From the NCBI GenBank assembly GCA_023382435.1, contig JAHDVS010000014.1, positions 6,905-54,250 on the forward strand: a stretch of 47,346 bases of DNA. The letters are read 5' to 3'. This DNA comes from Thermoleophilia bacterium (GTDB lineage Bacteria > Actinomycetota > Thermoleophilia > Gaiellales > Gaiellaceae). Made by a program: the position numbers and the translations under genes. Below, one piece after another: positions 1 to 47,346 of the stretch (positions within the stretch are counted from its first letter, which is position 1; each line of letters begins with the position of its first letter). Below the pieces are notes generated by a model. It was given only the letters and a program-made list of their open reading frames with translations, was not told the origin of the DNA and made no database searches.

Positions 1-506
1 CGGAGCATCCGGTCCCGCTCGTGGTCGACCCCGTGATGATCTCGAGCTCCGGCGCTTGCCTCCTACGCGAGGATGCGGCCGCGGTGCTGGTGGAGCGCCT
101 GTTCCCGCTCGCGACCGTCGTGACGCCGAACCTGAACGAGGCGTGCGCGCTGGCGGGCGTTCCCTACGACGACGGTGTGGATCGCGCGGCGCTCGCCGAG
201 GCGATCCACGCCCTCGGTGCCCCCGCCGTCGTCGTCACCGGGGGCCACGGCGCGGAGGCGGTGGACTGGCTCTTCGACGGGCGCCGCCACGTCGCGATCC
301 CCGTGCCCCGCTACCCGGAGGTCGCGACGCACGGCTCCGGCTGCACGCACTCGGCGGCGCTCGCCGCCTCCCTCGCGCGCGGCTCCGGGCTCGAGGAGGC
401 TGTCCGCACGGCCGCGGACGTCGCCTCGCGGGCGGTGTTGCACGGGCTCTCCGAGATCGGTTCCGGCAACGGCCCGGTGGACGTCTTTGGGCTCGCGGCT
501 CTCTGA
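1..506 (+). CDS. thiD: ThiD, hydroxymethylpyrimidine/phosphomethylpyrimidine kinase (5'-truncated)
   Basis: This is the C-terminal part of the kinase that phosphorylates HMP and HMP-P in thiamin pyrimidine synthesis; the start lies outside the window. Visible family features are the VDPVM segment near the left edge, the VTPNLNEA strand, a VVVTGGH segment, and the HGSGCTHSAALAA anion-hole/catalytic-Cys loop near residue 110 of the visible part. The reading frame is intact to TGA. It overlaps the start of thiL, so the two are probably translated together. A rhizosphere-type ribokinase relative (PdxK) is the main alternative, but the thiL neighbour favours ThiD. Confidence 0.93.
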   Translation, partial: EHPVPLVVDPVMISSSGACLLREDAAAVLVERLFPLATVVTPNLNEACALAGVPYDDGVDRAALAEAIHALGAPAVVVTGGHGAEAVDWLFDGRRHVAIPVPRYPEVATHGSGCTHSAALAASLARGSGLEEAVRTAADVASRAVLHGLSEIGSGNGPVDVFGLAAL

Positions 507-1377
507 CGTCGGCGAGTTCGGGCTCCTGCGCGAGCTCGCCCGGCTCGGCCTCGCGGAGGAGATCGGCGACGACACCGCCGTGCTCGAGGACGGCCTGGTC
601 GTGACGCAGGACGCGCTCGTCGAGGGTGTCCACTTCAGCCTCGAGTGGACGAGCTGGCGCGACCTCGGCTACCGGGCGGCCGCGGTCAACCTGAGTGACC
701 TGGCCGCGGCGGGGGCCGAGCCGACCGCGCTGATCGTGTCGCTCGCCCTTCCCGCCTCGACCGAGCTCGCGGACGTGCTCGAGCTGTACGCGGGCCTGAA
801 CGAGCCGGGTGTGCCGATCCGTGGCGGCGATACGACCGGAGGCGACCGTGCGTACCTGAGCGTGACCGCGCTTGGCCGCAGCGACCGCGTCCCCGGCCGT
901 GCCGGGGCGCTGCCGGGCGACGTGCTGGTCGTGACGGGCCCGCTCGGGGGCTCGGCTGCGGGGCTCGCCGCGCTCGAGCGGGGCCTCGCCGGCTTCGACG
1001 AGCTCGTCCGGATGCACCGCCGTCCCCCGTTCCGGCTCGACGCAGCGCGCGAGCTCGCACCGGTCGCCCACGCTCTGATCGACCTCTCGGACGGGATCGT
1101 CGGCGATGTCGCGCACATCGCGGAGCGGTCGGGCTGCGCGGTCGAGATCCACGTCGAGCTGCTTCCGCTCGCGCCCCGGCTCGACGAGGTCGGTCCCGAG
1201 CCGTTCTGGACGATGGGCGAGGACTACGAGCTCCTGGCAGCGCTCGCGCCGGCCGATGCCGAGCGGCTGCCCTACCCGGTGGTCGGCCGCTGCCTCGAGG
1301 GCTCGGGCGTCACGCTCCTGCGCTCGGGAGCGCCGCTCGAGGCCGCCGGCTACGAGCACTTCCGCCGCCGGCGCTGA
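487..1377 (+). CDS. thiL: ThiL, thiamine-monophosphate kinase
   Basis: ThiL phosphorylates thiamin monophosphate to the cofactor thiamin diphosphate. The 296-residue product has the AIR-synthase-like fold signatures in order: GEFGLL near residue 10, GDDTAVL near 30, VEGVHF near 50, LSDLAAAGA near 75, GGDTT near 115, LSDGIVGD near 200 and GEDYELL near 245. I chose the TTG at 487, which overlaps thiD by 20 nt and gives the short N-terminus usual for the family; no ATG or GTG lies in a sensible position. It converges on trxA, with a strong hairpin between them. Confidence 0.92.
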   Translation: MGSRLSDVGEFGLLRELARLGLAEEIGDDTAVLEDGLVVTQDALVEGVHFSLEWTSWRDLGYRAAAVNLSDLAAAGAEPTALIVSLALPASTELADVLELYAGLNEPGVPIRGGDTTGGDRAYLSVTALGRSDRVPGRAGALPGDVLVVTGPLGGSAAGLAALERGLAGFDELVRMHRRPPFRLDAARELAPVAHALIDLSDGIVGDVAHIAERSGCAVEIHVELLPLAPRLDEVGPEPFWTMGEDYELLAALAPADAERLPYPVVGRCLEGSGVTLLRSGAPLEAAGYEHFRRRR

Positions 1378-1381
1378 GTCG

Positions 1382-1406
1382 CCGCGGCCGCGCTACGCGG
1401 CCGCGG
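1382..1406. terminator. Bidirectional hairpin between thiL and trxA
   Basis: A perfect 11-bp GC stem (arms 1382-1392 and 1396-1406) with a 3-nt loop. The loop CTA is the trxA stop codon read on the minus strand. There is no U-tract, as is common in high-GC actinobacteria. It lies between two convergent genes and probably ends both transcripts. Confidence 0.6.
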
Positions 1407-1728
1407 TCAGCCAGCGCGCCCAGGCCTGCTCGTACGCGCTGCGGGAGCGGGCACCGACGATCGTCTCCTGCGGCTCGCCGCCGGCGAACAGGATCAGCGT
1501 CGGGATCGAGAGTACGTTGTAGCGGGAGGCCGTCTGCGGGCTGTCGTCCACGTTCAGCTTCACGAACTTGACTCGCCCGGCGTGGTCGGCCGCGAGCTCC
1601 TTCATGATCGGCGTGACCACGCGGCAGGGGCCGCACCACGGTGCCCAGAAGTCGACGACGACGGGCAGCTCGGAGGCCAGCACCTCCTGCTCGAAAGTGG
1701 CGTCGGTGACGTCAGCCAGGTCGGTCAT
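1393..1728 (-). CDS. trxA: Thioredoxin
   Basis: A small cytosolic disulfide reductase of about 111 residues. It carries the active site FWAPWCGPC near residue 30, the cis-Pro segment SIPTLILF near residue 75 and the KLNVDD strand, all canonical. I chose the ATG at 1728 because a perfect TATACT -10 box ends 7 nt upstream, so transcription should begin at or next to this codon; a GTG two codons earlier (1734) would lie between the -10 box and the start site. It stands alone between convergent thiL and the glycosyltransferase. Confidence 0.93.
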   Translation of the reverse strand: MTDLADVTDATFEQEVLASELPVVVDFWAPWCGPCRVVTPIMKELAADHAGRVKFVKLNVDDSPQTASRYNVLSIPTLILFAGGEPQETIVGARSRSAYEQAWARWLTAAA

Positions 1729-1735
1729 CCGCACG

Positions 1736-1741
1736 AGTATA
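1736..1741 (-). promoter_or_regulatory. -10 box TATACT for leaderless trxA mRNA
   Basis: On the minus strand TATACT is followed by 7 nt and then the trxA ATG. A normal -10 to +1 spacing puts the transcription start on the start codon. Confidence 0.55.
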
Positions 1742-1750
1742 GCCGCCGCC

Positions 1751-2479
1751 TCAGAGCCGCCCGCGCAGAGCCGCCAGCCGCAGCGCCGGCACTTTCCAGA
1801 CCGCTTCGAGCACGATCGCGCCGCTCATCTTGGAGCCGCCCGCGACCCGGTCTGTAAACACGATCGGCACCTCGACGACCCGGAAGCCGGCCCGCACGGC
1901 CCGGTAGGTCGTCTCGACCTGGAAGGCGTAGCCGCGAGCGGAGACGGAGTCGAGGTCGATCGCCTCGAGGACGTGCCGGCGGAAGCACTTGAAGCCGCCG
2001 GTCGCGTCGCGCACGGGCAGCCCGAGCAGCGCCTGCGCGTAGAGGCAGCCAAGACGGCTGATCGCGCGGCGGGAGCGACTCCAGTTGCGGATGCCACCCC
2101 CGCTGACGTAGCGCGAGCCGAGCACGAGGTCGGCGCTCGCCGCCGCCGCGACGAGCCGTGGCACGTCGGCGGGGTCGTGGGAGAAGTCGCAGTCCATCTC
2201 GAGCACGAGCTCGGCGCCGGCGGCGAGCGCGCGGGAGAAGCCGGCCAGGTAGGCCGGGCCGAGCCCCTCCTTGCCCGGACGGTGGCAGACCTCGACCCAC
2301 GGCAGCTCGGCGGCGAGCCGGTCGGCGAGCTCGCCGGTGCCGTCCGGGGAGGCGTCGTCGACGACGAGCACGCGCCCGTCGAGCCGGTGCAGCGCGAACA
2401 CCTCCCCGAGCGCTCGCACGAGCGGCTCGAGATTGTCCCGCTCGTTGTAGGTGGGGAGGCAGACGACCAGCACGGGCAT
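1751..2479 (-). CDS. Family 2 glycosyltransferase, polyprenol-phosphate mannose synthase type
   Basis: A 242-residue GT-A enzyme that probably transfers mannose or glucose from a nucleotide sugar to polyprenyl phosphate on the inner face of the membrane. Visible features are LPTYNERDNLEPL near residue 7, VVDDASPDGTG near 40, the DxD-like EMDCDFSHDP near 93 and VLGSRYVSGG near 120, all typical of DPM1/Ppm1 synthases. There is no C-terminal membrane domain, so an integral-membrane partner would be separate. The ATG at 2479 was chosen because the family starts directly with this strand. It is divergent from polX, with only 14 nt between the start codons. Confidence 0.85.
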   Translation of the reverse strand: MPVLVVCLPTYNERDNLEPLVRALGEVFALHRLDGRVLVVDDASPDGTGELADRLAAELPWVEVCHRPGKEGLGPAYLAGFSRALAAGAELVLEMDCDFSHDPADVPRLVAAAASADLVLGSRYVSGGGIRNWSRSRRAISRLGCLYAQALLGLPVRDATGGFKCFRRHVLEAIDLDSVSARGYAFQVETTYRAVRAGFRVVEVPIVFTDRVAGGSKMSGAIVLEAVWKVPALRLAALRGRL

Positions 2480-2493
2480 ATCATCGCGGGCGG

Positions 2494-4215
2494 ATGGGCC
2501 GGACACTGCCGAGAAACGACGAGCTGGCCGAGCGCTTCGAGCTGCTGGCCGATCTGCTCGAGCTCGACGGAGCGGACGCGTTTCGCCTCGCGGCGTACCG
2601 GCGGGCGGCCCAGCGGATCCGCGAGTCGGCGGTCTCCGTCGCCGGCCTCGCGCTCGAGGGGAAGGCAAAGCGGCTCGCCGGGATCGGCGGCACGATCGAG
2701 CGGAAGATCGCCGAGCTTGCCGAGACCGGCGACCTCGAGGCGCTCGCGAAGCTGCGCACGCGCCTTCCCGAGGGCCTCGTGGAGGTGATGCGCGTGCCCG
2801 GGCTCGGGTCGAAGACGGCCCGGCGGCTCTGGGCCGAGCTCGGCGTGACCGGCCTCGAGGAGCTGCGGGCGGCCGCGGAGTCCGGCCGCGTGCGAGAGTT
2901 GCCGGGCCTCGGCGAGAAGACCGAGGCGCGGATCCTACGCTCCCTGGCCGCCTCGGCCCCGCGGGCGGAGGCGACCGGCCGCGCGCTGCTCGGCAGCGTT
3001 CTCCCGTTCGTCGAGCGCGTTGTGGCCGAGCTGGCCACGCACCCCGCCGCCGAGCGGGTCTCCGAGGCCGGGAGCGTCCGTCGTCGGGCCGAGACGGTGC
3101 GCGACCTGGACGTGATCGCGACCGCTCGCGGCGGCGCCGAGCTGACCGCGTTCCTCGCCGGCCGCCCGTGGGTGGTGGAGGTGCTGGCACAGGGTCCGAC
3201 GAAAGCGACGGTCGTCTCCGTCGACGGCCTCCGCCTTGACCTGCGGGTCGTCCCGCCGGCGTGCTACGGGAATCTGCTCCAGCACTTCACGGGCTCGAAG
3301 GACCACAACGTGGCGCTGCGGGAGGAGGCGGTGCGCCACGGCCTCTCCGTCTCCGAGTACGGGGTCGAGACAGCCGCGACCGGGAAGGTGGCGACGCACG
3401 AGACGGAGGAGGAGCTGTACGTGGCGCTCGGCTACGAGTGGATTCCGCCCGAGCTGCGCGAGAACCGGGGCGAGCTCGAGGCCGCGCGCGCGGGCGCGCT
3501 GCCGGCGCTCGTCCGGCGCGCCGACGTCCTCGGCGATCTGCACGCCCACACCGACTGGTCGGACGGGCGTGTGACGCTCGAGCAGCTCGTCGCAGCGGCC
3601 CGCGCGCGAGGGCAGCGCTACCTCGCGATCTGCGACCACGCCAAGCGGCTCGGCGACGGGCGGCTCGAGCGCCAGACCGAGGCGATCCGCGAGCTCGATG
3701 CGTCGCTCGACGACATCGAGCTGCTCTGCGGCGTCGAGGTCGACATCCGCGCGGACGGCTCGCTCGATCTCGACGACGGGCGGCTCGCCGCCCGCGACTG
3801 GGTGGTGGCCTCGATCCATTCGGGGCTGCGCGACCCGGGCCCGGAGCTGACGCGGCGGGTGCTCGCCGCGATCGAGAGCCCGCACGTCGACTGCATCGGC
3901 CATCCGACGGGGCGGAAGCTGAATCGCCGGCCCCCCTCGGATCTCGACCTCGAGGCCGTCGTCGCTCGCTGCGCGGAGACCGGCACGTTTCTCGAGATCA
4001 ACGGCCAGCCCGACCGCCTCGATCTCCGGGACACGCACGCCCGGCTCGCGGCCGAGGCGGGCGTCGGGATCGTGCTCTCGAGCGACGCCCACTCGGCCGC
4101 GGGCCTCGGCTACCTCGATCTGGCGGTCGCCCAGGCCCGCCGGGGTTGGCTCACGGCGGCGCAGGTCGTGAACGCGCGTCCCTGGCCCGAGGTGAAGGAG
4201 ATGATGAAGCGATGA
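2494..4215 (+). CDS. polX: PolX-type DNA polymerase/3'-5' exonuclease with PHP domain
   Basis: A 573-residue bacterial family X polymerase, a gap-filling repair enzyme. The order is an 8-kDa-like helical domain, two helix-hairpin-helix segments (VPGLGSKTA, LPGLGEKTE), the nucleotidyltransferase core with GSVRRRAETVRDLDV near residue 192 (DxD at about 204 and 206) and a third Asp in LRLDLRV near 247. It ends with a C-terminal PHP domain starting at DLHAHTDWSDG (about residue 348), with later CDHAK, GVEVDI, HPTGR and SSDAHS metal-binding segments. Both catalytic sites look intact. The ATG at 2494 follows a possible TATCAT -10 box by 9 nt. Its stop overlaps the next start (ATGA). Confidence 0.93.
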   Translation: MGRTLPRNDELAERFELLADLLELDGADAFRLAAYRRAAQRIRESAVSVAGLALEGKAKRLAGIGGTIERKIAELAETGDLEALAKLRTRLPEGLVEVMRVPGLGSKTARRLWAELGVTGLEELRAAAESGRVRELPGLGEKTEARILRSLAASAPRAEATGRALLGSVLPFVERVVAELATHPAAERVSEAGSVRRRAETVRDLDVIATARGGAELTAFLAGRPWVVEVLAQGPTKATVVSVDGLRLDLRVVPPACYGNLLQHFTGSKDHNVALREEAVRHGLSVSEYGVETAATGKVATHETEEELYVALGYEWIPPELRENRGELEAARAGALPALVRRADVLGDLHAHTDWSDGRVTLEQLVAAARARGQRYLAICDHAKRLGDGRLERQTEAIRELDASLDDIELLCGVEVDIRADGSLDLDDGRLAARDWVVASIHSGLRDPGPELTRRVLAAIESPHVDCIGHPTGRKLNRRPPSDLDLEAVVARCAETGTFLEINGQPDRLDLRDTHARLAAEAGVGIVLSSDAHSAAGLGYLDLAVAQARRGWLTAAQVVNARPWPEVKEMMKR

Positions 4216-5531
4216 CGAGCTTTCGCGAGGACGCGGCCGCGGCCAGCGAGTGGGTCGCCCGCTATCTGGAGCGGGTCGAGGATCTGCCCGTGCGCAGCGG
4301 GGTCGCACCCGGCGAGGTGCGCTCGCGCCTGCCGGCGTCCCCGCCCGAGCGGGCCGAGCCGTTCGCTGCCGTCCTGCGCGACCTCGAGGAGGTGATCCTG
4401 CCCGGGATCACGCACTGGAACCACCCACGCTTCTTCGCGTACTTCTCGATCACCGGCTCGGAGCCGGGGATCCTTGCGGAGCTCCTGACCGCGGCGTTGA
4501 ACGTGAACGCGATGCTCTGGCGCACGTCGCCTGCCGCGACCGAGCTCGAAGAGCTCGCGCTCGACTGGGTGCGCCAGCTGCTCGGGCTTCCCGAGGGTCT
4601 CCACGGCCACATCGAGGACTCCGCGTCGACATCGACGCTGGCCGCGCTCGCGGCGGCTCGCCACAGGCGCCCGGGCGGAGCGGTCATCTGCTCCGAGCAC
4701 GCCCACTCCTCGGTCGACAAGGCCTGCCGCCTGCTCGGGCTCGAGCTGCACAAGGTTCCCGCCGACGGGGCGTTCCGCCTGCGACTCGACGCGCTCGCCG
4801 ATCTGCTCGGCCGCGTCCCGGCCGCAGCGGTGGTGGCGACGGTCGGGACGACGTCGACGACGTCGGTCGACCCGGTGCCCGAGGTCGCGGCGCTCTGCGC
4901 GGAGCGGGACGCCTGGCTGCACGTGGACGCGGCTTACGCCGGCTCGGCGGCGGTCTGTGAGGAGCACCGCTGGGCGCTCTCGGGCGTCGAGCACGCGGAC
5001 TCACTCGTCGTCAACCCGCACAAGTGGCTGTTCACGCCGATCGACTGCTCGTGCCTGTTCACGCGCCGCCCGGAGGCGCTGCGCGACGCTTTCAGCCTGG
5101 TGCCGGAGTACCTGCGCACGAGCGAGGAGGACGTGACGAACCTGATGGACTACGGGCCCGCGCTCGGCCGGCGCTTCCGCGCGCTCAAGCTGTGGGCCGT
5201 GATCCGCTGCCACGGCCGCGAGGGCCTGCAGGCGCTGATCCGCGAGCACGTGCGGGTCGCCCAGCTGTTCGCCTCCTGGGTCGAGACCGAGCCGGGCTGG
5301 GAGCTCTGCGCGCCGCACCCGTTCTCGACCGTCTGCTTCCGTCATCAGGGCGCGGACGCCGCCAACGAGGCCCTGCTCGAGCGCGTGAACGCGACCGGTG
5401 AGGCGTACCTCTCGCACACGAAGCTGGACGGCCGTTACGTGCTGCGCCTCGCGATCGGGAACGCGCGGACGACCGAGGTCGACGTGCGCCACGCCTGGGA
5501 GGTGTTGCGTGCCGAGGCGGCCCGGAGTTGA
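4212..5531 (+). CDS. PLP-dependent group II amino-acid decarboxylase
   Basis: A 439-residue fold-type I PLP enzyme of the aromatic-L-amino-acid decarboxylase/glutamate decarboxylase-like group. Family landmarks are HPRFFAYF near residue 77, an N-terminal EIxRY-like helical cap, HVDAAYAGS near 237 (the Asp that binds the pyridine nitrogen) and NPHKWLF with the Schiff-base Lys271. The length is usual. It probably decarboxylates an aromatic amino acid such as Trp, Tyr or Phe, but the substrate cannot be read from sequence alone. The ATG overlaps the polX stop codon, so translation is coupled, though no functional link between the two is evident. Confidence 0.88.
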   Translation: MTSFREDAAAASEWVARYLERVEDLPVRSGVAPGEVRSRLPASPPERAEPFAAVLRDLEEVILPGITHWNHPRFFAYFSITGSEPGILAELLTAALNVNAMLWRTSPAATELEELALDWVRQLLGLPEGLHGHIEDSASTSTLAALAAARHRRPGGAVICSEHAHSSVDKACRLLGLELHKVPADGAFRLRLDALADLLGRVPAAAVVATVGTTSTTSVDPVPEVAALCAERDAWLHVDAAYAGSAAVCEEHRWALSGVEHADSLVVNPHKWLFTPIDCSCLFTRRPEALRDAFSLVPEYLRTSEEDVTNLMDYGPALGRRFRALKLWAVIRCHGREGLQALIREHVRVAQLFASWVETEPGWELCAPHPFSTVCFRHQGADAANEALLERVNATGEAYLSHTKLDGRYVLRLAIGNARTTEVDVRHAWEVLRAEAARS

Positions 5532-5606
5532 CGGCGGCGGGAGCGCATGCGGGGGAAATCGTGACGCGGCGCCCGCGGATCGCGGAAATCCGTGACCGGA
5601 GTGGGT

Positions 5607-6170
5607 CTACTTCGAGCGAAGCGTGCTCAGCGCGGCGTCGTGAAGGGTCACCCGGTATTGCCAGAGCGCCCGGCCGGTCGCGAGCAGGCGCTCGCGAATC
5701 GGGCCTGCGAGCTCCTCGAGCGTCCCCCACCGCGCAGCGGAGATCTCGTGCGTGTCGACGGGGGCGAGCTGCTCGTGCGCGCTCGCTGCCAAGACGACGT
5801 GGGTGCGCCAGGGAACCGCGATCTCGCCGCACGTGAACAGCGCCTCGGTGCGTACGAGGTAGCGGCACAGCTCGACCTCGATGCCGAGCTCTTCGAGCGC
5901 TTCACGCCGCGCGCCCGCCTCGAAGCCCTCGCCCGGCTCGAGACCGCCTCCCGGCGGGCGCCAGAGGCCGGGCTCGTAGTGCGGCTTTCGAATCAGGGCG
6001 ACCCGATCGCCGGCGACGACGAAGAACGTCACATCGTGGTGGCGGCCTCGGCGGGTGCTAGACGCGACGAGGTCGCGCTCGGCCGCCGAGATCTCGAGCT
6101 CGAGCTCGAGCACGTGGGGATCCCCGTACCTGGCCCGGACGGGAGCAAGGACGGCGTCGTCGACATGCAC
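5607..6170 (-). CDS. NUDIX hydrolase
   Basis: A 187-residue protein with an N-terminal extension of about 45 residues. The complete Nudix box is GGLEPGEGFEAGARREALEE, ending in LGI, near residue 80, matching GX5EX7REUXEEXGU. It probably hydrolyses a nucleoside-diphosphate derivative; the substrate is unknown. I chose the GTG at 6170, 2 nt after the otsB stop, which makes it the second gene of an otsB-NUDIX operon. It faces the upstream decarboxylase gene tail to tail across 75 nt with no clear terminator. Confidence 0.85.
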   Translation of the reverse strand: MHVDDAVLAPVRARYGDPHVLELELEISAAERDLVASSTRRGRHHDVTFFVVAGDRVALIRKPHYEPGLWRPPGGGLEPGEGFEAGARREALEELGIEVELCRYLVRTEALFTCGEIAVPWRTHVVLAASAHEQLAPVDTHEISAARWGTLEELAGPIRERLLATGRALWQYRVTLHDAALSTLRSK

Positions 6171-6172
6171 GG

Positions 6173-6898
6173 CTAGAGGCTCCGAAGGAGCTCGAGGAGC
6201 CCGACCGGCCCCTGGACGGTGACGTCTGCCTCCCGCAGGAGCGCGGGCGGCGATTCTCCGGAGGCGACGGCGACGCGAACGGCGTGCTCGAGCCGCGCCT
6301 CGCCGAGGCCCCGGAACGCGTCCAGGTCGGTCGTGTCGTCGCCCGCGTAGAGAGCGAGCGAGGCACCGCAACCCTCGAGCAGCGCCCGTACCGCCCGGCC
6401 CTTGTCCCAGTCGCTGACCGGTCGTACCTCGAGCACCTTGCGACCGAAGCGGGCGGTCAGGCCGGCAGCCCGGGCGCGTTCGGCGACGATCTCGAGCTGT
6501 GCGATCGCGGCGGCCTCGTCGGCCACATCGCGGAAGTGGAACGCGAGCGAGAGCCGCTTGTCCTCGACCGGCCACGATCCGCCCACGGACTCACGAAACC
6601 GGGCTACGACCGCGGCGAGCTCGCTCGCGCGCGGGTCGAGCTCGAGCCCGTGGTTGCCGACGCAGCGGAGGGTCTCGACGCCGACGAGCCGGGTGACCTC
6701 GTCGCCCGGTCTGCCGCTGAGGCATGCGACGAGCAGGTAGCGGCCGATAAGTCGGCGGAGCTCGTCGCGCGTCTCCGGCGGGACAGCGGCAAGCTCCGGC
6801 CGCGCCGCGATCGGGGCGAGTGTCCCGTCCACGTCGAGGACGAGCGCCGCGCGGGTCGGGGCCGCAGCGAGGGCTGCGAGCGGGGAGGCCGTGTCCAC
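6173..6898 (-). CDS. otsB: Trehalose-6-phosphate phosphatase
   Basis: A 241-residue HAD-superfamily phosphatase that releases trehalose from trehalose 6-phosphate. HAD motif I is LVLDVDGTLAPI near residue 20, motif II is ACLSGRP near 58, followed by VGNHGLEL, the Lys motif DWDKGRAV near 163, and motif IV AGDDTTDLDAF near 190. All are intact. No otsA synthase is in the window, so the partner lies elsewhere. The GTG at 6898 is preceded by a TATTCT -10 box that overlaps the divergent promoter of the transporter genes. Confidence 0.92.
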   Translation of the reverse strand: MDTASPLAALAAAPTRAALVLDVDGTLAPIAARPELAAVPPETRDELRRLIGRYLLVACLSGRPGDEVTRLVGVETLRCVGNHGLELDPRASELAAVVARFRESVGGSWPVEDKRLSLAFHFRDVADEAAAIAQLEIVAERARAAGLTARFGRKVLEVRPVSDWDKGRAVRALLEGCGASLALYAGDDTTDLDAFRGLGEARLEHAVRVAVASGESPPALLREADVTVQGPVGLLELLRSL

Positions 6899-6906
6899 CG
6901 TCTTTC

Positions 6907-6913
6907 TAGAATA
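6907..6913. promoter_or_regulatory. Overlapping divergent -10 boxes of otsB and the TSUP genes
   Basis: Within TAGAATA, the plus strand reads TAGAAT (6907-6912), 6 nt before the GTG at 6919. The minus strand reads TATTCT (6913-6908), 9 nt before the GTG at 6898. The two boxes share 5 bp, so the start sites compete for one DNA patch, and both mRNAs would have no or almost no leader. Confidence 0.55.
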
Positions 6914-6918
6914 CGGCC

Positions 6919-7287
6919 GTGCCCGCGGCGAGGCAGCCCATTTTGGTCCTCGTCGGCATCGGGCTCGTCGCCGGCCTGTTCGCGACGCTGTTCGGCGTCG
7001 GCGGCGGCATCGTGGTCGTGCCGCTCCTGATCGCGCTCGCCGGCTACGAGCCGAAGGCCGCGACGGGCACGTCGCTCGCCGCGATCGCCCTCACCGCGAC
7101 GTTCGGCGCCACCGCCTACCTGTTCCTCGACCGGGTCCAGTGGGTCGAGGCGGCGCTGGTCGGCCTGCCCGCGGTGGTCGGCGGGCTCGGCGGGCTCTGG
7201 CTCCAGCGCCGTCTCTCCTCGCGCGCGCTCGTCCTTCTCTTCGCCGCGTTCATCGTCGCGACCGCGGCCCGCCTGCTCGCCGCATGA
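6919..7287 (+). CDS. Half-size TSUP (TauE/SafE) transporter, first half
   Basis: A 122-residue, strongly hydrophobic protein with about four predicted membrane segments and the TSUP repeat signature GLFATLFGVGGGIVVVPLL near residue 18, then GTSLAAIALTA. Normal TSUP permeases of about 250 residues contain two such repeats and export sulfite, sulfonates or related anions. Here the first repeat is its own gene. It overlaps the next gene by ATGA, so the two halves are probably made together and form a heteromer. The GTG start is directly preceded by a -10 box. Confidence 0.85.
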   Translation: MPAARQPILVLVGIGLVAGLFATLFGVGGGIVVVPLLIALAGYEPKAATGTSLAAIALTATFGATAYLFLDRVQWVEAALVGLPAVVGGLGGLWLQRRLSSRALVLLFAAFIVATAARLLAA

Positions 7288-7691
7288 GCGCCGAGACCCT
7301 CGAGCTGCTCGCCGTCGGTCTTGCCGCGGGCGTCCTGTCGGGGCTCTTCGGCGTCGGCGGCGGCATCCTGTTCGTTCCCGCGCTCGTCGTGATCGCGGGG
7401 CTCTCCCAGATCGAGGCTGGAGCGACGTCGCTCGCGGCCATGATCCCGGTTGCCGCCGTGGGCGCCTGGCGTCAGCACGCGCGCGGGAACGTGCGTTGGC
7501 GTCCCGCGCTCCTGCTCGGCCTCACCTCGATCGCCGGTATCGCCGGCGGGGCGGCCCTCGCCGAGACGTTGCCGGAGGACGTGTTGCGCACGTTGTTCGC
7601 GCTGCTGCTCCTGGCGGTGGCGACCCGGCTGGCCTGGTCGGCGCGACGGCCGGGTCGCCGCGAGATGGACGGACCCGGTCCTGAGATATAG
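7284..7691 (+). CDS. Half-size TSUP (TauE/SafE) transporter, second half
   Basis: A 135-residue membrane protein with the second copy of the TSUP repeat: GVLSGLFGVGGGILFVPAL near residue 15, GATSLAAMIPVAAVGA, and further hydrophobic segments up to about residue 120. The two partners align well with each other and together make one full-length transporter. No frameshift is apparent: each half has its own start and stop, and the junction is the common 4-nt ATGA overlap. Confidence 0.85.
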   Translation: MSAETLELLAVGLAAGVLSGLFGVGGGILFVPALVVIAGLSQIEAGATSLAAMIPVAAVGAWRQHARGNVRWRPALLLGLTSIAGIAGGAALAETLPEDVLRTLFALLLLAVATRLAWSARRPGRREMDGPGPEI

Positions 7692-7699
7692 TATACGAC
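7682..7699 (+). promoter_or_regulatory. Putative GntR operator/promoter, site 1 (amidohydrolase)
   Basis: TGAGATATAGTATACGAC overlaps the 3' end of the TSUP gene and precedes the amidohydrolase start by about 30 nt. Read on the other strand it matches sites 3 and 5 (consensus YCGTAYANYRTATCTCR) and holds a palindromic GTATAC. AT-rich -10-like hexamers lie within it. Confidence 0.5.
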
Positions 7700-7730
7700 G
7701 GCCCGAGGCGGCGATTTCACGGGAGGGAAC

Positions 7731-9062
7731 GTGAGCGAGCGCATCATCCTTCGCAACGGCACGGTCGTCACCTTGAACGACGACGACGACGTTCATTTCG
7801 GCGGCACGGTCGTGATCGAGGGTGACCGGATCGCCTACGTCGGGCCGGACGACGTTCCCGCCGACGGTGCCCGGGTGATCGACGTGACCGACCGGATCGT
7901 GATGCCCGGCCTCGTCGACTTCCACTACCACACCGCGCTCGGCAAGGGCTGGTCCGACCACCTGCCGCTCTGGGAGTATCTCCAGACGTGCTGGTATCCG
8001 ATGATCCGGGCCCTCGACGAGGAGTCGGCCTACTGGGCAGCGCTCGCGAGCTACAGCGAGTCCGTCAAGTGCGGCGTCACGGCCGTGAACGACATGTACC
8101 GCCAGCTCGGTGCGCTCGCGGACGCCGCGGAGCGGATCGGCATTCGCGCGGTGCTCTCGAACGACGTCGCCACCGACGAGCACGATCTCGACACGCTCGC
8201 CGACAACGAGCGGGCCTTCCGGGAGCGCAACGGCTCAGCGGACGGACGGATCAAGGTCCTCGTCGGGATCGAGTGGCTCCCCCTCGCCTCCGTGGAGCTC
8301 CTGCGCGACGCGCGGGCGCTCGCGAACGACCTCGGTACCGGGATCCACATCCACCTGAACGAATCCCTGTCCGAGGTCGAGATCTCGAAGGAGATGTTCG
8401 GCCGCCGGCCGACGGAGGTCGCCTACGACACCGGCATCCTCGGCCCGGACTGCATCGCCGCCCACTGCGTCTGGCTGTCCGACGCCGAGATCGCCCTGAT
8501 GCGGGAGACCCGCACGCACATCTCCCACAACCCGAGCTCGAACGCCAAGCTCGGCAACGGCGTCGCTCGCCTGCCGGAGCTACTCGCCGCCGGCCTGAAC
8601 GTCGGCCTCGGCCACGATGCGGCCGAGTGCAACAACAGCCGCGACATGTTCGAGGTGATGAAGTTCGCCTCGCTGATGCACCGCGCCACCCGCGTCGACG
8701 CGAGCCTCGGCCAGGCTCCCGACATCCTGCGGATGGCTTGCCGCAACGGCAACGTCGGCCTCGGCATCGACGCCGGCGAGCTGGCGGCCGGCAAGAAGGC
8801 GGACATGATCGTGGTCGACACGCGAAGCCAGATGTTCACGCCGCTGATGCCGGAATCGAAAGACCACGTGTACAGCCACCTCGTCTTCGCGGCCAACGGC
8901 AGCTGCGTCGAGACGACGATCGTCGACGGCCGCGTGATCTACGAGAACCGCGAGTTCACGACGATCGACGAGGGCGAGGTGCTGCGCGAGGCAAACCGGG
9001 CCTTCCGCGAGGTGATCGCTCGCATGGACGTCCCGGATCTCGAGTCGGTGCGCCGCTCGTAG
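7731..9062 (+). CDS. ATZ/TRZ-type amidohydrolase (deaminase family)
   Basis: A 443-residue metal-dependent amidohydrolase of the cytosine-deaminase/8-oxoguanine-deaminase/chlorohydrolase group. Metal ligands are seen in VDFHYH (His65, His67), HIHLNES near 210, AHCVWLSD near 243 and GLGHDAAECNN near 300, and there is a C-terminal beta-sandwich (GELAAGKKADMIVVD). These enzymes hydrolytically deaminate or dechlorinate heteroaromatic rings, so a 4-aminopyrimidine is a reasonable substrate here. The GTG at 7731 has a good GGGAGGG ribosome site 6-7 nt upstream. An operator-like site shared with the downstream transport and catabolic genes precedes it. Confidence 0.88.
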   Translation: MSERIILRNGTVVTLNDDDDVHFGGTVVIEGDRIAYVGPDDVPADGARVIDVTDRIVMPGLVDFHYHTALGKGWSDHLPLWEYLQTCWYPMIRALDEESAYWAALASYSESVKCGVTAVNDMYRQLGALADAAERIGIRAVLSNDVATDEHDLDTLADNERAFRERNGSADGRIKVLVGIEWLPLASVELLRDARALANDLGTGIHIHLNESLSEVEISKEMFGRRPTEVAYDTGILGPDCIAAHCVWLSDAEIALMRETRTHISHNPSSNAKLGNGVARLPELLAAGLNVGLGHDAAECNNSRDMFEVMKFASLMHRATRVDASLGQAPDILRMACRNGNVGLGIDAGELAAGKKADMIVVDTRSQMFTPLMPESKDHVYSHLVFAANGSCVETTIVDGRVIYENREFTTIDEGEVLREANRAFREVIARMDVPDLESVRRS

Positions 9063-9083
9063 CGGGCGCCGTGCTGCCGGCGC

Positions 9084-9758
9084 TCAGACGGGCCAGGCCT
9101 CCCGGCGCAGCCCCATGTCCCAGAACATCCACTCGTAGCGCGAGCAGACGACGAAGTGCTCGGCCACGCGCGCCCGCTCGCGCGGGCCGAGCCCGGGCTC
9201 GAGCTCGTCGGCGACGTCGAGCACCGTCCCGACGAGGCTCTCGTACTCCTCGCCGCCGTACATGTCCAGCCAGCGCTGGTAGAGGGGGCGCGGCGACCCT
9301 GCCCGCGAGAGCTCCTTCCCGACCTCGAGGTAGATCCAGGCGCAGGGGAGGACGGCGCCGACCGACTCGGCGAACGTCCCGCCGTGGGCGACCGAGAGCA
9401 TGTAGGTGGTGTACGCGACGTTCGTCGGGGCGAGCGGCGTCGCCTCGATCTCCTCCGGCGCCAGGCCCCACTCGCGGAAGAAGTCCGCGTGGATCGTCTG
9501 TTCCGCGTGGACGAGGTCGGAGGCGATCCGGTTGAAGCAGAGCATGTGCGCCGACGACGCGGCCCTGGCTGCGGCGATCGAGTGCACGCGGGCGTACTCG
9601 CGCAGGTAGAGCGTGTCCTGGACGATGTAGAAGCGAAACGACTCCTCCGGGAGCGTTCCGTCGAGCAACCCCGTCAGGAACGGGTGCTCGAGGATCCGCT
9701 CGTAGATCCCGGAGATCGAGGCCCAGAGTTCGCGGGTCAGACTCGTGTTCGCTGTCAT
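9084..9758 (-). CDS. tenA: TenA-family aminopyrimidine aminohydrolase/thiaminase II (TenA-1)
   Basis: A 224-residue all-helical enzyme that in characterised homologues replaces the amino group of 5-aminomethyl-HMP with water, or splits thiamin. Compared with Bacillus subtilis TenA, the active site is complete: Asp48 and Tyr51 in QDTLYL, Tyr in VAYTTYM, the nucleophile Cys139 in LPCAWIY, Tyr in DMYGGE, and Glu209 in YEWMFW. It is the last gene of the ABC transporter operon, so the imported substrate is probably a thiamin-derived pyrimidine. A 15-bp hairpin separates it from the binding-protein gene. Confidence 0.92.
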   Translation of the reverse strand: MTANTSLTRELWASISGIYERILEHPFLTGLLDGTLPEESFRFYIVQDTLYLREYARVHSIAAARAASSAHMLCFNRIASDLVHAEQTIHADFFREWGLAPEEIEATPLAPTNVAYTTYMLSVAHGGTFAESVGAVLPCAWIYLEVGKELSRAGSPRPLYQRWLDMYGGEEYESLVGTVLDVADELEPGLGPRERARVAEHFVVCSRYEWMFWDMGLRREAWPV

Positions 9759-9776
9759 CCGTCGGCTCGAGGTGAC

Positions 9777-9812
9777 GGCGGCGGCGGAGGGGGATCACCC
9801 TCCGCCGCCGCC
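9777..9812 (-). other. Strong intergenic hairpin between binding-protein gene and tenA
   Basis: Perfect 15-bp arms (9777-9791 and 9798-9812) with a 6-nt loop, directly after the binding-protein stop codon and 19 nt before the TenA start. In this position such stems usually protect the upstream mRNA from decay or partly terminate transcription, giving more binding protein than downstream product. No U-tract follows. Confidence 0.6.
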
Positions 9813-9826
9813 GCCCCGCCCGGTTC

Positions 9827-10969
9827 CTAGCAGCCGGGCAGGTACTCGTTCGTGGCGATCGTCGCCGGATCGATTGCTCCGTCGAGCAGGCCGTTGTCGA
9901 GCATCCACTGCCCGAACGTCGCCCAGCCTTCGAGGTCGAAGCAGCCGGTCGGCACGCCCTTCGGGGAGGTGAGGAGCGGCAGCGTGTCAGGAACCATCCC
10001 CTCGATCTCCTCGGCCGTGTACTCGGTGTTCGCCTTCATGATCTCGATCGAGCCGGCCTCGTCGGCCTGCGCAGCCTCCGTTGCCGCCACCATCGCGGCG
10101 AGGAAGCGCTTGACCGCGTCGGCGTAGGCCGCGTCGCTCTGCAGGCGCTCGGAGTTGGCGACCACGAGCAGCTCGTCGTAGTGCGGCACTCCGAGGTCCT
10201 CGAGCTTCACGATCGTCGGTGGGGAGCCAGTCTGCGACTCGATGTGGATGCCCTCGATATTGAAGTAGGCGCCGATGACCGCGTCCACCTTCTTGGTCAG
10301 CAGGGCGGGAACGAGGTCGAAACCGACATTGACGCTCTTGACGTCCCCCTTCGCGAGGCCCTGCTGCTGGCGCATCGTGGTCAGGATCGCGTCGTCGAAC
10401 GGCAGGCCGGCGACGCCGATTGTCGCGCCCTTGATCGTGTCGGGGCCCTGCACCTTCGAGTCGCTCAGCGACATCAGCACGTTCAGCGGAGTCGGCACGA
10501 GCGAGCCGACCGCGATCACCGGAAGCTCCTCCTGGGCGGCGAAGAACATGTCGCCCTGGTAGAAGACCGAAAGGTCGAACTGGTTCGTCGCGACGAGCTT
10601 GAGGCCGGCCGTGACGTCGGACGGCACCTCGAACTCGACGGTCAGCGCCTGCTCGTCGAAGAAGCCGTTCTCGAGCGCGTAGTAGAGCGCGACGTGATCC
10701 GGGTTCGGGAACCAGTCGAGTGCCACCTTGATCGTGGCGGGCTCGAGCGGCGCCTCTGTCTCCGCCGGCGGCTCCTCCGTCTCGGCCGGCGGCTCCTCCG
10801 TCTCGGCCGGCGGCGCCTCCGTCTCGGCGGGTGGCGCCTCCGTCTCGGCGGGTGCCGTCGTCTCCGGCGCGGCGGCGTCGTCGCTGCCGCCGCAGGCGGC
10901 GAGCGCGAGCACCGCGGCCACAAGCGCGAGCAGGAGCAGGAACGGTCGTGCTGTCGAGCGATGGGTCAC
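9827..10969 (-). CDS. NMT1/ThiY-like ABC substrate-binding lipoprotein
   Basis: A 380-residue lipoprotein with an N-terminal signal ending in a lipobox (LALAACGG, Cys near 24) and a Pro/Glu/Thr-rich linker of about 40 residues built from a PPAETEA repeat. The binding domain opens with VALDWFPNPDHVALYYA, which closely resembles ThiY, the formylaminopyrimidine-binding protein, and SsuA/NMT1 relatives. Together with the permease and ATPase upstream and TenA downstream it most likely imports a thiamin pyrimidine precursor. Riboflavin (RibY) is an alternative ligand class. The GTG start has a strong AAAGGAGG site. Confidence 0.9.
   Translation of the reverse strand: MTHRSTARPFLLLLALVAAVLALAACGGSDDAAAPETTAPAETEAPPAETEAPPAETEEPPAETEEPPAETEAPLEPATIKVALDWFPNPDHVALYYALENGFFDEQALTVEFEVPSDVTAGLKLVATNQFDLSVFYQGDMFFAAQEELPVIAVGSLVPTPLNVLMSLSDSKVQGPDTIKGATIGVAGLPFDDAILTTMRQQQGLAKGDVKSVNVGFDLVPALLTKKVDAVIGAYFNIEGIHIESQTGSPPTIVKLEDLGVPHYDELLVVANSERLQSDAAYADAVKRFLAAMVAATEAAQADEAGSIEIMKANTEYTAEEIEGMVPDTLPLLTSPKGVPTGCFDLEGWATFGQWMLDNGLLDGAIDPATIATNEYLPGC
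10749..10853 (-). repeat. Five tandem 21-bp units coding the lipoprotein linker
   Basis: Five in-frame 21-bp units at 10749-10769, 10770-10790, 10791-10811, 10812-10832 and 10833-10853. Units 2 and 3 are identical, as are 4 and 5. Each codes a 7-residue Pro/Ala/Glu/Thr block. They form the flexible tether between lipid anchor and binding domain, and copy number could vary by slippage. Confidence 0.85.
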
Positions 10970-11016
10970 TGGGCCTCCTTTGGTCGAACTCTGCCTCGGC
11001 ACTCCCCTGGTTGTGA

Positions 11017-11844
11017 TCACTTCATACGGCCTCCCCGGCTCCGTGCCCAGGGAATCGTGAGCCGCTCGACCAGGGCCACGAGCAAGAACAGCGAGACGGC
11101 CATCGACGTGATGATCGCGACGGCGGCGAAGACGAGCGGCGTGTCGAGGCGACCCTTCGCCTGGATCATCAGCCAGCCCAGGCCGCCGTCGGAGCCCGCC
11201 CACTCTCCGAACACGGCGCCGATCGCCGCGTACGTTGCGCCGATGCGGGTCCCCGTGAAGATGAACGGGAGGGCCGACGGGAACTCGACACGGCGGAAGA
11301 TCGACCGGCGCGAGGCGTCGAGCGTCTGCATCATCCGTACGTACTCGCGGTCGACCGAGCTTAGACCGTCGATCGTGTTGACCGCGATCGGGAAGAAGCA
11401 GAAGAGCGCGATCACCGCGAGGATCGGTCCGATGTTGAAGCCCATCACGAGCACGAGCACCGGCGCGAGCACCACGGTCGGGACGCTCTGAGAGGCGATC
11501 AGGATCGGCAGCACGCCGCGGCGCAGCGTCTCCGAGAGATGGAGGAGCACGCCGATCACGAGCCCGGCAGTCAGCGCGATCAGGAAGCCGAGCAGGACCT
11601 CCCGGAGCGTCGTCCAGGAGTGACCGGCGAGCGGCCCGGCGTCGTCGCGAAGCGTCGCCACGATCAGCGACGGCGCGGGCCAGAGAAAACGTGGCACGTC
11701 GAGCACGCGGATCAGGAGCTCCCAGAGCCCGAGCGCGACCACCACGATCGTGACCGCGGGCCCGTACTGCCAGGCGTGCCGGCGCCAGCGGCTCTCCGTG
11801 CTCGCTGCTGCCACCGCGCTCGCTGTCGTCGTGTCGAGGGTCAT
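11017..11844 (-). CDS. ABC transporter permease (ThiX/SsuC type)
   Basis: A 275-residue inner-membrane permease with about six hydrophobic segments. It has the NMT1-type conserved region with the EAA-like loop near residues 190-215 (EYVRMMQTLDASRRSIFRRV) preceding the PFIFTGTRIGATYAAIGAVFGEW segment. This family works with soluble binding proteins for nitrate, sulfonates or pyrimidine precursors. Its ATG overlaps the ATPase stop (ATGA), and the lipoprotein gene follows 47 nt downstream, so all three are one operon. There is an N-terminal cytoplasmic extension of about 30 residues. Confidence 0.9.
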   Translation of the reverse strand: MTLDTTTASAVAAASTESRWRRHAWQYGPAVTIVVVALGLWELLIRVLDVPRFLWPAPSLIVATLRDDAGPLAGHSWTTLREVLLGFLIALTAGLVIGVLLHLSETLRRGVLPILIASQSVPTVVLAPVLVLVMGFNIGPILAVIALFCFFPIAVNTIDGLSSVDREYVRMMQTLDASRRSIFRRVEFPSALPFIFTGTRIGATYAAIGAVFGEWAGSDGGLGWLMIQAKGRLDTPLVFAAVAIITSMAVSLFLLVALVERLTIPWARSRGGRMK

Positions 11845-12644
11845 ACCTCGAGCGCCTCGAGCGCCTGCTCCTTGAGGTGCGCGAACTCCGGTGAGGTGAC
11901 GATCTCGCGTCGCGGCACGTTCGTCGGGAAGTCGGTGTCGAGCTTGTGGACGATCCTGCCGGGCCGGGCGGAGAAGACGACGACGTGGTGCGTCAGGAGC
12001 AGCGCCTCGTCGACGTCGTGCGTGACGAGCAGCGCCGTCTTGGGCTCCTGCGTCAGCGCGCCGAGCAGCCACTCCTGCATGCTCGCCCGCGTGATCGAGT
12101 CGAGCGCGGCGAACGGCTCGTCGAGCAGGAACACGTCCTTCTCTGCCATCAGCGTACGCAGGAACGCCACCCGCTGGCGCATCCCCCCGGAGAGCTGCGC
12201 GGGCATGTGCTCCTCGAACTCGGCCAGGCCGAAGCGTTCGAACAGCGGGCGGGCGCGCTCCCGCGCCGCGCGGCGGTGGACGCCGCGGTTCTCGAGTGCG
12301 AGGCAGGCGTTGTCGAGAGCGCTCCGCCAGGGCAGCAGCAGATCCTTCTGGGGCATCAGGGCGCAGCGCGCGAGCCGCTCCTTCGCCGTCGTCGCCCGCC
12401 CGATCGCGACCGAGCCCGCGCTCGGCTCGACCAGGCCCGCGATGTTGGAGAGCAGCGTGGACTTCCCGCAGCCGCTCGGCCCGACGATTCCCAGCCGGGT
12501 GTGCATCCGGATGTGCAGATCGATCCCGTCGAGCGCGACCGTATCGCCGAACACCTGGCGCACCCCTTCGATCGTGATCGAGGAGTCCGTCACGCCGGAG
12601 CCGGCGTTCACCGGCGGCGCAGTCCAGGGGCGCTCAGCGGCCAT
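11841..12644 (-). CDS. ABC transporter ATP-binding protein (ThiZ/SsuB type)
   Basis: A 267-residue nucleotide-binding subunit. Walker A is GPSGCGKSTLL near residue 54, the Q-loop is in ALMPQKDLLLPW near 93, the signature LSGGMRQR near 149, Walker B VFLLDEPFAALD near 170, and the switch His in LLVTHDVDEAL near 205. All are canonical. It is the first gene of the ABC-TenA operon. An operator-like site lies about 70 nt upstream, shared with the divergent HDAC-type gene. I see no CTGAGA-type TPP riboswitch in the leader. Confidence 0.92.
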   Translation of the reverse strand: MAAERPWTAPPVNAGSGVTDSSITIEGVRQVFGDTVALDGIDLHIRMHTRLGIVGPSGCGKSTLLSNIAGLVEPSAGSVAIGRATTAKERLARCALMPQKDLLLPWRSALDNACLALENRGVHRRAARERARPLFERFGLAEFEEHMPAQLSGGMRQRVAFLRTLMAEKDVFLLDEPFAALDSITRASMQEWLLGALTQEPKTALLVTHDVDEALLLTHHVVVFSARPGRIVHKLDTDFPTNVPRREIVTSPEFAHLKEQALEALEV

Positions 12645-12712
12645 TCGTACCCTCTCCGACGGGCCCGTACGTCATCTGGTTAGTCTCCGACTCTCCCACC
12701 GCTGTTGATATA

Positions 12713-12724
12713 TGAGATACGGAG
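12713..12724. promoter_or_regulatory. Putative GntR operator, site 2 (ABC operon/HDAC divergent region)
   Basis: TGAGATACGGAG preceded by GATATA. On the minus strand it reads CCGTATCTCATATAT, nearly the same as site 4 (TCGTATCTCATATCT). It lies between the divergent ABC operon and the HDAC-type gene and could act on both. Confidence 0.55.
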
Positions 12725-12781
12725 GGACTACGCTAGATGCTTGCCCGCGCCATGTCAACGCGGGTGGGAAGGGAGGGCACG

Positions 12782-13897
12782 GTGAAGACGGCGCTCTGCT
12801 GGGACGATCGCTTCGCGACGCACGACATGGGCCGCGGCGCCATGTACCTACCGATCGAGGGTCTGGTCGAGGACGACCTGCATGTCGACTCGACCGCGAG
12901 GATCGTCCGCACGCGGAACCTGATCCGGGCCGCAGGCCTGGACGACGAGCTCGCGGTCGTCGTGCCGCGCGAGGCGAGGGTGGACGAGCTGCTGCGGGTG
13001 CACTCGCCCGAGCACGTGGAGCGGATGAAGGCGGAGTCGGACGCCGGCCGGGGCGATGCGGGCGGCGGCTTCACGCCGATGGACGGGCGCTCCTACGGGC
13101 TCGCCCTGCTCTCGGCCGGCTCGGCCTTGACCGCGCTCGAGCTCGTGCTCGGCGGCCGGGCCCGGGCCGCCCACGCGATGCTGCGCCGCTCGGGCCACCA
13201 CGCCTGGCGCGACTCGGGCTATGGATTCTGCATTTTCAACAACTGCGCGGTTGCGGCCCGGGCCGCCCAGGTCGAGCACGGCATCGAGCGGGTCGCGATC
13301 GTCGACATCGACGCCCACCACGGCAACGGCACCGAGGCGATCTTTCTCTCCGACCCGACCGTGCTCACGGTCTCGATCCACCAGGACCGCAGCTTTCCGG
13401 TCGAGACGGGCATGGTCGAGACGGTCGGTGACGGCGAGGGAGTCGGTGCGAACGTGAACGTCAACCTCCCCGCCGGCACCGGCGACCCCGGCTACCATCG
13501 CGCGCTCGACGAGATCGTGTGCCCGATCCTGCGCGCCTACCGGCCGCAGGTCGTGATCGTCGCCTGCGGCGTCGATGCGAGCCTCTTCGATCCGCTGTCG
13601 CGGCTCGGCGTCACGGCCGCCGGCTTCGCGGGGATCGCACAGCGCCTGCTCGCCGTCGCGAACGACGTGTGCGAGGGGCGGCTCGTCTCGGTTCAGGAAG
13701 GCGGGTACAGCCACGTGTACGCGCCGTTCTGCTGGCTCGCCTTCCTGGAGGTGCTGGCCGGGCTGCCGCGCCACGACGACCCGTTCGAGCCGTTCGTGGC
13801 CGGGCAGGCGTGCTGCCGCGAGGAGGCGCCGTGGCAGCGAGCGGCGCTCGACGAGCAGCGCGCGTTCCTGGCCGCGTACTGGTCGGTGCTCGCGTAG
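12782..13897 (+). CDS. Histone-deacetylase-family amidohydrolase (acetylpolyamine amidohydrolase type)
   Basis: A 371-residue zinc-dependent deacylase. Conserved features are SGHHAWRD with the His pair near residue 141, GFCIFNN, IDAHHGNGTE (zinc Asp/His) near 181, ACGVDASLFDPL with the third zinc Asp near 265, and EGGYS with the catalytic Tyr near 305. Such enzymes hydrolyse N-acyl amines, in bacteria often acetylated polyamines; here an N-acyl or formyl aminopyrimidine is possible. I chose the GTG at 12782 behind GGGAGGG; an ATG at 12737 would add 15 poorly conserved residues. It is divergent from the ABC operon. Confidence 0.87.
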   Translation: MKTALCWDDRFATHDMGRGAMYLPIEGLVEDDLHVDSTARIVRTRNLIRAAGLDDELAVVVPREARVDELLRVHSPEHVERMKAESDAGRGDAGGGFTPMDGRSYGLALLSAGSALTALELVLGGRARAAHAMLRRSGHHAWRDSGYGFCIFNNCAVAARAAQVEHGIERVAIVDIDAHHGNGTEAIFLSDPTVLTVSIHQDRSFPVETGMVETVGDGEGVGANVNVNLPAGTGDPGYHRALDEIVCPILRAYRPQVVIVACGVDASLFDPLSRLGVTAAGFAGIAQRLLAVANDVCEGRLVSVQEGGYSHVYAPFCWLAFLEVLAGLPRHDDPFEPFVAGQACCREEAPWQRAALDEQRAFLAAYWSVLA

Positions 13898-13913
13898 TCC
13901 GGCTGTTCGGATC

Positions 13914-14576
13914 TCAGCCGGCCGGCTCGAGCGAGTCGCGCTCGATCGAGCCGATGTGCGCCGCCGTCGCCGCGGCCGCCGACTCCTCGTCGCCGGCGAC
14001 GATCCCGGCGAGGATCGCCTCGTGCTCCAGGATCGAGCGCGCCTCGCGCCCGGGGGAGCGCAGCGAGGTCGAGCCGATCAGCAGCAGGACGCTGCGCAGG
14101 TCGACGAGCAGCTTGCCCATGCGGCTGTTCCCCGACGCGTCGGCCAGCACGTCCGAGAACACGGTCAACGCGTCGAGGAGCCGCTGGGTGTCGCCCTCGG
14201 CTAGCGCACGCTTGCTCTCCTCGATCGAGGCCTCGAGCGTGGCCAGCACGTCCGGAGGCCGCCGGCGGGCGAGGTCGCGGGCGATCTGGCACTCGAGCAG
14301 GAGCCGCAGTTCGAGCACCTCGCGCACGTCGTCGGCGGACGGCTCGAGCACGCGCGCGCCGCGGTAGGGCTCGATCTCGACGAGCCCGTCGCGCTGCAGG
14401 CGGATCAGCGCCTCGCGCACCGGCGTCTTCGAGACCCCGAGCTCCTCGGCGATCCGAGCCTCCACGAGCTGGGCGCCGGGTCGCAGGGCGCCCGAGACGA
14501 TCTCGTCGCGCAGGCGCTCGTAGACGCGCCGCTCGAGCTGGGCGGGCAGGATCTTGTCACGTACGCGTTCGGCCAC
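13914..14576 (-). CDS. GntR-family (FCD domain) transcriptional regulator
   Basis: A 220-residue regulator. The winged helix spans about residues 15-75 (RPGAQLVEARIAEELGVSKT and PVREAL), followed by an all-helical FCD ligand domain. In many FCD proteins a metal is held by Asp and three His. Here the usual first His after the Phe in the xFHxxI segment is Ser (VFSDVLADASGN), while EHEAIL and AAHI remain, so metal binding may be altered. It converges on the HDAC gene and is divergent from the M20 gene. A copy of the shared operator lies just upstream, so autoregulation is likely. Confidence 0.9.
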   Translation of the reverse strand: MAERVRDKILPAQLERRVYERLRDEIVSGALRPGAQLVEARIAEELGVSKTPVREALIRLQRDGLVEIEPYRGARVLEPSADDVREVLELRLLLECQIARDLARRRPPDVLATLEASIEESKRALAEGDTQRLLDALTVFSDVLADASGNSRMGKLLVDLRSVLLLIGSTSLRSPGREARSILEHEAILAGIVAGDEESAAAATAAHIGSIERDSLEPAG

Positions 14577-14580
14577 GGTC

Positions 14581-14598
14581 TCTCGTACATCGTATCTC
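14581..14598 (-). promoter_or_regulatory. Putative GntR operator, site 3 (autoregulation)
   Basis: The plus strand reads TCTCGTACATCGTATCTC, containing the CGTATCTC core. It starts 4 nt upstream of the GntR start codon, so binding would block its own promoter. Confidence 0.55.
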
Positions 14599-14670
14599 GG
14601 CTCTCCGGGGGCCCCGGACGCGGGTGGGGCCGATGGCGCTTGACGGTCCCGCCGGCCCGGCCGTAGACTG

Positions 14671-14690
14671 CCTGTCGTATCTCATATCTG
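14671..14690 (+). promoter_or_regulatory. Putative GntR operator, site 4, with leaderless promoter of the M20 operon
   Basis: CCTGTCGTATCTCA (14671-14684) holds the exact CGTATCTCA core. It runs into TATCTG (14685-14690), a -10-like hexamer 6 nt before the M20 ATG, so this operon mRNA probably begins at the start codon. Confidence 0.55.
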
Positions 14691-14696
14691 ATTTCA

Positions 14697-15899
14697 ATGT
14701 CCGCCTCTCCCATCGATACGACGCTCGAAGCCGCTGCCGCCCTCGTCGACGCCGACGACGCGGTCGCGCTCACTTGCGAGCTCGTGCGGATTCCGAGCGT
14801 CCAGGGTGAGGAGGGGGAGATCGCGCGCTACCTGCACGGGCGGATGGGCCGGATGGGCTTCGACGACGTCGGCCTCCAGGACGCGCTGCCCGACCGCCCG
14901 AACGTCGTCGGCGTCGTCGACTCGGGTCGGCCCGGGCCGACGCTCGTCCTCACGGGCCACATCGACACGAAGCCGGTCTGCGTCGGCTGGAGCGGCGACC
15001 CGTACTCCGGGCGGCTCGACGACGGCAAGGTGCACGGGCACGCCGTCATGGACATGAAGGCCGGCGTCGCCACCCTGACCGAGGCGGCCGCCGCGCTCGC
15101 CCGCGACCGCTCGCTCTGGTGCGGCAAGGTCGTGCTGGCCGCGGTCGCCGACCACATGGGCCAGCAGCAGGGCGCGATCCGCTTTTTCGAGGAGCACCGG
15201 GCCGACTACTCGATCCTCGGCGAGCTGACCGATCTCGAGATCTACCTCGGTCACCGCGGCCGCCTCTACTGGGACGTCACCTCGGTCGGCCGCGCGGCCC
15301 ACACCTGCCACCGCCACCGCGCGATCAACGCGATCGCGAAGATGGTGCCGCTCGTCGAGGAGGTCGAGGCGCTCCGTCACGTGCCGGACCTGCCCGCCGA
15401 CGTCACCGAGCTGTTCGGGCCAGAGCTCTTCACCGCGGTTGGCCGGATCTACGGCGGTCTGCCGCCGGGGGGCCCGTCGATGATCCCCGACGAATGCGTG
15501 ATCCGCATCGACTCGCGCCCCCAGCCGGGCATCGAGGAGGGCGACGTGCGCGCGCTGATCGAGGGTGCGATCGCCCGCGCCCGCGCCCGCGATCCGGAGG
15601 CCCGCTACGAGCTCGTGCTCGCCGACCGCAAGAGCCCGCACCTGATCGCCCGCGAGCACCCGCTCACCGAGGCGCTCGCGCGGTCGATCAGGGCCGTCAC
15701 CGGGGCGGAGCCGGTCTACGGCGCCGGCTCCTGGCTTGCCGACACCGCCAGCGTCGGGCATCTCGCGCCGACCGTGATCTACGGGCCCGGTCGCGAGCCG
15801 GTCTACATGCCCGACGAGTGGCTCGACGTGGCGGACATCCACACGGCCGCCCGGGTCTACGCGGCGACCGCCGTTCAGCTGCTCGCCCCCGGTGGTTAG
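14697..15899 (+). CDS. M20-family peptidase/deacylase homologue with altered active site
   Basis: A 400-residue protein with the M20 fold (ArgE/DapE/YlmB group). The first ligands are present: GHID (His88, Asp90) and MDMKAG (Asp119). The usual DEE motif, which holds the catalytic and a metal-binding Glu, is replaced by DHM (152-154). The later Glu in LGELTD (Glu176) remains, but the C-terminal ligand His is Tyr370 (VYMPDEW). The lid domain (GHRGRLYWDVTSVGRAAHT) is intact, so this is not a decayed gene. YlmB, the formylaminopyrimidine deformylase of thiamin salvage, belongs to this family; whether this protein acts in that way is uncertain. Confidence 0.85.
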   Translation: MSASPIDTTLEAAAALVDADDAVALTCELVRIPSVQGEEGEIARYLHGRMGRMGFDDVGLQDALPDRPNVVGVVDSGRPGPTLVLTGHIDTKPVCVGWSGDPYSGRLDDGKVHGHAVMDMKAGVATLTEAAAALARDRSLWCGKVVLAAVADHMGQQQGAIRFFEEHRADYSILGELTDLEIYLGHRGRLYWDVTSVGRAAHTCHRHRAINAIAKMVPLVEEVEALRHVPDLPADVTELFGPELFTAVGRIYGGLPPGGPSMIPDECVIRIDSRPQPGIEEGDVRALIEGAIARARARDPEARYELVLADRKSPHLIAREHPLTEALARSIRAVTGAEPVYGAGSWLADTASVGHLAPTVIYGPGREPVYMPDEWLDVADIHTAARVYAATAVQLLAPGG

Positions 15900-15911
15900 C
15901 GCGGCCTCTTG

Positions 15912-16096
15912 TGACGTTCGACCGGAAACCGCTGGCCGGGATCGGTCGCGACGATTGGAGCTGTGCGTAGGGGCCGGACCTGTCCGGCCCGCAGCCCCGC
16001 TCGTTTCCCGGTGCTCGCATCGTCTCGGGCGGGACAGGTCCCGCCCCTACACCCCCTCGGCGTTTCCACTGCAACGTCATGAGCCGCTGCGCTAGC
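15912..16096. repeat. Palindromic interspersed repeat, copy 1
   Basis: The core is two 24-nt imperfect inverted arms (15967-15990 and 16027-16050; 22 of 24 positions pair) around a 36-nt middle. Outer inverted ends resembling TGACGTTnnanYGGAAAC lie at 15912-15929 and 16062-16080. The same core plus right end recurs at 40625-40756. No transposase is present, so it looks like a non-autonomous MITE or REP-like element. Similarity to copy 2 continues to about 16096, past the start codon of the next gene. Confidence 0.75.
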
Positions 16097-17056
16097 CGGC
16101 CCGAGTGCCTGGACGCGCTGCGCGTGCTCGCCACGACGTGCGCGGGTGTCCGTGCCGGCGAGCGCGCGCTGATCGTCACCGACTTCGCGGCGGACGTGGG
16201 GATCGCGGATGCGCTCGCAACGACGCTGCGGGCGTTTCAGGTCGACGTCGTCCACGTCGCGTTCGCTCCCGCCGCCCTCCCCGGCGGCGAGCCGCCCGCC
16301 CCGGTGAGCGCGGCGATGCTCGAGGCGGACGTCATCTTCGAGCTGACGTCCGTGTTCGTCGGCTCCTGTCAGGCCCGTCGAGACGCCTGCGCGCGCGGCG
16401 CCCGCTACCTCACCGTCCCGGGCCTGACGTGGACGACGCTGCGCCCCGGCGGCCCGTTCGGAGCCGACTTCCACGCGCTCGGGGAGCTGGCCCGGCGACT
16501 CGCGGCGCGCTTCGACGCCGCCTCCGAGTTCCATCTGACGAGCAAGGCCGGTACCGACCTGCGGGGAAGCTTCGAGGGGCGCAGGGGGAGGCCGCTCTGG
16601 GGCATCGCGGACGCGGCGGGCGGCTACGCCGCCCCGCCCGACATCGAGGTCGGCGCGAGCCCCGTCGAGGGGAGCGCCGAGGGGCGCGTCGTCGTCGACG
16701 GCTCGCTGCTCTTCCTCGGGCCCGACCAGCTCGCGAGCCCGGTCGAGCTCCGTTTCGCGGCGGGCCGGCTGACGGGTGTCGCCGGCGCCGAGGCCTGGCG
16801 CCTCGAGGACGCCCTCGACCGGGCCGGTGACGAGCGAATGACGAACCTCGCCGAGGTGTCGATCGGCCTCAACCCGCGCTCCCGCCCGGGCGGGAGCGCG
16901 CTCGAGCTCGAAGGAATCGTGGGGGGCGCCCACGTCGCGCTCGGCAACAACGTCTCCTACGGCGGCTCGGTCGACGCGCCCTCGCACTTGGACTGCGTGC
17001 TGCTCGAGGCGACGCTTGCCCTCGACGGGGAGCCGCTCGAGCCGCGCGGGAGCTGA
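16079..17056 (+). CDS. NicX/aminopeptidase M29-like metalloprotein
   Basis: A 325-residue member of the family that contains aminopeptidase T (M29) and NicX, the 2,5-dihydroxypyridine ring-cleaving dioxygenase. Candidate metal ligands are Glu259 (NLAEVSIGLNP), His285 (GGAHVALGNN), and His303/Asp305 (SHLD), matching the His-His-Asp pattern of NicX. It could be a peptidase or a ring-opening dioxygenase; the surrounding catabolic genes favour a small-molecule role. The ATG and first residues (MSRCASRPE) lie in the tail of the upstream repeat. No -10 box is seen, so it is probably read through from the M20 gene. Confidence 0.75.
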   Translation: MSRCASRPECLDALRVLATTCAGVRAGERALIVTDFAADVGIADALATTLRAFQVDVVHVAFAPAALPGGEPPAPVSAAMLEADVIFELTSVFVGSCQARRDACARGARYLTVPGLTWTTLRPGGPFGADFHALGELARRLAARFDAASEFHLTSKAGTDLRGSFEGRRGRPLWGIADAAGGYAAPPDIEVGASPVEGSAEGRVVVDGSLLFLGPDQLASPVELRFAAGRLTGVAGAEAWRLEDALDRAGDERMTNLAEVSIGLNPRSRPGGSALELEGIVGGAHVALGNNVSYGGSVDAPSHLDCVLLEATLALDGEPLEPRGS

Positions 17057-17094
17057 CGGCTCAACATCCACGACCGACCCGAGAGGTGACGACG

Positions 17095-18579
17095 ATGGCG
17101 ACACAGGTGCTCGACGAGGTCTCGGCCTTCCTGGCACGGGAGCACGGCCTCCTGATCGGCGGCGAGGAGGTCGCGCCGCGAAGCGGGACGCGCTTCGACG
17201 TCGTCAATCCGGCGACCGGCGAGGCGATCGCGACCGCCCCGTCGGCCGGGCCGGACGACGTCGACGATGCCGTCCGGGCCGCGCGTGAGGCGCTGCCCGC
17301 CTGGCGCTCGCTCGCGCCGGCTGCCCGAGCCGAGCTGCTGTGGAATCTGGGCACGCGGCTCGCTGAGCTCGCGGACGAGCTCGCCCAGCTCGAGACGCTC
17401 GACAACGGCAAGCCGACCGGCGAGGCGCTCGCGGTCGACGTGCCGCTCTGCTCGGCGCTGTTTCGCTACTACGCGGGCTGGGCGACGAAGATCGAGGGCG
17501 CGGTCGCGACGCCCTCCTACGGCAACTTCCACGTCTACACGCGCCGCGAGCCCGTCGGTGTCGTCGGCGCGATCATCCCCTGGAACTTCCCGCTACTCAT
17601 GTGCGGCTACAAGCTCGGGCCGTCGCTCGCCGCCGGCTGCACCGTCGTCTTGAAGCCTGCCGAGCAGACGCCGCTCGGCGCGCTGCGCCTGGCCGAGCTG
17701 ATCTCCGAGGTCGGCTTCCCGCCCGGCGTCGTCAACATCGTCACCGGCTTCGGCGAGACCGCCGGGGCGCCGCTCGCGGCCCACCCCGGCGTCGACAAGG
17801 TCACGTTCACGGGCGAGCACACGACGGGCCAGAAGATCGTCGAGGCCTCGAAGGGCAATCTCAAGCGGATCTCGCTCGAGCTCGGCGGCAAGTCCCCGAA
17901 CATCGTCTTCGCGGACGCCGACCTCGACGCCGCGCTGGCCGGAGCGCACGGCGCCGTCTTCTTCAACCAGGGCCAGTGCTGCATCGCCGGCGCGCGCATC
18001 TACGCGCACGAGCGGATCCGCGACGAGTTCGTCGAGCGCCTCGCCGAGCGCGCGCGGGGAATCCGGCTCGGCAACGGGCTCGACCCCACGACCGACATGG
18101 GCCCGCTCGTCAGCGAGCAGCAGCTCGAGCGCGTCGCCGGCTACATCGCGTCCGGCCGGGACGAGGGTGCCCGCGTCGTCTACGGCGGCGAACGCGTGGG
18201 CGGCGAGGGCCTCGACGGAGGCTACTTCGTGCGCCCGACCGTCCTCACCGACGTCGATCCAAAGATGCGCGTGATGCGCGAGGAGATCTTCGGCCCGGTC
18301 GCGATGGTCGCGTCGTTCGCCGACGAGGACGAGGTGATCGCCGCCGCCAACGACACGCCGTTCGGGCTGGCCGCCGGCATCTGGACGCGCGATGTCAAGC
18401 GGGCCCACCGGGTCGCGGCTGCGCTCGAGGCCGGGACGGTCTGGGTCAACACGTACGGGATGTTCGACGCGGCCATCCCCTACGGGGGCTTCAAGCTGTC
18501 CGGCTACGGCAAGGAGCTCGGCCGGGAGGCGCTCGACCTCTACCTGCAGACGAAGACGGTCTGGGTCGATCTCGCGTGA
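17095..18579 (+). CDS. Aldehyde dehydrogenase (ALDH-1)
   Basis: A 494-residue NAD(P)-dependent ALDH. It has the cofactor segment IIPWNFPLLM near residue 160, catalytic Glu in ELGGKSPN near 262, and the nucleophile in NQGQCCIAG (Cys295; Cys296 adjacent). The fold, length and C-terminal EEIFGPVA are usual for betaine- or retinal-type ALDHs. The ATG at 17095 has GAGAGG 8 nt upstream. Lying before TenA-2 with a GTGA overlap and near an alcohol dehydrogenase, it probably oxidises the aldehyde formed from a hydroxymethyl compound, perhaps 5-formylpyrimidine to the carboxylate (inference). Confidence 0.92.
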   Translation: MATQVLDEVSAFLAREHGLLIGGEEVAPRSGTRFDVVNPATGEAIATAPSAGPDDVDDAVRAAREALPAWRSLAPAARAELLWNLGTRLAELADELAQLETLDNGKPTGEALAVDVPLCSALFRYYAGWATKIEGAVATPSYGNFHVYTRREPVGVVGAIIPWNFPLLMCGYKLGPSLAAGCTVVLKPAEQTPLGALRLAELISEVGFPPGVVNIVTGFGETAGAPLAAHPGVDKVTFTGEHTTGQKIVEASKGNLKRISLELGGKSPNIVFADADLDAALAGAHGAVFFNQGQCCIAGARIYAHERIRDEFVERLAERARGIRLGNGLDPTTDMGPLVSEQQLERVAGYIASGRDEGARVVYGGERVGGEGLDGGYFVRPTVLTDVDPKMRVMREEIFGPVAMVASFADEDEVIAAANDTPFGLAAGIWTRDVKRAHRVAAALEAGTVWVNTYGMFDAAIPYGGFKLSGYGKELGREALDLYLQTKTVWVDLA

Positions 18580-19262
18580 TCTCGTTCTGCGACTCGCTCC
18601 GGGACGGCTGCGGGGAGCTCTGGCGGGGTCTCCACCGCCACCCGTTCCTGCGCGAGCTCGCGGACGGTTCGCTCGAGCCGGAGCGGTTTCGCTTCTTCCT
18701 CGAGCAGGACATCTTCTTCCTGCCCGAGCTCGCCCGCGCGGTCGCGCTCGGAGTGGCGCGCTCGCGCGACGACGCGGAGCTCGATCATTTCGCCGACGAG
18801 CTGGCGGCGGTCAGCGGTCGCGAGCTCGAGTCCAACCGGGAGCTGCTGGCCCGGGTCGTCGCGCTCGGTGCCGCGGACCGCGGCGGCTCGCTTGCGCCCG
18901 CACCGGCGACCGTCGCGTACGCCGGCTATCTCGTCTCGACCGCGGCGCGCGGCGGGACGCTCGAGATCATGACCGTGCTCCTGCCCTGCACGTGGAGCTA
19001 CGCGGAGATCGCGGTCGGCCTGGCGAGCGAGATCTCAGATCATCCGGTGTATGCGAGCTGGGTCGAGTTCTTCGCGAGCGACGAGTACGTGGGGGTGATC
19101 GCGGGCCGGCGGGCGACGCTCGACCGGCTCGCGTCCGGGCTCGGCGCCGGCGAGCGGCGGCGTCTCCAGGACGTCTTTACGATGAGCACACGGCTCGAGC
19201 ACGCTTTCTGGGAGATGGCGTACCGCTTCGAGCAGTGGCCCGATCTGAGGGAGGTGGCATGA
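18576..19262 (+). CDS. TenA-family protein (TenA-2), divergent
   Basis: A 228-residue TenA homologue. The core catalytic residues are present: Asp45 in EQDIFF, Cys138 in LPCTWSY, Glu208 in RLEHAFW. Two tyrosines that line the pyrimidine pocket in B. subtilis TenA are Phe here: Phe48 (Tyr47) and the one in VEFFASDEY (Tyr163). This points to a thiamin-related but shifted substrate. The GTG at 18576 overlaps the ALDH stop (GTGA), and its own stop overlaps the next ATG, so it is translated as part of the M20-to-TenA-3 operon. Confidence 0.88.
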   Translation: MISFCDSLRDGCGELWRGLHRHPFLRELADGSLEPERFRFFLEQDIFFLPELARAVALGVARSRDDAELDHFADELAAVSGRELESNRELLARVVALGAADRGGSLAPAPATVAYAGYLVSTAARGGTLEIMTVLLPCTWSYAEIAVGLASEISDHPVYASWVEFFASDEYVGVIAGRRATLDRLASGLGAGERRRLQDVFTMSTRLEHAFWEMAYRFEQWPDLREVA

Positions 19263-20278
19263 AGGCAGCCGTGCTGGTGGAAGGCGGTCAGGTGCGCGTG
19301 GAGGACGTGGCCGACCCCGTCGCCGACGGATGGGCGCTCGTCCAGGCGAAGGCCGCGGGTGTCTGCGGCACCGAGCTCCACTTCATGGAGGGGATGATCC
19401 CGCCCCCGTCCGACCGTTTCATCCTCGGCCACGAGAGCGCCGGGGTCGTGCTCGAGACCCCGGCCGGCTCCGCGGTCGCGCCGGGCGACCGGGTCGCCGT
19501 CTACAACATGGTCGGCTGCGGCTCGTGCCGCCCCTGCCTGAGCCAGCGCGAGTCGCTCTGCGTCGAGCCCGTGGGCCAGCTCGGCTTCTCGCTCCCCGGC
19601 GGCTTCGCGGACGTGGTGCGCGTGCCCGCGCGCAATCTCGTCCCGCTCCCCGAGGACGTCTCCTTCGAGGCGGGAGCCCTGCTTGCGTGCAGCGGCATGT
19701 CGGCCGTCCATGCGTCCAGGCTCGCCGGGATCGCGCTCGGCGACACCGTCGTCGTCGACGGGGTCGGCGGGGTGGGGCTGATGGCAGTGCAGGTTGCGTT
19801 CGCCGCCGGCGCGCGGGTGATCGCCGTCGCGGATACGGAGGAGCGGGCGCGGCTGGCAGCCGGCGCGGGCGCCGCGGAGACGATCGTGCTTCCGGGTGGC
19901 GAGGGCTACGACGGCCTCCCCGACCGCGTGCGGGAGCTGACCGGGGGCGCGGGGGCCGACCACTACGTCGAGCTGGTCGGCACCGGGCAGACGCTGCTTG
20001 CGGGCATCCGGTCGCTCGGGCGAGGCGGCAAGCTCGTGATCATCGGCTACACGGGCGATCACCTGGACGTGCACCCGATCGAGCTGATCCTCTCGGAGAT
20101 CCAGGTGATCACCTCGGTGGCGGCATCGAGGCGCGACCTCGAGACGGCGATCCAGCTTGCCGCTGCCGGGAGGCTGAGCGCCACGGTCGACACCCGCTAC
20201 CCGCTCGCCGAGATCGGGACCGCGCTCGAGCGCCTGAAGGCGCGGCAGGTGCGAGGCCGCAACGTGATCGTCTGGTGA
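19259..20278 (+). CDS. Zinc-dependent MDR alcohol dehydrogenase
   Basis: A 339-residue medium-chain dehydrogenase. The catalytic zinc site is seen in AGVCGTELHF (Cys near 38) and GHESAGVV (His-Glu near 62), the structural zinc Cys cluster in GCGSCRPCLSQRESLC near 88-102, and the nucleotide-binding loop GVGGVGLMAV near 173. It probably oxidises a primary or secondary alcohol with NAD(P). The order ALDH-TenA-ADH suggests stepwise alcohol-to-acid oxidation of one substrate. The ATG overlaps the TenA-2 stop (ATGA), and the stop overlaps the LLM gene start (TGATG). Confidence 0.9.
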   Translation: MKAAVLVEGGQVRVEDVADPVADGWALVQAKAAGVCGTELHFMEGMIPPPSDRFILGHESAGVVLETPAGSAVAPGDRVAVYNMVGCGSCRPCLSQRESLCVEPVGQLGFSLPGGFADVVRVPARNLVPLPEDVSFEAGALLACSGMSAVHASRLAGIALGDTVVVDGVGGVGLMAVQVAFAAGARVIAVADTEERARLAAGAGAAETIVLPGGEGYDGLPDRVRELTGGAGADHYVELVGTGQTLLAGIRSLGRGGKLVIIGYTGDHLDVHPIELILSEIQVITSVAASRRDLETAIQLAAAGRLSATVDTRYPLAEIGTALERLKARQVRGRNVIVW

Positions 20279-21264
20279 TGCGCTACGGCGTCACCCTCCA
20301 GGGTGCCTACGAGCCGGCCGAGTGGGTCGAGCTCGTCCGCTGGGTCGAGCAGCTCGGTTTCGACAACCTCTGGATCACCGACTCCTCGCTCCACGCCGGC
20401 GACTGCTACGTCTACGCGACCCTGGCGCTCCAGGCGACGTCCAGGATCACGGTCGGGACGGCCGTCACGAACCCGCTCACGCGCCACCCGGCGATCACCG
20501 CGAACGCGTTTCGCTCGCTCGTCCAGCTCGCGCCCGGCCGGGTCGCGTGCGGCCTGGGCGTCGGCGACCGGCCCCTGTACGAGCTCGGGCTGCCGATGGC
20601 GAAGGTGTCGACGCTCAGGGACACGATCGAGGTGGCGCGGCGGCTGTGGCGCGGCGAGACGATCGACGGGGAGGTCGGGCGCTGGCGTCTCGTCGGGGCG
20701 CACCTGCGCTCGCCGGTGGAGGAGCCGCCGGTCTACATCTCCGCGAGCCGCCCGCGGGCGCTCGAGCTCACCGGTGAGATCGCGGACGGGCTGATCCTGC
20801 TTGCCGGCCTGTTCCCGGAGGGGCTCGCGTTCGCGCGGGAGCACGTCGCGCGCGGCCGCGCGGCGGGTGGGCGGCCGGACTTCGACGAGACGTTGTTTCT
20901 CTACGGGGCGATCTCGGATGACGAGGAGGCCGCACTCGACTCCGCCCGTACGATCGCCGCCTGGTTTCCGAAGACGGCGCCCGACTACGCCCGCCTGGCC
21001 GGGATGAGCGACGAGCTGATCGAGTCGGTCAACGCGGCCTACACGGGCGGCGAGTTCCAGCACGCCAGATCGGCTGCGCGGTTGATCCCGGACGAGCTCG
21101 TCCGCAAGATCGCGTTCTGCGGCACGCCGGCGCAGGCGCTCGAGAAGCTCGACTGGCTGCGCGGGGCGGGTGTCGGCGGCATGAGCGTGTTCCCGCTCGG
21201 GGCCGACAAGCGCGAGACGATCGCCCGCTTCGCGGCGCTCTGCGTCGGGTCGGGGTCGGCATGA
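20278..21264 (+). CDS. LLM-class flavin/F420-dependent oxidoreductase
   Basis: A 328-residue luciferase-like TIM-barrel protein: LGFDNLWITDSS near 27, TSRITVGTAVTNPLTRHP near 57, PGRVACGLGVGD near 83, and VYISASRPRALEL near 150. It resembles F420-dependent methylene-H4MPT reductase-like enzymes of actinobacteria, but FMN-dependent monooxygenation (as in RutA) is also possible. In a catabolic operon, a monooxygenase acting on a pyrimidine or thiazole ring is plausible but unproven. It is tightly coupled at both ends (TGATG and ATGA overlaps). Confidence 0.87.
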   Translation: MRYGVTLQGAYEPAEWVELVRWVEQLGFDNLWITDSSLHAGDCYVYATLALQATSRITVGTAVTNPLTRHPAITANAFRSLVQLAPGRVACGLGVGDRPLYELGLPMAKVSTLRDTIEVARRLWRGETIDGEVGRWRLVGAHLRSPVEEPPVYISASRPRALELTGEIADGLILLAGLFPEGLAFAREHVARGRAAGGRPDFDETLFLYGAISDDEEAALDSARTIAAWFPKTAPDYARLAGMSDELIESVNAAYTGGEFQHARSAARLIPDELVRKIAFCGTPAQALEKLDWLRGAGVGGMSVFPLGADKRETIARFAALCVGSGSA

Positions 21265-21959
21265 GCGTCAGCGAGCGTCTGCGGGAGGAATGCGCGCCCG
21301 TCTGGGCGGGTCTGCACGCGCACCCGTTCATCCGCGAGCTGGCCGCGGGAACGCTGCCGCCCGGGAAGTTCCGCTTCTACGTCGAGCAGAACCTGATGTA
21401 CCTGCCCGAGTACGCGCGGGCGATGGCGATCGGGGCCTCGAAGGCGCCCGACGCGGCGACGATGGCCGCGTTCACGGCCGACCTCGTCAACATCGTCGAG
21501 AGCGAGCTGCCCGAGAACCGGGAGCTCCTGCGCCGGGTGATCGAGCTCGGCGCGGCCGACGCGGGCGGGGCCGAGGCGATGGCGCCCGCGAACGTCGCCT
21601 ACACCGGCTTCCTCGTCGCGACCGCGACGCGGGGGAGCGTGCTCGAGATCATGGCGGCGATCCTGCCCTGCACGTGGAGCTACGGCGACATCGCCGCGGC
21701 GCTCGTCGCGGAGGGGCTCGTTCACGACCACCCCGTGTACGCGGAGTGGATCCGCTTCTTCGGCGAGCCGTCCTACGACGCGATCGTCGCGAAGGTACGC
21801 GGCGACTTCGAGACGCTGGCTGCGGGCGCCCCGGAGGCCGAGCTCGCCCGCCTGTCGGACCTGTTCACGATGAGCGTCCGCCTCGAGCGGGGCTTCTGGG
21901 ACATGGCCTACAACCTCGAGACCTGGCCCGATGTGCGGGCCCGCCATCCGCTCCCGTAG
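21261..21959 (+). CDS. TenA-family protein (TenA-3) with Asp44 to Asn
   Basis: A 232-residue TenA homologue that can be numbered like B. subtilis TenA near its N-terminus. The key pyrimidine-binding Asp44 is Asn44 (VEQNLMY), while Tyr47 is kept. The nucleophile Cys137 (LPCTWSY) and Glu209 (RLERGFW) are present. The Tyr163 position is Phe (IRFFGEP). In TenA, Asp44 contacts the 4-amino side of the pyrimidine, so Asn could favour a 4-oxo or otherwise altered ring. It is closest to TenA-2 and is the last gene of the operon. Confidence 0.87.
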   Translation: MSVSERLREECAPVWAGLHAHPFIRELAAGTLPPGKFRFYVEQNLMYLPEYARAMAIGASKAPDAATMAAFTADLVNIVESELPENRELLRRVIELGAADAGGAEAMAPANVAYTGFLVATATRGSVLEIMAAILPCTWSYGDIAAALVAEGLVHDHPVYAEWIRFFGEPSYDAIVAKVRGDFETLAAGAPEAELARLSDLFTMSVRLERGFWDMAYNLETWPDVRARHPLP

Positions 21960-22025
21960 GGCGGCGGTGCGACCGTGGGCTCGACGAATGACGGGCGCGG
22001 TCGCCGGCGCCACGCGGAAAGCAGC

Positions 22026-22442
22026 TCAGTCGTCGATGGGCTCCAGACCCGCGATGCCGTCCTTCATGGCCTGGATTTCCTCCGTGGAGTGTCCCTGCCA
22101 ATCCAGGTACTCGCGCACGACGCGCAGCGGCTCCCGTGAGCGAAAGGACTTCGTGGGATTACCTGGATACTTCTTGTCCGTCAGATTGGGGTCATCCATG
22201 AACGCGCCGGTCGGTTCCACCAGGTAGATCCGGCCTGGACCTTCACCCTTTGCCAGTTCCGCTCCCCAAGTAGCCGCGTGCACGGTCTCGCTGAAGTAGA
22301 CCCAGGGCGACCTTCGCTCGGTGTAGTTGGAGGAGTATCCGGGTTGAATCAGGTCCCCGGGCTTCAGGTCGGCCCGGGTGCCATGGTAGAACCGTCGCGA
22401 GCTGGCGTCGGAGGGCGCCGACGGTGCTGCGGGCTTGCTCAT
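22026..22442 (-). CDS. arr: Rifampin ADP-ribosyltransferase (Arr)
   Basis: A 138-residue enzyme that ADP-ribosylates the C23 hydroxyl of rifamycins using NAD. It matches the Arr family along its length: FYHGTRADLKPGDLI near 18, GYSSNY near 35, VYFSETVHAATWGAELA near 48, GRIYLVEPTGAFMDDPN near 70 and the NPTKSFRSREPLRVV segment near 94. The ATG has GAGGAGAT upstream. Its DNA is visibly less GC-rich than its neighbours, in line with recent transfer. It sits between the TenA-3 operon and a toxin-antitoxin pair. Confidence 0.93.
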   Translation of the reverse strand: MSKPAAPSAPSDASSRRFYHGTRADLKPGDLIQPGYSSNYTERRSPWVYFSETVHAATWGAELAKGEGPGRIYLVEPTGAFMDDPNLTDKKYPGNPTKSFRSREPLRVVREYLDWQGHSTEEIQAMKDGIAGLEPIDD

Positions 22443-22896
22443 GCCTATCTCCTCGTCGATTCGTGGTCATCATTCCTGCGGGAACAACCGAACAGCGTGC
22501 CGGGTTCAGCCAGGGTGGCAATCGGTGCGACTTCGACCCGGTCGGAGAGGGCTGGCGAGAACCTGCGCCCTGCCAGGCTTCACGAAGCGGGACATGACCG
22601 ATCGTCCGAGTATCGGCACGACGGTGGACGCGATCAGCGGCGCGGCGAGTGGTGCGCTGTTCGCGTACCGATCGCGGTGCAGTATCCGGCACCCGACGTC
22701 ACGAGGCGGCCGCGCCAGTACCCCACCGTAGCCGCCAGGCGAGCCCCCACCCGTCCCGGGAGCGTTGTCGCAAGACCGATACGCATGCAAGAGCGGAGAC
22801 CTGGCCCCGTTCCCGGGCCGCAAACGACTGAGCGGACAAGACATGGCCAGTCTTGACGACTGGTCATTCCAGATGTCCAGATGCTACCATCGCCGT
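22443..22896. other. Gene-free stretch of lower GC content
   Basis: About 450 nt between arr and the antitoxin gene. Open frames exist on both strands, but none has a family match I recognise, a convincing start or an actinobacterial codon pattern. I see no tRNA, transposase remnant or terminal repeat. Together with arr it looks like the spacer of an acquired segment. Confidence 0.5.
22861..22890 (+). promoter_or_regulatory. Promoter/operator of the toxin-antitoxin pair
   Basis: TACCAT (22885-22890) lies 6 nt before the antitoxin GTG, again a leaderless arrangement. Upstream, CTGG..CCAG inverted halves and a repeated CCAGATG (in CCAGATGTCCAGATG) suggest an antitoxin-binding operator overlapping the promoter. 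Confidence 0.4.
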
Positions 22897-23163
22897 GTGA
22901 AGACGATCGCGGCCGCGAAGTTCAAGGAGCAGTGCCTCTCGATCCTGGACCGGGTCGAACCCGAGGGGCTGATCATCACGAAGCGCGGACGCCCTGTCGC
23001 CCGGCTGATCCCGATCGGCGCCGACTCCGGCGAGCTGATCGGGAGCCTCGCGGGCAAGCTCCGAATCGCGGGCGACATCATCTCGACGGGAGCGCGCTGG
23101 GATGCTCAATCTGGACACGCACGTCCTCCTGCACGCGCTCGGCGGAACCCTCACGCCCCCTGA
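22897..23163 (+). CDS. Phd/YefM-type antitoxin
   Basis: An 88-residue antitoxin with the Phd/VapB N-terminal DNA-binding fold: AAAKFKEQCLSILDRV, then LIITKRGRPVARLIP near 30 and a toxin-binding tail with GDIISTGARWDAQS near 63. I chose the GTG at 22897 because the family begins there and a -10 box lies just upstream. The reading frame runs 62 nt into the PIN toxin gene, longer than usual; the recognisable antitoxin ends around residue 71, so the last residues may be an unselected extension or reflect a lost stop codon. Confidence 0.82.
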   Translation: MKTIAAAKFKEQCLSILDRVEPEGLIITKRGRPVARLIPIGADSGELIGSLAGKLRIAGDIISTGARWDAQSGHARPPARARRNPHAP

Positions 23164-23464
23164 GGAGGCGCTCCTGCGCCGCGAGGCCTGGGGCATCTCC
23201 GCGATCGTCCTCTGGGAGATCGCGAAGCTCGCGCAGCTCGGCCGGATCGAGATCGATCTCGACGACCCCGTGCTCGAGCGAGCGCTCGCGCGGGTGCACC
23301 TGTGGCCGCTCGAGCTCGCGGTCTGCCAGGCGATCTCGAGGCTCGACTTCCGCGGCGATCCCGCCGACGAGCTCATCGCTGCGACGAGCCTCGTGCACGG
23401 CGCGCCACTCGTTACGAGAGACCGCAGTCTCAGGCGCTCGAAGCTCGTACCGCTCGCGAGCTGA
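23102..23464 (+). CDS. PIN-domain toxin (VapC-like)
   Basis: A 120-residue PIN-domain ribonuclease. The acidic catalytic residues are seen in NLDTHVLLHAL (Asp5), LWEIAKL (Glu near 39), PADELIAATSL (Asp near 90) and VTRDRSL (Asp near 106). Such toxins cleave tRNA or rRNA when the cognate antitoxin is lost. It is translated from within the antitoxin frame's tail (62-nt overlap), typical of coupled toxin-antitoxin pairs. Confidence 0.88.
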   Translation: MLNLDTHVLLHALGGTLTPPEEALLRREAWGISAIVLWEIAKLAQLGRIEIDLDDPVLERALARVHLWPLELAVCQAISRLDFRGDPADELIAATSLVHGAPLVTRDRSLRRSKLVPLAS

Positions 23465-23528
23465 ATGCACGGGGTCAGGTCCGCGTTGTTGCACACGCCG
23501 AGGCGCCGAGCGGCGGCCGCCCCGGGGC

Positions 23529-24674
23529 TCAGGCGAAGCCGCGCGCCGTGTCGGCGCCGAGGGCGGGGGGCGGGGCTTCGGCGGTCGTGGGCGCGTCCGA
23601 GAGGGTCAGCGGCAGGCGAACGGTGGGAACGTCCCCGGCGACCGGGTGGTCGAGCGTGCGAAGCAGCCCGAGCACGCGGACCTGCTCGCTCGCGAGCACC
23701 TCCGACAACCGCTGTACCGGGGCGCAGGCGACGCCCGCCGCCTCGAGCGGCGCTAGCCAGTCGCCGCTCGGGCGCGTGACGAGCACCGCCTCGAGCTCCT
23801 CGCGCAGCGCCTCCGCGTTGCGCACCCTGTCCGCGTTCTCGGCGAAGCGGGGGTCGTCTGCGAGCCGCTCGAGCCCGAGCACGCGGCAGAGCTGACCCCA
23901 GGCGTCGCGCCCGCCGGTGCCGACGACGACGAGGTACCCGTCGGCCGTCCGGTAGGCCTCGTAGGGGGCGAAGAACGGGCTGCGCGAGCCGGCCGGCCCG
24001 GGCTCCTCGCCGCCGAGCAGGTAGGTGACCGCGTGCATCGAGAGCCAGGCGAGCGCGCACTCGAGCAGCGACGTCGTCACCCACTGGCCGCGGCCCGTGC
24101 GCTCCCGCTGGGCGAGCGCGGCCTGGATCCCGATCACGCCGTAGAGGGCGCTGCCGAAGTCGAGCGCGGCCACGGGAATCTTCGCGGGCGGCCCGTCCGG
24201 GTGGCCGGTCATGGCCATCAGCCCGGAGAGGGCCTGGATCGTCGTGTCGTAGCCGCCCGCGGCCGCGAGCGGGCCATCCTGCCCGTACGCCGAGATCGAG
24301 CAGTAGACGAGCCGCGGGTAGCGCGCCTCGAGCGAGGCGAAGTCGAGCCCGTGCCGCGCGAGCGCTCCCGGGCGCATGTTCTCGACCAGCACGTCCGCGT
24401 CGGTCAGCAGCTCGTGCACGCGCTCGCGCCCGGCCGGGTCGCCGAGGTCGAGCTCGAGCGAGCGCTTGCCGCGGTTCAGGGTCAGGAAGCTCGCGCTCTC
24501 ACCCTCCCGGAACACCGGTCCCTGGCGACGGTAGACGTCGCCGGTGCCCGGCCGCTCGACCTTCAGCACGGTCGCGCCGAGGTCGGCCAGCACCTGGGTG
24601 CAGTACGGCCCGGCGACATACTGGGTCAGGTCGAGGACGCGCACGCCCTCGAGCGGGTAGCCGCCCGCGCTCAT
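23529..24674 (-). CDS. CaiB/BaiF-type (family III) CoA transferase
   Basis: A 381-residue family III CoA transferase, which moves CoA between carboxylic acids. It has the N-terminal VRVLDLTQYVAGPYCTQVLAD, then GATVLKVERPGTGD, LNRGKRSLELDL near 80, and the segment AVAALDFGSALYG with the probable catalytic Asp near residue 170. The acid substrate is not evident. It is the last gene of a mutase-epimerase-transferase operon (ATGA overlap with the epimerase), so its acyl-CoA probably belongs to a methylmalonyl or branched-chain route. Confidence 0.92.
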   Translation of the reverse strand: MSAGGYPLEGVRVLDLTQYVAGPYCTQVLADLGATVLKVERPGTGDVYRRQGPVFREGESASFLTLNRGKRSLELDLGDPAGRERVHELLTDADVLVENMRPGALARHGLDFASLEARYPRLVYCSISAYGQDGPLAAAGGYDTTIQALSGLMAMTGHPDGPPAKIPVAALDFGSALYGVIGIQAALAQRERTGRGQWVTTSLLECALAWLSMHAVTYLLGGEEPGPAGSRSPFFAPYEAYRTADGYLVVVGTGGRDAWGQLCRVLGLERLADDPRFAENADRVRNAEALREELEAVLVTRPSGDWLAPLEAAGVACAPVQRLSEVLASEQVRVLGLLRTLDHPVAGDVPTVRLPLTLSDAPTTAEAPPPALGADTARGFA

Positions 24675-25069
24675 GCGCGCCTCGGTCCCTCGACGAGCTC
24701 GACGAGCACGCCGCCCGTCGAGCCGGGGTGGAGGAAGACAGACGGACGGCCGTCCGACGACGGCTCGATCGACCCGACCGGCTCGAGCCCCGCGGCGCGC
24801 AGGCCCGCGAGCACCGACGCGAGCGCGCCTTCGACCTCGAAGGCGACGTGGTGGAGCCCCGGGCCGCGCCGCTCGAGGAAGCGCTCGACGGGGCTGCCCG
24901 ACCGGGCGGGTGTGACGACCTCGAGCCGCTCGCCCGGCCCGAAGCGCGCGATCGCGACGCCGCTCGGCATCTCCGTCAGCGCGAGCGGGCCCGCCCCGAA
25001 CGCCCGCGCGAGCGGCAGGTCCGCGCTCGGCGCCGCGATCCCGACGTGGTCGAGGGAGACGACGCCCAT
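24671..25069 (-). CDS. mce: Methylmalonyl-CoA epimerase
   Basis: A 132-residue glyoxalase-fold protein that interconverts the R and S forms of methylmalonyl-CoA. Features are the metal ligand His in LDHVGIAAPS near residue 8, GPGLHHVAFEVE with the second His near 73, and a C-terminal Glu in VLVELVEGP near 124, the typical pattern. The start overlaps the mutase stop by one base (TGATG) and the stop overlaps the CoA transferase start. The mutase upstream supports the assignment. Confidence 0.9.
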   Translation of the reverse strand: MGVVSLDHVGIAAPSADLPLARAFGAGPLALTEMPSGVAIARFGPGERLEVVTPARSGSPVERFLERRGPGLHHVAFEVEGALASVLAGLRAAGLEPVGSIEPSSDGRPSVFLHPGSTGGVLVELVEGPRRA

Positions 25070-26730
25070 CAGACGACGGTCGACGCCTGGTGGTAGCCGA
25101 ACACGTCGCCGAGCGCGCCCGCGATCTCCCCGACCGTCGCGCAGACCCTGACCGCCTCGAGGATCGCGGGCATCGTGCTGCGCTCGGACGCTGCCGCCTC
25201 ACGGACGGCGCCGAGCACCGTCTCGACGCGGGCCGCGTCCCGGCTCGTGCGCACGGCCGCGAGCTGTTCGAGCTGCCTCGCCCGCACGCTGTCGGGAACG
25301 GTCAGCACCTCCACATCCTGCACGCCGGCGCCCTCGTCGCGGAAGCGGTTGACCCCGACCACGACCCGCTCGCCGCTCTCGATCGCCTGCTCCTCGCGGT
25401 ACGCCGCCTCGGCGATTGCGAGCTCGAGCGAGCCGTTCTCGATTCCTCGCAGGACGCCCTCCTCCTCGACCTCGGCGAGCAGGGCCCCGGCCCTGCGCTC
25501 GAGCTCGTCGGTCAGCGCCTCCACGTAGTAGGAGCCGCCCAGCGGATCGGCCGTTCGGGCGGCGCCGCTCTCGTAGGCGACGATCTGCTGCGTGCGCAGC
25601 GCGACGAGCGCCGCCTCCTCCGACGGGAGCGCGAGCGCCTCGTCGTAGGACATCGTGTGCACCGCCTGCGCTCCCGAGAGCACGATCGCGAGCGTCTGGA
25701 GCGTCGTGCGGGCGATGTTGTTGAGCGGCTCGACCCCGGTCAGCGACGTCCCGTCGCCGCCGGAGAACAGCCGCAGCGTCCACGAGCGCGGATCGCGCGC
25801 GCCGAACCGCTCGCGCATGATCCGCGCCCACAGCCGCCGGGCTGCCCGGTGCTTGGCGATCTCCTCGAAGAAGTCGCGCATCGTCGAGACGTTGAACGAG
25901 AAGCGGGGCGCGAACTCGTCGACGTCGAGCCCGCGCTCGACCACGGCCCGCACGTAGGCCGAGGCGTTCGCGAGCGTGAACGCGATCTCCTGGACGGCGT
26001 CGCAGCCGGCCTGGCGCATGTGGTAGCCGCACACCGAGATCGGGTTCAGCTTCGGCAGGTTGCGGCACGAGTACTCGATCACCTCGGCGGCCAGCCGCAG
26101 CGACGGCCCGGGCGGGTAGATGTACGTCTTGCGGGCGAGGAACTCCTTGAGCACATCGTTTTGCACCGTGCCGCGCAGCTCCGCTGGCGCGACGCCCTGC
26201 CGCTCGCCGACGACCTGGTACATCGCGAGCAGGATCGGGGCGGTCGCGTTGATCGTGAACGACGTCGAGACCCGGTCGAGCGGGATCCCCTCGAACACCC
26301 GCTCGAGGTCGGAGAGCGAGTCGATCGCGACGCCGACCTTGCCCACCTCGCCGGCCGCGAGCGGGTGGTCGGAGTCGAGGCCCATCTGGGTCGGCAGGTC
26401 GAGCGCGACGGAGAGGCCGGTCTGCCCCTGCTCGAGCAGGTAGCGGAAGCGCGCGTTCGTATCCTCGGGCCCGCCCCACCCTGCATACAGCCTCATCGTC
26501 CAGAGCCGGCCCCGGTACATGCTCGGGTGGATCCCCCGCGTGTAGGGGTATTCGCCCGGCAGCTCGGCGTGGCCGCCGGCGAGGTCGAGCGGCGTGTAGA
26601 CGCCGGCCACGGGCAGTCCGGTGTCCGTCGCCGCCTCCGGCAGCTCCCCCGCCGCCTCGCGCCAGCGCGCGACCGCCCGCTCGAACTCGGCGCGGGCCTC
26701 GGCGAGGGAGCGGTCGTCGAGCTTCGCCAC
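25069..26730 (-). CDS. Methylmalonyl-CoA mutase-family large subunit (acyl-CoA mutase)
   Basis: A 553-residue B12-dependent acyl-CoA mutase catalytic subunit without a B12-binding domain, so a separate small subunit must be encoded elsewhere. The TIM-barrel landmarks are YPYTRGIHPSMY near 61, GLSVALDLPTQMG near 105, YPPGPSLRLAAEV with Arg212 near 205, GYHMRQAG near 234 and HTMSYDEALALPSEE. The Arg that binds the free carboxylate of methylmalonyl-CoA is kept, but the usual Tyr of RGxY is His68, and the TAQQP-type segment reads TGVEP. The substrate may be a relative such as ethylmalonyl-CoA. The GTG is divergent from the Mo-hydroxylase gene. Confidence 0.87.
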   Translation of the reverse strand: MAKLDDRSLAEARAEFERAVARWREAAGELPEAATDTGLPVAGVYTPLDLAGGHAELPGEYPYTRGIHPSMYRGRLWTMRLYAGWGGPEDTNARFRYLLEQGQTGLSVALDLPTQMGLDSDHPLAAGEVGKVGVAIDSLSDLERVFEGIPLDRVSTSFTINATAPILLAMYQVVGERQGVAPAELRGTVQNDVLKEFLARKTYIYPPGPSLRLAAEVIEYSCRNLPKLNPISVCGYHMRQAGCDAVQEIAFTLANASAYVRAVVERGLDVDEFAPRFSFNVSTMRDFFEEIAKHRAARRLWARIMRERFGARDPRSWTLRLFSGGDGTSLTGVEPLNNIARTTLQTLAIVLSGAQAVHTMSYDEALALPSEEAALVALRTQQIVAYESGAARTADPLGGSYYVEALTDELERRAGALLAEVEEEGVLRGIENGSLELAIAEAAYREEQAIESGERVVVGVNRFRDEGAGVQDVEVLTVPDSVRARQLEQLAAVRTSRDAARVETVLGAVREAAASERSTMPAILEAVRVCATVGEIAGALGDVFGYHQASTVV

Positions 26731-26734
26731 GACT

Positions 26735-26751
26735 CCGTATATCGTATCTCA
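26735..26751. promoter_or_regulatory. Putative GntR operator, site 5 (mutase/Mo-hydroxylase divergent region)
   Basis: CCGTATATCGTATCTCA, with the exact CGTATCTCA core, fills the 23-nt gap between two divergent start codons (26730 and 26754). The hexamer 26738-26743 reads TATATC on plus and GATATA on minus, so one AT-rich patch may serve as -10 for both genes, and a bound repressor would shut off both. Confidence 0.55.
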
Positions 26752-26753
26752 CC

Positions 26754-29126
26754 GTGCCCGAGCCGCCCGCCGACCTTGCCCGGATGCTCCCGGGTCGATG
26801 GACGGGCCGGGCCGTGCGGCGGGTCGAGGACCGGCGCCTCCTGCTCGGCCGCGGACGCTTCCTCGACGACCTGCGTCTGCCGGGTTCCCTGGAAGCCTGC
26901 TTCGTGCGCTCGCCGCACCCGCACGCACGCGTCGTCTCGGTCGACGGGAGCGCCGCCCTGGCCGTGCCCGGGGTCGCCGCGGTGCTGACCGCCGCAGACC
27001 TGCCCCACCTCCCGCTCGTCGATCTGCTGCCGATCGAGGGGCTGGCCAAGACGCCCCAGCACGCCCTCGCCGCCGATCGCGCCCGCTTCGCCGGTGAGGC
27101 GGTCGCGCTCGTGGCCGCCACGAGCCGCTACGAGGCCGAGGACGGTGCCGACCTGGTCGAGGTCGCCTACGAGCGCCTTCCCCACGTCACGGACGCCGAG
27201 GCCGCCCTCGCCCGGGATGCGCCGCTCCTGCATCCGGAGCTTGGCACGAACGCGGTCTACCGCGAGTCGCGGCGCTACGGCGACCCGGACGGCGCCTTCG
27301 CCGCCGCCGCCCATGTCTCGCGGATCTCGTTTCGCCACAACCGCTACGTCGCGGCGCCGCTCGAGACGCGGGGCTGCGCCGCCGTCTGGGACGAGGCGGG
27401 CGGCGAGCTGACGTTCTGGAGCTCCACCCAGTCTCCGCACCTCCTGCGCCGCCGGCTCGCGCTGGCGACCGGGATCGGCGAAGCCAGGATCCGCGTGGTC
27501 ACGCCCGACGTCGGCGGCGGCTTCGGGCTGAAGATCCCGATCCACCCCGAGGAGCTCGCGGTTGCGCTGGCCGCACGCCGGCTCGACCGGCCGATCGTCT
27601 GGGTCGAGGATCGGCTGGAGAACCTCGTCGCTGCGCCGCACGCGAAGGAGCAGACGATCGAGGCGGAGCTCGCGCTCGCCGCCGACGGGACGTTCCTCGG
27701 CCTGCGCGCCCGGATCGTCGGCGACGCGGGTGCCTACTCGTTCAACAACGCGAGCGCGCTGATCGAGCCCTATCTGGCTGCGGGGCTGATGCCCGGTGTC
27801 TACCGGCTGCGCAACCTCGCCACCGAGGTGATCGCGGCGCTCACGAACAAGTCGCCGATCGCGCCCTACCGCGGCGTCGGCTGGACTGCCGGGCACTGCG
27901 CCCGCGAGCTGCTCGTCGACCGAGCCGCCCGCGAGCTCGGGCTCGATCCGGCGGAGCTGCGCCGCCGCAACCTCGTTCGCCCGGGCGACTTCCCCTACGA
28001 GTCCTGCACCGGGATGCTCTACGACTCCGGCAGCTACACGGAGGCGCTCGAGCGCACGCTCGAGCTGCTCGGCTACGCGGAGCTCCGGGCCGAGCAGGCG
28101 GCCGGCCGCCGCGCCGGGCGCCTGCTCGGGGTCGGGATCAGCCCCTACGTCGAGCCGACCGGCTGGGGCACGGAGGGCTCGCGCCAGTCCGGCTGGGTGC
28201 TCGTCTCCCACGACGCTGCGCGGGTCACGATCGAGCCGTCCGGCGAGGTCGCGATCGCGATCGGGACGCCGTCGCAGGGCCAGGGCCACGCCACCGTGTT
28301 CGCCCAGCTCGCAGCCGACGTGCTCGGCGTCGACCCGGCCGACGTGGTCGTGCGCGCGAACGACACCGCCGCCTCGCCGATCTCGCTGCCGGGGACGCGC
28401 GCGAGCCGCACCGCGGTCGTGCTCGGCGGGGCCGTGCTCGGCGCGCTCGAGGAGCTGCGAGAGCGCGCCTTGCGGGTGGCGGGCTTCCTGCTCGAAGCCG
28501 ACCCGGCCGACCTGGAGGTGGTGGACGGCGGCGTAGCGCTTCGCGACGCGCCGAGCCGCCGGGTCACGCTGCGGGAGATCGCCGAGGCCGCCTACTTCCG
28601 CCCAGAGGTGCGGGCGGTCCTGCCGGAGCCCGACCTGGCGGTCTCCCGCTTCCACGACCCGAGGGCCACCTACTCGAACGGCGTCATCGCCTGCGTGGTC
28701 GAGGTCGATCGGGAGACGGGCGTGGTGTCCGTGCGCCGGGCGGTCGCCGTCGAGGACTGCGGCACGATCCTGAACCCCATGATCGTGGACGGCCAGATCC
28801 ACGGCGCCGTTGCGCAGGGGATCGGGGGCGCGCTCCTCGAGCAGGTGGTCTACGACGCCGACGGCCAGCCGCAGGCGAACACGTTCCTCGACTACCTGCT
28901 GCCGACCGCGGCCGAGGTGCCGCCGATCGAGGTCGAGCACTGCGTCTCGCCGTCGCCGTTCACGGCCGGCGGCATCAAGGGCATGGGCGAGTCGGGCCTG
29001 GTCGCGACGCCCGCCGCGGTCGCGTGCGCGGTGGCGGACGCGCTCGCACCGTTTGGCGGCGGCGTCGACCGCCTGCCGCTCGCGCCCGAGGCGGTTCTCG
29101 GCATCATCCAGTCAGCCACAGCCTGA
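26754..29126 (+). CDS. Molybdenum hydroxylase large subunit (xanthine dehydrogenase/CoxL-like)
   Basis: A 790-residue molybdopterin-cytosine-dinucleotide-binding subunit. It has the N-terminal a/b-hammerhead (GRGRFLDDLRLPG), GGGFGLKI near 263, the APYRGVGW active-site loop near 370, PSQGQGHATV near 505, and the catalytic Glu746 in KGMGESGL. The loop lacks the Cys of CO dehydrogenase (AYxCSFR type), so it should hydroxylate an N-heterocycle or aldehyde. The FAD and 2Fe-2S subunits that normally accompany it are absent nearby. The shared operator site suggests joint control with the GntR-linked genes. Confidence 0.9.
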   Translation: MPEPPADLARMLPGRWTGRAVRRVEDRRLLLGRGRFLDDLRLPGSLEACFVRSPHPHARVVSVDGSAALAVPGVAAVLTAADLPHLPLVDLLPIEGLAKTPQHALAADRARFAGEAVALVAATSRYEAEDGADLVEVAYERLPHVTDAEAALARDAPLLHPELGTNAVYRESRRYGDPDGAFAAAAHVSRISFRHNRYVAAPLETRGCAAVWDEAGGELTFWSSTQSPHLLRRRLALATGIGEARIRVVTPDVGGGFGLKIPIHPEELAVALAARRLDRPIVWVEDRLENLVAAPHAKEQTIEAELALAADGTFLGLRARIVGDAGAYSFNNASALIEPYLAAGLMPGVYRLRNLATEVIAALTNKSPIAPYRGVGWTAGHCARELLVDRAARELGLDPAELRRRNLVRPGDFPYESCTGMLYDSGSYTEALERTLELLGYAELRAEQAAGRRAGRLLGVGISPYVEPTGWGTEGSRQSGWVLVSHDAARVTIEPSGEVAIAIGTPSQGQGHATVFAQLAADVLGVDPADVVVRANDTAASPISLPGTRASRTAVVLGGAVLGALEELRERALRVAGFLLEADPADLEVVDGGVALRDAPSRRVTLREIAEAAYFRPEVRAVLPEPDLAVSRFHDPRATYSNGVIACVVEVDRETGVVSVRRAVAVEDCGTILNPMIVDGQIHGAVAQGIGGALLEQVVYDADGQPQANTFLDYLLPTAAEVPPIEVEHCVSPSPFTAGGIKGMGESGLVATPAAVACAVADALAPFGGGVDRLPLAPEAVLGIIQSATA

Positions 29127-29144
29127 GCCCGGGAGGGAAGCCAC

Positions 29145-29927
29145 GTGTACACGATCACCCCGATGGTCGTCGCTATCGGCCCGCAGCGCGAGAAAAGCCG
29201 CTTCACCTACATGCACAACTTCGGCGACAAGGTCGACATCCCGTACGTCGCGTGGCTCCTGCGCGGCGAGGGCCGCGTGATCCTCGTCGACGCCGGCTGC
29301 AGCGCCGCCGACTATCGCACGCGGATCCGCGGCGAGGGGCCCCTGATGCTGGCCGGCGAGACGTTCCAGGACGTCATCGACGTGAAGCCGCTCGAGGACT
29401 GCTTCGACGAGCAGGGGCTCGGGTTCGACGACGTCGACACGTTCGTGCAAACCCACCTCGACTGGGACCACTGCATGAACACGACGAAGTTCACGAAGTC
29501 GCGGATCCTGATCCAGCGGGCCGAATGGCAGAAGATCCCGGTGCATCCGCTGTTCAAGTCCACGTACGCGCCGAAGGAGCACTACGAGGCGATCGGCCGC
29601 CTGAACGTCGAGTTCGTCGAGGGCGACCACGAGGTGGCTAACGGCGTACGCTGCCTGTTCAGCCCGGGGCATAGCCCCGGCGGGCAGTCGGTCGCCGTCG
29701 ACACCGCCGCCGGCACCTACGTAATCGCCGGGATGTGCACGATTCGCGACAACTTCTACCCGCCCGAGCAGGTGCTCGCGAAGGGCACGTACACGGTGAT
29801 TCCCCCGGGCATGCACATGGATCCGATCCTCTGCTACGACTCGATGCTGCGGCTGCTCGACGTCGGCAAGGACAAGGTGCTGCCATTCCACGACGACGCC
29901 GTGCTGACGATGGGGACACTCGGATGA
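29145..29927 (+). CDS. Metallo-beta-lactamase-fold hydrolase (AHL-lactonase-like)
   Basis: A 260-residue protein of the N-acyl-homoserine-lactonase-like branch. The fold is clear: ILVDAGCSAADY near 46, the metal motif in QTHLDWDHC near 102, SPGHSPGGQSV near 170, and PFHDDAVL near the end. In the canonical HxHxDH motif the second His is Asp here (HLDWDH), so metal site 1 is changed. It could open a lactone or another cyclic ester/amide. The GTG has GGGAGGG upstream. It follows the Mo-hydroxylase gene by 18 nt and overlaps the rhodanese gene (ATGA). Confidence 0.85.
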   Translation: MYTITPMVVAIGPQREKSRFTYMHNFGDKVDIPYVAWLLRGEGRVILVDAGCSAADYRTRIRGEGPLMLAGETFQDVIDVKPLEDCFDEQGLGFDDVDTFVQTHLDWDHCMNTTKFTKSRILIQRAEWQKIPVHPLFKSTYAPKEHYEAIGRLNVEFVEGDHEVANGVRCLFSPGHSPGGQSVAVDTAAGTYVIAGMCTIRDNFYPPEQVLAKGTYTVIPPGMHMDPILCYDSMLRLLDVGKDKVLPFHDDAVLTMGTLG

Positions 29928-30742
29928 GGCGCGGCGACCTGCTCGTCTCGACCGAGGAGGCGGCCGCGCTGCTCGATGACCCGGGCGTCCGGTTCGTGGA
30001 CGTCCGCTGGTCGCTCGCCGACCCCGACGAGGGCGAGCGCGCGTTCGAACGGGCGCACATCCGGGGCGCCGCCTACCTGCACTGGTACCGCGACCTCTCC
30101 GACCCGGACGACCCGATCCTCGGCCAGATCGCCCCGCCCGAGCGCTTCCGGGAGTCGATGGAGCGGGCCGGGATCGGCGACGGTACGCGTGTCGTCGCCT
30201 ACGACGACGGCGTCATCTTCATGGCCGGGCGGCTCGCGTGGTGCCTGCACGTCTACGGGTTCGAGAACGTCCGCATCCTCGACGGGAGCTTCGCGAAGTG
30301 GCAGCGGGAGGAACGCCCGGTCGAGGCCGGGCCGGCCGCCCCGGCCACGCCCACGACGTTCACGCCTCGGCCCGTCACGGGGCTGAGAGCGACGAAGGAG
30401 GACATGCTCTCGATCCTCGGGCGGCCGGTCGCGCTGCTCGACTGCCGGATGGACGAGACCTGGGAGGCCGCCGGAGCGCACATCCCGGGCGCCGGGCGCT
30501 TCCCGGCGCCGTCGCTCGTCGGGCCCGACGGGACGCTCCGCCCCGCCGAGGAGCTCGAGCGGCTCACGGCCGAGACCGGGATCCTGCTCGACCAGCCCGC
30601 GGTGCTCTACTGCGGCGGCGGCGTCTCGGCCGCGTGGGCCTACGCCGCGCTGCGCACGCTCGGTCACGACAACGTGCGCGTCTACGACGGCTCGTGGTCG
30701 GAGTGGGAGGCCGACCCCGCCACCCCGCGGGAGCCGCACTAG
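29924..30742 (+). CDS. Two-domain sulfurtransferase (rhodanese/SseA type)
   Basis: A 272-residue protein with an inactive N-terminal and an active C-terminal rhodanese domain. The first has VRFVDVRWSLADP near 18 and VVAYDDGVIFMAGRLAW near 88; the second has VALLDCRMDETWE near 165 and the active-site loop YCGGGVSAAW near 228 with the Cys. It transfers sulfane sulfur from thiosulfate or 3-mercaptopyruvate to thiols or cyanide. It is the last gene of the Mo-hydroxylase unit, where it might supply sulfur for the Mo cofactor or handle sulfur released from a substrate. Confidence 0.9.
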   Translation: MRRGDLLVSTEEAAALLDDPGVRFVDVRWSLADPDEGERAFERAHIRGAAYLHWYRDLSDPDDPILGQIAPPERFRESMERAGIGDGTRVVAYDDGVIFMAGRLAWCLHVYGFENVRILDGSFAKWQREERPVEAGPAAPATPTTFTPRPVTGLRATKEDMLSILGRPVALLDCRMDETWEAAGAHIPGAGRFPAPSLVGPDGTLRPAEELERLTAETGILLDQPAVLYCGGGVSAAWAYAALRTLGHDNVRVYDGSWSEWEADPATPREPH

Positions 30743-30761
30743 CGGCCGGCCGCGGCCGCTA
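30740..30761. terminator. Bidirectional hairpin carrying both stop codons
   Basis: A 9-bp stem (30740-30748 with 30753-30761) and a 4-nt loop. The outer bases of each arm are the TAG stops of the sulfurtransferase gene and the convergent acs gene. It probably ends both transcripts. Confidence 0.55.
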
Positions 30762-32735
30762 CCCCCGGCCGAGCGCGTGGTCGGCCTTGCGCTTCAGGTC
30801 CTCGACGATCGCGGGGTCGCGTAGCGTGGTCGTGTCGCCGAGCTCGTCGCCCTCCGCGATGTTCTTGAGCAGGCGGCGCATGATCTTGCCGGAGCGCGTC
30901 TTCGGCAGGTCGTCGCCGAACAGCACCGCCGCCGGCCTCGCGATCTTCCCGATCTTCCCCGCCACGAACTCTCGCAGCTCCTCGCCGAGCTCCTCGGACG
31001 CTCCGAAGCCGTCCTTCAGCAGCACGAAGCAGACGATCCGCTGGCCCCGGTCCGGGTCGTAGGCGCCGGTGGCCGCGGCCTCCGCGACCGCGGGATGCTC
31101 CACGAGCGTCGACTCGATCTCGGTCGTGGAGAGGCGGTGGCCGGCGACGTTGATCACGTCGTCGATGCGTCCCATCAGCCAGTAGTAACCGTCCTCGTCC
31201 TGCTTCGCGCCGTCGCCCGTGACGTAGACACCGGGCCCGTACTTCGAGAAGTACGTACGCACGTAGCGCTCGTCGTCGCCGAACAGGGTCCGGAACATGC
31301 CCGGCCAGGGCTTGTCGACGATCAGGAAGCCGCCGCTCCCGCGCTCGACCGGGTTGCCCTGCTCGTCCACGATCCGCGACGAGATCCCGGGGAACGCAAC
31401 CGTGGCCGAGCCGGGCTTCAGCGTCGTCACGCCCGGCAGCGGGGTGATCAGGATGCCGCCGGTCTCGGTCTGCCACCACGTGTCGACGACGGGGCAGCGC
31501 CCGCCGCCGATCACTTTCCAGTACCACACCCACGCCTCCGGGTTGATCGGCTCGCCGACGGTGCCCAGCACGCGCAGCGAGGAGAGGTCGTGGCGGCCGG
31601 GGTACTCCTCGCCCATCTTCACGAACGAGCGGATCAGCGTCGGCGCCGTGTAGTAGGACGTGACGCCGTAGCGTTCGATGATCTGCCAGTGGCGATCCCA
31701 GTCCGGGTAGGCGGGGTCGCCCTCGTAGAGCACGCTGGTCGTCCCGTTCGCGAGCGGGCCGTACACGATGTAGGAGTGCCCGGTCACCCAGCCGACGTCG
31801 GCCGCGCACCACCAGACCGAGTCGTCGTGAATGTCGAAGATCCACTTGTGGGTCACGGCCGCGTGCAGCAGGTAGCCCGCGCTCGTGTGCAGCGCGCCCT
31901 TCGGCTTCGCCGTCGAGCCCGAGGTGTGGAGGAGGTAGAGCGTGTCCTCGGCGCCCATCGGCTCCGGCTCGCACGTGTCGGGCACGTCGGCGACGAGCTC
32001 GTGCCACCACACGTCGTGCTCCTCCCACGGCACCGGGTCGCCCGTGTGGCGCAGCACGACCACGCGACGGACCTCCGGGGCCATCGCGACGGCCTGGTCG
32101 GCGTTCGCCTTCAGCGGCACCTTGCCGCCCTTGCGCCAGCCCTCGTCCTGCGTCACCAGCACCGTCGCGCCGGCGTCCCGCAGCCGCTCCGCGAGCGACT
32201 CGGCGGAGAAGCCGCCGAAGACGACCATGTGGGGCGCGCCGATCCGGGCGCACGCGAGCATCGCGACCGGAAGCTCCGGCACCATGCCCATGTAGATGCC
32301 GACCCGGTCACCGCGCCCGACCCCGAGCTCGCGCAGGCCGTTCGCGAGCCGCGAGACGTCGCGCAGGAGCTCGGCGTACGTGATGTCGCGGCTCTCCCCG
32401 GGCGCCTCGCCGACCCAGTGGTAGGCGACTTTCTCGCCGCGGCCCGCCTCGACGTGCCGGTCGAGGCAGTTGTAGGCGACGTTGAGGACGCCGTCCTCGA
32501 ACCACGTGCAGTGGGGCGGGTTCCACTCGAGACGCTTCGCCGGCTTGCGATACCAGGTCAGGAACTCGTCGGCGAGGCGGGCCCAGAAGCCCTCGAAGTC
32601 CTCTTCGGCCTCCCGGTAGACGGAGTCGTCGCCGATGATCGCGCTGCGGCGCAGCTCGTCGGGGGGCGGGAACGTGCGCTGCTCCTTCAGGAGCCCCTCG
32701 ATCAGTGCCAGGGTCTCGGGGTGCGCCTCCGACAT
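30759..32735 (-). CDS. acs: Acetyl-CoA synthetase
   Basis: A 658-residue AMP-forming ligase that makes acetyl-CoA from acetate, CoA and ATP; propionate may also be used. Visible are the P-loop TSGSTAKPKGALHTSAGY near 270 (the usual Gly before KPKG is Ala), WWCAADVGWVTGHSY near 310, DTWWQTETGG near 418, VTGDGAKQDEDGYYW near 510, and the acetylation/hinge motif LPKTRSGKIMRR near 615 with the conserved catalytic Lys. Full length. The ATG at 32735 has GGGAGAGG upstream. It is divergent from the M23 peptidase gene. Confidence 0.95.
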   Translation of the reverse strand: MSEAHPETLALIEGLLKEQRTFPPPDELRRSAIIGDDSVYREAEEDFEGFWARLADEFLTWYRKPAKRLEWNPPHCTWFEDGVLNVAYNCLDRHVEAGRGEKVAYHWVGEAPGESRDITYAELLRDVSRLANGLRELGVGRGDRVGIYMGMVPELPVAMLACARIGAPHMVVFGGFSAESLAERLRDAGATVLVTQDEGWRKGGKVPLKANADQAVAMAPEVRRVVVLRHTGDPVPWEEHDVWWHELVADVPDTCEPEPMGAEDTLYLLHTSGSTAKPKGALHTSAGYLLHAAVTHKWIFDIHDDSVWWCAADVGWVTGHSYIVYGPLANGTTSVLYEGDPAYPDWDRHWQIIERYGVTSYYTAPTLIRSFVKMGEEYPGRHDLSSLRVLGTVGEPINPEAWVWYWKVIGGGRCPVVDTWWQTETGGILITPLPGVTTLKPGSATVAFPGISSRIVDEQGNPVERGSGGFLIVDKPWPGMFRTLFGDDERYVRTYFSKYGPGVYVTGDGAKQDEDGYYWLMGRIDDVINVAGHRLSTTEIESTLVEHPAVAEAAATGAYDPDRGQRIVCFVLLKDGFGASEELGEELREFVAGKIGKIARPAAVLFGDDLPKTRSGKIMRRLLKNIAEGDELGDTTTLRDPAIVEDLKRKADHALGRG

Positions 32736-32788
32736 CGAGCCTCTCCCTTCGTCGCCGACCGTGCGTCGCGGAAGGCATACCACACGCC

Positions 32789-32805
32789 GCACGCCTCGAG
32801 CGTGC
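32789..32805. promoter_or_regulatory. Inverted repeat in the acs/M23 divergent promoter region
   Basis: GCACGC and GCGTGC arms around a 5-nt spacer, midway between the two divergent start codons. It is a plausible operator, but single and short. Confidence 0.3.
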
Positions 32806-32825
32806 GATCCGGACACGGTCTTCGC

Positions 32826-32831
32826 TAGGCT
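32826..32831 (+). promoter_or_regulatory. -10 box TAGGCT for the M23 peptidase gene
   Basis: TAGGCT followed by exactly 6 nt and the GTG start, so the mRNA is expected to begin on the start codon. Confidence 0.45.
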
Positions 32832-32837
32832 CTGTCT

Positions 32838-34262
32838 GTGTCCGCACGCGTTCTTGTGCTGCTCGCGGCGGCATTCGCGCTTCTCCTCGCCGCCGGAGCC
32901 TCAGCCGCCGCCGAAGGCCCGAAGGCCTCCGCGTCCGCGTTCGCTGCCCTGGTCGACCTCCCCGGAGGGGACGATACGGTCGCCGGCGCGGTGTCCGCTC
33001 CACCGCTCGCGTCCGCCAATCTCGGCGGCTACGAGTACCCCGAGGACGGGAGCGTGATCTCGTTCGCACGCGCGCTCACGGGAGCCCGGACGGGCCCTGG
33101 CTCGGCCGCCCGGGCCGAGGCGAGCGCGTCGCTTGCCGACGTCGCCCTGTTCGGGGGTGAGATCCGGATCGGCAGCGTCACGCTTCGCGCGGACGCGTCC
33201 GCGACGTCGAGCGGCTCCGCCGGCACGGTTTCGGCATCGTCACTCGATGGCGTCGTCGTTCTCGGCGAGCCCGTCGACGCGATCCCGAACCTCCGCGTCC
33301 CGCTCGGCGACTGGGGCTACCTCGTCCTGCTCGAGCAGGCCGAGTTGCGCCAGAGCGGGACCGACGGGTCCGGCCGCCGGGCGTTCGTTACCGCCGTTCG
33401 CGTCGTCCTGACCGGCGCCCACGGGGGCCTGCCGGCAGGCACGGAGCTCCTCGTCGGGTACGCGGAGGCGGCGGCGCGCGCCCCCGCGGGCGTGGAGTCG
33501 CCGGCCGAACCAGGCGCGAGTGCCCCGGGGAGCGACGACGCCGCGTCCCCGGCGCGCGATCCCTCGCCGCAGCCGCCGGGCGCCCGCAACGAGCCGCCCT
33601 CGATCGTTCGCAATCCGCCACCGGGAGTCAGTCCGAACATCACGGGTCGCGGCTACGTCTTCCCGATCTACGGGCCGGTCTCGTTCACCGACGACTTCGG
33701 TGCGCCGAGGGCGAGCACCGGCTGGCACCACGGCACGGACCTGTTCGCCCGCCGCGGCGCACCCGTGCTCGCGGTCGCGGACGGCACGGTGTTCTCGGTC
33801 GGCTGGAACACCGTCGGTGGCTGGCGGCTCTGGCTTCGCGACGGGCAGGGGAACGAGTACTACTACGCTCACATGTCTGCCTACACGCCGCTCGCCCGGG
33901 AGGGAGCGACGGTCGAGGCCGGCGACGTGCTCGGCTTCGTCGGTGACACCGGCGACGCCCGGGGAACACCCCCGCACCTGCACTTCGAGGTCCATCCGGT
34001 CGCGCTTCTGGGCCTCGGCTACGACGGCGTCGTGAACCCGTTTCCGTACCTGTCCGCGTGGCGGGCGAGCCGCGACGCGAGCTTCACGCTCGACGCGCCG
34101 GCGCCGGGGGCCGTGCTGCTCGACGTGCAGGACATCTCGACCGCCAGCGGGCTCCTGCCGGGCCCGCTCGAACGGGCCCTGGGTCTGTACGGCGACGGCG
34201 CGCTGCTGCCGCTCTCCGAGTCCGGGCCGCCCGAGCTGGTCGGCCTGCGGCCCGGCTTCTAG
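32838..34262 (+). CDS. Secreted M23-family (LytM) peptidase
   Basis: A 474-residue exported protein. A Sec signal peptide covers about residues 1-25 (VLLAAAFALLLAAGASAAA). A beta-rich region rich in Ala/Ser/Gly follows up to about 210, then a Pro/Ala/Ser linker to about 265. The M23 domain starts at YVFPIYGPVSFTDDFG near 273: zinc His and Asp in WHHGTDLFA near 295, the HMS segment near 338, and HLHFEVHP near 378. It should cut peptidoglycan cross-bridges or act as a wall-binding factor. The gene converges on the SDR gene so closely that the two stops share CTAG. Confidence 0.88.
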   Translation: MSARVLVLLAAAFALLLAAGASAAAEGPKASASAFAALVDLPGGDDTVAGAVSAPPLASANLGGYEYPEDGSVISFARALTGARTGPGSAARAEASASLADVALFGGEIRIGSVTLRADASATSSGSAGTVSASSLDGVVVLGEPVDAIPNLRVPLGDWGYLVLLEQAELRQSGTDGSGRRAFVTAVRVVLTGAHGGLPAGTELLVGYAEAAARAPAGVESPAEPGASAPGSDDAASPARDPSPQPPGARNEPPSIVRNPPPGVSPNITGRGYVFPIYGPVSFTDDFGAPRASTGWHHGTDLFARRGAPVLAVADGTVFSVGWNTVGGWRLWLRDGQGNEYYYAHMSAYTPLAREGATVEAGDVLGFVGDTGDARGTPPHLHFEVHPVALLGLGYDGVVNPFPYLSAWRASRDASFTLDAPAPGAVLLDVQDISTASGLLPGPLERALGLYGDGALLPLSESGPPELVGLRPGF

Positions 34263-35038
34263 CCGAACGCGAGCGTGCCGACGTCGACTGCGGCTCCGCC
34301 GCCGTCCGCGACGAGCACCGAGCCGGTCACGAACGACGACTCGCCGCAGGCGAGGAAGAGCGCCGCGGCGGCGATCTCTTCCGGCTCCGCGACCCGTCGC
34401 AGCGGCAGGTGGGCGCTCACGAGCGCGAACGCCTCGTCGCGGGTGACGCCTCGGCGTGCTGCGAGGTCGTCGAGCTCGCCCTCGCTCATCGGGGTGCGCA
34501 CCCAGCCGGGGCAGAGCGCGTTGACGCGCACCCCGGGCCCGTAGTCGACGGCGAGCGAGCGCGTCAGGCCGACGAGCGCGTGCTTCGCAGCCGTGTAGCC
34601 GGCCATCCCCGGCCCCGCGGCCAGGCCGACGACCGAGGAGACGACCACGATCGTCCCGCCCCGCTCGAGCAGGTGTGGAAGCGCCGCGCGGGCGCAGGCG
34701 AACGCGCTCGTCAGGTTCGCGTCGAGGCCGGCCCGCCACGCCTCGTCGTCGACCTCGAGTGCGCCGCCGCCGCCCTCCCCGCCGGCGTTCGCGACGAGGA
34801 CGTCGAGGCCGCCGAAGCGCTCGACGGTCGCCTCGACCGCCCGGCTGGCGTCCCCCGCCACCGCCGCGTCACCGGCGACGGCGAGGCCGCCGAGCTCGCT
34901 CGCGACCGCCTCGACCGGACCGGCCCGGCGGCCCATCACGGCGACGGAGGCGCCCTCGGCTGCGAAGCGCCGCGCGATCGCGGCGCCGATCCCCGTGCCT
35001 CCGCCCGTGACGAGCGCCACCCTGCCGTCGAGCCGCAT
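34259..35038 (-). CDS. Short-chain dehydrogenase/reductase
   Basis: A 259-residue SDR with the cofactor motif TGGGTGIG near residue 11, NAG in VANAGGEGG near 84, catalytic Ser in VVSSVVG near 135, YTAAK with Tyr and Lys near 150, and PGWVRTPM near 180. Lack of an Asp after beta-2 (VAVMGRR) suggests NADP preference. The substrate is unknown. The ATG at 35038 is preceded by a TATTCC -10 box at 6 nt, predicting a leaderless mRNA. It is divergent from the MOSC gene across about 40 nt. Confidence 0.9.
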   Translation of the reverse strand: MRLDGRVALVTGGGTGIGAAIARRFAAEGASVAVMGRRAGPVEAVASELGGLAVAGDAAVAGDASRAVEATVERFGGLDVLVANAGGEGGGGALEVDDEAWRAGLDANLTSAFACARAALPHLLERGGTIVVVSSVVGLAAGPGMAGYTAAKHALVGLTRSLAVDYGPGVRVNALCPGWVRTPMSEGELDDLAARRGVTRDEAFALVSAHLPLRRVAEPEEIAAAALFLACGESSFVTGSVLVADGGGAAVDVGTLAFG

Positions 35039-35044
35039 GCGGTA

Positions 35045-35050
35045 GGAATA
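35045..35050 (-). promoter_or_regulatory. -10 box TATTCC for the SDR gene
   Basis: On the minus strand TATTCC is followed by 6 nt and the SDR ATG. The same AT-rich patch (TAGGAATACT) may also help promote the divergent MOSC gene. Confidence 0.4.
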
Positions 35051-35079
35051 CTCGATCCACCGACCCGGGGGTGAGTTGC

Positions 35080-35541
35080 ATGAGCGGAACAGTCGAGGCG
35101 ATCGTACTGAGGGGCGCACCGGACAGCGAGCCCGCGACGGTCGAGCGCGTCCGCGCGCTCGCCGGGCGCGGCCTCGAGGGCGACCGCTACTTCGCCGGGG
35201 AGGGCACGTTCTCCACGACGCCCGGCACCGGGCGGAACCTGACCCTGATCGAGGCGGAGGCGCTTGACGCGCTCGAGGCCTCGACGGGCGTGCGGCTCGC
35301 TCCGCTGGACACGAGGCGAAACCTGGTCACGCGTGGGATCGGCCTGAACGACCTGGTCGGGCGCCGCTTCCGTGTCGGCGGGGTCGAGTGCCTGGGGCAG
35401 CGACTCTGCGACCCCTGCTCGCATCTCGAGGGTCGGACGGCGCCGGGAGTGCTCGCCGGGCTCGAGGGCCGCGGCGGCCTGCGCGCGGACATCCTCACGG
35501 ACGGCGAGATCTCGGTCGGGGACGAGGTCGTCGCGCTCTGA
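35080..35541 (+). CDS. MOSC-domain protein
   Basis: A 153-residue MOSC protein, a family linked to molybdenum cofactor sulfuration and to mARC/YiiM-type N-hydroxyl reductases. It has GLEGDRYFAGEG near 33, RNLTLIEAEALDAL near 50, TRRNLVTRGIGLNDLVG near 80, and the conserved Cys in RLCDPCSHLEG near 111. Moco ligation or persulfide transfer through this Cys is the likely role. An orphan Mo-hydroxylase subunit is encoded about 6 kb upstream; a link is possible but unproven. An in-frame GTG at 35071 is an alternative start. Confidence 0.88.
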   Translation: MSGTVEAIVLRGAPDSEPATVERVRALAGRGLEGDRYFAGEGTFSTTPGTGRNLTLIEAEALDALEASTGVRLAPLDTRRNLVTRGIGLNDLVGRRFRVGGVECLGQRLCDPCSHLEGRTAPGVLAGLEGRGGLRADILTDGEISVGDEVVAL

Positions 35542-35550
35542 GCCGCCCCG

Positions 35551-37005
35551 CTAGCGGGTCGTGCCCTCGGCGATCTGGAGCGTCTTCAGGTCGGAGTAGA
35601 AGTCGAGCGCGTAGTCGCCGCCCTCGCGCCCGATCCCGGAGATCCCCGCGCCGCCGAACGGGGCGGTCAGGTCGCGCACGAGGAAGGAGTTGACCCAGAC
35701 CGTGCCGGCGCGGATCGCCCTGCCGACCCGCTCGGCACGCCCGGCCGAGCCGGTGTAGACGATCGCGGCGAGGCCGTAGGGCGTCGAGTTGGCGAGCTCG
35801 ATCGCCTCAGTCTCGCCAGCGAACGTCTGGAACGTCAGGACGGGGCCGAACACCTCGCGCTGGACGATCTCCGAGTCGTTGGAGCGGGGCTCGACGAGCG
35901 TCGGCTCGTACCAGAGGCCGCCGCGAGCGGCCCGCCGTCCGCCGCGCACGATCCGGTCGCCGGCGACGCGGGCCCGCTCGACGAACCCCTCGACCCGCTC
36001 GAGGTGCCGCTGGTGGATGAGCGGGGAGACGGTGGTGGCGTCGTCGCGCGGGTCGCCGAGCACGTGCGCGTCGGCGTGGCGGTCGAAGCGCTCGAGGAAC
36101 TCGCCCCGCACGGACTCCTCTACGAGCAGACGGGTGCCGGCCAGGCAGACCTGACCCGCGTCGTCGTACTGTCCGGCTGCCTTGCGCGCGGCAGCGTCGA
36201 GGTCGGCGTCCTCGAAGACGAGCAACGGGCTCTTGCCCCCGAGCTCGGCCGTGAAGGGGACGAGGTTGCGCGCCGCCGCGACGCCGATCGACCGGCCCGT
36301 CTCCGGCGAGCCGGTGAAGGAGGTCCGCCGAGCGAGCGGGCTCGCGACGAGCGCCGCCCCGACCTCCTCGCCGATTCCCTGCACGACGTTGAGGACGCCC
36401 GGCGGCAGCTCCGCCTCCGTGGCGAGGTCGGCGAGCAGCGAGCAGGAAAGCGGCGACCACTCGGCCGGCTTGAGGACGACGGTGCAGCCGGCGGCGAGCG
36501 CGGGCGCGGTCTTCCAGGTCGAGAGCATGAACGGCGCGTTCCAGGGGGTGATCACGACCGCCGGGCCGGCGGGCATGCGCGTGACGCGGTTCCACGAGCC
36601 GCCGGAGCGCCAGTCGCGCTCCTCGTAGGCCTCGGCGAGGTCCGCGTAGGCGCGGAAGTTGCGGGCGCCGCGGGCGATCACGCGGGCGCGCAGCGAGCGC
36701 AGCAGCATCGCCATGTCCTCGCACTCGACCGCCGCGAGCCGCTCGACGTTCGCGTCGATCAGGTCGGCGAGCCGGCGCAGGTAGGGGCCGCGCCCGGCCG
36801 GACCGAGCGCGGCCCAGGCCGGGAACGCGGTGCGGGCCGCCTCGAGCGCCCGGTCGGCGATCTCCGCGTCGCCGCGCGCGACGAGGGCGAGCACGCGGCC
36901 GTCGATCGGCGAGCGGTCCTCGAAGCGGTCGGGCGAGGGAACCCGCTCGCCGTCGACGAAGTGGTCGGTCGAGACGGAGACCCCGGCGACCTCCGCCCGG
37001 CTCAC
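35551..37005 (-). CDS. Aldehyde dehydrogenase (ALDH-2)
   Basis: A 484-residue ALDH of the HpcC/betaine-aldehyde type. Features are ITPWNAPFMLSTW near 142, catalytic Glu in TAELGGKSPL near 245, the nucleophile in DAGQVCLAGTRL near 280, and REVFGPVLTF near 380. It probably oxidises a semialdehyde from aromatic or sugar catabolism. The GTG at 37005 overlaps the stop of the acetoacetate-decarboxylase-like gene, forming a two-gene operon. Its stop lies in a 12-bp palindrome (35547-35558) shared with the convergent MOSC gene end. Confidence 0.92.
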   Translation of the reverse strand: MSRAEVAGVSVSTDHFVDGERVPSPDRFEDRSPIDGRVLALVARGDAEIADRALEAARTAFPAWAALGPAGRGPYLRRLADLIDANVERLAAVECEDMAMLLRSLRARVIARGARNFRAYADLAEAYEERDWRSGGSWNRVTRMPAGPAVVITPWNAPFMLSTWKTAPALAAGCTVVLKPAEWSPLSCSLLADLATEAELPPGVLNVVQGIGEEVGAALVASPLARRTSFTGSPETGRSIGVAAARNLVPFTAELGGKSPLLVFEDADLDAAARKAAGQYDDAGQVCLAGTRLLVEESVRGEFLERFDRHADAHVLGDPRDDATTVSPLIHQRHLERVEGFVERARVAGDRIVRGGRRAARGGLWYEPTLVEPRSNDSEIVQREVFGPVLTFQTFAGETEAIELANSTPYGLAAIVYTGSAGRAERVGRAIRAGTVWVNSFLVRDLTAPFGGAGISGIGREGGDYALDFYSDLKTLQIAEGTTR

Positions 37006-37799
37006 AGCTCCCGCACCGTCTCGAGGTCGTCGACCGTGTAGGCGAACGTGAAGCGAAAGCCGCGGCCCAGGCGCACCGGGGCGAGACGGTCGTGCTCCTC
37101 GCTCGGCGCGCCGTGGAGGGCGAGCGTCGCCGAGCCCTCCCAGATCGGCGAGCTCGCACGGTCGCGGCTGCGGGCTCGGACGAGCTCGTGCACGGCGGGC
37201 TCGTCGTGGCGTCCCGCGGCAAGGCGCGGGAAATGGCGGACGTTCACGAGCGGCGGCCCGTTGTGAGTCGGCCCGGACAGCGCGAGCCGCTCGAGCGTGA
37301 CGGCGCCCTCGGCGAGTCGCCGCTCGCCCGCGGCGAGCGTGCCGCCGAAGGCGGCACCGGGCCCGATCCCGGGGTCGGGCCGGCACTCGAGCCCGAACGT
37401 GCGGGTGATCCAGATCGAGCCGAGCTTCTTGGGGAAGCCCTGGATCCAGCCGCGGGCGAGCGCGAAGTCGCGGTCGACCCAGATGTACGGGCAGGTGGTC
37501 ACCTCCGCGCCGTCGAGGAGCGCGTTGACGACGATGAAGAACTCCCGGTACTGGCTGCGCGCCGGGTCGAGCAGCTCGCCGCCGCCGTCGGTGCAGGACT
37601 GCCAATCCACGAACAGGGCCGCGCAGCGGCCGGGGTCGGGGTGCGGCTCGAGCCCGGGCGGAAGCACCGCCTGCACCGCGTCGGGGTCGGCCCAGTATTC
37701 GATCACGAGGAAGTCGCCCACGTAGTGCCACGGCGGGCGTGGCACGAGGCTCGCCCTCCCCTCGGGCGAGCGGGGCAGCGAGTAGCCCTCGAGCGTCAT
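37002..37799 (-). CDS. Acetoacetate-decarboxylase-family protein
   Basis: A 265-residue ADC-like enzyme. The catalytic dyad appears in WIQGFPKKLGSIW near 117 (Lys-Lys, the Schiff-base Lys with its perturbing neighbour), with the family strands PPWHYVGDFLVIEYW near 23 and YREFFIVVNALLDG near 83. Members decarboxylate beta-keto acids or do aldol/dehydratase chemistry on keto acids. The ALDH downstream suggests that an aldehyde or semialdehyde is formed. A MarR-type operator lies in the divergent promoter region. Confidence 0.87.
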   Translation of the reverse strand: MTLEGYSLPRSPEGRASLVPRPPWHYVGDFLVIEYWADPDAVQAVLPPGLEPHPDPGRCAALFVDWQSCTDGGGELLDPARSQYREFFIVVNALLDGAEVTTCPYIWVDRDFALARGWIQGFPKKLGSIWITRTFGLECRPDPGIGPGAAFGGTLAAGERRLAEGAVTLERLALSGPTHNGPPLVNVRHFPRLAAGRHDEPAVHELVRARSRDRASSPIWEGSATLALHGAPSEEHDRLAPVRLGRGFRFTFAYTVDDLETVREL

Positions 37800-37844
37800 C
37801 GGTCTCCTTCGGCGTCCGTCCCCGGCGGCGCCCGCCCCGGAGGA

Positions 37845-37861
37845 TATACTTGAGCAGGCAA
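37845..37861. promoter_or_regulatory. marR/ADC divergent promoter with MarR operator A
   Basis: TATACT (37845-37850) is a good -10 box for marR. It runs into TTGAGCAGGCAA (37850-37861), matching sites B and C downstream (TTGASMASGCAA), so a repressor would sit on the start point. The ADC gene starts 46 nt away on the other strand. Confidence 0.6.
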
Positions 37862-37878
37862 AGAATGGTACGGGTGAG

Positions 37879-38370
37879 ATGACAAGCCGTCAAGCACTTC
37901 CGGCCGGGGCCCTCACGGCCTGGGCGAGCTACCTGCGCGGGCACGCGGCGCTCAGCCGCGCGCTGAACGCCCGCCTCGTCGCCGAGCACGGCCTGACCCT
38001 CAACGACTACGAGGTGCTGCTCTTGCTGTCGCGCGCGCCTGACGGCTACCTCAAGCGCGTCGACCTGGCCCAGCGCGTGCTCCTGACGCCCTCGGGGATC
38101 ACGCGGCTGCTCGGCGGGCTCGAGAGCGCGGGTTACGTGGAGAAGGGCTCCTGTCCGACCGACGCGCGGGTCACGTACGCGGTCGTTACGGAGGTGGGGC
38201 TGGCGAAGCTGGCCGAGGCGACGGAGACGCATCTCGCCGATCTCGAGGAGCTGTTCGTGACGCGCTTCGACGAGTCCGAGCTCGCCCTGCTCGCGGAGCT
38301 GCTCGGCCGGCTCGCCGGCGACTCCGAGGGAGAGCATTGCCCCGGTGGCGCTCGAGCGCGCAATACTTGA
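37879..38370 (+). CDS. MarR-family transcriptional regulator
   Basis: A 163-residue winged-helix repressor. The helices around LTLNDYEVLLLLSRAPDG near 38 are followed by the recognition segment KRVDLAQRVLLTPSGITRLLG near 57 and the wing KGSCPTDARVTYAVVT near 90. A Cys in the wing (near 93) and one near the C-terminus could sense oxidants or quinones, but this is not shown. Its stop codon lies inside operator B of the downstream yceI promoter. Controlled genes are probably itself, ADC/ALDH-2 and yceI/FMN reductase. Confidence 0.9.
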   Translation: MTSRQALPAGALTAWASYLRGHAALSRALNARLVAEHGLTLNDYEVLLLLSRAPDGYLKRVDLAQRVLLTPSGITRLLGGLESAGYVEKGSCPTDARVTYAVVTEVGLAKLAEATETHLADLEELFVTRFDESELALLAELLGRLAGDSEGEHCPGGARARNT

Positions 38371-38411
38371 CAACGCAAGGAACCCCCCCTAAACTTTTTG
38401 AGCACGCAATA
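38367..38411 (+). promoter_or_regulatory. yceI promoter with MarR operators B and C
   Basis: TTGACA (38367-38372), 17 nt, then TAAACT (38390-38395): an optimally spaced housekeeping promoter, rare in this window. Operator B (TTGACAACGCAA, 38367-38378) covers the -35 box and operator C (TTGAGCACGCAA, 38398-38409) covers the region just after the -10 box. Both match operator A. Confidence 0.7.
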
Positions 38412-38437
38412 GTTATCCGCTCAAGGAGGTAGTTCCG

Positions 38438-38986
38438 ATGTCCGTCGTAGAGCAGCCCGCCGTCACGGCCGCCAGCGGCACGTGGACGGTCGATCCCGCT
38501 CACTCCCACGTCGAGTTCGCCGCCAAGCACCTCGGCTTCGCGACCGTCAAGGGCCGCGCGCAGGTGTTCTCGGGGACGTTCGTCGCCGGCGAGCAGCCCG
38601 CGCTCGAGGGCACGGTCGACCTTGCCAGCGTGACCACCCACGAGTCCGACCGCGACGTCCACCTCCGCTCGGCCGACTTCTTCGACGTCGAGCGCTTTCC
38701 GGAGGCCCGCTTCGTCTCGACCTCGGTCACGCGCGACGGCGACGCGCTCTCGGTCGAGGGCGAGCTCACGCTCAAGGGGACGACCCGCCCGGTCACGCTG
38801 CACGGCGCGCTGACCGGTGCCGGCGCCGACCCGTGGGGCAACGAGCGGCTCGGGCTCGCGCTCGAGGGTGCGATCGACCGGCGCGAGTTCGGCGTCGACT
38901 GGAACCAGCCGCTTCCCGGTGGCGGCCTGCTCGTCTCGAACGAGGTTCGGCTCGACGTCGCGCTCTCGGTGATCAAGACGGCCTGA
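38438..38986 (+). CDS. YceI-family protein
   Basis: A 182-residue lipocalin-like YceI protein. The family strands are seen in WTVDPAHSHVEFAAKHLGF near 16, FDVERFPEARFVST near 82, GELTLKGTTRPVTL near 108 and IDRREFGVDWN near 146. E. coli YceI binds a polyisoprenoid such as a quinone precursor in the periplasm; this protein has no signal peptide, so it acts in the cytosol. The AGGAGGT ribosome site is strong. It is followed by an FMN reductase (TGATG overlap), and the operon is preceded by MarR operators. Confidence 0.9.
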   Translation: MSVVEQPAVTAASGTWTVDPAHSHVEFAAKHLGFATVKGRAQVFSGTFVAGEQPALEGTVDLASVTTHESDRDVHLRSADFFDVERFPEARFVSTSVTRDGDALSVEGELTLKGTTRPVTLHGALTGAGADPWGNERLGLALEGAIDRREFGVDWNQPLPGGGLLVSNEVRLDVALSVIKTA

Positions 38987-39534
38987 TGCTGCTCCTCGGC
39001 GTCTCCGGAAGCCTGCGGCGCGATTCCCACAACACGGCGCTTCTGCGGGCGGCGCTCGAGCTCGTGCCGCCCGGAGTCGAGGCCGAGCGGTTCGAGGGGC
39101 TCGCCCTGGTGCCGCCGTTCGATGCCGACGACGAGCCCGGCGACGGTCACGCCGGGCTCGTCGCCTGGCGACGCGCGATCGCCCGCGCGGACGCGGTCCT
39201 GTTCGCCACGCCGGAGTACAATTCGTCGATTCCCGGCCAGCTCAAGAACGCGGTCGATTGGGCCTCGCGCCCGCCCGGCCGCTCGGTGCTCCAGGGTAAG
39301 CCGGTCGCGGTGATCGGGGCCAGCACGGGCGCCTACGGCGCGATGTGGGCCCAGGCCGAGCTGCGCAAGGTGCTCGCCCGGGCCGGCGCGAGGGTGGCCG
39401 GGGTCGAGCTCGCCGTTCCCCGCGCCCACGAGCAGCTTGCGGGTGGGTCGCCCCGGGAGCCGCTGCGCGGCCGGCTCGAGGCCGCCGTCCGCGAGCTCCT
39501 CGCCGAGGCCGGACCGGCCGCCGCGGCGGCCTGA
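38986..39534 (+). CDS. NADPH-dependent FMN reductase/azoreductase-like flavoprotein
   Basis: A 182-residue flavodoxin-fold reductase. The FMN phosphate loop is GVSGSLRRDSHNTALL near 5, and the ring-binding loop is ATPEYNSSIPGQLKNAVDW near 77, as in quinone- and azo-reductases (ArsH/YhdA-like). It probably reduces quinones or free FMN with NADPH. Cotranscribed with yceI under a MarR regulator, it fits an electrophile or quinone-stress response. It ends one base from the convergent DapA-like gene, with no room for a terminator. Confidence 0.9.
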   Translation: MLLLGVSGSLRRDSHNTALLRAALELVPPGVEAERFEGLALVPPFDADDEPGDGHAGLVAWRRAIARADAVLFATPEYNSSIPGQLKNAVDWASRPPGRSVLQGKPVAVIGASTGAYGAMWAQAELRKVLARAGARVAGVELAVPRAHEQLAGGSPREPLRGRLEAAVRELLAEAGPAAAAA

Positions 39535-39535
39535 T

Positions 39536-40579
39536 CTACGCGAGCCAGCGCTCGAGGTTCGCCGCGACGAAGTCGTCGTCGGTGAGCTCGGGGTAGAGGC
39601 GGCAGACGCGGTCGATCGCCTCGGCCTGGCCGGGGCTCAGGTCCTCGTCCGGGTCGAGGCACCAGCGGCCCTCGAGCAGGCCCTGGCGGCGGAGCACTTC
39701 GTGGCAGCCGGCAATCACGCCGCGGAAGCCGTTGGCGACGTCGAAGACGGCGGCGTTGCACTCGGTCACGGCGCTGTCGAGCGCGAGCAGGTCGGCGGGG
39801 ACGCTCGCGGCACCGCGAACGGCGCGGCAGCGCTCGAGGAGCTCGACCGCGGTGCGCGTCCAGACCGACCAGTGCCCGAGGAGGCCGCCGACGAAGCGCA
39901 GCTCGCCGGCCTCGGTGCGTAGCGGCACCACGAGGTCGAGGACGATGTGGTCGTCGTTGCCGGTGTAGAGCGAGATCCGCTCCTGCGCGCCCGCCTCGGC
40001 GATCCCGTGGGCGACGTCGAGCGTCGCGTAGCGGTCGAACGGCGCGACCTTGACCCCGATCACGTTCTCGAGCCCGGCGAGACGCCGCCAGAAGCTGCGC
40101 GGGAGCGGGATCCCGCCGACCGCGGGCTGGAGGTAGAAGCCGACGGTCGGCATCTCGGCGGCGACGGCCCGGCAGTGCCCGACGAGCTCGTCCTCGCTCG
40201 AGCCCTTGAGGGCGGCGAGGCTGAGCAGGACGGCGTGGTAGCCGAGCGAGCGGGCGGTGCGGGCTTCCTGGACCGCCTGCGCCGTACGCCCGGCGACGCC
40301 CGCGATCAGGAAGACGGGGCGGGTTGCCCATCCGGCCGCCGTCTCGGCTGCCAGCTCGAGCACCGGCTCGTAGAGGCCGACGTCGCGGATCGCGAACTGG
40401 GTCGAGTGGACGCCGACCGCGAGCCCGCCGGCGCCGGCGTCGAGGTAGTAGCGCGCGAGCGCTCGCTGGCGGCGGCGGTCGAGCTGCCGTCCGGCGTCGA
40501 GCGCGAGCGGGTGCGCGGGGATCACCGCGCCGTCGCGGAAGGCGGCGAGCGAGTCAACGGGGAGCTCCTGCCAGCGCAC
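39536..40579 (-). CDS. Dihydrodipicolinate synthase-family aldolase/dehydratase
   Basis: A 347-residue DapA-superfamily class I aldolase. The barrel features AVIPAHPLALD near 19, GGLAVGVHSTQF near 50, YHAVLLSLAALKG near 112, GFYLQPAVGG near 145 and the Schiff-base Lys in VIGVKVAPFD near 175. It is longer than DapA (about 290), with extra C-terminal helices. The normal GTG-type phosphate loop is changed, so lysine synthesis is unlikely; a sugar-acid or keto-acid aldolase is more probable. It is downstream of the GNAT and epimerase genes on the same strand, separated by the repeat element. Confidence 0.83.
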   Translation of the reverse strand: MRWQELPVDSLAAFRDGAVIPAHPLALDAGRQLDRRRQRALARYYLDAGAGGLAVGVHSTQFAIRDVGLYEPVLELAAETAAGWATRPVFLIAGVAGRTAQAVQEARTARSLGYHAVLLSLAALKGSSEDELVGHCRAVAAEMPTVGFYLQPAVGGIPLPRSFWRRLAGLENVIGVKVAPFDRYATLDVAHGIAEAGAQERISLYTGNDDHIVLDLVVPLRTEAGELRFVGGLLGHWSVWTRTAVELLERCRAVRGAASVPADLLALDSAVTECNAAVFDVANGFRGVIAGCHEVLRRQGLLEGRWCLDPDEDLSPGQAEAIDRVCRLYPELTDDDFVAANLERWLA

Positions 40580-40588
40580 CGGGCTACC

Positions 40589-40618
40589 CTAGCCGAGCTC
40601 GGGGCCGGCGATCGCGCG
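40589..40618 (-). pseudogene. Relic of a second GNAT gene 3' end
   Basis: A 30-nt segment matching the last codons of the adjacent GNAT gene (40748-40777) at 27 of 30 positions. The three differences are all third-codon G/C changes, so both would encode AIAGPELG plus stop. It lies on the far side of repeat copy 2. It may mark recombination between diverged alleles rather than a simple target duplication. Confidence 0.6.
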
Positions 40619-40624
40619 TTGGGC

Positions 40625-40756
40625 GTAGGGGCCGGACCTGTCCGGCCCGCAACCGCCATGTTTCCCGGCGCTCGCGTCGTTTCGGGCGGGACAGGTCCCG
40701 CCCCTACACGCCTTTGCGTTTCCCGCGCAACGTGGTGAGACGCCGCACTAGCCGAG
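40625..40756. repeat. Palindromic interspersed repeat, copy 2
   Basis: The same element as at 15.9-16.1 kb. Inverted arms lie at 40625-40648 and 40684-40707, with the same right end (GTTTCCCGCGCAACGT, 40718-40733) and continued similarity across the GNAT stop codon. The left outer end found in copy 1 is missing here and is replaced by the GNAT 3'-end relic. Confidence 0.75.
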
Positions 40757-41599
40757 CTCCGGCCCCGCGATCGCGCGCACGAGCGCCTGCTCGCCGAAGG
40801 CCGTGTCGCGGCCGAGGGCCATCCGCGTGAACGGCCGCTCCGGCTCGAAGCCCCGCTCGCGGAGCAGGTCGGAAAGCCCGTCCTCGCGGTCGGGCACGTC
40901 GATCAGAGCCGGCCCCGCGATCCCGTCGAGCGCACCGGCGACGAGATCGAGCGCGGCGCACTCGCCGGACGCGACGACCGGCCCGAGCTGGGTCGCGGCG
41001 CGCCCCGGCCGCGTGAGCAGGAAGCCTCGGCCGCCCGGGTCGATGAGGGAGAGCGCCCCCTCGCGCGCGAGCAGGTCGGCCAGGATCGCCGAGCGGTCGG
41101 CCCCGAACGCGGCCCGGTCGAGCTCCGCGATCGCGGCCGCTTCGGGCACCTGTGGCAGGCTGCCACCGTTGCCGCCGTGACCCGCGCCGCGCCAGCGGGT
41201 GATCGGCTCGACCGCCCGGAAGCCGAGCGGCTCGTAGAGCGCTCTGCCGGCGGGTGTCGCATCCAGGAAGGGGACGAGCCCGCGCTCGCGTAGCTCGTCG
41301 ACGACGCGCGAAAGCAGGAGGGTGCCGAGTCCTCGCCGCTGCCAGGCGGCGTGCACGAGCACCATGCTGACCCAGCCGAACCCGGGCGGGTAGGGGAGCG
41401 CGAGCGCCGTTGCGACGAGTCCGCCGTCGGGCGCGGCGACTCCGAACGCCCGGCCGCAGCGGATCATCAGCAGCCAGTCCGCGGCGGTCTGGTTCCACCC
41501 GGCTGCCCGCGAGAGGTCGAGCGCCCCCGCGACGTGGCGCTCGCAAAGCTCGACGACGGGGAGGTCGAGGGCGGACACGTCGCCCTCAGTAGCTGCCAT
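40748..41599 (-). CDS. Two-domain GNAT acetyltransferase
   Basis: A 283-residue protein. The N-terminal GNAT domain has the acetyl-CoA loop [17 protein letters not shown] near 87 and a C-terminal strand [17 protein letters not shown] near 124. A second, divergent GNAT-like domain covers about 150-283 ([12 protein letters not shown] near 258). The acceptor is unknown. It overlaps the upstream epimerase gene by 14 nt. Its last 3 codons and stop fall within similarity to the repeat element, and a second copy of its tail lies 130 nt downstream. Confidence 0.87.
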
Positions 41600-42641
41600 C
41601 CCGGGCCTCGAAGTGCGTCGGCTTGTCGAGGCTCGGCATCTCGCGGGCGACCCAGTCGGCGACCCAGTCGATCATCGTCTCGAGCGAGACCGACGGGTAG
41701 CCGAACAGGCCGAACGCGCGGCTCGCGTTCGAGAGCCAGGCCGTCGGCGCCTCCTCCCCGGCGAGCACCGGCCGCTTGCCGAGGCGCTCGCCGAGCGTCT
41801 TGGCGAGCCAGCGCACGGAGATCGTCTCCGGGCCGGTCACGTTCAGGGGCTCCGTCGGCGCCGTGCAGTGGGCGAGGCAGCGCAGCGCCATCGCGCTCGC
41901 GTCCCCCTGCCAGATCACGTTCACGTGGCCCATGGTCACGTCCACCGGCTCGCCGTCTCGCACGTTGCGCGCGATGTCGTGGAGAACGCCGTAGCGCAGG
42001 TCGATCGCGTAGTTGAGCCGGACGAGCCGCCCCGGCGTCCCGCGGCGCTCCGAGTGCCAGCGCAGCACCCGCTCTCGCCCGACGCAGCTCGCCGCGTACT
42101 CGCCAGGCGGCGTCAGCTCGGAGTCCTCGGTCGACCCGCCCGACGAGACGGGCACGAACGGGTAGACGCACCCCGTCGAGAAGGCGACGAGCCGGCTCTC
42201 CGGGAAGGCCTCGGCGACGAGCGCGGGGGCGAGCACGTTCAGCGCCCACGTCTGGGCGGGGGAGCCCGACGTGCCGAACTTCTGCCCGGCCATGAAGACG
42301 ACGTTCGGGACGCGCGGCAGGCGGGCGACGTCGTCGCGCTCGAGCAGGTCGGCCCGGATCGTCTCGACCCCGTGCTCGCGCAGCCCGGCTTCCGCGGCCG
42401 GGTCGCTGAATCGGGCGACCGCGTAGACCGCCCGCTCCGGCGCGGCCCGGCGCGCCATGCGCGCGAGCGTCGGCCCCATCTTGCCGCCGGCGCCGAGCAC
42501 GATGATGTCGCCGGGGACTCGCGCCAGGTCGGCGACGAGTTGCTCGTCGGGACGCGACAGGCGCTCCTCGAGCGCGTCCACGCCCATGATCGAGCCGGCC
42601 TCCTCGCGGGTCGCCGAGCTGCCGGAGACCGCCGATTTCAT
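41586..42641 (-). CDS. NAD-dependent epimerase/dehydratase (extended SDR-like)
   Basis: A 351-residue Rossmann protein with the cofactor loop [16 protein letters not shown] near 48 and an [11 protein letters not shown] segment near 150. The canonical YxxxK is weak: the expected region reads [15 protein letters not shown], with Tyr but Arg in place of Lys. [20 protein letters not shown] near 275 is typical of sugar epimerases. The ATG at 42641 has GAGGTG just upstream; an in-frame start 66 nt earlier is less likely. Reaction unknown, perhaps a sugar or sugar-acid step together with the DapA-like aldolase. Confidence 0.82.
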
Positions 42642-42720
42642 CCGCACCTCCGTGGTCGCTGCCTGAAGGGCCGACCTAACATTACGTTGCTTAGCCCGGG
42701 CCGGCATGGCCCGCCTGCCG

Positions 42721-42726
42721 TACGAT
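42721..42726 (+). promoter_or_regulatory. -10 box TACGAT for the isochorismatase-like gene
   Basis: TACGAT ends 8 nt before the ATG at 42735, again predicting a leader of zero or one nucleotide. Confidence 0.4.
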
Positions 42727-42734
42727 CCGCACGG

Positions 42735-43376
42735 ATGTCTCTGACCGCAACCGAGCTACCCCCGGCCGAGCGGGTCGAGCGCCCCGCGCTCCTCGTCGTC
42801 GACATGCAGAACGACTTCGTTCGGGAGGGTGCGCCGCTCGAGGTTCCGGACGCCCGGGCGACGATTCCGACCCAGAGACGCCTGCTCGAGGCGTTCCGCG
42901 CCCGCGGGCTTCCGGTCGTGTTCACGCGCTTCCTCTCGGAGGAGGAGGACAACCTGCTCTGGCTCTGGTCGCCGCAGTGCCATCCCGGCGATCGAGCCTG
43001 CTGGCCCGGGCACCGCCGGCGCTTCGCCGACCGGGCGGAACCGCTCGAGGGCGCCGCGATCGTCGACGAGCTTCCGCCCGCGCCGGGCGAGCTCGTCGTC
43101 GACAAGCTCGGCTACGGCTCCTTCCACGACACCGACCTCGACGAGCGGCTGCGCGCGCTCGGCGTACGGTCGCTCGTCGTCACCGGCACCGTGACCCAGA
43201 TCTGCGTCGAGGAGACGGCGAGAGAGGCGTTCCACCACGGCTACCGCACCACGGTCGTCGCCGACGCCGTCTCGTCGTTCGCCCCGGATCTCCACGCCGC
43301 GACCCTGAAGAACTTCGCGATGAAGTTCGGCTGGGTCGCGGACACGGACGCCGTGCTCGGGTGGCTCGCGGCATGA
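42735..43376 (+). CDS. Isochorismatase-like cysteine hydrolase
   Basis: A 213-residue hydrolase. The catalytic triad is visible as Asp in [11 protein letters not shown] near 23, Lys in [10 protein letters not shown] near 120, and Cys in [15 protein letters not shown] near 156. The family splits amides, carbamates or ureides (nicotinamidase, N-carbamoylsarcosine hydrolase, RutB). The substrate here is unknown; its coupling to a glutamine-synthetase-like ligase (ATGA overlap) suggests an amide or amine catabolic route. It is divergent from the epimerase. Confidence 0.9.
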
Positions 43377-44725
43377 GCGCCGAGCGCGAGCGGGTCGAGC
43401 GTTTGCTCGCCGAGCATCGGATCGAGCTCGTTCGCCTCGAGACCCCCGACCTGAACGGAATCTCGCGCGGGAAGACCGTGACCGCCGACCACTTCTGGTC
43501 GTTCGCCGACGAGGGGCTCTCGCTCGTCTGCGACATCTACTGCTGGGATCACGAGTGCTGGGTCGCGACGGGCACGGGCTTCGGCGCCGACCTGACCTTC
43601 CAGGACCTCGTGATGCGCCCCGATCTGTCCACGTTCGCGGTTCTCCCGCACGTCGAGGGCCAGGCGCGCGTGATCTGCGACACGGAGTACGCGGACGGCC
43701 GCCCGGTGGAGGCGAGCCCCCGGCAGGTGCTCCGCCACCAGGTCGAGGCGGCGGCGGCGCGGGGCTTCACGGCCCGGATGCAGGCGGAGTACGAGCTCTT
43801 CCTGCTCGACGCGGAGACTCTGCGCCCGCCGTTCGGTGGCACGGACATCACGACGACCTTGACGAACCAGCGCCTCCCGGTGCTCCAGGAGCTCGTGCGG
43901 GCCGTCGGAGCGCTCGGGCTCAGGCCGCGCACGCTGAACCAGGAGTGGGGCCCGACCCAGTACGAGCTCACGTTCAGTCCGGTCGAAGGCCTGGCTGTCG
44001 GTGACGACAACTTCACGTACAAGACGTACGCGAAGGAGATCGCGGCCGGGCACGGCCTCCTCGCCACGTTCATGACGAAGCCGTTCGCGGACGCGAGCGG
44101 CTCGAGCAGCCACCTGCACCTGAGCCTCTTCGACGGCGGACGCAACGTGTTCTGGGATTCGGGCCGGGGCGAGCTGACCCCGGAGTTTCGCTGGGCGATC
44201 GGCGGCCTGCTCGAGCACGCGCCCGGCCTGAACGCGCTGCTCGGCCCGACCGTCAACTGCGCCAAGCGCTTCCGCAAGGGGACGTACGCGCCCGCGAGCG
44301 CGACCTGGGGGTTCGAGAACCGCTCGGTCGCGATCCGCGTCAAGGCTGGCCGGGGCGACCACACGCATGTCGAGAACCGGCTCGGCTGCGGGGCCTCGAA
44401 CCCCTACCTCGCGTTCGCGGGCATGCTGGTCGCGATGCTCGACGGCATCGACCGCGAGCTCGAGCCGCCGTCCCCGCTCGAGGAGAACGCCTACGAGCTG
44501 GACGACCTGCCGCTCCTGCCCGCGACACTCGAGGAGTCGCTCGAGCGCTTCGAGGCCGACGAGGCGCTTCGGGCCGCTTTCCACCCCGAGTTCACGAAGG
44601 CGTTCCTCGCGCTCAAGCGCCACGAGATCGCGAAGGCCCGCGCCTCGGTGCCCGGCTACGGGAGCGCCGCGTGGCACGCCGAGGTGACGGACTGGGAGCG
44701 CGAGCAGTTCCTGCGTCTCTCCTGA
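43373..44725 (+). CDS. Glutamine-synthetase-family ligase (gamma-glutamylpolyamine synthetase, PuuA-like)
   Basis: A 450-residue GS-fold ligase. Metal and ATP residues are seen in MQAEYELFLLD near 138, NQEWGPTQYELTF near 190, SGSSSHLHLSLFDGG near 240, NCAKRFRKGTYAPASATWGF near 298 and ENRSVAIRV near 318. As in PuuA/GlnT proteins, the HLHLSL segment replaces that of true GlnA, and no adenylylation Tyr motif is evident. It probably attaches glutamate to an amine or polyamine. The next gene (a C26 peptidase) would remove it again, supporting a gamma-glutamyl pathway. Confidence 0.88.
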   Translation: MSAERERVERLLAEHRIELVRLETPDLNGISRGKTVTADHFWSFADEGLSLVCDIYCWDHECWVATGTGFGADLTFQDLVMRPDLSTFAVLPHVEGQARVICDTEYADGRPVEASPRQVLRHQVEAAAARGFTARMQAEYELFLLDAETLRPPFGGTDITTTLTNQRLPVLQELVRAVGALGLRPRTLNQEWGPTQYELTFSPVEGLAVGDDNFTYKTYAKEIAAGHGLLATFMTKPFADASGSSSHLHLSLFDGGRNVFWDSGRGELTPEFRWAIGGLLEHAPGLNALLGPTVNCAKRFRKGTYAPASATWGFENRSVAIRVKAGRGDHTHVENRLGCGASNPYLAFAGMLVAMLDGIDRELEPPSPLEENAYELDDLPLLPATLEESLERFEADEALRAAFHPEFTKAFLALKRHEIAKARASVPGYGSAAWHAEVTDWEREQFLRLS

Positions 44726-44741
44726 GCCGGAGCCGCCGGCC

Positions 44742-45422
44742 GTGACGCTGCCGCGGATCCTGATCGCCCCGCACGCGCGCGAGCTGGAGACCCCGCTCGG
44801 GCGGCTGCACGCGTCGATCGTCTACGACCAGTTCTTCGGGCTGCTCACGGCTGCGGGCGGCCTGCCGCTCGTCGCCTGGGCGGGCACGTACGGCGTCGAC
44901 GACCTGCTCGCGGTCGCCGACGGCGTGCTCCTGATCGGCGGTGGCGACGTCGCACCCGAGCGCTTCGGGCCCGCGCTCGAGGCTTCGGGCCTCGACCATC
45001 GCCGCGACGAGTTCGAGACGCGGCTCGTTCATGGCGCACGGGCGCGCGGTACGCCACTGCTCGCGGTCTGCCGGGGCTGCCAGATGCTGAACGTCGCGCT
45101 CGGCGGCACCCTGCGGCGGGTCGAGGGGCACCGCCAGGAGGCCGAGCTCGCGATTCCGACCCACGCGGTCGAGCTCGAGCCGGGAAGCCGCCTCGCCGCC
45201 GCGGCCGGGGAGCTCGGGCTCGACGTCAACTCGTTCCACGACTGGGCCGCCGGCGAGCTTGGCGCGGGGCTGCTGGTCGTGGCCGCAGCCGGTGACGTGG
45301 CCGAGGCGATCGAGTGCGAGGGCGGCTGGTGGGCGCTGGGCGTCCAGTGGCACCTGGAGCTGCTCGACGACCCGGTCTCGCAGCGGCTCTTCGACGCGTT
45401 CGTCGCGGCGGCGCGCGCGTGA
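44742..45422 (+). CDS. Gamma-glutamyl-hydrolase (peptidase C26, PuuD-like)
   Basis: A 226-residue class I glutamine amidotransferase-fold hydrolase. The nucleophile is in LLAVCRGCQMLNVALGG (first Cys near 107), the His-Glu pair in VQWHLELL near 203, and the family segment VNSFHDWAA near 164 (usually SxHHQ). PuuD releases GABA from gamma-glutamyl-GABA. The GTG start lies 16 nt after the PuuA-like gene; the stop overlaps the GMC start (GTGA). Confidence 0.9.
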   Translation: MTLPRILIAPHARELETPLGRLHASIVYDQFFGLLTAAGGLPLVAWAGTYGVDDLLAVADGVLLIGGGDVAPERFGPALEASGLDHRRDEFETRLVHGARARGTPLLAVCRGCQMLNVALGGTLRRVEGHRQEAELAIPTHAVELEPGSRLAAAAGELGLDVNSFHDWAAGELGAGLLVVAAAGDVAEAIECEGGWWALGVQWHLELLDDPVSQRLFDAFVAAARA

Positions 45423-47032
45423 GTGCCGCCCGCGCAGACGTGCTGGTGATCGGCGCCGGTGCGTCCGGCGGCGTCGTCGCCCTCAGGCTCGCCGAGGCGG
45501 GCTTCCGGGTCGTCTGCCTCGAGCAGGGCGACTGGCCGGCACGGGACGGGTATCCGGGCCCGAAGCCCGACTGGGAGCTCCAGGTGATGAAGCAGTGGTC
45601 GGCCGATCCGAACGTGCGCGCCCGGCCGGCCGACTACCCCGTCAACGCGGACGGCTCCGACATCGTGCCGCTGATGTGGAACGGCGTCGGTGGCTCGATG
45701 ATCCTCTACGCGGGCGACTGGCCGCGCCTGACGCCGTCGGACTTCCGCGTCCGCTCACTCGACGGGGTCGCGGACGACTGGCCGCTCGACTACGAGGAGC
45801 TCGAGCCCTACTACGACCGGGTCGCGCGCGAGCTCGGGGTCGCGGGGCTCGCCGGCGACCCAGCCTACCCGGAGGGGCCGGACCTGCCGCTGCCGCCGCT
45901 GCCGCTCGGGGACGGTGTGATCGAGCTCGCTCGCGCCCACGACCGGCTCGGCTGGCACTGGTGGCCGGCGCCGAGCGCGATCCTCTCCGCCCCCTACCGG
46001 GGCCGCCACCCCTGCGCGCAGTGGGGCACCTGCATGCAGGGCTGCCCCGAGGGAGCGAAGGCCTCGACCGACGTCACGCACTGGCCGCGCGCGGTCGAGC
46101 TCGGTGCCCGCGTCGTCACCGGCGCCCGGGTGACGAGGCTCGTGCGCGGCGGCGAGCGGCTCGTACGCGGGGCCGAGTACGTCGACCGGGACGGGCGCGA
46201 GCAGCTCGTCGAGGCGGACGTGGTCGTGCTCGCCGCGAACGCGGTCGGCACCGCGCGCCTGCTTCTGCTCTCGGGGGACAGCCGCTCTCCGGACGGGCTC
46301 GCGAACGGAAGCGGCCTCGTCGGGCGGCGGCTGATGATGCACCCGTTCGCGGTCGTGACCGGGCGCTTCCAGCGGCTGATGGAGACCTGGAGCGGAAACG
46401 TCGGCTCGCGCCTCCACTGCCTCCAGTTCTACGAGACCGACGGGAGCCGCGGGTTCGTGCGGGGCGCCAAGTGGAGCCTCGCGCCGTCGTCGGGCGGTCC
46501 GCTCAACGCGGCGATGCCGGCCCGCGCCGGCGCCGCGGTGTGGGGCCCCGGCCACCACGTGAGCGTGCGGGAGCGGTTCGGCCACTGTCTCACCTGGGGC
46601 ATCTTCGCCGAGGACCTGCCCGAGGAGGGAAATTGCGTCGAGCTCGACTCCGAGCTGTGTGACTCGGACGGCCTGCCGGCGCCGCGGGTGCGCTACGCGA
46701 TCTCCGAGAACTCACGCCGCCTGCTCGCCTTCCACGTCGAGCGGGCCCGCGAGTCGATGCTCGAGGCGGGGGCGGTGGGCGTCGACACGCTCAACCCGAT
46801 GCGAAGCGCGGGCTGGCATCTGCTCGGTACGGCGCGGATGGGCACCGATCCCGCCACCTCTGTCGTCGACCCGTGGGGGAGGGCGCACGAGCTCGACAAC
46901 CTCTACATCGCCGACGGGAGCGTGTTCGTGACGGCGGGCGGCGTCAACCCGACGAGCACGATCTCGGCGCTCGCGCTTCGCCTCGCCGACGGGCTCGTCG
47001 AGCGCCGCTCCGTCCAGCGGGTGCCCGCGTGA
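45419..47032 (+). CDS. GMC-family dehydrogenase with Fe-S-type Cys motif
   Basis: A 537-residue flavoprotein with the FAD loop VLVIGAGASGGVVALRLAEA near 9, the flavin segment WNGVGGSMILYAGDWPR near 88, and C-terminal LLGTARMGTDP and GGVNPTSTISALALR with the active-site His/Asn region. HPCAQWGTCMQGCPEGAKAS near 200 holds a C-x5-C-x3-C spacing like the 3Fe-4S site of FAD glucose/gluconate dehydrogenase alpha subunits. It probably oxidises a sugar, alcohol or amino-alcohol and passes electrons to a small subunit or cytochrome. It is coupled to the next gene by GTGA. Confidence 0.9.
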   Translation: MSAARADVLVIGAGASGGVVALRLAEAGFRVVCLEQGDWPARDGYPGPKPDWELQVMKQWSADPNVRARPADYPVNADGSDIVPLMWNGVGGSMILYAGDWPRLTPSDFRVRSLDGVADDWPLDYEELEPYYDRVARELGVAGLAGDPAYPEGPDLPLPPLPLGDGVIELARAHDRLGWHWWPAPSAILSAPYRGRHPCAQWGTCMQGCPEGAKASTDVTHWPRAVELGARVVTGARVTRLVRGGERLVRGAEYVDRDGREQLVEADVVVLAANAVGTARLLLLSGDSRSPDGLANGSGLVGRRLMMHPFAVVTGRFQRLMETWSGNVGSRLHCLQFYETDGSRGFVRGAKWSLAPSSGGPLNAAMPARAGAAVWGPGHHVSVRERFGHCLTWGIFAEDLPEEGNCVELDSELCDSDGLPAPRVRYAISENSRRLLAFHVERARESMLEAGAVGVDTLNPMRSAGWHLLGTARMGTDPATSVVDPWGRAHELDNLYIADGSVFVTAGGVNPTSTISALALRLADGLVERRSVQRVPA

Positions 47033-47346
47033 CGATCCCTGCCCCTCTGCGCGAGCTGCTGGCCGGGCTCGCCGACGGCCTGATCCCGGGCGCGGACGGG
47101 ATGCCCGCCCCGGGCGAGCTCGGGATCGCCGGCGCCCAGCTCGATCTCGTGCTCGCCTCGCGGCCCGACCTCGAGCCCGCCCTGCGGCGGGCGCTCGAGC
47201 AGGCCCCGGAGGCCGGCGACGCGCTCGAGTGGATCGAGTCGCTTCGCATCGCCGACCCCGACGCCTACGACGCGCTCGTGGTCGCGATCGTCGGTGGCTA
47301 CTACTTGCACCCGGAGGTGCAGCGCCGCCTCGGCTACCCGGGCCAG
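47029..47346 (+). CDS. Gluconate 2-dehydrogenase subunit-3-like protein (3'-truncated)
   Basis: The first 106 residues of a protein that continues beyond the window. The start LRELLAGLADGLIPGADGMPAPGE and the spacing of helices (ESLRIADPDAYDALVVAIVGGYY near 80, then HPEVQRRLGYPG) fit the gluconate_2-dh3 small-subunit family, the partner of GMC dehydrogenases. No Tat signal is apparent at this start. The GTG overlaps the GMC stop codon, which supports a two-subunit enzyme. Confidence 0.8.
   Translation, partial: MTIPAPLRELLAGLADGLIPGADGMPAPGELGIAGAQLDLVLASRPDLEPALRRALEQAPEAGDALEWIESLRIADPDAYDALVVAIVGGYYLHPEVQRRLGYPGQ

What the first reader, a model, noticed from the sequence alone, without database searches (positions are those of the whole stretch)
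14697..15899. M20-family protein lacking the catalytic Glu pair and the C-terminal metal His
The DEE motif of M20 deacylases is DHM at 152-154, and the usual last metal ligand His is Tyr370, while His88, Asp90, Asp119, Glu176 and the whole fold including the lid are kept. The gene is full-length in a coupled operon, so it is not a decaying pseudogene. It may be a binding protein, a mono-metal enzyme with His153 as a new ligand, or a different hydrolase.
Basis: seen in the sequence. Interest (0 to 1): 0.6.

Follow-up and report, generated by a model that had tools for sequence, protein, structure and literature searches.

The report
M20 hydrolase with rebuilt one-metal site
This gene encodes a member of a common family of two-metal amide-cutting enzymes whose second metal site and catalytic glutamate have been swapped for His, Met and Tyr; the swap is conserved in two distant bacterial groups, so it is probably a working enzyme with altered chemistry rather than an error or a dead gene.

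Summary
The 400-aa M20 protein at 14697-15899 keeps His88, Asp90, Asp119, Glu176 and His202 of M20 deacylases. It has His153 for the catalytic-base Glu, Met154 for the second-metal Glu and Tyr370 for the second-metal His. In one alignment, all 20 canonical M20 rows have E/E/H at these positions and all five non-identical DHM rows have H/M/Y. Orthologues occur in Solirubrobacterales MAGs (63-65%) and marine Rhodospirillales MAGs (about 50%), all with the same residues; close pairs show purifying selection. This rules out sequencing error and decay. The family is a clade even with motif columns removed (100/100). The model is a confident M20 fold (pLDDT 94; Z about 41 to DapE and to 5-nitroanthranilate aminohydrolase). 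Best reading, inferred: an active one-metal M20 hydrolase using site 1 (H88/D119/E176), with His153 as base. It lies in catabolic clusters with an LLM oxidoreductase and a GntR regulator in all three neighbourhood types read, and an M29/NicX-like protein in two. 5-Nitroanthranilate aminohydrolase is a precedent for second-site loss, but is a separate clade that keeps the Glu base. Substrate unknown. New variant of a known kind.

The parts
14697..15899 (+). M20-fold protein with DHM/Tyr370 signature (400 aa)
   Evidence: Pfam PF01546 and PF07687; 33-row alignment and model pLDDT 94.3
14958..14966 (+). His88-x-Asp90: site-1 metal His and its Asp partner
   Evidence: invariant in all M20 rows
15051..15053 (+). 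Asp119: canonical bridging metal ligand, kept
   Evidence: Asn in the 5-nitroanthranilate aminohydrolase clade
15150..15158 (+). Asp152-His153-Met154 in place of Asp-Glu-Glu
15222..15224 (+). Glu176: site-1 metal ligand, kept
   Evidence: invariant
15300..15302 (+). His202: lid-domain His, kept
   Evidence: 5/5 DHM rows, 17/20 canonical rows
15804..15806 (+). Tyr370 in place of the site-2 metal His
13914..14576 (-). Divergent GntR/FCD regulator
   Evidence: Pfam; relatives in the L033, L034 and L037 loci
16079..17056 (+). M29/NicX-superfamily protein, partner gene
   Evidence: 7cn3 E 2e-8; orthologue 68-72% beside the M20 in the Solirubrobacterales loci
17086..18579 (+). Aldehyde dehydrogenase
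18576..19262 (+). TenA-like protein 1
   Evidence: TIGR04306 134.3 bits vs cut-off 130
19259..20278 (+). Zn-type alcohol dehydrogenase
20278..21264 (+). LLM flavin/F420 oxidoreductase, partner gene
   Evidence: PF00296 E 6e-52; relative in all three neighbourhood types
21261..21959 (+). TenA-like protein 2
   Evidence: TIGR04306 156.1 bits

Best explanation
It is a catalytically active, probably single-metal M20-fold hydrolase. Shown: the site-1 ligands (His88, Asp119, Glu176) and the lid His202 are kept; both site-2 ligands (Glu to Met154, His to Tyr370) and the base Glu (to His153) are replaced together, and the replacements are fixed in the family. Inferred: one divalent metal in site 1 polarises water and the substrate carbonyl (or ring carbon); His153, next to the kept Asp152, takes the role of the Glu base; Tyr370 and Met154 line the emptied site-2 pocket and reshape it for a substrate, probably an acyl, cyclic-amide or amino group of an N-heterocycle breakdown intermediate. 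It works in a catabolic cluster with an LLM oxidoreductase under a GntR regulator.
For: Concerted, invariant replacement of exactly the second-metal and base residues while site 1 stays complete. Same signature at 48-50% identity in a different phylum. dN/dS 0.15-0.22 between close orthologues. Motif segments 71/88 invariant vs 71/291 elsewhere (segments chosen by hand). Confident M20 model. Conserved enzyme-rich neighbourhood with LLM and GntR in all three types read. Precedent: 5-nitroanthranilate aminohydrolase also lacks both site-2 ligands and is an active metal-dependent enzyme (alignments; [quoted passage not shown]
Against: No metal, activity or substrate data. No coordinates were available, so distances of His153 and Tyr370 to the metal site were not measured. 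Roles of the M20 residues are taken from general knowledge of DapE/ArgE/CPG2. Few lineages are known (window, one Solirubrobacterales genus, one marine alphaproteobacterial type).
Confidence: 0.6

Rival explanations
1. Non-catalytic (pseudoenzyme) binding or regulatory protein that keeps the M20 fold and perhaps a structural metal.
For: The catalytic base and two metal ligands are missing.
Against: Site 1, HxD and the lid His are strictly conserved across phyla, and the loci encode enzymes of a catabolic route. A pure binder would not need all of these.
Confidence: 0.15
2. The protein catalyses a different reaction on the M20 fold, such as metal-dependent hydrolytic removal of an amino group from an aromatic N-ring or ring opening, independently evolved but similar in kind to 5-nitroanthranilate aminohydrolase.
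For: 5NAA-A is among the closest structural matches, with the lowest rmsd of the top ten rows (2.2 A over 365 residues), and shares loss of the site-2 ligands. The clusters contain TenA (window) or TRZ/ATZ-type amidohydrolase and hydantoinase/carbamoylase genes (Rhodospirillales), suggesting N-heterocycles.
Against: Separate clade from 5NAA-A (5NAA-A plus its relatives 99/94); 5NAA-A keeps the base Glu and has Asn at 119, this family does the opposite. Substrate unknown.
Confidence: 0.15
3. It is still a two-metal enzyme in which His153, Tyr370 or other family-specific residues (His115, Cys95, Cys204) supply site-2 ligands.
For: His115, Cys95 and Cys204 are invariant in the family and rare or absent in the canonical rows.
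Against: His153 is at the base position, not the ligand position; Met and Tyr are poor Zn ligands (general knowledge); no coordinates to test geometry.
Confidence: 0.08

Closest known systems
ArgE/DapE-type M20 deacylases (7rsf ArgE; 7uoi, 5vo3, 4o23 DapE)
   Same: Fold, lid domain, site-1 ligands His/Asp/Glu, HxD motif, lid His
   Different: His153 for base Glu, Met154 and Tyr370 for site-2 ligands; inserted PPGG loop near 256-259; score below every curated NCBIfam cut-off shown
5-nitroanthranilate aminohydrolase (5k8m-5k8p), an M20-fold SNAr aminohydrolase
   Same: Fold (Z 40.8, rmsd 2.2 A over 365 residues); both site-2 ligands lost
   Different: 5NAA-A keeps the base Glu (GEID), has Ile not Met, Asn at the bridging Asp and no Tyr370; separate clade
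'LHE' M20 clade (L025, L026, L028; same family of bacteria as the window)
   Same: Base Glu replaced by His at the same column
   Different: Keeps the second Glu and the C-terminal His; a common origin with the DHM clade is unsupported once motif columns are removed (67/23)
YlmB formylaminopyrimidine deformylase (recalled, not tested)
   Different: Not compared here; no TenA or NMT1 match in the orthologous loci

Membership tests
Peptidase family M20 (PF01546) | Profile match over the catalytic domain plus M20_dimer lid | tested here: met
   75.7 bits vs cut-off 24.6; M20_dimer 40.8 vs 21; fold Z about 41
Peptidase family M20 (PF01546) | Site-1 metal ligands His, Asp, Glu | tested here: met
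   H88, D119, E176
Canonical two-metal M20 hydrolases (a subset of the fold family) | Catalytic Glu and second-metal Glu and His | tested here: not met
   H153, M154, Y370 in 5/5 DHM rows vs E, E, H in 20/20 canonical rows
ArgE/DapE family deacylase (TIGR01910) | Score above curated cut-off | tested here: not met
   147.6 vs 217.6 bits; orthologues 151.6 and 156.2
5-nitroanthranilate aminohydrolase clade | Groups with 5k8m in a tree | tested here: not met
   5NAA-A plus L017/L021/L024/L027/L030 is a separate clade, 99/94
5-nitroanthranilate aminohydrolase clade | Loss of site-2 Glu and His with base Glu kept | tested here: not met
   Site-2 residues lost, but base is His
NicX 2,5-dihydroxypyridine dioxygenase (partner gene 16079-17056) | Fe ligands H265, S302, H318, D320 (PMC7910607) | tested here: not met
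   H318/D320 kept; the aligned residues for H265 and S302 are Glu and Ala
YlmB formylaminopyrimidine deformylase | Orthology or activity on formylaminopyrimidine | not tested
   No YlmB sequence was compared
Mononuclear metallohydrolase | One metal per subunit | not testable with these tools
   Needs ICP-MS or a crystal structure

The most novel reading that the evidence does not exclude
A second, independently evolved one-metal M20 enzyme type that pairs a His base with a dismantled second metal site and carries out non-amide chemistry (hydrolytic deamination or ring opening) on an N-heterocycle, coupled to an LLM oxidoreductase in a catabolic route not yet described.
Probability: 0.25. Interest if true: 0.65.

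Novelty: new variant of a known kind. Interest (0 to 1): 0.45.

Why it matters
The M20 family is a textbook two-metal hydrolase family with a Glu base. A conserved lineage in which the base and the whole second site were exchanged together tests how metalloenzymes move to one metal and new chemistry. Automatic annotation would call it ArgE/DapE, which is probably wrong. The clusters point to a breakdown route in environmental bacteria that I could not match to a described one.

Tried and rejected
Sequencing error or pseudogene: rejected, same residues in independent genomes of two phyla and dN/dS 0.15-0.22. A conventional Glu pair elsewhere: none seen; the motif aligns without gaps to the next Gly-Ala of ArgE. 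L029 first seemed to carry a DH motif, but the better alignment shows a normal EE. NicX-type ring dioxygenase for the partner gene: sequence relative, but two of four Fe ligands are not kept. First scan of genome contigs with the single sequence found nothing; the two-sequence profile found five orthologous loci. Viral contigs gave none; plasmids only a 30% M20. Literature searches for one-metal M20 enzymes gave nothing specific. Model coordinates are not exposed, so distances could not be measured. One DHM+LHE tree signal (SH-aLRT 91) lost support when the motif columns were removed (67/23).

Full report
OBSERVATION. The frame 14697-15899 (+) encodes an uninterrupted 400-aa protein. Pfam finds Peptidase_M20 (E 6e-21) and M20_dimer (E 2e-10). 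Solved relatives are DapE and ArgE. In an L-INS-i alignment with ArgE 7rsf, DapE 4o23 and 5-nitroanthranilate aminohydrolase 5k8m, Asp152-His153-Met154 falls on Asp-Glu-Glu and Tyr370 on the C-terminal His. In one search, 20 of 20 canonical rows have E, E, H; five of five DHM rows have H, M, Y; His88, Asp90, Asp119 and Glu176 are invariant in both sets. By established knowledge of H. influenzae DapE (recalled, not tested here: H67, D100, E163 for site 1; D100, E135, H349 for site 2; E134 base), site 1 is complete, site 2 has lost both private ligands, and the base is His. One HMMER alignment (7uoi) shifts the register by one residue; spacing and the other alignments do not support that shift.

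REALITY. A two-sequence profile recovered orthologous loci in three Actinomycetota/Solirubrobacterales MAGs (63-65%) and in two Alphaproteobacteria/Rhodospirillales MAGs with near-identical loci (about 50%). All keep D152-H153-M154-G155, E176, H202 and Y370. Nei-Gojobori dN/dS between close orthologues is 0.15-0.22; the distant pairs give 0.48-0.55 and are poorly estimated by this method at high GC, so I do not lean on them. The gene is rare: own genome plus one other of 299 genomes of the class, only the own genome of 396 of the phylum, three of 50 in the Solirubrobacterales family, one of 103 in the window's family, two of 398 in a further class sample. The partner M29/NicX-like gene at high identity occurs in exactly the same two genomes of 299.

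PLACE IN THE FAMILY. The DHM proteins are one clade with 100/100 support even with the motif columns removed. 5NAA-A and its relatives form another clade (99/94) that lost site 2 differently (Glu to Ile, no His) and kept the base Glu. A third clade (L025, L026, L028) has His at the base but keeps site 2; its kinship to DHM is unresolved (67/23). So the second site was given up in at least two separate clades; in DHM the base changed too.

STRUCTURE. AlphaFold2 from a 33-row alignment gives mean pLDDT 94.3, pTM 0.91. Foldseek and VIA-align put DapE, ArgE and 5NAA-A on top (Z 38-42); 5k8m has the lowest rmsd of the top ten rows, 2.2 A over 365 residues.

SURROUNDINGS. Window: NMT1-type substrate-binding protein with a permease and ATPase (minus strand; the last two named from reading the translations), HDAC-like amidohydrolase, divergent GntR, M20(DHM), M29/NicX-like, ALDH, TenA, ADH, LLM, TenA. 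Solirubrobacterales: M20(DHM), M29/NicX-like, a second M20, LLM, then methylmalonyl-CoA mutase parts, CoA-transferase and GntR. Rhodospirillales: branched-chain-type transporter, GntR, alpha/beta hydrolase and LLM divergent from M20(DHM), amidase, TRZ/ATZ-type amidohydrolase, hydantoinase/carbamoylase. LLM and GntR are common to all three, although the alphaproteobacterial pair is distant (38% and 26%), so orthology there is not shown. The M29/NicX-like protein lacks two of the four NicX iron ligands, so ring dioxygenation cannot be assumed. TenA and the NMT1 transporter gave no match in the orthologous loci, so an aminopyrimidine substrate is a local hint at best.

MECHANISM. Shown: the residue changes, their fixation, the fold, selection and context. 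Inferred: one metal in site 1, His153 as base, a reshaped site-2 pocket with Met154 and Tyr370, action on an amide or amino group of an N-heterocycle intermediate. Rivals are a binding protein, a non-amide reaction of the 5NAA-A kind, or a two-metal site with new ligands.

VERDICT. Real, conserved and functional; a new variant of a known kind, with 5NAA-A as a partial precedent that lowers the surprise.

Noticed in passing
L025 (G018), L026 (G019), L028 (G032); neighbourhoods L049-L051: Another M20 clade with His in place of the base Glu (motif LHE) but intact site-2 ligands, beside what look like CocE/S15-type hydrolases and hydantoinase A/B genes (named from reading the translations).
   Followed up: partly
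L017, L021, L024, L027, L030: 5-nitroanthranilate-aminohydrolase-like M20 proteins (GEIEKT, ISNMK, no C-terminal His) recur in the window's own bacterial family; L017 matches 5k8m at E 2e-49.
   Followed up: partly
21261-21959: The second TenA-like protein has Asn (EQNLMY) where the first has Asp (EQDIFF), at what I recall as the TenA active-site Asp44; the Cys and Glu motifs look kept in both.
   Followed up: no
16079-17056: M29/NicX-superfamily protein with no Pfam match at E 0.001; Glu and Ala at two NicX iron-ligand positions, and an E, E, H, H, D set resembling M29 peptidases (recalled ligand set).
   Followed up: partly
L033:11153-12226: A second M20 protein (motif GEEG) between the M29/NicX-like and LLM genes of the Solirubrobacterales locus, absent from the window cluster.
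   Followed up: no
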